41,194 bases of DNA. It comes from Candidatus Woesearchaeota archaeon. GTDB lineage: Archaea; Nanobdellota; Nanobdellia; Woesearchaeales; GW2011-AR9. The first letter of the stretch is position 1, and each line of letters begins with the position of its first letter. The translations under genes were made by a program, and so were the position numbers. The notes below the pieces were generated by a model. That model was not told the origin of the DNA. It worked only from the letters and a program-made list of their open reading frames with translations, and searched no databases. The DNA lies in contig JACPNA010000051.1 in the NCBI GenBank assembly GCA_016185725.1, forward strand, positions 1 through 41,194. Reading direction: 5' to 3'. Shown in pieces: positions 1 to 41,194 of this stretch.

Positions 1-105
1 TTTTTAACCGCCAAAGCGGTTCCAACCGGAAGAGATATATTCTTGTTAGATATTATTGTATTTGTTCTTAGTTTTGTTTGTTTCATTGCAGAATCAAACG
101 GCTAA
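1..105 (+). CDS. C-terminal end of an unidentified protein (partial)
   Basis: An open frame enters from the left edge and ends with TAA at 103-105, giving 34 residues. Its second half is strongly hydrophobic (core LLDIIVFVLSFVCFIA) and could be a membrane helix close to the C terminus. The product cannot be identified from so short a piece, and chance openness in AT-rich DNA is possible. If real, it converges on the KsgA gene, whose stop lies 23 bases further on. A short perfect hairpin (AACCGC/GCGGTT, about 5-20) lies inside it, so this stretch might instead be the end of an RNA or a terminator. Confidence 0.3.
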   Translation, partial: FLTAKAVPTGRDIFLLDIIVFVLSFVCFIAESNG

Positions 106-127
106 GAACACTTTTTCTATTTATCTG

Positions 128-913
128 TCAAACTTGGGCTACAATATTTTTCCCATCAACTTTCTCAATAAGCTTAACAATTTTCTCATAATACTCTAAT
201 GGCATAACACTAATTAATCTCTCTAAAATATCTTCCTCCATATCCCACTTTTCTATAATCCCCCTAGCCTTTTTCTTCGTTAATTCCTTTCCAGATTCAT
301 TCCTATAGATATCAATGAGCAAATCTCTTAACCCATTCTTCAACTTCTTATCCCTCTGCCAATACAATTTGCGTTTAATAAACACTTCCTTATTTTCTTT
401 CTTACTCTTAACAATCTTCACTATCACCGTTTTCACCTTTGGCATCGGTTCAAACGCTTCTTTCTCTAATTCCTGAATCACCTCAAACTCTAAAAAAGCA
501 GAAAAAATAGGGTGATTGCTCATCCTAGCAACAAAATGAGCTGGCACAATCAACACCGCTCTTTCTATTTTTCTAGATAAACATAAATAACGCAATAATG
601 GTTCAGAAATCTGAAACGGAATATTTCCAGTTATCTTATTAAAATCAGATCGCATCTCTAATACCTGTTTAACATCACCAATCACCATCTCCTTATCCCC
701 TTTGATTTTCTGTAATATACCTTCAAACATCTCATCAATCTCCACCGCAATGACTTTACCCTTCTTTTTCACTAATTCCTTAGTAATAAACCCCTCACCT
801 GCCCCAATTTCCAGAATAATATCATTTTGATTAATATCTAATGCCTTCACTAGTTCTTTTACCACCTCTTTATCCACTAAAAAATGCTGCTCTCTTTGTA
901 TACCTACATCCAT
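128..913 (-). CDS. ksgA: KsgA/Dim1 16S rRNA adenine dimethyltransferase
   Basis: This 261-residue protein is the enzyme that dimethylates two adjacent adenines in the 3'-terminal helix of 16S rRNA during small-subunit maturation, using S-adenosylmethionine. The N terminus has the family QHFL signature (residues 9-12), followed by the SAM-binding loop LEIGAGEGFIT (about 34-44) and an acidic residue after the next strand (VEID). The catalytic motif is seen as NIPFQISEP, the archaeal form of NLPYxIStP. Length is normal. It is transcribed leftward, downstream of the small duplicated basic protein at 991-1239 with a 77-base gap, so co-transcription is possible but not shown. Confidence 0.93.
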   Translation of the reverse strand: MDVGIQREQHFLVDKEVVKELVKALDINQNDIILEIGAGEGFITKELVKKKGKVIAVEIDEMFEGILQKIKGDKEMVIGDVKQVLEMRSDFNKITGNIPFQISEPLLRYLCLSRKIERAVLIVPAHFVARMSNHPIFSAFLEFEVIQELEKEAFEPMPKVKTVIVKIVKSKKENKEVFIKRKLYWQRDKKLKNGLRDLLIDIYRNESGKELTKKKARGIIEKWDMEEDILERLISVMPLEYYEKIVKLIEKVDGKNIVAQV

Positions 914-990
914 TAAAACCTAAAAACAAGCGGAACTTATTAAGTTAATGTGGGGATTATAAAAAAATAAAAAAAAACTAAAGAAAAAAT

Positions 991-1239
991 CTATTTCTTC
1001 TTCTTAGCTTTTCTTCCTCTCGCCATCTTCGCACGGCATACATTCCCTTTTCCATCGATGAAATAAAGGAAACCAGATTGTTTCTTAACGCCGGCTTTAG
1101 CCACAACTTCTTTTTTGGCTTTTCCTTTTGTTCTGCCTGCTCTGCTCATTAATGCTCGAGAAACATTTCCATTCTTATCTAGGAAATAAAGCCATCCCTT
1201 TTCTTTCTTAACACCTGTTTTTGCAACAACTTCTGCCAT
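991..1239 (-). CDS. Small basic protein made of two tandem repeats
   Basis: This 82-residue protein is two copies of one roughly 38-residue unit. Unit 1 (about 3-42) and unit 2 (about 44-81) both read EVVAKxGVKK, then a W/F-LYF-x-D-x-x-GNV core, then an Arg/Lys-rich tail (SRAGRTKGKAKK versus ARGRKAKKKK). There is no signal peptide or membrane segment. The strong positive charge suggests binding to RNA or DNA, perhaps the ribosome given KsgA downstream, but no function is established here. A good ribosome-binding site (GGGAGGTAAT) lies just upstream of the ATG. I recall similar short LYF.D..GNV proteins as conserved hypotheticals, without a named function. Confidence 0.8.
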   Translation of the reverse strand: MAEVVAKTGVKKEKGWLYFLDKNGNVSRALMSRAGRTKGKAKKEVVAKAGVKKQSGFLYFIDGKGNVCRAKMARGRKAKKKK

Positions 1240-1364
1240 TTTCTATTACCTCCCTTTTTGTTTCGTGAATAAATCACGTAGTCTACCTCTATAAAAACAC
1301 ACCTAGTATATAAATGTTTCTCTTCTTGGTCGTCGATATCCCGTCGGCAAACCCCAATTGAGCT

Positions 1365-2114
1365 TCAAACCTCATTTAAAACCGATTTTTTCTCCAGAAT
1401 TTCCTTAACTGAATAAGCATCATTAAGATTGATTACCCCTCTGCTAAACCATTCTGCATCATCTATGGCAATTCTCGGACAGGCGGTATTGACCCACATA
1501 TCTATAAAATTGAAATTTTCCAACTGGTTCAAAGAAACCGTATCATCCACAAAAAAATAAAATTTTTTGTCAGTAAACTTCTTCTCTAACCTCAACGCCA
1601 TTTTCATAAACTCCTGTCCAGGCTTTAATGTAATTATAACACCTATCTTCTTTGCGCTTAAAAATTTGATTAATGTTGCTCGATACCTCTTAAACGTACC
1701 CATTACTTCTTCAATCTTTAACACATTGATCTTGCCATGCAAAGGGTCATAACAAATAATCTCCTTAATATCTTCTTTAACTAAATCTCTCTGACCATGT
1801 AATAACGCTAACGGATGAAATTTCCCATCCCCGATATAGAGATAGGAATCAACATCATCGTGTAATTTTAAATTCCCTGTAAAAACATCACATCCTAATA
1901 ATTGTCCTTTATACTGGCTTCTTTCTGGGCTAGAAGTGACCATCTTAATTTCTACATCATTCAACTGTTTTTTAACTTTTTCTAAAGAACCTAAAAATTG
2001 CACCGCCGCATATACGCCCATTGTTTTATAACCCTTACTAATTATATAAGTAAGCGCTTCGTGACTTAACTCTGCCTTATAATTATATGGTGCTTCTAAA
2101 AATAATACTCTCAT
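1365..2114 (-). CDS. dph2: Diphthamide synthase Dph2, C-terminal two thirds
   Basis: Dph2 is a radical enzyme that moves the 3-amino-3-carboxypropyl group of SAM onto a histidine of elongation factor 2, the first step of diphthamide synthesis. This 249-residue frame carries the second and third iron-sulfur cysteines in the family contexts LLGCDVF and NTACPRIAID. The first cysteine lies in the separate upstream frame at 2116-2391. Together the two frames total about 340 residues, the normal size of one archaeal Dph2. The frames are separated by one base (TGGTAAGATG), so this could be a true two-chain enzyme, a programmed +1 shift, or a frameshift mutation or sequencing error. No good internal ribosome-binding site is evident. 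Confidence 0.85.
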   Translation of the reverse strand: MRVLFLEAPYNYKAELSHEALTYIISKGYKTMGVYAAVQFLGSLEKVKKQLNDVEIKMVTSSPERSQYKGQLLGCDVFTGNLKLHDDVDSYLYIGDGKFHPLALLHGQRDLVKEDIKEIICYDPLHGKINVLKIEEVMGTFKRYRATLIKFLSAKKIGVIITLKPGQEFMKMALRLEKKFTDKKFYFFVDDTVSLNQLENFNFIDMWVNTACPRIAIDDAEWFSRGVINLNDAYSVKEILEKKSVLNEV

Positions 2115-2115
2115 C

Positions 2116-2391
2116 TTACCAACCTTCTATATTTTTATGAAACTTGGCATGCCCCCAGCAGATCAATAAATCAATCCCTGCCCTTTTTAACCCGCTTGGT
2201 ATATCGCATGCCCCATAATTACTTCCCAACCATAATAATACTCTCGCCCCCGTTCGCTTAGAAATTTCCGCCTCAATTTTTTCTGCCATTGGTTTTAGAC
2301 CATCTGGTAATTGTACACAAACAACTTTCGCTTTAACTTTCTTAATTTCTTGTATAGCCTTCAACAACTCTAAATCATATAGTTCCATCAC
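2116..2391 (-). CDS. dph2: Diphthamide synthase Dph2, N-terminal third
   Basis: This 91-residue frame holds the start of Dph2: the LPDGLKP motif (about 29-35) and the first cluster cysteine in YGACDIPSG (about 59-67). It stops at TAA inside what should be the loop between the first and second domains (HKNIEGW then stop). The C-terminal part restarts one base later in another frame. A +1 shift over TGG-T would give a continuous protein reading GW-KMRVLF, which fits the family. Its start is 35 bases from the divergent start of the phosphatidyltransferase gene, and a TATA-like box sits about 25 bases upstream, suggesting a leaderless mRNA. Confidence 0.83.
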   Translation of the reverse strand: MMELYDLELLKAIQEIKKVKAKVVCVQLPDGLKPMAEKIEAEISKRTGARVLLWLGSNYGACDIPSGLKRAGIDLLICWGHAKFHKNIEGW

Positions 2392-2393
2392 AA

Positions 2394-2426
2394 CTTTTTT
2401 ATATACTCCAATTTATATATATTTCT
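2394..2426. promoter_or_regulatory. Interleaved divergent TATA boxes (dph2 / phosphatidyltransferase)
   Basis: The 35-base gap between the two divergent starts holds two TATA-like boxes. The one near 2396-2403 is about 27 bases before the rightward ATG at 2427. The one near 2412-2420 is about 25 bases before the leftward ATG at 2391. Each box is closer to the other gene's start codon than to its own, and both spacings predict transcription starting at or next to the ATG (leaderless). Inferred from spacing only. Confidence 0.5.
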
Positions 2427-2972
2427 ATGTATAATTTCACCTCTGAAATAATTCAGGACTTTCGTGGCTATCGCACTAAAAAATTATCCTCGCTAGCCAA
2501 ATTCTTACTTAAACTAAAAATCTCAGCCAATGTAATGACCACCTTATCCTTATTATTTGGCTTGACTTCAATTTACTTTCTCTTCAATAATCATCTCTTA
2601 TTCATAATCTTCGCTATACTGCACCTTTTAGCTGACATTCTCGACGGCGTCCTTGCTCGTTCATCTAAATCAACTGCCTTCGGTCAATATTATGATTACT
2701 CTGTTGACCAAATCATCGCTGTACTATTAATAATTAAGATAGGCGTTTACCTTAACGAATATTATGCGTATATCGCGGCCTTTTTATATCTCCTTACCCA
2801 CTTCATTTACATCATCAATAAATTCAAGTCACCTATTTTATTTGCCCGAACGTTTACAGTTGTCATTCTTTTCTTTAATTTACCCACGTTAGCATTCTTA
2901 ACTGCCGGTGTAATCTCAGTATATTCCTTAGCTTTGCAATTACAATATTTCGTTACAAAGAAAAATAATTAA
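2427..2972 (+). CDS. CDP-alcohol phosphatidyltransferase family membrane enzyme
   Basis: Enzymes of this family replace CMP on a CDP-linked lipid (in archaea CDP-archaeol) with an alcohol head group such as serine, inositol phosphate or glycerol phosphate. The 181-residue protein has the family metal-binding motif DILDGVLAR...G...D...D at about residues 72-96. The spacer between AR and G is seven residues rather than the usual eight. About five to six hydrophobic helices follow the amphipathic N terminus. The head group cannot be told from sequence. It is divergent from dph2, and CarS, which makes the CDP-lipid substrate, lies 0.6 kb away on the other strand. Transcript is probably leaderless. 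Confidence 0.82.
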   Translation: MYNFTSEIIQDFRGYRTKKLSSLAKFLLKLKISANVMTTLSLLFGLTSIYFLFNNHLLFIIFAILHLLADILDGVLARSSKSTAFGQYYDYSVDQIIAVLLIIKIGVYLNEYYAYIAAFLYLLTHFIYIINKFKSPILFARTFTVVILFFNLPTLAFLTAGVISVYSLALQLQYFVTKKNN

Positions 2973-2999
2973 CTCCTTCTCTAACCTAACATAACTAAC

Positions 3000-3545
3000 T
3001 CATTCCACAACATACTCCCAGCCAGGCTGCCAAGTCTTTTTCTTTCTCCAATCTTCCTCAATCGCTTGTTTCCATGTTCTTCCTTTGACTAAAACATCTA
3101 GAGCTAACTGCGGAGCTTGATGGGCTACAATTGCGATATGTTTCCTCTCATAATTTTTCTTTAAGAACGTAATAAAATCAGCGATTCTTTTTTCTACATC
3201 TTTGTAGCTTTCACCATGGGGAAATGGTTTGTCAATATAATCAGACATTTTTGACTTGAAAAGTCCAGCAGATTTTTGGGTGAAGTCACCATAATTACAC
3301 TCTCGTAATCTTTTATCTTGAATGACTTTATCTCTCTCTCCAAAACCCAACTCTGCCGAATCAACTGCCCGTTTCAAATCCGAACAGAAAACAACATCAA
3401 ATTTTTGCGCAGATACCAATCCACCCAACTTTTTCGCTTCTTTAATTCCCTTCTCTGACAATTCTCCCGGCATCCATCCCGTAGCTAAACCCTGTTCATT
3501 ATCCGTTGTCGTCCCATGCACAAAATAAGTAATTCTTACCACCAT
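3000..3545 (-). CDS. Histidine phosphatase-like protein with altered RHG motif
   Basis: The 181-residue protein has the phosphoglycerate mutase/histidine phosphatase fold: N-terminal catalytic-His region FVHGTTTDNEQG (about 8-19), GWMPGELSEKG, and a second conserved His in VAHQAPQLALDV near 140. Family members hydrolyse phosphoesters through a phospho-histidine. The Arg that normally precedes the nucleophile (RHG) is Val here (VHG), so activity may be changed. The rest of the motif T..N and HGES are kept, so the fold is clear. Its start is one base from the stop of carS upstream, implying co-transcription with lipid synthesis. The substrate is unknown. Confidence 0.75.
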   Translation of the reverse strand: MVVRITYFVHGTTTDNEQGLATGWMPGELSEKGIKEAKKLGGLVSAQKFDVVFCSDLKRAVDSAELGFGERDKVIQDKRLRECNYGDFTQKSAGLFKSKMSDYIDKPFPHGESYKDVEKRIADFITFLKKNYERKHIAIVAHQAPQLALDVLVKGRTWKQAIEEDWRKKKTWQPGWEYVVE

Positions 3546-3546
3546 T

Positions 3547-4062
3547 CTAAAACTTCTTCTCTCTCATCCCTAATAAAAATCCGATATAATTAACAACGAT
3601 ATGCAATAACGGACTGGCAATCAAGAGCACTACCACAACATCTACATAGGGTACATAGATTATACTACTGCCGATAATTCCTCCAATGACAAAATCCATC
3701 TGATCCCAGAACAACCACGATTCTCCCGGATTAATCCCTTCTTTTCGTTTATAATAACTCTTCAACAAATCACCGAAGATAGCTCCTGCGCTCATCGTTA
3801 TTCCCAGCCACAATGAAAAACCATTATAGTCCAAAAGCGATAATGAGGTATATCCCAGAGAATAGACATACTTTTGCAGAGCAAAAACTAGCGTTCCCAA
3901 CACTACGGCAAAGAATAACCCTCTCCACGTTTTATTCTTACCAAAATATTTTTCGCTTATAGGCATAGCTAAAAATTGCACTTTCTGAAAAAACACCGGA
4001 GCCATGTTTGCAAAATACGCTGGCAGGAAAAAATACAACGCCTGTAAGATTAATAACCACAT
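3547..4062 (-). CDS. carS: CDP-archaeol synthase CarS
   Basis: CarS (formerly DUF46) activates unsaturated archaetidic acid (digeranylgeranylglyceryl phosphate) with CTP, giving the CDP-lipid used for polar head group attachment in the archaeal membrane. The 171-residue protein has about four to five membrane helices and the conserved cytosolic motifs GKNKTWRG (about 41-48) and GDLLKSYYKRKEGINPG, then WDQMDFVIGG. Length is normal. It leads a two-gene operon with the histidine phosphatase-like gene, one base apart. The nearby CDP-alcohol phosphatidyltransferase would act on its product. Confidence 0.93.
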   Translation of the reverse strand: MWLLILQALYFFLPAYFANMAPVFFQKVQFLAMPISEKYFGKNKTWRGLFFAVVLGTLVFALQKYVYSLGYTSLSLLDYNGFSLWLGITMSAGAIFGDLLKSYYKRKEGINPGESWLFWDQMDFVIGGIIGSSIIYVPYVDVVVVLLIASPLLHIVVNYIGFLLGMREKKF

Positions 4063-4162
4063 AACTCTAAGAATTATTCTATTCTATTTAAAATTAATTA
4101 TTACTTAAACCTATTCTTCCCATAATCAAAATCTTAATATATTACTAATAATATTAATATTT

Positions 4163-4672
4163 ATGACCAAACTTAATATCCCTTTAATATTACCAAATCT
4201 ACCCCCACAATTTCACCCTCTTTATTTTCCTGATTTCTCCTGTGGTGAGAATAATTATTTTAACGATAATTTCACAGAAATTCCTATTAATGTACCTCCT
4301 TGTGCTAATCACGCCAACCTCTCTGCCATCTATTTTACCATGGGCCATTATAATGAAGATGACGGTCATCCCGAATTAGTTGGTTTAGACTGTCCCTTTG
4401 ATGAATCTCCCCGTATTTATGCTTGTTCTTCAGACCATTTACTTAATCTAATCGATGAGCTATTTGGTAAAAATCATTATGGCGATATTTCAGGAACACT
4501 TCCCGATGTAATTTTTGATTCACACTACAACATTCAAAAAAAATTACAAATAAAAATATTTAATAACCTTAGTTACGCCATAAATAACTCTTATTTTACC
4601 AATCCAACTTATTCTTTCGGAAGAGAATCTTTGGAATCCTTATGGAAACGTGAAAAATGGCACTTTATTTAA
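4163..4672 (+). CDS. Unidentified 169-residue protein
   Basis: I do not recognise this protein. It lacks a signal peptide or membrane helix, is rich in Asn, Pro and aromatic residues, and has a middle stretch with His/Asp/Glu clusters (GHYNEDDGHPELVGLDCPFD, about 66-85) that could bind metal, plus several cysteines. An AT-rich TATA-like region precedes the ATG closely and no clear ribosome-binding site is seen. The frame is long and uninterrupted for such AT-rich DNA, so it is probably coding. It is flanked by carS (divergent) and the class II reductase (same strand, 170 bases downstream); no functional link is evident. Confidence 0.6.
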   Translation: MTKLNIPLILPNLPPQFHPLYFPDFSCGENNYFNDNFTEIPINVPPCANHANLSAIYFTMGHYNEDDGHPELVGLDCPFDESPRIYACSSDHLLNLIDELFGKNHYGDISGTLPDVIFDSHYNIQKKLQIKIFNNLSYAINNSYFTNPTYSFGRESLESLWKREKWHFI

Positions 4673-4844
4673 ACCATCTTTTCTAACATCTTTTAATCAA
4701 TTCCTAAATCCAAACCTATCTTCTCCAAAACACATATCACAAAACTAAAATCTATTTAAACCAAACACAACTCCCCTTTCTACACTATTTTTATTCATTA
4801 TTAAATATTTCAATAGTGAACGTAATATTAAAGGGGTGGACTTT

Positions 4845-7800
4845 ATGGACAATCAAAAAAGTTTATTGGCAGACAAAAAAGGACTATTAATTCCTCGTTA
4901 TTTTACTAAAGAAAACATTTCTCCTTACGACATGTTTACCTATGAAAAACGTTCTTCTACCATTAAAAATCCTGACGGTTCCACCGTTTTTAATATGGAA
5001 GATATTGAAGTGCCCCATTTCTGGTCGCAAGTCGCTACTGATATTCTCGCACAAAAATATCTGCGTAAAGCTGGCGTGCCTTTAAGGAATGAACATGGCG
5101 ATTTGCTTAAAGATGAAAGCAATAAAATAATCTCTGGTAGGGAAACAAGTATTAAACAAGTCGCTCATCGTATCGCTGGTTGTTGGCGTCAATGGGGAGA
5201 ACAATACAATTACTTTTCTTCAGAACAAGATGCTCAAAATTTTTATGATGAAATGGTCTACCTGCTCATCTCTCAAACCGGTGCTCCTAATAGTCCGCAA
5301 TGGTTCACAACTGGTTTAAACTTTGCTTATAATTTAACCGGTCCGGCGCAAGGTCATTATTATGTTGATCCCAAAACAAAAAAATTAGAACAATCACCGG
5401 ATGCGTACACCAGAAGTGTTCCCCATGCCTGCTTTATCCAAGCAATTGAAGATGATCTCGTAAGAGAAGGAGGAATTTTTAGTTTGCTTACCAGAGAAGC
5501 ACGCGTTTTCAAATACGGCTCCGGCTCAGGAACAAATTTTTCTAAAATTCGTGGTAAGGGAGAACACCTTACGGGTGGTGGGACCAGTTCCGGTTTAATG
5601 AGCTTTTTAAAAATATTTGACACCGCTGCTGGCTGTATAAAATCCGGTGGCACTACCAGGAGAGCCGCTAAAATGGTTTGTCTCGATTTAGACCATCCTG
5701 AAATTCAAGATTTTATTTGGTGGAAAGTTCGTGAAGAAGAAAAAGTAGCCAGCCTTGTTGCTGGAAGCAAAATCTTAAAAAGACGTATGGAAAAATTAAT
5801 GGAATTAGCTAAGAATAAATCTGATCCCTTAAATGATTCTCAAATAAGAAAACTTCTTAAATTAGCCGCTAAAGATCAAATACCATTAAGTTATTTAGTC
5901 CGTGCGTTAGATTTAGCAAAACAAGGTTTTGCTATCCCCTTAAAAGAATTTGATACTCATTACGAGTCAGAAGCATATCAAACCGTGGCCGGTCAGAATA
6001 GTAATAACTCTATCCGTATCCCTAACAAATTTTTTTCCTGTTTGAAAAATAAACAACCATGGGCCCTAATTTCCCGTAATAACAGTGAAATATTCAGAAC
6101 AATTCCTTCCGAAAAACTATGGGATGAAATCGGCTATTGTGCATGGGCTTCTGCTGATCCTGGGGTGCAATTTGACACAACTATCAATGAATGGCACACT
6201 TGTCCAGCATCCGGAAAAATCAATGGCAGCAACCCCTGCTCTGAATACATGTTTTTAGACGATACTGCCTGTAATCTTGCTTCGTTAAACCTTATCAAAT
6301 TTTATGATACCGCTACTACGCTGTTTGATATTGAAGGATATCGTCATGCTATCAGATTATGGACCATAACCTTAGAAATTTCCGTTTTAATGGCGCAATT
6401 TCCCTCTGACAAAATTGCGCAGAATAGCTTTTTCTATCGCTCTCTAGGATTAGGATATGCTAACCTTGGCACATTATTGATGCTGCAGGGAATACCCTAT
6501 GACAGTGATAAGGCTCGCGCTATTGCTGGTTCTCTCGCTGCTATTATGACTGGTGATACCTACAAAACTTCTGCAGAATTAGCTAAAGTATTAGGTCCAT
6601 TTGAACAATATACACAAAATCGCGAACATATGTTACGCATTATTCGCAACCATCGTCGTGCCGCTTTCAATGAAACAGATTACGAACAATTAACTATCCT
6701 TCCCCAACCATTAGACCAAGACCTTTGCCCTCCTGATTTACTGGAAGCGGCCCAAGATTCTTGGAATCGAGCATTAGAATTAGGAAAAAAATACGGTTAT
6801 CGTAATGCCCAGGCAACTGTCATTGCTCCCACCGGCACAATTGGTTTGGTCATGGATTGCACAACCACCGGTGTTGAACCAGATTACGCCCTTGTAAAAT
6901 TTAAAAAACTTGCCGGCGGAGGTTATTTTAAAATAGTCAACTTTGCCGTTCCTCAAGCCCTAAAACAATTAAATTATACGGAAGACCAAATTAAAGATAT
7001 TATTGATTATTGTTTAGGACACGCCACGTTTAAAGACAGCCCGTACATCAACTATCACTCTCTGCAAGAGAAAGGATTAACTGAACAGCAAATTAAAACA
7101 GTAGAAAAAGAATTACGTAATTCTATGGATATTCGATTCTGTTTTAATTCCTTTACATTAGGTCAAGAATTCTATGAATCTATCGCAAAAAATAAAGATA
7201 CTGCTATTCTTAACAATCTAGGCTTTGTCAATGAAGAGATATCTGCCGCAAATGATTATATTTGCGGAACAATGACCTTGGAAGGAGCTCCCCATTTAAA
7301 AGAAGAGCATTACCCTATCTTTGACTGTGCAAGTAAATGTGGCAAGAAAGGCACGCGTTATATTCAACCCTACGGCCACATGAAGATGCTTGCCGCCACC
7401 CAGCCATTTATTTCTGGTGCAATTTCTAAAACCATCAACATGCCGAGAGAATGGACTGTTGAACAAATAAAAACAGCGTACTATGACTCTTGGACAATGA
7501 TGCTGAAAGGAGTAGCCTTATATCGTGATGGCTGTAAATTATCTCAGCCATTAAACACTACTCTAGAAGAAAATCAAGAATTAAATATGCTTCTCAGCGA
7601 ACAGCCGGAAGAAATAGCGACTAAAGAAATTCACAAAAAAGTAGTGATAGGCAAAAAAAATCTTACCCTTATTGCGAAACTGCAGGAAGATCAATTACAG
7701 AGTATTAATGCCACTATGGACGGCTTGACCCCCACTCAAGAAGTGTTAATAAATGCCTTAACTAATGTAATCAACACTAGTATTAACAATGGCTTATCCC

Positions 7801-8078
7801 CTTCATTGATTGCTACGCAAAGTCTTAATATTGACGGTCATCCCTTAGTTAAAGAATTAGGTAATTTTCTCATGGAATTTGAATTTGCCAACAATCAGCA
7901 TAAATCAATAATACCCTCAACCACTTCTCTAACAACAACATCTAAACCTGCAGTAATTACTAAAACAATCTCAACCTCTGAAAAACAAAAATGTCGCTCT
8001 TGTGGCGCTGCTCAACTTAGACAGAACGGCACCTGCATGTTATGTGAAGTCTGCGGAGAAACGAGTGGATGTTCATAA
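4845..8078 (+). CDS. nrdJ: Adenosylcobalamin-dependent (class II) ribonucleotide reductase, long form
   Basis: Class II reductases make deoxyribonucleotides using a radical from adenosylcobalamin, without oxygen. This ~1077-residue protein has the conserved N-terminal Cys (PHACFIQ), the SGG/SSGLMSFLKIFDTAAG loop, the catalytic NPCSE (about 462-466), APTGTIG, and C-terminal Cys pairs (CRSCG and CMLCEVCG) that relay electrons to the active site. A region before the tail resembles the TSCPD domain. A GTG at 4836 is in frame, but the run AGGGGTGG ahead of the ATG at 4845 acts better as ribosome-binding site, so the ATG is chosen. A second class II gene and a cobalamin adenosyltransferase follow. 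Confidence 0.92.
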   Translation: MDNQKSLLADKKGLLIPRYFTKENISPYDMFTYEKRSSTIKNPDGSTVFNMEDIEVPHFWSQVATDILAQKYLRKAGVPLRNEHGDLLKDESNKIISGRETSIKQVAHRIAGCWRQWGEQYNYFSSEQDAQNFYDEMVYLLISQTGAPNSPQWFTTGLNFAYNLTGPAQGHYYVDPKTKKLEQSPDAYTRSVPHACFIQAIEDDLVREGGIFSLLTREARVFKYGSGSGTNFSKIRGKGEHLTGGGTSSGLMSFLKIFDTAAGCIKSGGTTRRAAKMVCLDLDHPEIQDFIWWKVREEEKVASLVAGSKILKRRMEKLMELAKNKSDPLNDSQIRKLLKLAAKDQIPLSYLVRALDLAKQGFAIPLKEFDTHYESEAYQTVAGQNSNNSIRIPNKFFSCLKNKQPWALISRNNSEIFRTIPSEKLWDEIGYCAWASADPGVQFDTTINEWHTCPASGKINGSNPCSEYMFLDDTACNLASLNLIKFYDTATTLFDIEGYRHAIRLWTITLEISVLMAQFPSDKIAQNSFFYRSLGLGYANLGTLLMLQGIPYDSDKARAIAGSLAAIMTGDTYKTSAELAKVLGPFEQYTQNREHMLRIIRNHRRAAFNETDYEQLTILPQPLDQDLCPPDLLEAAQDSWNRALELGKKYGYRNAQATVIAPTGTIGLVMDCTTTGVEPDYALVKFKKLAGGGYFKIVNFAVPQALKQLNYTEDQIKDIIDYCLGHATFKDSPYINYHSLQEKGLTEQQIKTVEKELRNSMDIRFCFNSFTLGQEFYESIAKNKDTAILNNLGFVNEEISAANDYICGTMTLEGAPHLKEEHYPIFDCASKCGKKGTRYIQPYGHMKMLAATQPFISGAISKTINMPREWTVEQIKTAYYDSWTMMLKGVALYRDGCKLSQPLNTTLEENQELNMLLSEQPEEIATKEIHKKVVIGKKNLTLIAKLQEDQLQSINATMDGLTPTQEVLINALTNVINTSINNGLSPSLIATQSLNIDGHPLVKELGNFLMEFEFANNQHKSIIPSTTSLTTTSKPAVITKTISTSEKQKCRSCGAAQLRQNGTCMLCEVCGETSGCS

Positions 8079-8131
8079 AATATGCTTTTTCCACCAGTGT
8101 GTTTCACTGGTGGTGGTCGGTTTTCTTTGAT
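8079..8131. repeat. Hairpin repeat, short copy
   Basis: Directly after the reductase stop lies a perfect 9-bp hairpin (CCACCAGTG, five-base loop, CACTGGTGG; 8091-8113) followed by GGTCGGTTTTCTTTGA. The stop codon and about 37 following bases are identical to those at 23796-23834, and the end matches 23905-23923. It is thus an internally deleted version of the longer element at 23799-23923. It may act as a terminator for the upstream gene, or be a small mobile repeat. Confidence 0.75.
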
Positions 8132-8242
8132 AATATTCAAAAATGGTAACATCTAATTAACAATTTTCTTTTTTCTACAACTAACCATCTATCCCTTTTT
8201 CCACACATAAATTAATTAATAAAAACCACTTTTTATCCCTAA

Positions 8243-10282
8243 ATGAACTCAGAACTAAAAACCATCACCAAACGTGATGGTCGCACCGTAGAATTTGATT
8301 GCTCTAAAATCGCTCAAGCTATTTTCAAAGCCGCTCAATCAGTAGGCGGAAAAGATGAAGAAATGGCCAAATTATTAGCCCAAGAAGTTTTACAAACCAT
8401 GCTTAAAGAATACAAACACAAAGTTCCGAGCGTTGAAGATATTCAAGATATTGTAGAAAAAACGTTAATAGAAAAAGGTCATGCTAAAACCGCAAAGGCA
8501 TACATCCTTTATCGTTATAAAAAAGGCGAATTGCGCCAGCAACGTGCATTGATTATGGGTCAAAAAAATCCTTCCGAAAATTTAGAATTTTCCAATGAAG
8601 CCCTGAAAATTCTCGAACGCCGTTATTTGCTCAAAGATCAAGAGGGCAATCTCATGGAAACACCTAAACAAATGTTGCAGCGAGTAGCCAGAAACATCGC
8701 GCAAGCGGATAAACTATATCACGCTAATGAAGAACAAATAAGACAAACCGAAAAAAATTTTTACGAAATACTTTCTACTCTGCGCTTTCTCCCCAATTCT
8801 CCTACCTTAATGAACGCGGAAACACCTACTCAGCAATTAAGTTCCTGCTTTGTCCTGCCGATAGAAGATACTATGCAGAGCATTTTCAACACATTAAAAG
8901 ATGCGGCGATTATTCATCAACATGGTTCAGGCACGGGTTTTTCTTTCTCTCGCCTGCGACCGAAGAATGATCTGGTCAAACAAAATCTTGGTGTCGCAGC
9001 CGGTCCAGTCTCTTTCCTGCATATTTACGATACCGCCTTGGAAGCAATTAAACAAGGTGGTGTTCGTCCTGGCGCCAATATGGCTGTCCTCAGGGTTGAT
9101 CATCCTGATATCATTCGCTTTATCGAATGTAAACGCGATAAACGCGCCTTGAAGAATTTTAATATCTCTGTGGCAGTAACCGATCGATTTATGAAAGCAG
9201 TAGAAGAAGATCGTGAATATTATATCACCAACCCCCGCACTGACAAATATGTTGGTAAACTTCGAGCGAAGGATGTTTTTTCGATTATTACCCAAAATGC
9301 GTGGAAAACAGGCGATCCGGGACTAATCTTTATTGATGAGATCAATCGTAAACATCCGGGCAAACATCTTGGTGAGATTGAAACTACCAATCAATGCGGA
9401 GAAGCTCCGCTATTGCCGTATGAAGGCTGTGTCTTAGGCTCTTTAAACTTGAACAAATTTCTTAATGAAACAAGCACAGATTTAAATCGCGAACTTCTCA
9501 AACAAACCATCCATACCGCTGTTCACTTCCTGGATAATGTCATTGATATGAATAAATATCCCTTCTCCGAAATAGAAATGCAAACAAAAAAAACTCGTAA
9601 ATTTGGTCTGGGCATCATGGGTCTTTCTGACATCCTCATCAAACTAAAATTCAAATACGATTCAGAAGAAGCTTTAGAATTTGCTGATAACTTAATGTCT
9701 TTCATCAAACAAGCTGCTTATGAAAAATCTACAGAACTAGCTGAACTAAGAGGTATTTGTCCTGCCTTAGAGAATACCGAACAAGAACGTAAAATGCGCA
9801 ACTTAACCTGTCTATCCATCGCTCCTACGGGAACAATAAGCATTCTTGGTGACGCTTCTAGTGGTTGTGAACCTTTATTTGCCATTTCTTACATTAAAAC
9901 TATTCTCGGGAACAATGAAATAGTTTCCTTAAACAAATATTTCGAAAAAATAGCTAAAGAGCGCGGATTTTATTCTCCGGAGTTAATTCATAAAATCGCC
10001 CGCCTGGGCAGCATTCAAAGTATTAAAGAGATTCCAAAAGATATACGGGATATTTTTATTACCAGCCAGGACATTTCTCCAGAATGGCATATCAAAATGC
10101 AGGCTACCTTGCAGAAACATATAGATAATTCCATTTCTAAAACTATCAATTTTCCAAACACTGCTGCCATTAAAGATGTAGAACAAGCGTACCTGTTAGC
10201 GTGGAAATCAAAATGCAAAGGTATCACTATTTATCGTGACGGCAGTTACGAAGAACAAGTGATCAATATTGGTGATAACTAA
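8243..10282 (+). CDS. nrdJ: Class II ribonucleotide reductase with ATP-cone, short form
   Basis: This 679-residue protein is a second, distinct adenosylcobalamin-dependent reductase. An ATP-cone (about 5-95, TITKRDGRTVEFDCSKI) suggests dATP/ATP control of activity, which the longer neighbour lacks. Core signatures are SSCFVLP, GSGTGFSFSRLR, the catalytic NQCGE (about 383-387), SLNLNKF and APTGTISILG. It ends at YRDGSYEEQVINIGDN with no C-terminal Cys pair, so it may need another protein (perhaps the longer neighbour's tail) for re-reduction, or use a different route. It starts 164 bases after the first reductase, and the adenosyltransferase begins three bases after its stop, so these two are clearly co-transcribed. 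Confidence 0.92.
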   Translation: MNSELKTITKRDGRTVEFDCSKIAQAIFKAAQSVGGKDEEMAKLLAQEVLQTMLKEYKHKVPSVEDIQDIVEKTLIEKGHAKTAKAYILYRYKKGELRQQRALIMGQKNPSENLEFSNEALKILERRYLLKDQEGNLMETPKQMLQRVARNIAQADKLYHANEEQIRQTEKNFYEILSTLRFLPNSPTLMNAETPTQQLSSCFVLPIEDTMQSIFNTLKDAAIIHQHGSGTGFSFSRLRPKNDLVKQNLGVAAGPVSFLHIYDTALEAIKQGGVRPGANMAVLRVDHPDIIRFIECKRDKRALKNFNISVAVTDRFMKAVEEDREYYITNPRTDKYVGKLRAKDVFSIITQNAWKTGDPGLIFIDEINRKHPGKHLGEIETTNQCGEAPLLPYEGCVLGSLNLNKFLNETSTDLNRELLKQTIHTAVHFLDNVIDMNKYPFSEIEMQTKKTRKFGLGIMGLSDILIKLKFKYDSEEALEFADNLMSFIKQAAYEKSTELAELRGICPALENTEQERKMRNLTCLSIAPTGTISILGDASSGCEPLFAISYIKTILGNNEIVSLNKYFEKIAKERGFYSPELIHKIARLGSIQSIKEIPKDIRDIFITSQDISPEWHIKMQATLQKHIDNSISKTINFPNTAAIKDVEQAYLLAWKSKCKGITIYRDGSYEEQVINIGDN

Positions 10283-10285
10283 TCT

Positions 10286-10870
10286 ATGGACAAGATTTAT
10301 ACTTTAAAAGGCGACACGGGTAAAACTAGTTTCTATACCGGTGAACTTGTTAAAAAAAGCGACCCGCATATCCATGCTGTTGGCTCTATTGATGAGCTTA
10401 ACTCCTTAATTGGCTTGGTTATTTCCACTATCAACACAAATCCTGCCAATCCTCCCGCAAAGGAAATTCAAGAAATACTGCATCATTTACAAAACGATTT
10501 ATTTACCGTAGGAGCAGAATTGACCATGCTTTCTTCTAAAAAAGCAAAGCCGCGGATAACTTCTAAACACATTCAAGAAATGGAATCATATATCGATGCT
10601 ATTCAGGAAAAATTGTCAGAACAAAAAAATTTTATTATTCCGGGAGGAACGCTGTTAAGCGCCTGGCTCCATTTTTCCCGTACTGTAGCCAGAAGAGCGG
10701 AACGTGATTTAGTAGAGTTATCTAATAGTATAAATCTTAACCCGGAACTGCTTAAATACCTTAATCGTATTTCTGATTTATTGTATGTCATGGCTCGCTA
10801 TGCTAATAAAGAGATCCATGCTGAACAGCAACCTATTTACAAATATTTAGATGAAAATCCAGAAGAATGA
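10286..10870 (+). CDS. PduO-type cob(I)alamin adenosyltransferase
   Basis: This 194-residue enzyme transfers the adenosyl group of ATP to cob(I)alamin, making adenosylcobalamin. The N-terminal IYTLKGDTGKTSFYTGE corresponds to the family signature IYT..GD.G.T, then HAVGSIDELNSLIGL (about 31-45), and the C-terminal ATP/cobalamin site RRAERDLVEL (about 132-141). It lies three bases after a class II ribonucleotide reductase, which uses this cofactor, so the operon appears to supply the cofactor where it is needed. No cobalamin synthesis genes are seen in the window, which would fit salvage. Confidence 0.9.
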   Translation: MDKIYTLKGDTGKTSFYTGELVKKSDPHIHAVGSIDELNSLIGLVISTINTNPANPPAKEIQEILHHLQNDLFTVGAELTMLSSKKAKPRITSKHIQEMESYIDAIQEKLSEQKNFIIPGGTLLSAWLHFSRTVARRAERDLVELSNSINLNPELLKYLNRISDLLYVMARYANKEIHAEQQPIYKYLDENPEE

Positions 10871-10929
10871 ATAACTTATTACTACTCATCAAAATACTAC
10901 ATTTATTTACCTACTCAGTGACTAACAAT

Positions 10930-10976
10930 CTTTATATATTAGCCCGCACCCTAATATTTACTGGGGTGATATTTGT
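10930..10976 (+). promoter_or_regulatory. TATA box and ribosome-binding site of the coiled-coil gene
   Basis: A TATA-like run (TTTATATATTAG, about 10931-10942) lies about 40 bases before the ATG at 10977, and GGGGTGATA (about 10962-10970) sits at a good ribosome-binding distance. Unlike several leaderless genes in this window, this one appears to have a short leader. Confidence 0.5.
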
Positions 10977-11543
10977 ATGGCAAAAATAAGAAAAGGAGCA
11001 ATTATTCTTAAACAGAGCACAGAAGAAGCAATAAAAAATGTCGCTGCCGAATATCTTTCTGCAAAAGATTTGCAATTAAAATTACAAAAAATTGATCGTG
11101 AAGAGTCCGATCAAGCCATTTCTGATGCCCGTAAAGGTTTGCACATTATTCGTTATTTAATACGTTCAGAAAAAAGCTCTTACGAATTTGAAAAAAACAT
11201 TCTTAAAGAATTACAATCACTTAAAGAAGCAATACCTCCTTTTTTACAAAGAGAAGAAGAGCGTTTACTTCAACAGCTAAGTATAGCTGAAGGAAAGCTC
11301 GTTCGTGTCGCTTCCAACTTTGGTGATTTACAAAAAGAAATAAATCAAATTGCTGCAAACGAACAACTTCTTAAAAGAATTAAAAATTCAGTACAATTAC
11401 GCAGTCAATTAGGTATTCTATGCAAACAAGCCAAAGCCGGAGTAGATCAATTATTAACTTGGATTGCTGCCACCGAAGAAATTCTAAGACAAACCAAAGA
11501 ATTCAGTAAAAAACTAGAACAAATTTCTTCTCCAGAAGATTAA
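10977..11543 (+). CDS. Coiled-coil protein, function unknown
   Basis: The 188-residue protein has a basic N terminus (MAKIRKGAIILKQ) and is otherwise almost entirely predicted alpha-helical with heptad-like spacing of Leu/Ile, notably about 65-170. It has no membrane segment or catalytic motif that I can recognise. A clear TATA box and ribosome-binding site precede it, so it is very probably expressed. It converges on the PRPP synthetase gene, the two stops being three bases apart. No function is proposed. Confidence 0.75.
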   Translation: MAKIRKGAIILKQSTEEAIKNVAAEYLSAKDLQLKLQKIDREESDQAISDARKGLHIIRYLIRSEKSSYEFEKNILKELQSLKEAIPPFLQREEERLLQQLSIAEGKLVRVASNFGDLQKEINQIAANEQLLKRIKNSVQLRSQLGILCKQAKAGVDQLLTWIAATEEILRQTKEFSKKLEQISSPED

Positions 11544-11546
11544 TCT

Positions 11547-12440
11547 TTATCGTTCCTTCTTCAACTCTTCCACCAATAACGGCGTCACATCAATCTTGCT
11601 ATTCTCTTTATCAATACAATTCGTAGAAACAATATCTACTACGCCTGCTTTTTTCATTTTTTCAATCGCATCTTCTACAAATATTCCATGAACACCTACC
11701 GTTCTTATAGATTTGGCACCCATACTTTTTGCCTGTCTTGCTGCCTCGGCAATCGTTCTTCCAGTAGAAATAATATCATCAACTATAACCACATCTTTTC
11801 CCTTGATTGGTATTGGGTGCACCATTTTTGAATGCACTTCCCAAGACGATAACCTAGTTTTTTCTAAAACTGTCGCTGGAACTCCCACAATCTGAGCAAT
11901 ATCTTCTGCCCATTGATAGGACTCCCAATCCGGTCCTATCACCACTAAATTATTTCTCAACGGCTGATATTTTTTCTTAATATATTCTCCTAATAATCCA
12001 TTCGCTGTTAAACGGACAGCTGAAATTTTAAAAATATTTTTTAATGATTTATATCGATGTAAATGCGGATCAATTGTAATTATTTTATCCACATAATCAT
12101 TTAACAATCCCGCCATAACCATACTGGAAACACATTCACCTGGATGGAACCGTTTATCTTGTCGCATATATGCTAAATAAGGAGCAACCAAAATTATCTT
12201 TTTAGCACCTAACTCTCTCGCTGTTTTGGAAGCAAAAACAACATCGAATAAAGACATATCCGGATGCGGATAAAATGACTGTACAATCACTACTTTTTTC
12301 CCCTGCAAAGAAGCATTAAATCTTAAATATAAATCCCCATCGGGAAACGCCGCAATAGTTAACGGTGAATACTTTGCTTTCAACTTCTTAGCTAACCCTC
12401 TCGCAATATATTCAGAATTCCCGCAGCTCGTAATAATCAT
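11547..12440 (-). CDS. prs: Ribose-phosphate pyrophosphokinase (PRPP synthetase)
   Basis: The enzyme makes phosphoribosyl pyrophosphate from ribose 5-phosphate and ATP, the entry to nucleotide and some amino acid synthesis. The 297-residue protein has the ATP-site stretch VAPYLAYMRQDKRF (about 105-118), the metal-binding TIDPHLHRY (about 142-150), the flexible-loop region VLEKTRLSSWEV and the PRPP-binding signature VVIVDDIISTGRTIAEAA (about 216-233). Length fits archaeal members. An inverted repeat shared with the Sm-like gene's upstream region begins 30 bases before the start and may overlap its promoter. Confidence 0.94.
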   Translation of the reverse strand: MIITSCGNSEYIARGLAKKLKAKYSPLTIAAFPDGDLYLRFNASLQGKKVVIVQSFYPHPDMSLFDVVFASKTARELGAKKIILVAPYLAYMRQDKRFHPGECVSSMVMAGLLNDYVDKIITIDPHLHRYKSLKNIFKISAVRLTANGLLGEYIKKKYQPLRNNLVVIGPDWESYQWAEDIAQIVGVPATVLEKTRLSSWEVHSKMVHPIPIKGKDVVIVDDIISTGRTIAEAARQAKSMGAKSIRTVGVHGIFVEDAIEKMKKAGVVDIVSTNCIDKENSKIDVTPLLVEELKKER

Positions 12441-12469
12441 TCAATTACCTCTTTTAACCTAATCTTACT

Positions 12470-12575
12470 ATAGTAAACGACATATAAAATTATGCTTTAG
12501 TTATGTCGTTTACTATCTAATGTGCGAGATACAATTTAACGATTTACTTATGTCGCTCATTACTACTTAGAAAAT
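12470..12575. repeat. Inverted-repeat element upstream of prs
   Basis: A perfect 15-bp inverted repeat (ATAGTAAACGACATA at 12470-12484 and its complement at 12502-12516) encloses a 17-base loop. A second, imperfect inverted pair (TAATGTGCGAGATA versus TATGTCGCTCATTA) follows at about 12518-12570. A related 47-base copy starts the element at 20507, likewise upstream of a leftward gene. The position allows either promoter control or a small mobile repeat. Confidence 0.65.
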
Positions 12576-12639
12576 AATATAAGTTTATAAAATATACCTC
12601 TTCAAGTTAATAACTTAAAAGTAACAAAGTATATAAATA

Positions 12640-12714
12640 ACCACTATCTGCTATTTTCTCCTGCGTATAAACAAATGCCGACATGACTCTATCGGCATCG
12701 ACTACTAATTCCCT
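12640..12714 (-). pseudogene. VapC-like PIN-domain toxin fragment
   Basis: Directly after the antitoxin fragment's stop, and in the same frame, the leftward strand reads RELVVDADRVMSAFV, which matches the start of a PIN-domain ribonuclease toxin (typical MELVVDAN..., with the first catalytic Asp). The expected start codon is AGG instead of ATG, and similarity fades after about 28 residues with no full domain following. This is a dead remnant of the toxin half of a VapBC-type pair. The identification rests on a short stretch. Confidence 0.55.
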
Positions 12715-12804
12715 TCACAATGCATCAGGATGTTCACGTTTTAATCGTGCATGTAACGATTTATTAATTTTTTTTCCGGGTTCCCAAGCATCTTTCTCGG
12801 TTAA
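12715..12804 (-). pseudogene. VapB-like antitoxin, C-terminal fragment
   Basis: Read leftward, this piece encodes LTEKDAWEPGKKINKSLHAR followed by LKREHPDAL and a TGA stop at 12715-12717. This is the typical tail of archaeal ribbon-helix-helix antitoxins of VapBC pairs. The missing N-terminal part lies 2.9 kb away at 15677-15829 on the same strand and ends with SKL, so the two pieces rejoin as SKLTEKDAW. The gene was therefore split by the intervening cassette. The shared junction bases are TAAC (12802-12805 and 15677-15680). Confidence 0.75.
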
Positions 12805-12805
12805 C

Positions 12806-13012
12806 GTATGGAATTCCTGTTAGTTTCTCCGACCCACGAGCGAGGACTAAAATTATCGTTAATAAAATCACCGAGCGGAGTGGGGAGGACGAAGAACGTA
12901 GTGACGAAGAGTTTTTACATTGCCGATGCTTTAGGGACTGACGTAGTTTTTACTTTCTTAATTGACATAACTTTCTTGCGTAGCAGACTATTTTTAGGGG
13001 GAGTTCCGTTAA
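12806..13012. repeat. Left inverted end of the lrp/radical SAM cassette
   Basis: The inner part (about 12912-13012) is an inverted, indel-containing copy of the right end at 15483-15676. Matching blocks are ATTGCC, GATGCTTT, GGGACTGAC, TTTTTACTTTCTTAAT and AGGGGGAGTTCCGTTA. The outer hundred bases have no counterpart on the right. A 69-codon open frame crosses it, but since it runs through the repeat it is not called as a gene. Confidence 0.65.
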
Positions 13013-13995
13013 TGTAAATTCGCTTTTAACATTTCTTGATACGCCGGCATCCACGTTTCATATATCATAATGAGATGTTCATAGTTTCTAATTACGTGAG
13101 GGAAGTGCTGTCTGAGGTCATTAATTATTTTGTTAAAATGTTGGTAACTTTCAACTGCAAACTCAAATTCAACCTCCCAGGGAGCTAAACTCCGAATATA
13201 ATAAAGTGAATTAGGATGTCGCTTCATCCATTCAAATAATGCTTTTTCATCTTTCTCTGACAAGGTTCTAAAATAGATTATTGCTTTAAAAAATTCTAAT
13301 CCTAATTTGTTTAAATCAACCGCAATTCTATAAGAAAGTATAATCTCTTTTTGTTCTAATTTTCTAATTCTCCCCCGCACAATTTCAATAGTAGAATGAA
13401 CTTTTCTTGCCAGCTCAGCTAAGGGAATTCTTGCGTCATTTGCTAAAATATTTAATATCTTTGAGTCCAACTCGTCAATCTCATTCTGAACAACATCTCC
13501 TCCAAAAATTACATATTGGCTATCTTTCGCATCTGTAAAGAATTTTTTATTATATTGTCGAGTGTCAACCATTGTTCCTAAGATCTTACTTACAACCAGA
13601 TGCTGCCATTTTGAAAGAAGATAATTTATTTTTGTAAAATATTCAGAAATGCTTTTTGATAAGATAGCAAAAACAAGGTCAAAAGCACCATCAGAGATTC
13701 CCATCCAGTAAATATCAGGGCTTTTTTTAAGTTCCTCAAAGAATTTTTCACGTTCTTCTGGGACGTTCTCTAGTTTAAGATAAACTTTAAACATATAGTA
13801 CCCTAATCTGTTGGGATTGATTGAGGTAATAAATTTCTCAATAATGCCTCTTTTTTGTAATTGTTGGATTCGATATTTTACTGCTTCTCTGGACTTATTT
13901 ACTTTTTTGGCTAGTGTAGAGTTTGAGATACGACAATTCTTATCTAACTCAGCTAATAGCTTCCTATCCGTCAAATCTAGCTTAACTTTCTCCAT
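13009..13995 (-). CDS. Lrp/AsnC-type regulator with two tandem modules
   Basis: The 328-residue protein consists of two Lrp-like units: an N-terminal winged helix-turn-helix (about 5-60, LDLTDRKLLAELDKNCRIS) with its RAM-like sensor half (about 65-145), then a second helix-turn-helix (about 170-225, LDSKILNILANDARIPLAEL) with another sensor half (about 230-320). Such double-length Lrp proteins are known in archaea. Its start faces the radical SAM gene, which it could regulate. A palindromic TATA region lies about 27 bases upstream, suggesting a leaderless mRNA. Its stop overlaps the inner end of the left inverted repeat. It belongs to the cassette that split the antitoxin gene. Confidence 0.87.
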   Translation of the reverse strand: MEKVKLDLTDRKLLAELDKNCRISNSTLAKKVNKSREAVKYRIQQLQKRGIIEKFITSINPNRLGYYMFKVYLKLENVPEEREKFFEELKKSPDIYWMGISDGAFDLVFAILSKSISEYFTKINYLLSKWQHLVVSKILGTMVDTRQYNKKFFTDAKDSQYVIFGGDVVQNEIDELDSKILNILANDARIPLAELARKVHSTIEIVRGRIRKLEQKEIILSYRIAVDLNKLGLEFFKAIIYFRTLSEKDEKALFEWMKRHPNSLYYIRSLAPWEVEFEFAVESYQHFNKIINDLRQHFPHVIRNYEHLIMIYETWMPAYQEMLKANLH

Positions 13996-14011
13996 TTTAT
14001 AGCCATAAGTT

Positions 14012-14070
14012 GTATTTATATATAAATATTTCTATAAAACGGTCAAAATTCTAAAGGAAGTTTATTATAT
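14012..14070. promoter_or_regulatory. Divergent promoters of lrp-type and radical SAM genes
   Basis: A palindromic TATA run (TTTATATATAAATATTT, about 14015-14031) is centred some 27 bases before the leftward start at 13995. A second box (TTTATTATAT, 14061-14070) is centred about 27 bases before the rightward ATG at 14093. Both spacings point to leaderless transcripts. The 97-base gap is a natural site for autoregulation by the Lrp-type protein. Confidence 0.5.
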
Positions 14071-14092
14071 CAAATGTTACTATGCAGTAGTT

Positions 14093-15484
14093 ATGAAAAT
14101 AGATTTAGTACAACCAAGACACAATTATGCCTCCAAAAAGGGAGTAGGACACATCTATATGCCGACCTCTTTGCTTACAGTAGGAGCAAGACTACTCAAT
14201 GCAGGAGTAGATGTCACATTCCACGATGAAAATACAAAACCTCTGGAGGTATCTTCTGATTATGTAGGATTTAATCTATTGGGTGCTCCGTATATTCCAG
14301 AAGTGATAAAATTACAAGAAAGAATCAGGCAAGAACAAGGAGAGAAAACGTTTCTTGTTGGCGGGCAAGTTGTTTCTGGGTTAAATTCAAGCCAATTGGA
14401 GCGATTATTTGGTAGTTCAACCCATAACGGAAATGATGATTCCACGTTAACGAAAGTTCTTGGTATAGATGAAAAAGCATTGGTTTCGCCAGAGAAAACT
14501 TCACTTATTCCAGCATATGAGCGGTTAAGCGATGATGCTATGAGAGAATATCTTTCCAGAGAATTTTCTCTTTATGTCTCTCAAGGATGCAGATGGTTTT
14601 GTAATTTCTGTGCAGCTGTAAGAACATGGAAATACCCACAGACAGGAAAAGTCATTCAAAGAGTGAAAGAATCTTACAGAGATGCAAGTATTATAAAAGC
14701 AGATTTGTCGTATTTGGTAGGAAAGGCAAAATATTTTGGTTTAGACGAACTACAACTTTATATGTCTAATCTTGATGTATTCCAAACACCACAACAATTG
14801 CTTAAGTTTGCCTACGCCGTCCAAGAAGTTAAGCAAAGCAATCAAGACTTTAAAATAAGTATTCGTGGCTTAGCTACAGTTGATTCGTTTTTGAGAACAC
14901 GAGAAAATATGCCTAAAAGTATAGAAGAATTAGTGAATGCTGGTTTTAATACAGTTGGTTTCGGTGTTGATGGCTGGACTAAAGAGGTATGGGCAGCAGT
15001 TGAGAAAGGACAAAATACAGAGGAGAAGTGTTTAGAAGCAATTAGGTCAACGAGAGAAGATTTCGGGATGACTCCAGAGATATTAATGGTTTTTGGACAT
15101 CCAACAGCCGATACGGAAGAATCTCTTGATGCTGCATATCAAGTAACTAGAATGGTTGTAGGAACATACGGAGCAGTTCCTCGCCCTCATGTTTCAAAAG
15201 ATTTTATCCCCGGGAACAATGGTTGGAAAAGTCCAGAGCATTTAGGTGCAGTCGAAAGTTTGCTAGAGCATCCAGAAGCTTTTCAGTCTTTAGATTTTAC
15301 AGCACTTCCCTCGCCATTAACTCATCCCAATGGAAGAATTAGAGAATTAGCGACAAAATATTTTTTGAAAATGTGCGAACTTCCTGGAAATACCACTCAG
15401 CATGTTAAACCAATAACTCCTAATTTAACATCAGAAGAGTTGGAAGAAGTCAAAAGATTTAATGAAAGTCGTTTTGATCGTTAG
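14093..15484 (+). CDS. Radical SAM protein with B12-binding-like N terminus
   Basis: The 463-residue protein has an N-terminal Rossmann-like region (about 1-110) placed as in cobalamin-binding radical SAM enzymes (MKIDLVQPRHNYASKKGVGH), though the cobalamin-ligating DxHxxG motif is not seen. The radical SAM core follows, with CxxxCxxC in SQGCRWFCNFCAA (about 163-175) to bind the iron-sulfur cluster that cleaves SAM. A TIM-barrel-like stretch continues to about 390. The substrate is unknown. Codon use (frequent AGA, GGA) looks different from neighbours rich in CGT, fitting transfer with the cassette. It ends touching the right inverted repeat. Confidence 0.83.
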   Translation: MKIDLVQPRHNYASKKGVGHIYMPTSLLTVGARLLNAGVDVTFHDENTKPLEVSSDYVGFNLLGAPYIPEVIKLQERIRQEQGEKTFLVGGQVVSGLNSSQLERLFGSSTHNGNDDSTLTKVLGIDEKALVSPEKTSLIPAYERLSDDAMREYLSREFSLYVSQGCRWFCNFCAAVRTWKYPQTGKVIQRVKESYRDASIIKADLSYLVGKAKYFGLDELQLYMSNLDVFQTPQQLLKFAYAVQEVKQSNQDFKISIRGLATVDSFLRTRENMPKSIEELVNAGFNTVGFGVDGWTKEVWAAVEKGQNTEEKCLEAIRSTREDFGMTPEILMVFGHPTADTEESLDAAYQVTRMVVGTYGAVPRPHVSKDFIPGNNGWKSPEHLGAVESLLEHPEAFQSLDFTALPSPLTHPNGRIRELATKYFLKMCELPGNTTQHVKPITPNLTSEELEEVKRFNESRFDR

Positions 15485-15676
15485 TAACGGAACTCCCCCT
15501 CATTATTAAGAAAGTAAAAATTTGGGTGAACTTGTGAGCCGTTAAATCAACATTATAGGACAGTTGCGGAGCAATTTCCTCCATTTTTTCTTTTATCGAT
15601 TTAACGAAGTCAGTCCCGTCAAAAGCATCGGTTTTCCAAAGGAAAGAACTTCTTGAGGCAATGCAAAAATTGCAAC
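15485..15676. repeat. Right inverted end of the cassette
   Basis: Starts directly after the radical SAM stop with TAACGGAACTCCCCCT and ATTAAGAAAGTAAAAA, both of which occur inverted at the left end. GTCAGTCCC and AAAGCATCGG blocks follow, also shared with the left end. Compared with the left copy it has an extra roughly 95-base block before GTCAGTCCC and a 25-base block near its outer edge. A leftward open stretch exists inside it but has no start or clear similarity. It ends at the antitoxin junction. Confidence 0.6.
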
Positions 15677-15829
15677 TAACTTAGATCCCGCTACAATTGT
15701 TTTAAATAATCTAACTTTAACTACCTTTTCTCGTATGACCGCTCTCGCCACTTCTGACTAATTGATGTCCGGTGTTTCTTCCATTTCTTTCTTTAACTCT
15801 TCTGGTACAGATAATGTTATTGTTGGCAT
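15677..15829 (-). pseudogene. VapB-like antitoxin, N-terminal fragment
   Basis: Read leftward from the ATG at 15827-15829 this encodes MPTITLSVPEELKKEMEETP, then DIN, an in-frame TAG, then SEVARAVIREKVVKVRLFKT and IVAGSKL. This is a ribbon-helix-helix antitoxin N terminus; the TAG stands where related proteins have Trp (NWSE), so the gene has a nonsense mutation as well as being interrupted. A strong ribosome-binding site (AAGGAGGAATT) is kept upstream. The C-terminal part is at 12715-12804. The remaining 210 bases up to the LysRS gene hold no recognised gene, only AT-rich sequence with a probable TATA box near 16021. Confidence 0.8.
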
Positions 15830-16050
15830 AAGTAATTCCTCCTTATTTAATATATTTAATACACTGAAAATATTTAAATCTTGTAGAGGTAAAAGTTATG
15901 CGCACTAATTTGAACTAAGAAACAACAAATAATAGCTTTGCTTATAATCCACAGAAACCTAACTATTGAAGATATCATAGGGGTGCTTATACTATCCCTT
16001 CTCACTCTTCCCTCGAAATCTTTAAATAATACTCCTCTTAATCATCATTC

Positions 16051-17565
16051 ATGACCAAAATCGACCAATCTAAATTAATTAAACTTGAAGAAATAAAAAA
16101 ATTAGACATAAATCCTTATCCTTACACCTTTCCCCAGACACATCATGCTCATAACCTTCTTAACAAATACTCTACATTAACTGCCGAAGAAAAAACACAA
16201 GATAACGTCAGCATCGCTGGCAGAATCATGCTTAAGCGTGGCATGGGCAAAGCCACCTTTATGCACATTCAAGATCAATCCGGAAAAATTCAAATTTATT
16301 TGCGAGAAGATGATTTAGGTCAAGAAATATATGACATCATCGCTAAAAAAACCGATTTAGGGGATATCATTGGCATCACTGGTACAATTTTCAAAACCAA
16401 AATGGGTGAGATAACCATTCACACCAAAAGTGCTCAGCTTCTCAGCAAATCTCTTCTGCCTATGCCTGAAAAGTACCATGGCTTGAAAGACATCGAATTA
16501 AAATACAGACAACGCTACATTGACCTTACCGTTAATCCCGAAGTAAAAGAAGTATTTCAAAAAAGAAGCAAAATAATTCACGAAATTCGCCAATATTTTC
16601 ATGAAAAAGGATTTATGGAAGTGGAAACTCCTACCTTGCAAACAATCTATGGTGGTGCTAGTGCTAAACCGTTCATAACTCACATCAATACGTGGGATAT
16701 GCAAATGTATCTTTCCATCTCTCCAGAAACATATTTAAAACGTCTTTTAGTTGGCGGGTTTGAAAAAGTGTTCAGTATCTGTAAAAACTTCCGTAACGAA
16801 GATGTCGACACTTCTCATAATCCCGAATTTACCATGTTAGAGATTTATCAAGCATATGTTGATTACAATATGATGATGGAATATCTTGAGCAAGTGTACG
16901 AAAAAGCCTGCCTAGCAATCAACACCACCACCAAAGTTGAGCATATTTACAAAGGAGAAAAGGTCATGCTTGATTTTAAAGCTCCCTGGAGACGTCTTTC
17001 TATGATTGATGCGATCAAGCAATATGCTAATATAAATGTTTCTCAAATGACTGAAAATCATCTCAGAAACTTCTTAGAAGATAATCGTATAATCTGGGAA
17101 GGTAAACTTACATGGGGTTTAGGCGTCCAGCGCATTTTTGAAGAGATGGTCGAAGAGCATCTTATCCAACCGGTTCATATTATCGACCATCCTAAAGAAA
17201 GCACTCCCTTATGTAAACATCATCGTAATGATTCTAGATTGATCGAACGTTTTGAATCCTTTTGTCTGGGCATGGAACTATCGAATGCCTATTCTGAATT
17301 AAATGACCCTCTTTTACAACGTCAATTATTAGAAGAACAATCAAATCAACTCCGTGCCGGTTTTGAAAATGCTCATCCCATGGACGAAGACTTTGTTAAC
17401 TCTATTGAATTTGGCATGCCTCCAGCCGGAGGTTTAGGTTTTGGCATTGATCGCATGGCCATCATCCTAACCAGCCAAAACTCTATCAGAGATGTTATCT
17501 TATTTCCCACTATGAAACCAATAGAAGAAGACAAACCAGAACAAAAATATCAGCCTAATCTATAA
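16051..17565 (+). CDS. lysS: Lysyl-tRNA synthetase, class II
   Basis: The enzyme charges tRNA-Lys with lysine. The 504-residue protein has an OB-fold anticodon-binding domain (about 50-150, VSIAGRIMLKRGMGKATFMH), then a class II core: motif 1 near FMEVETPTLQTIYGGASAKPF, motif 2 in FRNEDVDTSHNPEFTMLE (about 248-265) and motif 3 in PAGGLGFGIDRMAIILT (about 470-486). Length matches bacterial and eukaryotic LysS. Many archaea instead use an unrelated class I LysRS; class II forms occur in several archaeal groups, including some DPANN. A TATA-like TTTAAATAAT lies about 28 bases before the ATG, so the mRNA is probably leaderless. Confidence 0.94.
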   Translation: MTKIDQSKLIKLEEIKKLDINPYPYTFPQTHHAHNLLNKYSTLTAEEKTQDNVSIAGRIMLKRGMGKATFMHIQDQSGKIQIYLREDDLGQEIYDIIAKKTDLGDIIGITGTIFKTKMGEITIHTKSAQLLSKSLLPMPEKYHGLKDIELKYRQRYIDLTVNPEVKEVFQKRSKIIHEIRQYFHEKGFMEVETPTLQTIYGGASAKPFITHINTWDMQMYLSISPETYLKRLLVGGFEKVFSICKNFRNEDVDTSHNPEFTMLEIYQAYVDYNMMMEYLEQVYEKACLAINTTTKVEHIYKGEKVMLDFKAPWRRLSMIDAIKQYANINVSQMTENHLRNFLEDNRIIWEGKLTWGLGVQRIFEEMVEEHLIQPVHIIDHPKESTPLCKHHRNDSRLIERFESFCLGMELSNAYSELNDPLLQRQLLEEQSNQLRAGFENAHPMDEDFVNSIEFGMPPAGGLGFGIDRMAIILTSQNSIRDVILFPTMKPIEEDKPEQKYQPNL

Positions 17566-17586
17566 TCTAAATATAACCTAAAAACA

Positions 17587-17738
17587 GCTCTGTAGAAAAA
17601 GTCGCCCCCTAGGCCAATATGTAAAACAAGAACTACTTTTCCAAATGATAATTAATTGGTGCTCCTCTTGAAAAATACTTCCAAAGGAGCACTTATTTTA
17701 CGGTCAAGGCGACTTTTTCATAGATTTTCTACAGAGCC
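17587..17738. mobile_element. 152-bp MITE with 10-bp target duplication
   Basis: The element has inverted ends (GCTCTGTAGAAA... at 17587 and ...TTTCTACAGAGC at 17726-17737), each followed inwards by AAAAAGTCGCC or its complement; the right end has about ten extra bases between the two blocks. It is flanked by identical 10-base repeats CCTAAAAACA (17577-17586 and 17739-17748), a clear target-site duplication. Inside is another inverted pair (GTGCTCCTC/AAGGAGCAC). There is no coding capacity, so it must be moved in trans. The GGCTCTGTAGAAA end resembles termini of some insertion sequences, but I do not assign a family. Confidence 0.85.
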
Positions 17739-17785
17739 CCTAAAAACAAAAATTTTTTAAATAAGCACTATTATTATACCAAAAC

Positions 17786-18703
17786 ATGTCCAACAAAAGA
17801 TTAATCCCCTTATTACTATTAACCATTTTCTTAACTATTTCCGTAATCCCTTTTACTCTAGCAGAGCAAGATAAAGAAGTAAAGGTTGGCGTATACCTGC
17901 TTAACCTCGGTAAGTATGAAGTGGCTACTGGTTCTTTTACTGTCGATTTTTATTTATCATTAAAATGCAATTATAACTGCTCGCCAGAAAACTTTGAATT
18001 CATGAACGGCCGTGCTTCCAGCGTTGATTTAATGGAAAACAAACCTAGCGAAAAATTTTATCGTATCCAAGCAAATTTAAATAGTAAAGTCGACTTGAAA
18101 AAATTTCCTTTTGATAAACAAGAAATAAATATTATCCTTGAAGATAAAGAAAACACTAATGCCCATATTAAATATATTCCGAACATAGAAGAGAGTGGCA
18201 TTGATCCCTCTATTACTTTTACTGGTTGGAACATTGACGGTTGGCGTGCTGAAGAAAGAGATCATAATTACCCAATTTACAACGAAACATATTCTCAATA
18301 CACATTTACCATTGATTTATCGCGTATTCTCATCAATTCTTTTTTGAAAACAATCTTGCCAGTATTTTTTATTTTATTAACGGTCTTATTTAGCTTTATA
18401 ATAGATCCAGACAAAGTAACTACTAGATTATCCATGTCTGGCTCAAGCTTGGTAGCCGCAGTAATGTTTCATGTATCTATTTCCAACCAAATTCCTCCCG
18501 TTAGCTATTTAACATTTTCAGACAAATTTTTAGGTTTAACTTATTTAGTATTATTGTTAAGTTTCATCATTAACATCAGTCTCATAGAATTACAAGAACG
18601 CAAAAATCACGAATTATTGATGAAAATACATCGTTTAACTGAATTTAGTATGTTAATTATTGTTCCTTTGTTATATCTCGCATTATTCTTATTATTTTTA
18701 TAA
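17786..18703 (+). CDS. Pentameric ligand-gated ion channel homologue
   Basis: The 305-residue protein has the layout of prokaryotic relatives of nicotinic/GABA receptors. A signal peptide (1-26) is followed by a beta-rich extracellular domain (about 30-180) containing the loop KKFPFDKQE (about 108-116), the hallmark FPFDxQ of the family. Four membrane helices follow: M1 with its Pro (KTILPVFFILL), M2 (about 215-237), the M2-M3 loop IPPVSYLTFSDKF (matching P.SY.T..D), M3, and M4 at the C terminus. The eukaryotic disulfide loop is absent, as in bacterial members. It would form a gated pore in the cell membrane; ligand and ion selectivity are unknown. It stands alone between a MITE and a tRNA. 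Confidence 0.88.
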   Translation: MSNKRLIPLLLLTIFLTISVIPFTLAEQDKEVKVGVYLLNLGKYEVATGSFTVDFYLSLKCNYNCSPENFEFMNGRASSVDLMENKPSEKFYRIQANLNSKVDLKKFPFDKQEINIILEDKENTNAHIKYIPNIEESGIDPSITFTGWNIDGWRAEERDHNYPIYNETYSQYTFTIDLSRILINSFLKTILPVFFILLTVLFSFIIDPDKVTTRLSMSGSSLVAAVMFHVSISNQIPPVSYLTFSDKFLGLTYLVLLLSFIINISLIELQERKNHELLMKIHRLTEFSMLIIVPLLYLALFLLFL

Positions 18704-18733
18704 TTTTTATATTCCTTTATTCCTTAGTTATAA

Positions 18734-18815
18734 CAAATGTGTTAAATAATCGTACTTTTATTCACACATTTGCTTAGGAGTAACTGTGAACAAATATACA
18801 AAAACAATTCACAGT
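18734..18815. repeat. Two consecutive hairpins after the channel gene
   Basis: CAAATGTG (18734-18741) pairs with CACATTTG (18765-18772), and ACTGTGAA (18783-18790) pairs with TTCACAGT (18808-18815). The double-hairpin layout resembles the repeats at 23799 and 20507, but the sequence differs. It may help end transcription between the channel gene and the tRNA. Confidence 0.5.
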
Positions 18816-18868
18816 CACTATATCAACAGAAAGATATAAAAATAAATCTCTTAATCATAATTATTCAT

Positions 18869-19085
18869 GTGGACGTGCCAGAGTGGTCAAATGGGATAGG
18901 CTTAGGTATAAGCCATAACACAGGTGTGATGAGCATTACGCTATGACAATAAAGACACCTATTGGGTTAGTCCCTTCGCAGGTTCGAATGTAAATTATGA
19001 TTTTACGTTTGTGGTATGGCATTCGCTTTGTTCAGCCCGCCATGGTTAAGAAATCGTCAATTTCCCGAATGTCCTGCCGTCCACA
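18869..19085 (+). tRNA. tRNA-Leu(UAG) with two introns
   Basis: The acceptor stem pairs GTGGACG (18869-18875) with CGTCCAC (19078-19084), discriminator A. The anticodon stem is ATAGG (18896-18900)/CCTAT (18958-18962) with loop CU-UAG-G-A, giving anticodon UAG. Intron 1 is 50 nt (18907-18956) at the canonical 37/38 site. The variable arm is long (GGG/CCC), as in Leu tRNAs. The T stem is GCAGG (18978-18982)/CCTGC (19073-19077), with an 83-nt intron (18989-19071) after T-loop position 59. Around it a BHB motif is visible: central helix UUCG/CGAA, bulges AAU and UGU, each cut after the second base. The mature RNA is 84 nt; CCA is not encoded. Confidence 0.93.
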
Positions 19086-19172
19086 TTTACTTTTTAAATA
19101 GATAACTTAAATAGATAACGTATATTCTCTAAATACATAAACTTTAAAAATAAATCTCCCTCCAAAATTACC

Positions 19173-19859
19173 ATGAAAACAACAATCAAATTATTCTTAT
19201 TGCCTATACTCATCATTAGCTTATTTTCATTAAGCTCTTGTTCCTCGATAACTGGCCTTTTTGTTGCAGATGAATGTTCTTCTTTAGAGAATAATGCTAA
19301 AGATCAATGTTATTTAGAATCTAAAACATGTAGTAAAATAAAAAACATTGAAGTACGTAATGCTTGTGTAGTTGAATTAGCTCTCTTAAAAGAAGATCTT
19401 AGCGTATGTAGTTTAATAACCACCGAAAAAGCTCGAGGCTATTGCCAAGAATCTCTAGCTGAATTAAAAAATGATCATTCCATCTGTAAAGAGATAAAAG
19501 ATAAATATTGGAAAGACAACTGTAATTATAATTTAGCAGTAAAGAATAACAAAGATATTTTTTGCTCATTGATTTATACTAACGAACAGCGTATTGATTG
19601 CTTCCAAACCATCGCTATTAACACTAAAAATCCTGAATTATGTGAAATGTTTGATAATCCAGAAAAGAATAACTGTATCTTTAAAGTAGCCGTTGAATCA
19701 CTTGATTTAAGTAGTTGCCAGCTTCTTAGCATTGCCCTGGACCGCGATGTTTGCCGTTATAATATCGCTAAACGCTCACAAGACAAGACCATTTGTGAAA
19801 AGATTGGCGAAGCAGATATCAAGAAAGCATGCTTTGATAATCTTAAACCTAAAAATTAA
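19173..19859 (+). CDS. Lipoprotein with Cys-containing tandem repeats
   Basis: The 228-residue protein has a signal peptide (about 1-22) ending in a lipobox-like LSSC, so it is probably anchored outside the membrane by lipid. The mature part is six or so repeats of about 30 residues of the form C..I......D.C...LA....D...C. These are alpha-helical pairs likely held by disulfides, similar in layout to other helical-repeat surface proteins. No enzymatic motif is present. It stands alone downstream of the tRNA; function is unknown, and binding to other surface proteins is a reasonable guess. It converges on the L37e gene. Confidence 0.75.
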   Translation: MKTTIKLFLLPILIISLFSLSSCSSITGLFVADECSSLENNAKDQCYLESKTCSKIKNIEVRNACVVELALLKEDLSVCSLITTEKARGYCQESLAELKNDHSICKEIKDKYWKDNCNYNLAVKNNKDIFCSLIYTNEQRIDCFQTIAINTKNPELCEMFDNPEKNNCIFKVAVESLDLSSCQLLSIALDRDVCRYNIAKRSQDKTICEKIGEADIKKACFDNLKPKN

Positions 19860-19968
19860 ATAAACTATCCTTTTTCACCAGTAGTTTGTATCAGTAAATC
19901 AACGAACGTAGTGATGTTGTATTCGCTGGATTGAAACAATGATCTCATTTAGATTGAAAAAAAACAAG

Positions 19969-19984
19969 GTCAGTTTTTTTTGAC
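19969..19984. terminator. Short hairpin/T-run between convergent genes
   Basis: GTCA and TGAC enclose a run of T bases (19969-19984) in the gap between the lipoprotein gene and rpl37e. A T-rich stretch is the usual archaeal termination signal for the rightward gene. Weak evidence. Confidence 0.3.
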
Positions 19985-20017
19985 ATTAGATAAAAAATTA
20001 AAAAAGATAATATAAAC

Positions 20018-20194
20018 TTAAGCCTTAGAATTTTTCTTGCTCCATTTGTACTTACGAAGCTTCGTTCTTGCGCCATAACCACAGGCAGAACATCTTTTTT
20101 TAGTTATATGATAAGTATGTTTACCGCACCGTCTACAATAAATATGACTTTTCTTTCCGCTTCGTTTTCCTTGACTAGGTGTTCCTTTGGTCAT
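20018..20194 (-). CDS. rpl37e: Ribosomal protein L37e (eL37)
   Basis: This 58-residue protein is a large-subunit ribosomal protein found in archaea and eukaryotes. It starts MTKGTPSQGKRSGKKSHIYC and has four zinc-ligand cysteines as CRRCG (20-24) and CSACG (35-39), then a basic tail (ARTKLRKYKWSKKNSKA). Length is typical. It begins 13 bases after the Sm-like gene's stop, an arrangement (Lsm followed by L37e) well known in archaea, where the two form an operon. The start is fixed by the GGAG-like site in front of the ATG. Confidence 0.95.
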   Translation of the reverse strand: MTKGTPSQGKRSGKKSHIYCRRCGKHTYHITKKRCSACGYGARTKLRKYKWSKKNSKA

Positions 20195-20207
20195 AACTCC
20201 TCAACTC

Positions 20208-20438
20208 TTATGCTGGCGTAATTATTGTTATTGTATCTCCACGCACAAAAACTGTGCCTAACTTGCGCTTAAGTTCACCGTTATGCAATTCTTCTGCATT
20301 ATCCAACACAATATTAATATGAATATCAAAAGCTTTTAACTTCCCCACATAACGATAACCATTTTTAAGATCAAGCATGATTGTCTTATTACGTGCCGCA
20401 TTTAATGTGTCTAAAGGTCTAGATCCTGTATCTTCCAT
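20208..20438 (-). CDS. Sm-like archaeal protein (Lsm)
   Basis: Archaeal Sm-like proteins form rings that bind U-rich RNA and take part in RNA handling. The 76-residue protein starts MEDTGSRPLDTLNAARNKTI and has the Sm1 motif (MLDLKNGYRYVGKLKAFDIHINIVLDNAEE in two parts, residues about 21-50) and the Sm2 motif (LGTVFVRGDTITII, about 61-74). The ATG at 20438 is chosen because it matches the family start and has a GGAGGGTG ribosome-binding site upstream; a longer frame exists but has no support. It is followed by rpl37e in a conserved pair. Confidence 0.93.
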   Translation of the reverse strand: MEDTGSRPLDTLNAARNKTIMLDLKNGYRYVGKLKAFDIHINIVLDNAEELHNGELKRKLGTVFVRGDTITIITPA

Positions 20439-20506
20439 GTTTAATACACCCTCCGTGTAAATATGAAAATAAAATAATGAGCTTGCTATATAAATGTTTT
20501 GCTTGT

Positions 20507-20605
20507 ATAGTAAACGATACAATTAAAGCATAATGTTATCGGTTGCTTACTATTTATGAATCTTTATGATTCATATAAGAAATGTAATCTCATTTTCACA
20601 TTTCT
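20507..20605. repeat. Inverted-repeat element upstream of the Sm-like gene
   Basis: ATAGTAAACGATA at 20507 and its imperfect complement ending TTACTAT at 20553 form a hairpin related to the element at 12470-12516 (shared ATAGTAAACGA, AAGCATAA or its complement, TTACTAT). Two more hairpins follow: ATGAATC/GATTCAT (20556-20574) and AGAAATGT/ACATTTCT (20578-20605). It lies 69 bases upstream of a leftward gene, as the other copy lies upstream of prs. The rest of the gap to 20726 is AT-rich with no gene. Confidence 0.6.
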
Positions 20606-20726
20606 GTTTAATAACTATTTATGTCCGTTACTAATAATTAGAACTTACTACGACTTAAACCATAAATTTTTTTCTAACTCTTAATCAACCAAAACTATTA
20701 TAAATAAACATCTATATCCTAACACT

Positions 20727-21287
20727 ATGATCAACTTTACTAAGCTACAGAAAGAATTGCATGATTATGATTCTGAACGTGAAAAATTAATTAAAAAAAG
20801 CCGTGACGTCCTAAAATTAAGCAAACTCATTATTTATGCAGTACATCGTGATGAACTGGATAATGCTTCTAAATTAATTAAAGAGATTGAACAGGAACGT
20901 AAAGAATTGGAAAAAATAGCCACTCATGACGCTAAAATGGTCTATGAAGGCAGCTACAAAATTGCCATTCAAGAATACGTCGAAGCCGTTCTCTATTACG
21001 AATTCGTCAAAACCGGTAAAATACCAGAACTTAAAGTCATCGCTGAACATTTCTTGCTCGGCTTATGCGACCTTCCTGGAGAATTAAATCGTCGCGCTGT
21101 GTTCCTTGCCGGCAAAGGCGAAGTGGAGAAAGTCATTAAAATAAAAGACCAAGTAGATTACATCTACGGCGAATTATTAAAATTTGACTTCCGTGACAAT
21201 GAAATTAGGCGTAAAGTTGACGCTGTAAAGTACGAACTTCGCAAATTAGAAGATTTAGTTCTTGATTTGAAATTGAAAGGAAGATAA
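20727..21287 (+). CDS. Translin-family protein
   Basis: The 186-residue, entirely alpha-helical protein resembles translin: N-terminal FTKLQKELHDYDSEREKLIK, central EYVEAVLYYEFVKTGKIP (about 77-94) and LLGLCDLPGELNRRAV (about 108-123), the last being the most conserved stretch of the family. In eukaryotes translin with TRAX forms the C3PO nuclease; archaeal translin-like proteins form octameric RNA-binding or RNase complexes. Catalytic Glu residues used by TRAX-like nuclease members cannot be assigned with certainty by eye. It converges on the methyltransferase gene, with a T-rich stretch between. Confidence 0.87.
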   Translation: MINFTKLQKELHDYDSEREKLIKKSRDVLKLSKLIIYAVHRDELDNASKLIKEIEQERKELEKIATHDAKMVYEGSYKIAIQEYVEAVLYYEFVKTGKIPELKVIAEHFLLGLCDLPGELNRRAVFLAGKGEVEKVIKIKDQVDYIYGELLKFDFRDNEIRRKVDAVKYELRKLEDLVLDLKLKGR

Positions 21288-21327
21288 AGTCCTTATCTCC
21301 TCATCAAATATAATCCTCTTTTTTTAT

Positions 21328-21903
21328 TCAATACAGAAATACATGCCCTTCCTCTCGTGCATGATTATTCTCAAATAATATTTTTCGTGTACTATTTCTT
21401 CTACAGATATCTTTAACAATTCTCGGTTCATAAAAGAAAAGTAAATCATCTGTAGACCAATTATCTGCAGTCAAAAAATTAAAATAAACTCCTTTTTTTG
21501 CCAATTTGTCCATTCTTGAAATCATTTGTTCTAAAAATGAATAATTATCATCCATCTTGGCAGATAAAGAGCCCGAAGCAAAGACATAGTCAAATAGCGA
21601 TAACTCTTCCTGAAGAATATCTATATTCAAAAATGTTGCCATCGGTTTTTCCCTTCGCGCTCTTTCTAAAGAAGGGATGTAAACATCTACCCCAAAATAT
21701 TCTAAGACTTCAAAAGGCTTTAAAAAAGAATATAACTCGCCCGTTCCACATCCAACATCCAATACTGTAGATTGTGATACAGGCTTTCCGGATAGTTTTG
21801 CCAATTTTGGCAAATTAAAAAAATTATCTAATTGATGATTTTTAATCCATCCATTAGGATTACCTGCCCTACTTAATAAATCATACAGTTTTTGATTGGT
21901 CAT
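21328..21903 (-). CDS. SAM-dependent methyltransferase, class I fold
   Basis: The 191-residue protein carries the SAM-binding motif I VLDVGCGTGELYSFL (about 48-62), an acidic residue after strand 2 (FGVDVY) and FDYVFASGSLS at the place of motif IV. These are typical of small class I methyltransferases acting on metabolites, RNA or protein. The substrate cannot be inferred. The N-terminal region (AGNPNGWIKNHQL) may form the substrate cap. Transcribed leftward as a single gene; its start is 93 bases from the divergent phosphoesterase gene. Confidence 0.8.
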   Translation of the reverse strand: MTNQKLYDLLSRAGNPNGWIKNHQLDNFFNLPKLAKLSGKPVSQSTVLDVGCGTGELYSFLKPFEVLEYFGVDVYIPSLERARREKPMATFLNIDILQEELSLFDYVFASGSLSAKMDDNYSFLEQMISRMDKLAKKGVYFNFLTADNWSTDDLLFFYEPRIVKDICRRNSTRKILFENNHAREEGHVFLY

Positions 21904-21996
21904 AAATTTAGCTTATCTTTATTTTCTTTATAAAGTTTACTACCTCGTAATAACAAAAACGAAAGATTTATAAATACCACCCCCCTATAAACACCT

Positions 21997-22593
21997 ATGA
22001 AAATTCTTGCCTTAAGTGACCTGCACGGAGACCGCTCCTTGGTAAAAAAGATGGCCGAAAAAGGAGCAAAAGAAAAAGTAGATTTAGTTCTTCTTGCTGG
22101 TGATCTTATTCATCACGACGGATCTTTAGATGGCTTAGTGGGCCCATTCAAAGAAAAGGGCTTAGACGTTGCCTTGCTTCCTGGAAATCATGAAGGATTA
22201 TCGGAAATAAATTTTCTTGCTGAACGATACGGTGCTAAAAATCTGCATGGATATGCCTTTCAAAAAGGCGATATTGGCTTCTTTGGTTGCGGCTATGCCG
22301 ACGTCGGTTTGCACCAGCTTAATGAAGAACAGTTCTTTAAAACTTTAGAATTAGCCCACAAATCATTAGGTGATGTTAAAAAGAAAATCATGGTTACGCA
22401 CATTCAACCGAGCAATACTATTCTTGGTCTAGGAATTTTTCCCGGCAGTCGTGGCGTTCGTAAAGCGATTGAACAGTTTCAACCAGAATTTCACTTATGC
22501 GGACACGTCCATGAAACTCAAGGTATTGAAGACCATATCGGCAAAACTAAAATAATCAATGTAGGAAAATCAGGTAAAATAATTGAGTTGTAA
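21997..22593 (+). CDS. Calcineurin-like metallophosphoesterase
   Basis: The 198-residue protein has all the two-metal phosphoesterase motifs: DLHGD (about 7-11), AGDLIHHDG (about 35-43), GNHE (about 62-65), THIQPS (about 131) and GHVHETQG (about 168-175). Family members hydrolyse phosphomonoesters or diesters; the single-domain size is like YfcE-type enzymes. The start is supported by a TATA-like TTTATAAAT about 28 bases upstream. The U32 gene begins two bases after its stop, so the two are co-transcribed, though no biochemical link is known. Confidence 0.88.
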   Translation: MKILALSDLHGDRSLVKKMAEKGAKEKVDLVLLAGDLIHHDGSLDGLVGPFKEKGLDVALLPGNHEGLSEINFLAERYGAKNLHGYAFQKGDIGFFGCGYADVGLHQLNEEQFFKTLELAHKSLGDVKKKIMVTHIQPSNTILGLGIFPGSRGVRKAIEQFQPEFHLCGHVHETQGIEDHIGKTKIINVGKSGKIIEL

Positions 22594-22595
22594 TC

Positions 22596-23798
22596 ATGAT
22601 CGAACTTCTCTCTCCCGTAGGAAATTGGAGTATGCTTACTGCCGCTAAACAAGCCTGTGCTGATGCCGTTTATTTTGGCATTAAAGGATTTAACATGCGT
22701 GCCGCAGCTCAAAATTTTTCCCTCGAAGAATTGCCTAACGTAGTACAATTCTGCCATAATCATAATCTCAAAGCATATTGCACCATTAATATAATTATTT
22801 ATCAACATGAACTAGAAAAATTAGATCAATACCTTAACGCTTTAAAGCAAGCAAATATTGATGCTATTATCTGCTGGGACCTTGCCGTTATCAAAAAATG
22901 CCGAGAATTAGGCTTAGAAATTCATCTTAGCACTCAAGCCAGCGTATCTAATTCCCAAGCTGCAAAATTATACCAAGATTTTGGTGTAACTCGTATAGTT
23001 CTTGCCAGAGAATGTTCTATGGAAGATATCCAAGACATAAAAAATAAGACTAATCTTGAACTTGAAACATTCATCCACGGAGCACGTTGCATTTCCTTAT
23101 CCGGCAGATGCTTTATGAGCCAAGAATTGTTTAATAAATCTGCTAATCGCGGAGAATGTTTACAATCGTGTAGACGAGAATATACTGTTTTTGATGATGA
23201 AGGCAAGCAGATGAAAGTTGAGAATAATTTTATTATGAGCGCTAAAGATCTTTGCACATTGCCCATTCTTGACAAATTAGTAAAATTAAATATTAATTGC
23301 TTCAAAATTGAAGGACGTAACCGCCCTGCTGACTATGTATTCAAAGTAACCCAAACCTATCGCCAAGCCTTAGACGCCATCAACACCAACACTTTCACAG
23401 AAGAACTACAACATAATCTTATGCAGCAACTACAAGAAGTTTATAACAAAGAGTATTCTACGGGCTTTTTCGTTGATTATCCTCATCATGAACGATGCAA
23501 TATTTATGGTAATAAATCTACAGTAGAAAAAGTTCTTCTGGGAAAAGTATCAAATTTTTATAACCAACAAAATGTTGTCGAATTTAAATTAGACAATTCT
23601 TCTCTTAAATTAGGACATAAACTTGCCTTCATTGGTCCAACTACTGGCTATGTTGAATATACCCCTGCAGAAATTCATACTAATAATAGTCTAACCACCG
23701 AAGCTAAGCAAGGCGAGATAATTACCCTTAAACTACCCCAAAAAGTTCGCATTAATGATCAAGTGTACCTTCTGAAGCCTAGAAATAGTACTCACTAA
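22596..23798 (+). CDS. U32-family protein (peptidase U32 / RNA hydroxylation type)
   Basis: The 400-residue protein has a TIM-barrel N domain (ELLSPVGNWSMLTAAKQACA, DAVYFGIKGFNMR) and the U32 signature ETFIHGARCISLSGRCFMS (about 156-174), followed by RGECLQSCRREY. Together these supply four cysteines probably holding an iron-sulfur cluster. Characterised relatives include RlhA and TrhP (YegQ), needed for cytidine or uridine hydroxylation in rRNA/tRNA in bacteria; archaeal members are mostly uncharacterised, and the name peptidase may mislead. The C-terminal 90 residues form a beta-barrel-like domain. It is co-transcribed with the phosphoesterase and followed directly by a hairpin repeat. Confidence 0.87.
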   Translation: MIELLSPVGNWSMLTAAKQACADAVYFGIKGFNMRAAAQNFSLEELPNVVQFCHNHNLKAYCTINIIIYQHELEKLDQYLNALKQANIDAIICWDLAVIKKCRELGLEIHLSTQASVSNSQAAKLYQDFGVTRIVLARECSMEDIQDIKNKTNLELETFIHGARCISLSGRCFMSQELFNKSANRGECLQSCRREYTVFDDEGKQMKVENNFIMSAKDLCTLPILDKLVKLNINCFKIEGRNRPADYVFKVTQTYRQALDAINTNTFTEELQHNLMQQLQEVYNKEYSTGFFVDYPHHERCNIYGNKSTVEKVLLGKVSNFYNQQNVVEFKLDNSSLKLGHKLAFIGPTTGYVEYTPAEIHTNNSLTTEAKQGEIITLKLPQKVRINDQVYLLKPRNSTH

Positions 23799-23923
23799 AA
23801 TATGCTTTTTCCACCAGTGTGTTTCACTGGTGGTACACATCCACTAACACATAAAGTGGAAAAAGCATGGTCAGAAAACCGACCACCACAGTCTATTGAC
23901 TGGTGGTGGTCGGTTTTCTTTGA
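23799..23923. repeat. Paired hairpin repeat, full-length copy
   Basis: Hairpin A is ATGCTTTTTCCAC (23802-23814) paired with its exact complement at 23856-23868, with a nested CCACCAGTG/CACTGGTGG stem inside. Hairpin B is GAAAACCGACCACCA (23874-23888) paired with its complement at 23904-23918. The outer parts are shared with 8079-8131, which lacks the middle. Both copies start right at the stop codon of the preceding gene. Likely a repeated terminator-like or small mobile element. Confidence 0.8.
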
Positions 23924-23972
23924 CTCCAGGCTATAGAAACAATTTTAAACTTGTTCTTCCTTCTTACTCCCC

Positions 23973-24125
23973 ATGATCGAATCCTGTCCTGAATGTCATC
24001 ATACTTTACATCAAGGCGAACATAAGTTTGATGACGGCTTGTTTGAGGTATGGTATTGTAAATCATGTGGTTTTCGGAAAGAAATCGCCATCAATGAAAG
24101 AAAACTAAAACAAATTCCAAAATGA
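23973..24125 (+). CDS. Small zinc-ribbon protein
   Basis: A 50-residue protein with two CxxC knuckles: CPEC (5-8) and CKSC (29-32), the pattern of a zinc ribbon, with an intervening acidic segment and the aromatic LFEVWYC. The tail is basic. It may bind nucleic acid or act as a subunit; no specific family is recognised. Its TGA overlaps the ATG of the S4 protein by four bases (ATGA), so the two are translated from one mRNA. The same coupling suggests a shared RNA-related role. Confidence 0.7.
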   Translation: MIESCPECHHTLHQGEHKFDDGLFEVWYCKSCGFRKEIAINERKLKQIPK

Positions 24126-24328
24126 TTGATCAAGAAGGCAAAGAATATATTGAACTTAATGCATTTATAAAAAAAATAAACCTTGCCACTACCGGCGGTC
24201 AGGCTAAAAATGTAATCCGTTCTGGAGAAATAAAATTAAATGGTGTTATAGAAACACGAAATCGAAAAAAACTGTATCATGACGATGTTGTGGAATATGC
24301 TGGTAAAAAACACACAGTAAAAATATGA
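24122..24328 (+). CDS. S4-domain RNA-binding protein
   Basis: The 68-residue protein is essentially one S4 domain: IELNAFIKKINLATTGGQAK, NVIRSGEIKLNG, and VVEYAGKKHTVKI. It resembles the small stand-alone YbcJ/RqcH-associated type of S4 proteins, which bind structured RNA or the ribosome. The start overlaps the zinc-ribbon gene's stop by four bases. Nothing in the sequence suggests a catalytic partner domain. Confidence in the fold is high; the exact role is unknown. Confidence 0.85.
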   Translation: MIDQEGKEYIELNAFIKKINLATTGGQAKNVIRSGEIKLNGVIETRNRKKLYHDDVVEYAGKKHTVKI

Positions 24329-24425
24329 CTATTACACTTTTCTGATAACTGTAAGCTATCCTGCAACCTAAAAATAGATTTACCACTATAACAATAATTA
24401 TAAATAACTATCTTTATATTACTCT

Positions 24426-24815
24426 ATGAGTAACAGCCATTATCGTTTTCTATACATTGATGATAATGAAGGATTATCCACAGAAGAAATCCAATCCCGC
24501 TATCATCACAATTTCTCTAATGTCACCCTAGAACATGTTCTTACCAATGAACAAGCGCTGGAAAAAATTGCTTCTCATTTCTACGATGTCATTTTCTATG
24601 ACCTAGGTATGGATAAAGATTTAAGATATCCCATTGCCCATCTTATTAAAGACAGAAAACCTTCTGCCATTCTTGTCGGCATAAGTTATGCTCTCCTCTT
24701 CAACTCTGATCTTCCTATCTGTTTTGATGCCCGTATGGCATCTCTTATAGCATCAAATTATCCCGATACCGTTGCGAATGTAGTAAGAAAGTATAATATT
24801 CTATTAAAAAAATAA
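24426..24815 (+). CDS. Receiver-like (CheY-fold) protein
   Basis: The 129-residue protein follows the receiver pattern: acidic pair after strand 1 (FLYIDDNEG, D12/D13), and a possible phospho-acceptor Asp after strand 3 (DVIFYDLGM, D59), then VGISYAL where Thr/Ser is expected. The conserved Lys near the end of strand 5 is not evident. It could therefore be a degenerate receiver that binds partners rather than being phosphorylated in the usual way. No histidine kinase is found in the window. A TATA-like TTTATATTAC close to the start suggests a short leader. Confidence 0.55.
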   Translation: MSNSHYRFLYIDDNEGLSTEEIQSRYHHNFSNVTLEHVLTNEQALEKIASHFYDVIFYDLGMDKDLRYPIAHLIKDRKPSAILVGISYALLFNSDLPICFDARMASLIASNYPDTVANVVRKYNILLKK

Positions 24816-24870
24816 TAATCATTTCATAACTATCCTTCTTGTAATTATATATGTTAAACAACAGAACGCA

Positions 24871-25173
24871 TTACTCCTCCGCGCGTTGAATCACTAATTG
24901 TAGTGTTGCCACGATCTCTGGAGAAGTAGTTTGCAATTTATTCATATTCGTTCGTGTTATCTGTATTCTTTTAATAATCCCTTCTACCGCTTTAGTAGTG
25001 TATACTCCTACCCGTCCACTAACATCTTCCAGTTTTTCCGTTTCCTGTGTAAATACAGCAAGATCCCTCACCGCCTGATTAATCGTTGCTGATGTCTCCT
25101 TCAATTGCTCTATAAATGCAGTTATTTTTGCTCGTTCTCGTTTTGTAGTACCCACAATACTATTCTTGCCCAT
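24871..25173 (-). CDS. Small helical protein, third gene of the SRP54 operon
   Basis: I do not recognise this 100-residue protein. It starts MGKNSIVGTTKRERAKITAF and is predicted alpha-helical with coiled-coil character (ITAFIEQLKETSATINQAV). An in-frame GTG at 25182 gives three more residues, but GAGGTGG lies exactly where a ribosome-binding site for the ATG at 25173 should be, so the shorter form is chosen. It follows the 225-residue gene by 33 bases, which follows SRP54 by four, so the three are likely one transcript. Confidence 0.65.
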   Translation of the reverse strand: MGKNSIVGTTKRERAKITAFIEQLKETSATINQAVRDLAVFTQETEKLEDVSGRVGVYTTKAVEGIIKRIQITRTNMNKLQTTSPEIVATLQLVIQRAEE

Positions 25174-25206
25174 TGTTTCCACCTCATTTTTATATTTTTA
25201 TGAATA

Positions 25207-25884
25207 TCACTGCTTCTTCAAATGCCTAGTCAACATCTCCACTTCCTGCCACAACTCTCTTTCTGTTTTGTTCCCTTGAGAATAATCAACATATACATCC
25301 AGCTCATTATTCATTAAATGTGTTACCCACCCTTCCAGCATTCCTGAATAGGTCTCTTGAATAAATTTATCATCTCGGGCTGCCCGAAAACCAACATAAC
25401 CATTCTCCGTGCAAAATGTTTCATAGCGCACCGCAATAGGGCTTAATTTTATTTCTTCTTCGGGAGTAAGGAACTCAAAATAACCATCCAGAGTTAAAAC
25501 TAAACGATTATCATGGTTATCCTCTCCCGAGGCAATTATTCCTCGTAATTCCTGGCAGGAAAATTGTCTTGGCCTCATCATTCTCTTCACCTTCGCATAC
25601 ATAAAAACGCGGTGAATCATATCCGCAAGAAAACATCTATGTTCATTGATTTCATAGGTATTATCGCCTAACACAATCATCCCTTTTTGTTCAACATAGT
25701 GTTGTATATCTTCTAGACACTCCCCCAGTTTATCCTGCTCACTATAGGAATCATTAGAACTATATTGTGGATAATTTCTGCTCAGCGGAGACTCTATTTT
25801 TCTCCACGTTTCATCCTTCTGCAAACGAAACCTCTGCAATCCACTGCCAATATATGCTTCCACTAAAAATTGCATTTCCTCCAT
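25207..25884 (-). CDS. Unidentified 225-residue protein downstream of SRP54
   Basis: No family is recognised. The protein has no membrane segment or signal peptide, mixes short helices and strands, and has a middle Arg-rich patch (VFMYAKVKRMMRPRQFSCQE, about 89-108). A ribosome-binding site GGTGATAC, lying in the end of the SRP54 gene, is well placed for the ATG at 25884. Because its start is four bases past the SRP54 stop, translation is probably coupled to it. A link to protein targeting is only a guess from position. Confidence 0.7.
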   Translation of the reverse strand: MEEMQFLVEAYIGSGLQRFRLQKDETWRKIESPLSRNYPQYSSNDSYSEQDKLGECLEDIQHYVEQKGMIVLGDNTYEINEHRCFLADMIHRVFMYAKVKRMMRPRQFSCQELRGIIASGEDNHDNRLVLTLDGYFEFLTPEEEIKLSPIAVRYETFCTENGYVGFRAARDDKFIQETYSGMLEGWVTHLMNNELDVYVDYSQGNKTERELWQEVEMLTRHLKKQ

Positions 25885-25888
25885 AGTA

Positions 25889-27238
25889 TCACCCCATCAG
25901 CCCTTTAGGCAATTTTCCACTCATCTTCTTCATTAAAGAATTCATATCTTTCTCTCCTTTGAACATCTTCATCATTTTCTTGCTCTGTCTATACTGTTTG
26001 ATTAATTCCCTCACTTCATTAACTTTCACACCCGAACCAGATGCAATTCGATCAATTCTCTCCGCCGAAATAACTTCCGGATCCTCTAACTCTTCTTTCG
26101 TCATGGAATTCATGGCGTATTTCCATTTCTCTAATTTACCCTCTTGCACCTGTAACATTTCCTTCGGTAGTTTCAAAGCCCCCATACCAGGAAGCATTTC
26201 CATAATTTTTCCAAACGAGCCCATTTTCTTCATCGCGCTCATTTGTTCATATAAATCTAATAAATTAAAATCTCCTCTCAAAAATTTCTCACTCATGTCC
26301 CTTGCCTGCTCCTCACCAACGACTTCTCTAGCTTTTTCTAATAACGACTCTAAATCACCCATTCCTAACAATCTGCTGACAAAGCGTTCCGGATTGAAAC
26401 TCTCTAAATCATCAATCTTTTCACCTACACCAATAAACACTATGGGCGCATTTGTAACCGCACACGCCGATAATGCTCCCCCTCCCTTCGCTGTACCCTC
26501 TAATTTTGTAACAATTACACCAGAAATAGTACAGGAATCATGAAATGCCTGCGCTTGCTTCTGTGCCGCTTGTCCAATATCACCAGAAATCACTAATAAT
26601 CGTTCATCAGCCCTTACCACCGCATTAATTTTGTTTAATTCTTCAATCAATTCCTCAGATAGTGCATCTCTGCCCGCGGTATCAACAATAACAACATCAT
26701 ACTCTTTTAATTTCTCTTTAAACGCATTATATATCTTAACGGGGCTTTTCTCATTTTTAATACCAAAAAAATCAACTCCAACTTGCTTAGCCAATTGTTC
26801 TAATTGGTCATACGCTGCCGGTCTCCACGTATCTGTCTGCATTACAGCTACTCTTAACCCTCTTTTTCGGTAATACTTACCTAATTTTCCCGCCGTCGTT
26901 GTTTTACCAGAACCAAATAAGCCAACTAACATAATTTGCGTCGGCTTTTTATTAATTGTAATCTCTCTAGCTTCCTTGCCTAAGAAATTGGTTAATTCTT
27001 CATATACAATCTTCACAATATGTTCTCGTTTCGTAATTCCCGCCGGCGGATTTTCCTTCGCCCGATCCTTAATTTTTGTGCTTAACTCAAACACTAGTTT
27101 GACATTAGTATCTGATTGCAATAACGCTCGTTGAATATCCTTAACCAGCTCATTAATCAACTTTTCATCAACAAAAATCGAATTAGTAATCCGGCTTAAC
27201 GTACTTTTCAAAGATTCACTTAATTTCTCTAAAACCAT
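25889..27238 (-). CDS. srp54: Signal recognition particle protein SRP54
   Basis: SRP54 binds 7S RNA and signal sequences and, with the FtsY receptor, targets ribosomes to the membrane in a GTP-dependent way. The 449-residue protein has the N domain (1-~90), the G domain with GLFGSGKTTTAGK (about 106-118), VIVDTAGRDAL, TKLEGTAKGGG and GVGEKIDDLESFNPERF, and a C-terminal M domain with MGSFGKIMEMLPGMG and RIASGSGVKVNEV for RNA and signal-peptide binding. Length is normal. It leads a leftward operon with two unknown genes. No 7S RNA gene was found in the window. Confidence 0.96.
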   Translation of the reverse strand: MVLEKLSESLKSTLSRITNSIFVDEKLINELVKDIQRALLQSDTNVKLVFELSTKIKDRAKENPPAGITKREHIVKIVYEELTNFLGKEAREITINKKPTQIMLVGLFGSGKTTTAGKLGKYYRKRGLRVAVMQTDTWRPAAYDQLEQLAKQVGVDFFGIKNEKSPVKIYNAFKEKLKEYDVVIVDTAGRDALSEELIEELNKINAVVRADERLLVISGDIGQAAQKQAQAFHDSCTISGVIVTKLEGTAKGGGALSACAVTNAPIVFIGVGEKIDDLESFNPERFVSRLLGMGDLESLLEKAREVVGEEQARDMSEKFLRGDFNLLDLYEQMSAMKKMGSFGKIMEMLPGMGALKLPKEMLQVQEGKLEKWKYAMNSMTKEELEDPEVISAERIDRIASGSGVKVNEVRELIKQYRQSKKMMKMFKGEKDMNSLMKKMSGKLPKGLMG

Positions 27239-27343
27239 TTTTAAGAAGAAAGGTAGTTTTCATTATAAAGATTATCTTGTTTTTGGCTAATTTAAACGAA
27301 TTACCAAACATAACCTTATATCTTTCCCTCCTTTCTTCCTCCT

Positions 27344-27799
27344 ATGCACAATAATCCTCTCCAAAAAGAAAACACCACCCCCCTCGCCATAGAAGCGCGT
27401 AATTCTCTTGGTAGTTATTGTTTCACGGAATGTCATGCCTATTGCTGTCGCAAAGGCTATCTTATTCTTACACCAAAAGAAGCAGATTTATTATCCCCTA
27501 ACAATAAGAAAGAATCAATTCTAAACAAAACTATTATTCCCCTACACGGAGGGAAATATGTTCTTGATTTGGGCTCAAAAGACGGCTGTCCGCAATTACA
27601 AGAACATAAATGCAACATTCATACTAATCCTGAACGACCCCTTGCCTGTAAAGAATTTCCTCTTTTTATCAAGGGCAATACTATTCGTTTATCACGTCGT
27701 TGTCCTGCAGTTCGAGAAAATATTCTCTATCCTTATCTTGCTCAATTTAAACTTCTTGGCTACACCCTTGCTTATGGCAATGATAATTTTAGAGAATGA
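27344..27799 (+). CDS. YkgJ-type Cys-cluster protein (zinc/iron-chelating)
   Basis: The 151-residue protein has the cysteine pattern of the YkgJ family: CFTECHAYCC (about 26-35), GCPQL, CNIHTNPERPLACKEFP (about 86-102) and RRCPAV (about 118-123). This set of eight or so cysteines probably binds a metal or iron-sulfur cluster. Members are widespread in bacteria and archaea with no settled function; some neighbour flagellar or RNA genes. It starts about 105 bases from the divergent SRP54 gene and ends 15 bases from the 3' end of the convergent tRNA-Arg. Confidence 0.83.
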   Translation: MHNNPLQKENTTPLAIEARNSLGSYCFTECHAYCCRKGYLILTPKEADLLSPNNKKESILNKTIIPLHGGKYVLDLGSKDGCPQLQEHKCNIHTNPERPLACKEFPLFIKGNTIRLSRRCPAVRENILYPYLAQFKLLGYTLAYGNDNFRE

Positions 27800-27814
27800 A
27801 AAATAGAAAAATAA

Positions 27815-28002
27815 TGAGCCTGCCCGGAATTTCGTGAAACACCCTATTTTCCGCTCGTGGGATTTTCGTAGAAATATCCCCCTTGACAATCTTCGTATAG
27901 GATACTTACTTCGAACCGGGGTTTGCTGGTAACTTCTAATCTTTTAACCGAAGCCAACCGTCCTATTTACCCTTCATCGAATCCAGGCTAGACTACAGGC
28001 CC
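27815..28002 (-). tRNA. tRNA-Arg(UCG) with three introns
   Basis: Read leftward from 28002: acceptor GGGCCTG pairs with CAGGCTC (27816-27822), one G-U, discriminator A. The D stem GTCT/GGAC, anticodon stem GTTGG/CCAGC and T stem CCCGG/CCGGG all form only if three introns are removed. These are: D loop, about 15-16 nt (about 27968-27982); canonical 37/38, 17 nt (27931-27947) with central helix CUUC/GAAG; and T loop after position 59, 81 nt (27829-27909) with central helix UUCG/CGAA and bulges AAG and AUU. The mature RNA is about 74 nt with loop CU-UCG-G-A. CCA is not encoded. Flanking GC content is raised against an AT-rich background. Confidence 0.9.
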
Positions 28003-28064
28003 ATCTAGAGAGAATTATCTCGCCGTTTTAAAAACATTCCGCAAAGAAAAACTCTAGAAAATAT

Positions 28065-28814
28065 CTAGGGTGCAATTGCTTTCTCCCAAATAATCCAAAA
28101 ATGCATTTTATAGGCATCAGCAACTTGCTTATTTTTAATTAAAATAGACATGGGTTTTAGATCTTCCCGCTCATGCATAATGCTTATCGCTACCTCCTCA
28201 CCGCAGATAAATGTAGTAGCAGTATTATTGTTCTCTTGATTAAGACATTTCGCTTCTGTATAGGGTAAGGTATTAAGAAATCGTATCCGTTCCACGGCAT
28301 CTCTGTTATATAGATGATACATCATTTGTTTTTGTTCCGCTCTTCTTTTATGAATTACTTCTTGAAAAAATCTTCCTACCTTATCAATCGCAAATTTTGG
28401 TGCATCAATAGCAAAAATATCTTCCTTTAATTCTAAAAAATGCAAAAACATATTCCTAATATAATCATATCCCTCATAAATCTGTACGGTCTGCTCATTT
28501 TTATTTAATGTATTATTCAACTCTAATTCTGGAATAATCTTGTTCAATTTTATTTCTTTTTCCATCAATATATTTTTCAACATGGCTGGCGGTGAAGCTT
28601 GATATCCTTTTTTTCCTTCATATATCATCTCTGAAGCTAACCCCCGTTCTTTCAATCTCGCAATAGAATCATAAACATTAACTCGATGAATACCGCTTGC
28701 TTCTGCAATCTTTGTTGCAGAAGAAAAACCTTTTTCTATCAGTGAAACATATACCTTCGCTTCATTTTGCGAAAGGCCCAAACTCATTAAAACCTGTTCT
28801 TTCATTGTATACAT
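28065..28814 (-). CDS. TrmB-family transcriptional regulator
   Basis: The 249-residue protein has the N-terminal winged helix of TrmB/sugar-specific regulators: LMSLGLSQNEAKVYVSLIEK (about 9-28), ASGIHRVNVYDSIARLKERG (about 39-58) and YQASPPAMLKNILMEKE. A helical linker and a C-terminal ligand-like domain (about 105-249, QIYEGYDYIRNMF) follow. It reads away from the nine-gene signalling cluster, separated from it by 164 bases that contain an inverted repeat, so it is the natural candidate to control that cluster and itself. The ligand is unknown. Confidence 0.83.
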   Translation of the reverse strand: MYTMKEQVLMSLGLSQNEAKVYVSLIEKGFSSATKIAEASGIHRVNVYDSIARLKERGLASEMIYEGKKGYQASPPAMLKNILMEKEIKLNKIIPELELNNTLNKNEQTVQIYEGYDYIRNMFLHFLELKEDIFAIDAPKFAIDKVGRFFQEVIHKRRAEQKQMMYHLYNRDAVERIRFLNTLPYTEAKCLNQENNNTATTFICGEEVAISIMHEREDLKPMSILIKNKQVADAYKMHFWIIWEKAIAP

Positions 28815-28877
28815 TGAAACTACATTTTTATTTAAACTTTCCGATATATTCTAAAAATATAGTTCTTTTTTAAATTA

Positions 28878-28899
28878 AGTTGTATACCTAACTACAACT
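28878..28899. promoter_or_regulatory. Candidate operator between TrmB-type gene and signalling cluster
   Basis: AGTTGTA and TACAACT form a 7-bp inverted repeat with an 8-base spacer. It lies about 65 bases from the regulator's start and 80 bases from the first cluster gene. Dyads of this size are typical binding sites for dimeric winged-helix regulators. No second copy was found, so the link is inference. Confidence 0.4.
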
Positions 28900-28943
28900 A
28901 GATGGTAATAATTTAATACTATCCCATTAAAATGACAACAACA

Positions 28944-28952
28944 TTTATATAC
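28944..28952 (+). promoter_or_regulatory. TATA box of the signalling cluster
   Basis: TTTATATAC is centred about 31 bases before the ATG at 28979, so transcription should begin only a few bases ahead of it. A GGTGATG at 28967-28973 looks like a ribosome-binding site, but may lie partly outside the transcript if this box is used. No other strong TATA box is seen before the later genes, in line with a single long transcript. Confidence 0.5.
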
Positions 28953-28978
28953 TTATTATTTTATCTGGTGATGTAAAC

Positions 28979-30208
28979 ATGGCTTCAAAGACCTTGGGGA
29001 TTATCGGCAAGGGACCTCTTGTTGCAAATTTATTTAATTATATAACAAATTCTGCAGAAAATAAAGATTCCAACATAAATTTATTCTTTCAAGAAATATC
29101 TCATATTAACTTTTACAATTATGGTTATGAGAGTAAAGACCACTTTGAAAATTCACTAAGCTATCAAGATTTAATTTCAAAAATCCAACCTAAGATAACA
29201 CCTGAAGTTTCTGATTTAGGAAAATTTATTCAAAGTTCTAATATAATCCTAGACGCAGCTGGTGGTTATATATCTCGCCATGATAAAAAACTATCCGATA
29301 TCCAACCTTACACTCTTTATACATATGCAGAATCTAAATATAGTCCCAATCCTTCTCTTCCTTCTCTTTCTTTAGATTGCAATGCTGATTATGAAACATA
29401 TACAAAAAAAAAACATGAAAAAGGCCGTCTTATTTTTACGAAAGAAGAATTTCAAAGACAATGGGAATTTTCCCTGGCCTTGATTGAACAATTCCATGGT
29501 ATCGATAAGATATACCGCCAAAATCCTAAAGAAACTTCGCTCGGCTTTAGAACATATACGGAAGTACCGTTCACTGCGATGATGATGTTACAACGTGGCT
29601 TTGATATTAATCTGCAATTAACCAAATTGAAAGAAAAAGGCAACAAATTTTTACCTACATATTTAGTTGTTGTTAACGAACCATGTATCACTGCTACAGT
29701 ACTAACCAGTCAATGTCCTTCGCTTATTCCTTATACGGTTGCTTGTACTGGTTATGATCGAGAACGCTTAGAGGAAGTTCTTAATGAAGATGAATATTAC
29801 ACAGAAATAAGACATAAATATAATCTTGGTTGGCTTCAAGTTTCACTCCGCGGCTTCCATGACACTAAAGTTACTCTGCCTTTTATTTCAATTAAAGATA
29901 AAGATAGTAATACCTTCGTTGATAATCTGAATTTTAAAAACGCGTATCATTTCTTAAAAGAAAACGTAGGTCAATACTATTTAAAACAACCACCCACTAA
30001 ATCTAATCAACAAGTTAGTGCGCATTTAATACGTACCATTGTCAATGCTAGTCAAAGTCACAATAAACCCTTATCCATTTATCCCCCTATTGCCGAGCGT
30101 TCTCTAAATAATGGATTTTATCAACCCCTATTAAATAATGAAAGAGGCCTATTCTTAGTTGGTGAACATCATTTTATCAATGGAAAGGTGAAAGCTGATG
30201 AACTATGA
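28979..30208 (+). CDS. Lactate/malate dehydrogenase-like protein, divergent
   Basis: The 409-residue protein follows the LDH/MDH plan with weak but ordered matches: nucleotide loop LGIIGKGPLVANL (about 6-18), IILDAAGGYISRHDKK (about 88-103; compare ITAG.PR.PG.SR.D), VVVNEPCITATVL (about 230-242; compare V.TNPVD), ACTGYDRERLEE (compare G..LD.AR), and VSLRGFHDTKVTLPF (about 285-299; compare GEHGDS.VP). A roughly 80-residue insertion separates the second and third blocks. Catalytic residues are only partly kept, so it may bind NAD(H) or a related ligand as a sensor rather than act as an enzyme. It is first in the cluster and overlaps the next gene by 11 bases. Confidence 0.55.
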   Translation: MASKTLGIIGKGPLVANLFNYITNSAENKDSNINLFFQEISHINFYNYGYESKDHFENSLSYQDLISKIQPKITPEVSDLGKFIQSSNIILDAAGGYISRHDKKLSDIQPYTLYTYAESKYSPNPSLPSLSLDCNADYETYTKKKHEKGRLIFTKEEFQRQWEFSLALIEQFHGIDKIYRQNPKETSLGFRTYTEVPFTAMMMLQRGFDINLQLTKLKEKGNKFLPTYLVVVNEPCITATVLTSQCPSLIPYTVACTGYDRERLEEVLNEDEYYTEIRHKYNLGWLQVSLRGFHDTKVTLPFISIKDKDSNTFVDNLNFKNAYHFLKENVGQYYLKQPPTKSNQQVSAHLIRTIVNASQSHNKPLSIYPPIAERSLNNGFYQPLLNNERGLFLVGEHHFINGKVKADEL

Positions 30209-31286
30209 AGACTTCATAAAAAACGAAAGAGAATGCGCTGAAGATAAACTGCATAACTTATTGCGCAGCACTTTTTTTTATCTGCACAATTCATCTGCTC
30301 AGCCATTTGAAGACAACCCCCATTTAGAAACCTATTTTCCTCAGCTTTCAACACCAGAAGGATCAACCCTAAATTTCCCAAAAAATTATTTCGCGGTAAG
30401 CGGAAATAAGCTATTATTATACCAAGATAATGTAATTAAACAAGAAATATCCGCAAATATAACGCATATGGCAATATCTCCTCTTGAGGAGTTCCCTTAT
30501 CTCTTGTATGGGGGTGAATATAATTCTTTAGATTACTTAAAAATATCCAATATCATTGAACCTTCAGAAGAAAAAACAATTTCACTTCCGAGATATTATG
30601 ATGGTCAAAGCGCTATCAATTCCCTTGCTTTTTTTGAAGATAAATTATTTATTTCCCATAGTTCTCATGGCATAATTTTTCTTCCTCTAGAAAATATTTA
30701 TACTTCAAATAATATCCAAATTGACCCGCACGCGCACACAAATTTCCTTCATAAAAAAAATTCTCACTCTAAGATCCTAAGAATGTGCTCATCACCTTCT
30801 CAACTATTTTTCTCAGAAGACGAACAATTATATGCCTATTCTTCAAAAAAAGGCAAGACCGAATGTTCGCACTATCCTTCTAAAATAACTTCTTTATTTT
30901 CCTCTAATGCCGACATCTATGTTGGTTGTGAAAATGGCAGCATTCATAAAAATAAAACGGCAATAATTCCTCCTAATTCTCTTTCCCCTTCCGCAGTTAA
31001 AAAAATTAGACCGGTCATGGTTGACAGCTTCGAAGGAATTTTGTACACCTTACATCAACAGCCTCATCTTTTCTTTATGGATACGAAAAATAGAGAAACA
31101 AAATTTCTTTCCCACCCTTTAGCAACAATAATAGATTTTGATTATAATTTTAAACAATTATTAGTTTTAAACAGTAATACAGTAATCATTCAAAACGAAG
31201 AAAATTTGGGAAAAGAGAGTAATAATAAATTATTACTTGATAAAGATGTTATGTGGAAATATATTTGTTCCTACGGAGGCAATTAA
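30198..31286 (+). CDS. Probable beta-propeller protein 1 of the signalling cluster
   Basis: The 362-residue protein has no catalytic motif. After a helical N terminus (1-~45) it shows repeated short strands of the kind seen in propeller blades: NYFAVSGNKLLLYQDN, DKLFISHSSHGIIFLPLE, SQLFFSEDEQLYAYSS, ADIYVGCENGSIHKN, EGILYTLHQQPHLFFMD and KQLLVLNSNTVIIQNEE, about six or seven in all. Such domains usually present a ring for protein binding. No signal peptide, so cytoplasmic. The start overlaps the previous gene by 11 bases, implying translational coupling, and the kinase begins one base after its stop. Confidence 0.6.
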   Translation: MNYEDFIKNERECAEDKLHNLLRSTFFYLHNSSAQPFEDNPHLETYFPQLSTPEGSTLNFPKNYFAVSGNKLLLYQDNVIKQEISANITHMAISPLEEFPYLLYGGEYNSLDYLKISNIIEPSEEKTISLPRYYDGQSAINSLAFFEDKLFISHSSHGIIFLPLENIYTSNNIQIDPHAHTNFLHKKNSHSKILRMCSSPSQLFFSEDEQLYAYSSKKGKTECSHYPSKITSLFSSNADIYVGCENGSIHKNKTAIIPPNSLSPSAVKKIRPVMVDSFEGILYTLHQQPHLFFMDTKNRETKFLSHPLATIIDFDYNFKQLLVLNSNTVIIQNEENLGKESNNKLLLDKDVMWKYICSYGGN

Positions 31287-31287
31287 C

Positions 31288-32961
31288 ATGACAGAAAAAA
31301 TAATATTAATAGAAGAAAATGGCACCAAAACGTCTTATACTATTACTACAGCCAAAAATCAGAATAATCCTGGAAATACAGGCCATGATAATCTTGGAAA
31401 AACCGGAATAGTCTTTTTAGTTGAAGATAAGGATAGCCAGCGATTTGCTCTTAAAATTCACCAGCGTGGCGATGCGGCATTATTTAAGGCCAATGCTGAC
31501 AATATGAAAAAACAGAGCTATCCCGGCTTTGTAGAAATATACAAAGTAGGAACTGTTGATATAACTGCTGAGGTTGATAGTGATATGATAGATTTTAAAG
31601 ATAAAAATGCTCTACTTATGGAGTATGCAGGAAGCAATTTTGGCACGGCCCATAAATTTCTCCACCAAGTAGATCAACGAGTAGCCGAAGCCTTCAAATA
31701 CAAATCACTTTTAACCGCCTTGAAATATTTCACGCAACTTCATCATCCTTCTGGGAAAGGGAAAAAAGGCCGTGCCCATGGCGATTTTAATCAACGTAAT
31801 TATCTCTGCGGTTTTAATATTCAAGAATACTTAACTGAGGATAAAACCATCAAAGATAAAGCCGGTTTAGAGAAAAAAATGATTGAATGTGAATTAAAAC
31901 TTTGCGACAGCGCAGAAAAAGAAGAATTAGTTTCTCTCAGCAATCCGTCTTTAGCCGGCGATGATTTTTGGTTAACCAGCAAATTTACGTGGTCTTTTGC
32001 AAATAGTAGTATTGACCGCGATACCTACGCCGTTGGCTTTCTTGCCGCGTGGCTGCTCTCCAACACCAAGGGAACAATTGAAGCGCGTGACTACTTAAAA
32101 GAAGAATTAAACATCGATTTAGCCCAGTACAAAGAGGGAAAGTATTCTTTTTTGACTATGCAAGAATTACAGAATAAAATTAAGAACTATATCAAATTAA
32201 AAGTAAATTCCGAAAACTATTTTTTTATAGAAGATGATCACCGCCCTTCAACCAACGTATTTGTCCTAAGACCAGTAGATAAATTTTCTCAGTATTGTCT
32301 CCAGCAAGAGTTAAAAACGGCAGATGATTTTGCAACTTTTTATTGCACCAGCGATTATTCCTACATTAATATTAAAAAAAGATTAGGTTCAAACAGCAGT
32401 ACCGGAGAAGGAGACGAGATCAATACTCTGTTTAGTCAAAAAATTTATGATGGAATATCTTATTTGTGTTCTACAATAACCAAAAAAATAGATACAGAAA
32501 CTTCATTAATAAATAAACAACACCAACCAATCACTGAAAAAAATGAACTTGAAAGAAAAATTAAAAAAGAAGAAAACGAGCTATCTACCAATAAAAAAAA
32601 TTGGAATACAGTCCATTCTCAACTCTCTCCAGAGAATTATGAAGAATTAAATTCTCAATTAGAACATTTTAGTAAAGAGATAACAACGTGTAACAAAAAC
32701 ATTACCAATTATAATACAGATCTTAGTAACAAAAAGGAAACCATAGATAATATTAATCTACAAATACAATCAAATGATCTTGATTTGGAAGTTCAGGCAT
32801 TACAGTATCTATCACAAAAACCTTCGCCGAATATTCCTTCTTGCTTTGAATCTTTAACCAGCGATTACAAGACAAAAGCAGACAAGATTATTAAGGAGAC
32901 AATTTCAATAATTAAGGCTAGGGATTCAAGACTAAAACAATCGCAATCTAAAGATGACTGA
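31288..32961 (+). CDS. Protein kinase-like protein with coiled-coil tail
   Basis: The 557-residue protein has a divergent eukaryotic-like kinase domain (about 35-310): Gly-loop region LGKTGIVFLVED, Lys in FALKIH (K56), hinge LLMEYAG, catalytic loop HGDFNQRN (164-171, with D166 and N171 in place of HRD...N), and CDS (206-208) in place of DFG, keeping the metal Asp D207. DTYAVGFLAAWLL matches helix F. A helical coiled coil occupies about 405-520. The ATG at 31288 has GGAGG upstream; a longer frame reaching into the previous gene is not preferred. Predicted to phosphorylate Ser/Thr in the cytoplasm; partners likely include the neighbouring coiled-coil proteins. Confidence 0.78.
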   Translation: MTEKIILIEENGTKTSYTITTAKNQNNPGNTGHDNLGKTGIVFLVEDKDSQRFALKIHQRGDAALFKANADNMKKQSYPGFVEIYKVGTVDITAEVDSDMIDFKDKNALLMEYAGSNFGTAHKFLHQVDQRVAEAFKYKSLLTALKYFTQLHHPSGKGKKGRAHGDFNQRNYLCGFNIQEYLTEDKTIKDKAGLEKKMIECELKLCDSAEKEELVSLSNPSLAGDDFWLTSKFTWSFANSSIDRDTYAVGFLAAWLLSNTKGTIEARDYLKEELNIDLAQYKEGKYSFLTMQELQNKIKNYIKLKVNSENYFFIEDDHRPSTNVFVLRPVDKFSQYCLQQELKTADDFATFYCTSDYSYINIKKRLGSNSSTGEGDEINTLFSQKIYDGISYLCSTITKKIDTETSLINKQHQPITEKNELERKIKKEENELSTNKKNWNTVHSQLSPENYEELNSQLEHFSKEITTCNKNITNYNTDLSNKKETIDNINLQIQSNDLDLEVQALQYLSQKPSPNIPSCFESLTSDYKTKADKIIKETISIIKARDSRLKQSQSKDD

Positions 32962-34219
32962 ATATATAACTCTTACAGTGAAGGATCCTACTGCCAGCAG
33001 AAACAATGCCGGAATATATCTCTTAGATTACTCTCTCCCAGAAACTCTATTTAAGACTACTTCCGACCGGCCTAATATTCATTTTTCTCAAGGAAACGGA
33101 AAAAATGTTTATGCGATTCAATCATTGGGAAAGAAACTTTTCTTTATTACCCGCAGTCACTTTTATTCTTCCCTAATGGATAATAATAAACTTAAAACAT
33201 CTTGTAGTTTGTGGAATACATTATTTCCTGCTCCCGCAGAAAAATCACACCGTGATAACTTCGATTCTCTTTTTGACAACGAACAATTTTGTGGCAGTAT
33301 GAGTCAACAAGATAATCGCTTATTCGTTGCTGTTTACGCTGGTGACAAACTAAAATTAAATCCTTCTATAAACCTTAAATTACAAGAGGGGTTTTTATTT
33401 TGTTCAGAAAGCAATAATGATCATCTCCCCAATTTTAAATTATTAGAACAGGGAATAGAAGATTTTCCAACAGGCCAAGTAATCTCTATAGATGATCTAT
33501 TAATTTATCCCTCTTATGAGAAATTAGTTTCTTACAATTTAGATTCTCTAACTTCAGAGATTCTTCTAAGAATAAATAATTCTGATCTCCGTGATGATAT
33601 CGAGAACATTATCTGCTTTGACCATAAAAAATTTGCGGAGTATAATCTTTCAATATGTTGTGGAGCTCACGGAAGTTATTCTTTGTCTTGCAATGGTAAA
33701 GAAATAAATTCTATAAAAAAAAGACATTATCTGGATTTAAAGGATAATCCGCAACGGTTTTACCTGCCTTCCGAAGCTACTTCTGTACTATTGGTTGATT
33801 ATAATAATCAATTTTATACTTTATTTGGATGTGATGCCGGTAAATTATTGATTTATGAACTTGACATAAACAACAATAAACCTAAATTGACTTATCATAA
33901 AACTATCGATTTCCTTGCCTTAGATGACTTTTCTTATGGAAATAAGGATGATTATCTTTGGAATATCCGCTCTTTGCCTAATGCTGACGTTTGCTTCACC
34001 TTAAGAAATATTTTTATCAGAATATCTTTTCAAAATCTCTTAAACTACAATCCTCAACAAAGAATACAACAACTTAACAATTTCAACCTCGAAAAACCAA
34101 GAAAGGAAATAGAAACAGAAATAAATTCATATTTAAAAGATTTAAAAGATAAATATTCTTTGGGTGCGGCTTACTTACTGCCTTACCGCATCACTGATTG
34201 GCATATTTGGAGCGTTTAA
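32954..34219 (+). CDS. Probable beta-propeller protein 2 of the signalling cluster
   Basis: The 421-residue protein overlaps the kinase gene by eight bases. It lacks catalytic motifs, signal peptide and membrane helices. Repeated strand pairs such as KNVYAIQSLGKKLFFITRS, NRLFVAVYAGDKL, DDLLIYPSYEKLVSYNLD and QFYTLFGCDAGKLLIYELD look like propeller blades, and the last 50 residues are helical. It shows the same general style as the propeller at 30198-31286, though the two are not close copies. It probably works as a binding or scaffold subunit for the adjoining kinase and phosphatase. Confidence 0.55.
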   Translation: MTEYITLTVKDPTASRNNAGIYLLDYSLPETLFKTTSDRPNIHFSQGNGKNVYAIQSLGKKLFFITRSHFYSSLMDNNKLKTSCSLWNTLFPAPAEKSHRDNFDSLFDNEQFCGSMSQQDNRLFVAVYAGDKLKLNPSINLKLQEGFLFCSESNNDHLPNFKLLEQGIEDFPTGQVISIDDLLIYPSYEKLVSYNLDSLTSEILLRINNSDLRDDIENIICFDHKKFAEYNLSICCGAHGSYSLSCNGKEINSIKKRHYLDLKDNPQRFYLPSEATSVLLVDYNNQFYTLFGCDAGKLLIYELDINNNKPKLTYHKTIDFLALDDFSYGNKDDYLWNIRSLPNADVCFTLRNIFIRISFQNLLNYNPQQRIQQLNNFNLEKPRKEIETEINSYLKDLKDKYSLGAAYLLPYRITDWHIWSV

Positions 34220-34221
34220 AA

Positions 34222-35280
34222 ATGAAAAGCTATGTCTTAGAAGTTCCTGGAAAAACGCATAATTGCAATGAAGATTCTCATTATATTTCTCATTTCCAAA
34301 TCGATAATAAACCGGCCGGTCTCTTTATTATTGCTGATGGCTGCAGCGGTCATAATGGGACTAATGCCAGCCATTACGCCGTCAAAACCATAGGCTTTAA
34401 TTTAGAAGAAGAGCTTATCTGTTCTCAAGAAAAAACAAGAGAATCGGATCATCTTCAAAAATTAATATTGGACATTATTGACAAAACGAATAATAATCTC
34501 CATGACCACAGCTTGGGAAGAACAACTATTGACCTTCTAATAGTAATGGATAATGCTTATCACCTTGCTCATCTTGGCGACAGTCAAATTTATACTTTGG
34601 AAGGAAATAACTTGAACCTCTTAACTATTGACGAATCTGCTCATGGCGAACCAACCAATTATTTAGGACGAAAACTTATCGGTGAAAAATCCTTATCTGA
34701 ACGGATAACCATTCAGTCCTACCACCATTTACCTGCGGTCTTTTTACTTGCTACTGACGGCCTTACTAGCCGTGTTGCGTACACAGAAATAAAAACAATT
34801 ATTGACAAATATCAGAATGATGATCCTACGCTTATTCTGCCTGCGTTAGTGGATATTATAAAATATCCCTTCGAAAAAATAAAAACAATGTCTCCCTCTT
34901 TATTAAAAGAAATCGCCAAGAACAACCCACAGATAGAACCTGACAGCCCGGATTTTATTGATACTATCATTGCTGATTATAAGTCAATGCGCTATCCTTC
35001 CTTAAACAACCAATTGGATAATATCTTACCATTCGACGACGCCACTTTAATTTATATCGACTTCCAAGACCATTTTTCTTCATTTAAGACACAAATTGCA
35101 AAACTTACCCAAGAGCTGGCTGAACTATCTGAAAAATACGAAGTATCTAAAACACTAATTAATCAACTCACCGCAAAAAATAGTGATTACAACCAGGAAA
35201 TTGATTCCGCTGCAGACCTCTTAATACATTTTTATAGTGAAATGGTAAAAGCAACAAAAAATCTCCCTTTTAAAAAATGA
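34222..35280 (+). CDS. PP2C-type Ser/Thr protein phosphatase
   Basis: The enzyme removes phosphate from Ser/Thr with two metal ions. The 352-residue protein has the PP2C motifs in order: CNEDSHYISH (about 15-24), FIIADGCSGHNGTNASHYA (about 40-58), HLGDSQIYTLEGN (about 122-134), FLLATDGLTS (about 174-183) and DDATLIYID (about 272-280). A C-terminal helical coiled coil (about 285-352) resembles those of its neighbours. The ATG at 34222 is taken because it is two bases after the previous stop; an upstream TTG is not convincing. The stop overlaps the next start (ATGA). It would oppose the cluster's kinases. Confidence 0.9.
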   Translation: MKSYVLEVPGKTHNCNEDSHYISHFQIDNKPAGLFIIADGCSGHNGTNASHYAVKTIGFNLEEELICSQEKTRESDHLQKLILDIIDKTNNNLHDHSLGRTTIDLLIVMDNAYHLAHLGDSQIYTLEGNNLNLLTIDESAHGEPTNYLGRKLIGEKSLSERITIQSYHHLPAVFLLATDGLTSRVAYTEIKTIIDKYQNDDPTLILPALVDIIKYPFEKIKTMSPSLLKEIAKNNPQIEPDSPDFIDTIIADYKSMRYPSLNNQLDNILPFDDATLIYIDFQDHFSSFKTQIAKLTQELAELSEKYEVSKTLINQLTAKNSDYNQEIDSAADLLIHFYSEMVKATKNLPFKK

Positions 35281-35585
35281 ATGAAAAAAAAACACTAGCA
35301 GACATTATCTCGGTTTTGGAACAGCACTGCCAAGACACTGTCGTAAAATTGAAAGAATACTATCATGGCTATCATGAACTTAAAGAAATAAATTATCGTT
35401 TAGAAGAAGATTTAAAAATAAAAAAACGAGAGACAGATACTATCAAAGAACAATATAATCAACTCCAGATTAAATACGATACTCTTTTATCCGAACAAGA
35501 ACATATCAAAAATATTAGTCTTATAGCCGACTTCATGTCTTCACCTGCAGCTAATTATCCCCATCTCGAAAAAAATAATGAATGA
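35277..35585 (+). CDS. Coiled-coil protein with shared N-terminal module (soluble)
   Basis: The 102-residue protein starts with LADIISVLEQHCQDTVVKLK and EYYHGYHELKE (about 7-37), a module repeated in the next two genes, followed by a coiled coil (about 40-80). There is no membrane helix. The DNA for the module is nearly identical to that at 36590-36680, showing a recent duplication. The start overlaps the phosphatase stop by four bases and the end overlaps the next start by eight. It may be a soluble adaptor that pairs with the membrane versions through the module or coil. Confidence 0.75.
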   Translation: MNEKKTLADIISVLEQHCQDTVVKLKEYYHGYHELKEINYRLEEDLKIKKRETDTIKEQYNQLQIKYDTLLSEQEHIKNISLIADFMSSPAANYPHLEKNNE

Positions 35586-36531
35586 AAAAAACACCCTCCC
35601 CAAATTAATATCTAATATTGAAGTTCATTTTAGGGAGCACGCTGCACGATTAAAAGAATATCATTCTGCCTATGAAGACGTAAAAAAACAAAATAGTGCA
35701 TTAATCGAAAAAAATTCTCATCTCGATGTGGCATTAGAAAATATCAATACTAATCAGGGTATACTTCAAAATGAATATGATTCTTTGAAAAATAAGTACA
35801 GCAGCCTACTCGATAAAGTAAATAACTTATCTGCAGATAAAAATAGATTAAAAAGCAAAGTTGATCAATTGTACACGCAAATCAACAGCTTAAACAAAGA
35901 AAAACAATTATTGGATGATAATTTTTCTCTCTATACCAAAAAATGGCAGGAATTAGGCGCGCTTTATAACAGCATACAACCACAAGAAAAACAAAATAGA
36001 CTATCTCTTTTTAAAAATAAAATAATAGCCCATTCTTTGCCTTCTGTTATAACCGGAATAGTGACGGCTATTACTCTATTTAGTGTAATGGAATATATCC
36101 ATCCCTCATATTATCTTAAAACTACTAACAATTCTACTTCCAGTTTCGATGGTCATGATAATTTAATCCAACGGTATTTACACTTCATACCTAACAAGCC
36201 CACCATCGGGATTTTGTCAGAACAAGTAAGTAATACAGATAGCAATACACTCTTAACACAAAGAAATAAGCAGTTAGAAGAATTTTTGATAGTATCAGAA
36301 ACAAAAGATAAAGAATGTAGATCACAACTAGAAAAAGATAATGAGAATTACTCAAAATGCAAATATACCCTCGATGAAAATGAAAAAAAAGAAAAAGAAA
36401 ATAAAAAGAAGGAAGAAGAGAAAAGAAAGAAAGAAAGAAAAGGAAAAGAAAATAAAAAGAAAGAAGAAGAGAAAAGAGAGAAAGAAGAAAAAGAAAAAAA
36501 TAATCCCCCGATAATAACTCCAAATGATTAG
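35578..36531 (+). CDS. Coiled-coil membrane protein with charged tail
   Basis: The 317-residue protein carries a diverged copy of the shared module (LPKLISNIEVHFREHAARLK, about 6-25), a long coiled coil (about 35-140), one membrane helix (about 153-175, LPSVITGIVTAITLFSVMEY) and a further helical region. It ends in a Lys/Glu-rich repeat (KKEEEKRKKERKG and similar, about 260-308) that may form a rigid single helix. With the N terminus inside, as the soluble paralogue suggests, the charged tail would be outside the cell. The AAAGAAG-type DNA repeats in the tail are prone to length change. Confidence 0.75.
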   Translation: MNEKNTLPKLISNIEVHFREHAARLKEYHSAYEDVKKQNSALIEKNSHLDVALENINTNQGILQNEYDSLKNKYSSLLDKVNNLSADKNRLKSKVDQLYTQINSLNKEKQLLDDNFSLYTKKWQELGALYNSIQPQEKQNRLSLFKNKIIAHSLPSVITGIVTAITLFSVMEYIHPSYYLKTTNNSTSSFDGHDNLIQRYLHFIPNKPTIGILSEQVSNTDSNTLLTQRNKQLEEFLIVSETKDKECRSQLEKDNENYSKCKYTLDENEKKEKENKKKEEEKRKKERKGKENKKKEEEKREKEEKEKNNPPIITPND

Positions 36532-36566
36532 CAATAAGAAAACAATACCATTTATCACAATAAACC

Positions 36567-37052
36567 ATGTCCAAAAAACAACCATTAACAGACATCATAT
36601 CCGCTCTTGAACAGCATTGCCGAGACACTGTCGTAAAATTGGAAGAATACTATCATGGCTATCATGAACTTAAAGATAGAAATTTTCAACTAACGGCAGA
36701 AAAAGAAAAATTAATGATAAAAATATCTGAATTAGAAAAAAAAACAAAACAATATAAAAAAACAAATTTGATTGTTGGGGGAACATCTCTGGCAATAATT
36801 ATATTTCTGGTGGCATATTATTTTAATAAAGACAATACCTCTGGACAAATCAGATATGAAGACATAACCCAGAATTGTCGTCCTTTAAAAGGATCTGAGT
36901 ATAACTATCTCTGCAAAGAAGGACAATTATGCGACACCTTTAAAGTTTGTTTCCCTCATGGAGAAAAAAAACAGGCCTATTTAAGCAGATGTATTGTCCA
37001 TCAAAATACGGAAGTTTGCAATTATCTGCCTATCGAAAAAAATAAATGGTAA
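36567..37052 (+). CDS. Membrane protein with shared module and Cys-rich outer part
   Basis: The 161-residue protein starts with LTDIISALEQHCRDTVVKLE and EYYHGYHELKD, almost the same as the soluble protein at 35277-35585, then a short coil, a membrane helix (about 66-86, NLIVGGTSLAIIIFLVAYYF) and a C-terminal part with seven cysteines (about 102-153). Those cysteines probably form disulfides outside the cell. It thus joins the cytoplasmic module to an outer sensing or binding domain. Its ATG is 35 bases after the preceding gene, the only sizeable gap in the cluster, and its stop overlaps the membrane kinase start. Confidence 0.75.
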   Translation: MSKKQPLTDIISALEQHCRDTVVKLEEYYHGYHELKDRNFQLTAEKEKLMIKISELEKKTKQYKKTNLIVGGTSLAIIIFLVAYYFNKDNTSGQIRYEDITQNCRPLKGSEYNYLCKEGQLCDTFKVCFPHGEKKQAYLSRCIVHQNTEVCNYLPIEKNKW

Positions 37053-39697
37053 CCAAAATGCGCATATCTACTATCAAAAAAGAAAATATCGCACAAACAA
37101 TACCTTCGAACAGTCGTGGAACTTTTACCAATCGTTATATTCTCGAATTAAATGACGGGTCACGCATTTTCACAAAAACACATACCTCCAGCAGTTTCTG
37201 TCCACCCATAACTTCACGGCATACTCTCGAAAATGAAATTATAGTCCAAGAATTTTTAGCGCAAAATAATATTGGCGATAGCTTATATCTTGGCTTCAAT
37301 GAAATAGATGATATTCGCTGTGTCTTCTTTCGAGAAATACCGCATCAACAAAACGGAAAAAACCTTGCGGAAAGAATCGGATCTAGTAAATTTACTGATG
37401 CTCAATATTCCTACTTTGAGCAAAAAAAAATAGATCCTTGTACTAAAGTAACTACTGCTAATAATCGTACTTTTTCCTTAGAACAGGTAATTGATATTAT
37501 TGATCAAATTGCTTCACGCACTGAAGCTATACATCAAGCAGGTGTTATTCACATGGATATATCCTTAGACAATATCCTCTTGCTTGATGAAAAAGATGCG
37601 CAAGGACAAATTAAAACCAAGGCCATTTTAGGTGATTACAGTATCGCTAGAAAAAAAGACCAGCCGATAAAATCATTATTTAGTGGGAGCGAAATAATTG
37701 ATGTAAATAAGAATAAAGTATATGGTTACTCCCCAAAAATTCATCTGCATAATAATATTTACAAGCCAAATGATTACGAATCATATAAAATCGCCGAACC
37801 TAATTATGACACTTATTGTTTAACTAACATTCTCTGCATATTATTGACTAATAAGCTTATTGAATACTGGAAAGAAAAATCAACTACACAGGAAGAACTT
37901 CAAAATACTTTAATAGAACAGATTCAACAAAAAAGAACTGAAAACTCTTCCTATAATAGGGAAACATACAACAAATTAGCTGAAATTATCATCAGAGGAA
38001 CATCTCGCAAAGACCAACGCTACCAAACAGCCCAAGAGCTGTTTAGCCAATTAAATGAATTAAATATTTCTAAGCCCGCCTTCTCAAAACCAAATTATCT
38101 TTTAATAATTACTGATCGAGAAAAAACTAACGTTTCAAAATCAAAACCAATTCCCATCTCTTTAAACAGTAATTTAGATAATACTTTCGAAAAAAACATC
38201 TCTCCCCATACAGAATTTTTTGGAAATTTGAAAGGACGAACAAAAAAATATATCTCCACTTCTACATTTAAAGAGACCGTCATTGGAATTATCGCAACTG
38301 CCATGCTTGCCGCTGGTTCTTTCGGGATATATGAACTATTAAATAATAATTCTCCCCGCTTACCGGCAAAAACCCAGGAAGAGCTGAAAATAAATTACCA
38401 CAAAAAGAAGCAAGAAGATTCAGCAACAGCTTCTTTACAACAGCAACTCCTCGCTCTAGAGAACTATTCCAATTCTCTTTCTAATACTAATACTAATAAA
38501 AATAGAATTCCCGACAAAAAAATAGATAGTGATATTTACCAACCAAAAACAGATGCTCTTGCTGAAAAAATAGAATCAACAATCAATAACCCCAAATATA
38601 GCCATGGAAATAAAAATACAGATGATGGTCAATTCGCCAAGAAACCAATATCAGCCTCTCCTTCTGCATATTCTTCAACATCTTCTAAAAGAAAACAGCC
38701 CTTTGAAAAGTCATTATCTGAAGATAAACAACCCGTACCATCGCCACTACCTCAACCCACGCCTTTACCGCTTCCAAAATTAGAATTAAAGATCTCTGGC
38801 CTAGATAAAATACCAACTTATGGAGATGAAGTGTCTTTAAAATATATCTTAACAGCAGATGGAACAGAAATAAAAGATTATCATTGTGAATTAAATATAG
38901 ATGAAGAGATAGTTAATTTTGGCAGATTGAAAAATGCATATAATCATTTAACATTCACCATCCCCATCTATCTCAGAAAAAATGAACCATCTAAAGTGCT
39001 AAACGGCAGAACTGCCAAAATTAAATTTACCTGTGCTCATCAATCGTCTATAATAGAAAAAAATATCGAAATAAAAATAAGACCAAAATATACCCTCTCT
39101 CCTGGCGTTGAAAAAATAATAAAACCGCAATTGAACATAAAAATTGGAAAAGAATATCTTCCGCTCAGCTCAGGCGATCGTTGTTATGGATGCTCCGTTA
39201 TTATTAATGCTCAACATGAATGTAATCTCATTGATGAAAAATTTGGTTTTAATTCCTATCATCTGAGAAATGGCATTTATAGATTAGACAGTCAAGAAAA
39301 AATAAGTGGTGAACACGACGCCAATTATAACTTAAGTATACGCTGCAAAAAAAATAACGAACCAGTTTTTTATGATTACTGGCATCATATTCGTATAAAT
39401 CCTCACGAACTTACTGCCCAAAGTTCTAGTCAGATTAAACCATTGGATGAGATAGTTGCTCTCAGTTCTGGAGAGACATGTAAACAATGTCGCATAGTAA
39501 TAGATTCTCCGGAAGAAGTTAACTGTAGCACTAGTAAAAAAAATTACGGATTTTATTTGTCAAAAAAAGCAGAAAGAGTCTATTTAATTGATCGGAACAC
39601 TTCTGGCAATGAACTTGGCGAAGAACACACCTTAACTATAAACTGTGAAGGGATAGGCTCACGAGCAGTCCATTTCTTCATAAATCCTAAAAAATGA
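37046..39697 (+). CDS. Transmembrane protein kinase with large outer beta-rich domain
   Basis: The 883-residue protein has a divergent kinase domain (about 25-345): Lys in IFTKTH (K44), catalytic loop HMDISLDN (169-176), and GDY (196-198) for DFG, helix F near YDTYCLTNILCIL. After a linker comes one membrane helix (about 411-431). Next is a Ser/Pro-rich low-complexity region to about 585, then an Ig-like domain (about 590-690) and two related units beginning CYGCSVII (about 712) and CKQCRIVI (about 811), each with a later Cys. The layout recalls bacterial PknB-type receptor kinases (kinase inside, sensor outside) but the outer domain is different. The ATG at 37046 overlaps the preceding stop; ATG 37058 is an alternative. 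Confidence 0.78.
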   Translation: MVTKMRISTIKKENIAQTIPSNSRGTFTNRYILELNDGSRIFTKTHTSSSFCPPITSRHTLENEIIVQEFLAQNNIGDSLYLGFNEIDDIRCVFFREIPHQQNGKNLAERIGSSKFTDAQYSYFEQKKIDPCTKVTTANNRTFSLEQVIDIIDQIASRTEAIHQAGVIHMDISLDNILLLDEKDAQGQIKTKAILGDYSIARKKDQPIKSLFSGSEIIDVNKNKVYGYSPKIHLHNNIYKPNDYESYKIAEPNYDTYCLTNILCILLTNKLIEYWKEKSTTQEELQNTLIEQIQQKRTENSSYNRETYNKLAEIIIRGTSRKDQRYQTAQELFSQLNELNISKPAFSKPNYLLIITDREKTNVSKSKPIPISLNSNLDNTFEKNISPHTEFFGNLKGRTKKYISTSTFKETVIGIIATAMLAAGSFGIYELLNNNSPRLPAKTQEELKINYHKKKQEDSATASLQQQLLALENYSNSLSNTNTNKNRIPDKKIDSDIYQPKTDALAEKIESTINNPKYSHGNKNTDDGQFAKKPISASPSAYSSTSSKRKQPFEKSLSEDKQPVPSPLPQPTPLPLPKLELKISGLDKIPTYGDEVSLKYILTADGTEIKDYHCELNIDEEIVNFGRLKNAYNHLTFTIPIYLRKNEPSKVLNGRTAKIKFTCAHQSSIIEKNIEIKIRPKYTLSPGVEKIIKPQLNIKIGKEYLPLSSGDRCYGCSVIINAQHECNLIDEKFGFNSYHLRNGIYRLDSQEKISGEHDANYNLSIRCKKNNEPVFYDYWHHIRINPHELTAQSSSQIKPLDEIVALSSGETCKQCRIVIDSPEEVNCSTSKKNYGFYLSKKAERVYLIDRNTSGNELGEEHTLTINCEGIGSRAVHFFINPKK

Positions 39698-41089
39698 TTA
39701 AATATTCTTTTTTACCATCTCATACAATATTTGTTCATCACCGTTAAGATGCTCCCCTTTTATTTCTTTTAATCTCTCCCGTCTTTCATATAATCCCATT
39801 GATAACAATTTGCCATCTTTACTTCCTACAAGCAAATCGCAGTAATCCTTAAATTGCCGGTTGTCGCTTTCCACTCTCAGCACTCTTGCTATATCCCTGA
39901 GCCCGCGAAAATTAATCTTACCAGATTCCAAATATTCTTCAAATCGTTCTAGAAAAGCATCATAGTATTCCATTTTATCATTAATTTTTTCTAATTCCCC
40001 GCATAGTTCAGTATTGTTCAATAATTGGGCATATCCATTAAATATACTTAATCTATATCTCTCATCGGCAACACTTAATCTCAAATATAATCCTTCATCA
40101 ACATTCTTAACTTTATCTTTTACTAGTTCACCGCATTCTTTTTTTCTTTGCTCTTTAAGAAAAATTAATTTTTCTCTGGTGTATTCATAGTTTTGTCCAA
40201 CCAATGCAAGATATATGCTGCCACGATCATCAAATTTATTCTCGGCATCTTCCGAGCAAATACATTCTAAATATTTTCTGTCCAATGATAACCCTTCACC
40301 AAGCATATTTTTAACTATTTCTAATTTCTCCAACTCCCGCATTATTTTCTCTCTCTCCCCTAAATACTTAACGGGATCATTAAGAATGACCCTTAAATCA
40401 TCACTAATTTTCTTCGCTTCTGGAATCAATTCTTTATTAAAAATTAATTCTACTTTGTCTCCTTTTTTCAATTTATTTTTTTGCCGTATCTCCTGTTTAG
40501 TTGCCGCCTCATTGTCTAAAATACGATCAACTTGCACCTTCCACGAATACAACTGCGCAATCGACTCGCAACTCGCATACCATCTGTACAAATCATGTTT
40601 ATTTATCTTGCTAAACTCTCCTAACATTGCTAAATCTAAATATAAATCATTTAACTTTAATCTATTTTCAATCAACCTCTTATCAAAAAATTCACAATAA
40701 GAATACTGTTGACACAAATGAATAATTTCTTTAACATCATCAAAACCACTTTCCTTATTAAGATTATTAATCTTATCTTCCACTTCTCCTTCTAAAAACA
40801 CTAAATCATTGTATCGTGAATTTAATTCATACTCAATATTATTTAAAGCTTTATCTGCATTATTTAAAACTATATTCCGCAAATGATTACTGCTATCACC
40901 ATCATAATTTATAATATAATCTCTGCAACTTCTTATTTTTTCTTGTATACCTACAAATAATTTAGAACTAACATCTTCAGTTTTAATAAGAACTTTTAAT
41001 TCCTCTTCTCTTTTAATGATTTCTTCTAGCTTTGTTTTATTTATTATCCAGTCAATATACTGATCTTCCATACTTAATATTTTCATCAT
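39698..41089 (-). CDS. Long helical coiled-coil protein, convergent with the cluster
   Basis: The 463-residue protein is almost wholly helical and charged (MEDQYIDWIINKTKLEEIIK at the start, ELEKLEIVKNML in the middle), with heptad patterns but no membrane helix or catalytic motif. Its stop lies directly beside the last base of the membrane kinase gene, so the two transcripts must overlap. Its start overlaps the stop of the partial upstream gene by one base (TAATG). The style resembles the coiled-coil proteins of the neighbouring cluster, so it could be a further component on the other strand; that is inference. Confidence 0.7.
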   Translation of the reverse strand: MMKILSMEDQYIDWIINKTKLEEIIKREEELKVLIKTEDVSSKLFVGIQEKIRSCRDYIINYDGDSSNHLRNIVLNNADKALNNIEYELNSRYNDLVFLEGEVEDKINNLNKESGFDDVKEIIHLCQQYSYCEFFDKRLIENRLKLNDLYLDLAMLGEFSKINKHDLYRWYASCESIAQLYSWKVQVDRILDNEAATKQEIRQKNKLKKGDKVELIFNKELIPEAKKISDDLRVILNDPVKYLGEREKIMRELEKLEIVKNMLGEGLSLDRKYLECICSEDAENKFDDRGSIYLALVGQNYEYTREKLIFLKEQRKKECGELVKDKVKNVDEGLYLRLSVADERYRLSIFNGYAQLLNNTELCGELEKINDKMEYYDAFLERFEEYLESGKINFRGLRDIARVLRVESDNRQFKDYCDLLVGSKDGKLLSMGLYERRERLKEIKGEHLNGDEQILYEMVKKNI

Positions 41090-41194
41090 TAACCCGTTAT
41101 TGTTTTTGTTCCCATTGTTGAAGAATATTTTTTTTCTTGCTCAAGATCATATTTTTCATATTCCTTTAAAATATCCGCGGTAGTTATCTCTGCA
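41089..41194 (-). CDS. C-terminal end of an unidentified protein (partial)
   Basis: A frame enters from the right edge on the leftward strand and stops with TAA at 41089-41091, giving 34 residues: AEITTADILKEYEKYDLEQE then KKYSSTMGTKTITG. It is charged and probably helical. The stop overlaps the start of the 463-residue coiled-coil gene, which supports it as the preceding gene of that operon. Nothing can be said of its function from this fragment. Confidence 0.55.
   Translation of the reverse strand, partial: AEITTADILKEYEKYDLEQEKKYSSTMGTKTITG

Follow-up and report, generated by a model that had tools for sequence, protein, structure and literature searches.

The window (the whole stretch of DNA analysed, 41,194 nucleotides, whose end at 41194 is also the end of the contig) carries nine genes on one strand between positions 28979 and 39697, most of them overlapping (Table 1). 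Read 5' to 3', their junctions measure -11, +1, -8, +2, -4, -8, +35 and -7 bases. The window ORFs and their strand agree with the original prediction of nine co-directional genes, and its further claim that nearly all junctions overlap or leave 0-2 bases was found to hold for most of them but not for the 35-base gap between tag/coil proteins 2 and 3. For kinase 1, the ATG at 31288 is a more likely start than the first listed TTG at 31237. A divergent TrmB-family regulator and a convergent coiled-coil gene flank the cluster, and both are parts of the same system.

Table 1. Features at the locus, with coordinates in the window
Feature	Position	Strand	Basis
TrmB-family transcription regulator, divergent from the cluster	28065..28814	-	Pfam TrmB 2.5e-14
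LDH/MDH-superfamily protein (LDH-like)	28979..30208	+	AF2 and Foldseek; alignment A3
Beta-propeller 1	30198..31286	+	family profile against beta-propellers, E 2e-10
Kinase 1, soluble Ser/Thr kinase, C-terminal coiled coil	31288..32961	+	conserved catalytic residues; orthologs match PF00069
Beta-propeller 2	32954..34219	+	AF2 pTM 0.81; Foldseek matches to WD40-type propellers
PP2C phosphatase, C-terminal coiled coil	34222..35280	+	Pfam PF13672 1.9e-9; NCBIfam Stp1 2.8e-20; motifs
Tag/coil protein 1, 102 aa, common N-terminal module only	35277..35585	+	blastp
Tag/coil protein 2: N-terminal module with a coil, a single TM (about 153-171) and a charged tail outside	35578..36531	+	
Tag/coil protein 3: N-terminal module, a single TM (68-86) and an outer domain rich in Cys (6 outside)	36567..37052	+	
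Kinase 2, receptor-like: inner kinase domain, a single TM (411-429), beta-rich outer region	37046..39697	+	PF00069
Coiled-coil protein, convergent with the cluster	39698..41089	-	blastp to same-position gene in relatives

Protein families encoded by the cluster

The original prediction had named an LDH-like protein, two probable beta-propellers, a soluble kinase, a PP2C phosphatase, three paralogs of which two are membrane-bound, and a receptor-like kinase, and all of these assignments were borne out by structure models, profile matches and alignments. The AF2 model of the LDH-like protein (pTM 0.72) had LDH/MDH chains as all of its top Foldseek matches (E 1e-6). In alignment A3, residues N233, R263 and H294 (N140-, R171- and H195-like, respectively) were invariant in ten orthologs, D260 (D168-like) was kept in nine of the ten, and a Gly-rich GxxGxG motif lay near the N-terminus. 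Six distant fused homologs, in which the catalytic D and R were invariant and the GxH motif was present in five, gave a profile matching L-2-hydroxycarboxylate dehydrogenases (LDH/MDH, 2.7e-13); they aligned to A3 across the catalytic region with an hhalign probability of 92.7, a link that direct profile comparison showed too weakly before the alignment was restricted to the N-terminal parts. In several relatives the LDH-like protein and propeller 1 are fused, as in L013 (2951-5305, 784 aa) and L043 (6977-9772, 931 aa). Judging from these alignments, the LDH-like protein, which belongs to the core of the system, retains the LDH catalytic residues. Evenly drawn class and phylum searches for this family outside the order matched order members only, and a scan of genome contigs returned the same relatives only. 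The family profile of propeller 1 matched designed and PQQ beta-propellers. Sequence searches with propeller 2 gave no match; its AF2 model matched WD40-type propellers with a Foldseek E of about 1e-7.

Kinase 1 alone had no Pfam kinase match; its orthologs reached PF00069 with E values from 1e-8 to 2e-12, and the Lys, HxD Asp, Asn and DFG-position Asp were invariant in an alignment of ten orthologs. Kinase 2 matched PF00069 itself (E 1.1e-6), and an alignment of six sequences showed that its catalytic Lys, HxD Asp, Asn and DFG Asp are present. Ten of its 15 Cys lie outside, and the outer region carries two 'LSSGxxCxxC' repeats; phmmer found no relative of this region, and Pfam gave no PASTA match for the protein. 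The NxD, DGxSG, GDS, TDG and DDAT motifs, with the metal-binding Asp, were found in the window PP2C and in nearly all full-length homologs, and the PP2C of one island has a coil in common with another coil protein of that island. The catalytic residues of both kinases and of nearly all PP2C homologs thus look intact.

Proteins with a common N-terminal tag

At their N-termini the three window paralogs have a common module, about 60 aa long (blastp E values of 4e-20 and 9e-9), with 59% identity across 63 aa between tag/coil proteins 1 and 3. These 'coiled-coil paralogs' are instances of a wider theme, in which unrelated proteins carry a common short N-terminal tag. In the G089 island, 17 proteins carry such a tag against 0 of 595 background ORFs, the latter being the informative number as the pattern was written after the tag had been seen. 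Other islands carry independent N-terminal tags, and modules were found in the window, G010 and G031. Since the tag differs between lineages, we infer its common docking role from the pattern only. Beta-helix and FG-GAP-like domains occur on tagged proteins, and a six-Cys outer domain is found in G010 on a TM kinase as well as on tag/coil TM proteins, and in G026 on tag/coil TM proteins. In one genome, many of the tagged proteins are without a TM segment, and the envelope is therefore not the sole site. The presence of the same small N-terminal adaptor on several otherwise unrelated neighbouring proteins is the feature by which effector-associated domains are recognised.

Recurrence of the gene order in relatives

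The LDH-like gene was found in 7 of 49 family genomes, and the gene order is kept, as far as contigs reach, in all six others that have it; these six usually add a TPR gene that is absent in the window. A second family keeps the order in three genomes. Beyond these two families, an LDH-like gene is present in nine genomes from seven others; in most of these it is fused to a propeller-like part, and a kinase gene and usually a PP2C gene lie downstream. In all, at least nine families within a single order have the system, with a kinase gene downstream of the LDH-like gene in 19 of 19 carriers, and only a minority of the order's genomes carry the island. Recurrence of the order elsewhere puts the cluster far beyond chance, and we are nearly certain that a recurring multi-gene system is real. 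That these genes are chance neighbours without joint function is scarcely credible: nothing speaks for it beyond ordinary operon noise, and against it stand the order kept across families while SRP54, its neighbour in the window, is on separate contigs in relatives, the gene fusion and the co-occurrence.

The check on gene-order recurrence that came with the original prediction thus showed an order that recurs in relatives rather than scattered genes. Its statement that no known system has this composition likewise stood, as searches of Pfam, NCBIfam, PADLOC and papers, the last in a collection lacking most subscription papers and preprints, matched none. A known defence system was rejected as an identity of the locus, PADLOC having returned generic kinase, PP2C, AAA and E1 similarities and a few weak sub-0.001 coil-region matches. 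A virus or plasmid origin was also rejected: scans of viral contigs for the LDH-like protein and AAA2 found no relative, and tblastn of one AAA2 against phages gave no match.

A convergent AAA+ operon and an island-specific TrmB

In all four relatives whose contigs reach that far, a convergent operon encodes two AAA+ ATPases and coiled-coil proteins. Small N-terminal TM proteins come ahead of the AAA operon. The convergent gene of the window corresponds to the last gene of this operon, with blastp E values against the same-position gene beside the AAA of 2e-16 in G026 (L018) and 8e-9 in G031, and its upstream neighbours would fall past the contig end. AAA1 is a classical AAA (PF00004 3e-29; bpMoxR match 0.002), and AAA2 had weak DUF5906/Mg_chelatase matches only. 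Matches to AAA2 near E 1e-4 across the whole order were discarded because they covered the P-loop stretch only and reflected general AAA similarity. A long LDH-like protein was present in 16 of 26 AAA2-positive genomes against 0 of 34 AAA2-negative ones (Fisher 3.6e-8), a comparison in which the distant-set LDH-like profile, built from AAA neighbourhoods, inflates the AAA-positive side and not the AAA-negative zero. In some genomes, such as G212, AAA2 and the LDH-like gene lie on different contigs. Three AAA2 profiles and a single protein query did not find the AAA operon in the window's own genome, and this absence may reflect a contig break or a real loss.

In five islands a TrmB regulator sits between the LDH-like/kinase part and the AAA operon, followed by tagged proteins. 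The window TrmB is 50-70% identical to the cluster-adjoining TrmB of four relatives, whereas for other TrmBs, among them every TrmB of six genomes that lack the LDH-like gene, the figure is at most 35%; it belongs to an island-specific clade. The nine genes make up half of a conserved island of two operons in Woesearchaeota-type archaea. The archaeal signalling system of the original prediction stood as to kinase and PP2C with scaffolds and an outward-facing kinase, but it was incomplete in taking half of the island for the whole, the twin AAA+ ATPases not being identifiable from the window. The role in envelope sensing or contact that it put forward as a guess is still conjectural.

Proposed mechanism and alternative explanations

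DPANN archaea depend on other cells, and, to our knowledge, little is described of how they sense and handle contact. We tentatively favour, at somewhat below an even chance, a reading in which the island encodes a phosphorylation-controlled hub acting on tagged clients, many of them envelope-anchored. The kinases, one of them a receptor, would phosphorylate tagged and coiled-coil clients, and PP2C would reverse this. The propellers, the TPR protein and the LDH-like protein would form a docking platform that recognises the tag or its phosphorylated form, with the NAD(H)/2-hydroxyacid level gating the hub through the LDH-like domain. The two AAA+ ATPases would load, remodel or dismantle client assemblies, the variable outer domains might touch something outside, plausibly a partner cell, and TrmB would switch both operons together. 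A bolder reading, for which we see a low likelihood, is an NAD/2-hydroxyacid-gated, phosphorylation-controlled archaeal AAA+ machine that would assemble or deploy interchangeable tagged envelope proteins, a new class specific to one order of small episymbiotic archaea in which contact with other cells is possible. The island joins eukaryote-like kinase/phosphatase signalling to AAA+ machines and a dehydrogenase-like core, and because a short N-terminal tag marks the predicted clients, these can be listed from sequence, and ordinary biochemistry can test the wiring.

The island could instead be an inducible conflict or defence system, in which the AAA+ pair, propellers and kinase/PP2C would control effector recruitment via the N-terminal adaptor tags and the envelope proteins would be sensors or pore-like effectors. 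We regard this as somewhat unlikely. The patchy spread within the family, the fast divergence (about 20-38% for cluster proteins vs 82% for SRP54 in the same genus), the SRP54 gene that adjoins the window island and lies on other contigs in relatives, the Mrr-type endonuclease gene that some islands have, the E1/ThiF with JAB of one island, and a tag architecture resembling effector-associated domains (EADs) all fit it, whereas no vWA, GTPase or STAND NTPase was recognised in the scanned proteins, PADLOC recognised no defence system beyond generic domain matches, and many clients carry, in place of known effector domains, a TM with outer domains or beta-helices. Should the island prove to be of this kind, archaea would share the logic of bacterial NTPase/EAD systems, built on a new core.

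Unlikely, too, is a host-contact organelle or adhesion system of episymbiotic DPANN archaea, whose surface apparatus would consist of the tagged TM and beta-barrel-like proteins and whose assembly upon contact would be controlled by the kinases, PP2C and AAAs. The outer Cys domains common to receptor kinases and tag/coil proteins, the beta-helix and FG-GAP-like domains, the beta-barrel-like proteins, bearing TM or signal segments, that are encoded near several islands and the small TM proteins ahead of the AAA operon are consistent with it. Carriage by a minority of genomes argues against a general need of the lifestyle, as does the number of tagged proteins lacking a TM segment against a surface apparatus. 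A metabolic sensor or regulator, with the LDH-like enzyme as main output or sensor and kinase/PP2C tuning central carbon or redox metabolism, is improbable. TrmB regulators often sense sugars, the LDH catalytic residues are conserved, and an LhgO-like FAD oxidase gene adjoins four islands (L012, L013, L016 and L099), but such a regulator leaves the twin AAAs, tag families, receptor ectodomains and fast divergence unexplained.

Comparison with known systems

The island has partial counterparts among known systems and matches no described system that we found. The LDH-like protein has the fold and catalytic-type residues of the LDH/malate dehydrogenase (2-hydroxyacid dehydrogenase) superfamily. 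It differs from the members of that superfamily by strong divergence and greater length, by large insertions or fusion to a propeller, and by its place in a signalling operon, and its dehydrogenase activity is putative. Like the Stk/Stp pairs (PrkC-PrpC, PknB-Stp) of bacterial cell-envelope control, the island has a Hanks-type kinase adjoining a Stp-like PP2C and a single-pass receptor kinase with an outer domain; unlike them, it is archaeal, its window kinase has no PASTA match, and it adds the LDH-like protein, propellers, AAAs and tag proteins. The TerY-P vWA-kinase-PP2C triads also place kinase and PP2C together, whereas the island has no recognised vWA (TerY) gene and many other constant parts. 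The threonine phosphorylation pathway of T6SS (PpkA-PppA-FHA) similarly sets a kinase/PP2C switch over a surface machine, but no FHA or T6SS component was recognised in the island.

In bacterial NTP-dependent conflict systems, effector-associated domains recruit effectors, and a FtsH/propeller/ubiquitin-like variant exists (PMC7159879). These systems, the MoxR-vWA ternary and related ones, share with the island an AAA+ engine (the classical AAA FtsH in one subtype), beta-propellers, TPRs, occasional kinase/PP2C and ubiquitin-like conjugation, small adaptor domains common to neighbouring proteins, and patchy, fast-evolving loci. By contrast, the island's AAA2 is not assigned to MoxR, and no vWA was recognised by Pfam or NCBIfam in the window cluster and selected island proteins. 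Its LDH-like dehydrogenase-propeller core is not mentioned in PMC7159879, and the archaeal island, with its many envelope clients, has kinase and PP2C as constant parts rather than occasional effectors.

Organization and conservation of the nine genes

ORF calling in the window's source genome (1.03 Mb, 97% complete) placed nine genes at 28979-39697; consecutive genes are spaced by −11, +1, −8, +2, −4, −8, +35 and −7 bases. The original prediction of co-directional genes, nearly all of which overlap or lie 0-2 bases apart, holds, the +35 junction being the one wider gap. Its parts list (LDH-like protein, two propellers, two kinases, PP2C and three paralogs) was borne out by AF2/Foldseek, profiles and module sharing, the identities of kinase 1 and both propellers being based on families or models.

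Genes of the window cluster and loci in or near islands of relatives or elsewhere in the window's genome (L-numbers, own coordinates)
Feature	Position	Strand	Remark
LDH-like protein	first gene	+	AF2 pTM 0.72; LDH/MDH top Foldseek matches
Propeller 1	second gene	+	profile match to beta-propellers, 2e-10
Soluble kinase (kinase 1) with coil	third gene	+	assigned via family
Propeller 2	fourth gene	+	AF2 pTM 0.81; WD40-type matches
PP2C	fifth gene	+	
Three proteins, common N-terminal module of ~60 aa	genes 6-8	+	TM segment in two
Single-pass kinase, Cys-rich outer part	ninth gene	+	
Beta-strand-rich protein	L020 161-1423	-	
Beta-strand-rich protein	L021 7509-9161	-	
Beta-strand-rich protein	L085 6545-7933	-	
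Beta-strand-rich protein	L086 14868-16211		
Beta-strand-rich protein	L102 13261-14595		
FAD protein	L012 11070-12185		
FAD protein	L013 5391-6512		
FAD protein	L016 4147-5316		
FAD protein	L099 11689-12786		
Mrr-type gene	L042 3668-4351		
Mrr-type gene	L043 5260-5841		
Mrr-type gene	L093 2789-3541		
Mrr-type gene	L094 4723-5253		
Mrr-type gene	L100 14799-15329		
E1/ThiF region	L109 3931-9447		G207
Propeller 2 of G001	L012 4035-5918	-	
Further kinase	L017 398-1474		own genome, other contig
1,982-aa protein	L060 55-6000		same-genus genome

The LDH-like protein, used as query against 49 genomes of the family, gave 7 carriers, own genome counted, and in the six relatives the order is identical to the extent of each contig: divergent TrmB (seen in five), LDH-like, propeller 1, kinase 1, TPR protein (missing from the window cluster), propeller 2, PP2C with coil, coil/TM protein(s) and TM kinase. 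A second family (G118, G120, G121) keeps the succession LDH-like, propeller 1, kinase, propeller 2 and PP2C, with TPR present in G118. The gene order, whose recurrence in other DPANN genomes had been proposed as a test, recurs in both families. Fusion of the LDH-like protein and propeller 1 into a single polypeptide in G020 and G118 directly supports a physical unit, and a same-strand kinase gene lies downstream in 19 of 19 genomes with the LDH-like gene. The carriers that turned up among genomes sampled evenly across the class (378) and the phylum (371) all belonged to the window's order; most genomes compared are metagenome-assembled, with contig breaks falling inside islands.

Cluster proteins are ~20-38% identical. 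By contrast, SRP54, whose gene adjoins the window's island, reaches 82% identity in a same-genus genome, yet lies there on another contig, indicating a fast-evolving unit with changing neighbours. The island TrmB forms a separate clade (50-70% identity among islands versus at most 35% to other TrmBs). L017 holds the sole further Pfam-detected kinase of the window's genome; two TM-anchored proteins, each ~1,100 aa long, and a TrmB-like gene with 27% identity lie near it. Propeller 2 of G001 carries an insertion resembling a peptidoglycan-binding domain, an obvious signal peptide being absent, and the L060 protein, upstream of an island, has repeated PEP-synthase-like stretches.

A convergent AAA operon

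The nine-gene cluster is half of a system. Where contigs run on beyond it, in four relatives, a convergent operon follows, made up of small TM proteins or other genes, a coiled coil, AAA1, AAA2 and a coiled-coil protein. AAA1 is a classical AAA ATPase (PF00004, 3e-29 in G031), and AAA2 a second AAA+-like ATPase with Walker A GK and conserved Glu, Asn and Arg; in G026 the contig end falls within AAA2. The window gene at 39698-41089 is a homolog of the operon's last coiled-coil gene (2e-16 to G026), and the contig stops 105 bases beyond it. Searches of the rest of the window's genome for AAA2 gave no match, indicating that it is missing or unassembled there.

An AAA2 search of 338 order genomes gave ~25 strong matches, and a profile from 24 AAA2 proteins gave 14 among 371 phylum genomes, all within the window's order. 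The recurring plan, clearest in G095, G207, G250, G130 and G351, runs coil, AAA1, AAA2, coil, then TrmB, then LDH-like, PP2C (not in G351), kinase and further proteins. The LDH-like proteins here are 711-918 aa long with an extra C-terminal part. N-terminal parts of six match L-2-hydroxycarboxylate/lactate/malate dehydrogenases (2.7e-13) and, over the catalytic region, can be aligned with the window family (prob 92.7, E 4e-7). The C-terminal halves may be propeller-like, to judge by where they lie, their richness in strands and the direct fusions in G020 and G118; their own profile search gave no propeller match. LDH-like proteins of at least 400 aa occurred in 16 of 26 AAA2-positive genomes (7 via A3, the window-family profile, and 9 via A8, that of the distant fused set) versus 0 of 34 AAA2-negative controls (Fisher 3.6e-8), whose LDH-like matches are ordinary-size enzymes (312-322 aa).

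L-2-hydroxyglutarate-oxidase-like FAD proteins (by eye; two families) adjoin four islands and may be connected metabolically with the LDH-like protein. Several islands have an Mrr-type restriction-endonuclease-like gene close to the AAA operon or ahead of the LDH-like gene, and that of G207 encodes an E1/ThiF protein (1.3e-33) together with a JAB-like protein and, possibly, small ubiquitin-like proteins.

N-terminal tags and outer domains

The window's three paralogs diverge after their common module, and G010 and G031 have common modules of their own (40-60 aa). In G089, a ~14-residue N-terminal motif (like DSVRxRIDDLL) is found on 17 island proteins versus 0 of 595 other ORFs examined; the remainders include right-handed beta-helices, TM proteins and soluble proteins, and some of the 17 are also related to one another beyond the tag. 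Six proteins of G133 carry a different tag. In G010, a six-Cys outer domain is found both on the TM kinase and on tag/coil TM proteins, and tag/coil TM proteins of G026 carry it as well. Proteins near islands at L020, L021, L085, L086 and L102 have an N-terminal signal or TM segment, followed by long C-terminal regions rich in beta strands. By eye these resemble outer-membrane barrels, and several have an aromatic last residue. Such proteins are odd in archaea that are not known to possess an outer membrane.

A tentative model and comparison with known systems

Judged from sequence, the kinases and the PP2C that share an operon look active, and LDH-like catalytic residues are preserved across large divergence, alongside propeller fusion, tag sharing and AAA linkage. 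Kinases and PP2C would set the phosphorylation state of tagged clients on a platform built from propeller, LDH and TPR proteins, and the AAAs would remodel client assemblies. The LDH-like domain may report redox or a 2-hydroxyacid, with outer domains turned toward other cells. We tentatively favor such a phosphorylation-controlled envelope hub, its function, substrates and partners being predictions. That the island is a conflict or defence system, a reading that has most of its wiring in common with the hub, seems less likely.

The island is undescribed in that a literature search of partial coverage found no description. Stk/Stp-type kinase/PP2C pairs are one module inside it. Among described systems, the closest in logic are the bacterial NTP-dependent conflict systems that use effector-associated domains. 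These have variants with classical AAA (FtsH), propeller or ubiquitin-like components and, more rarely, show a kinase-PP2C-vWA theme (PMC7159879). However, their defining vWA feature was absent among the island proteins scanned, and the dehydrogenase-propeller core of the island is absent from that text ('lactate', 0 occurrences). The island would work like these systems in outline, but is not classed as a member.
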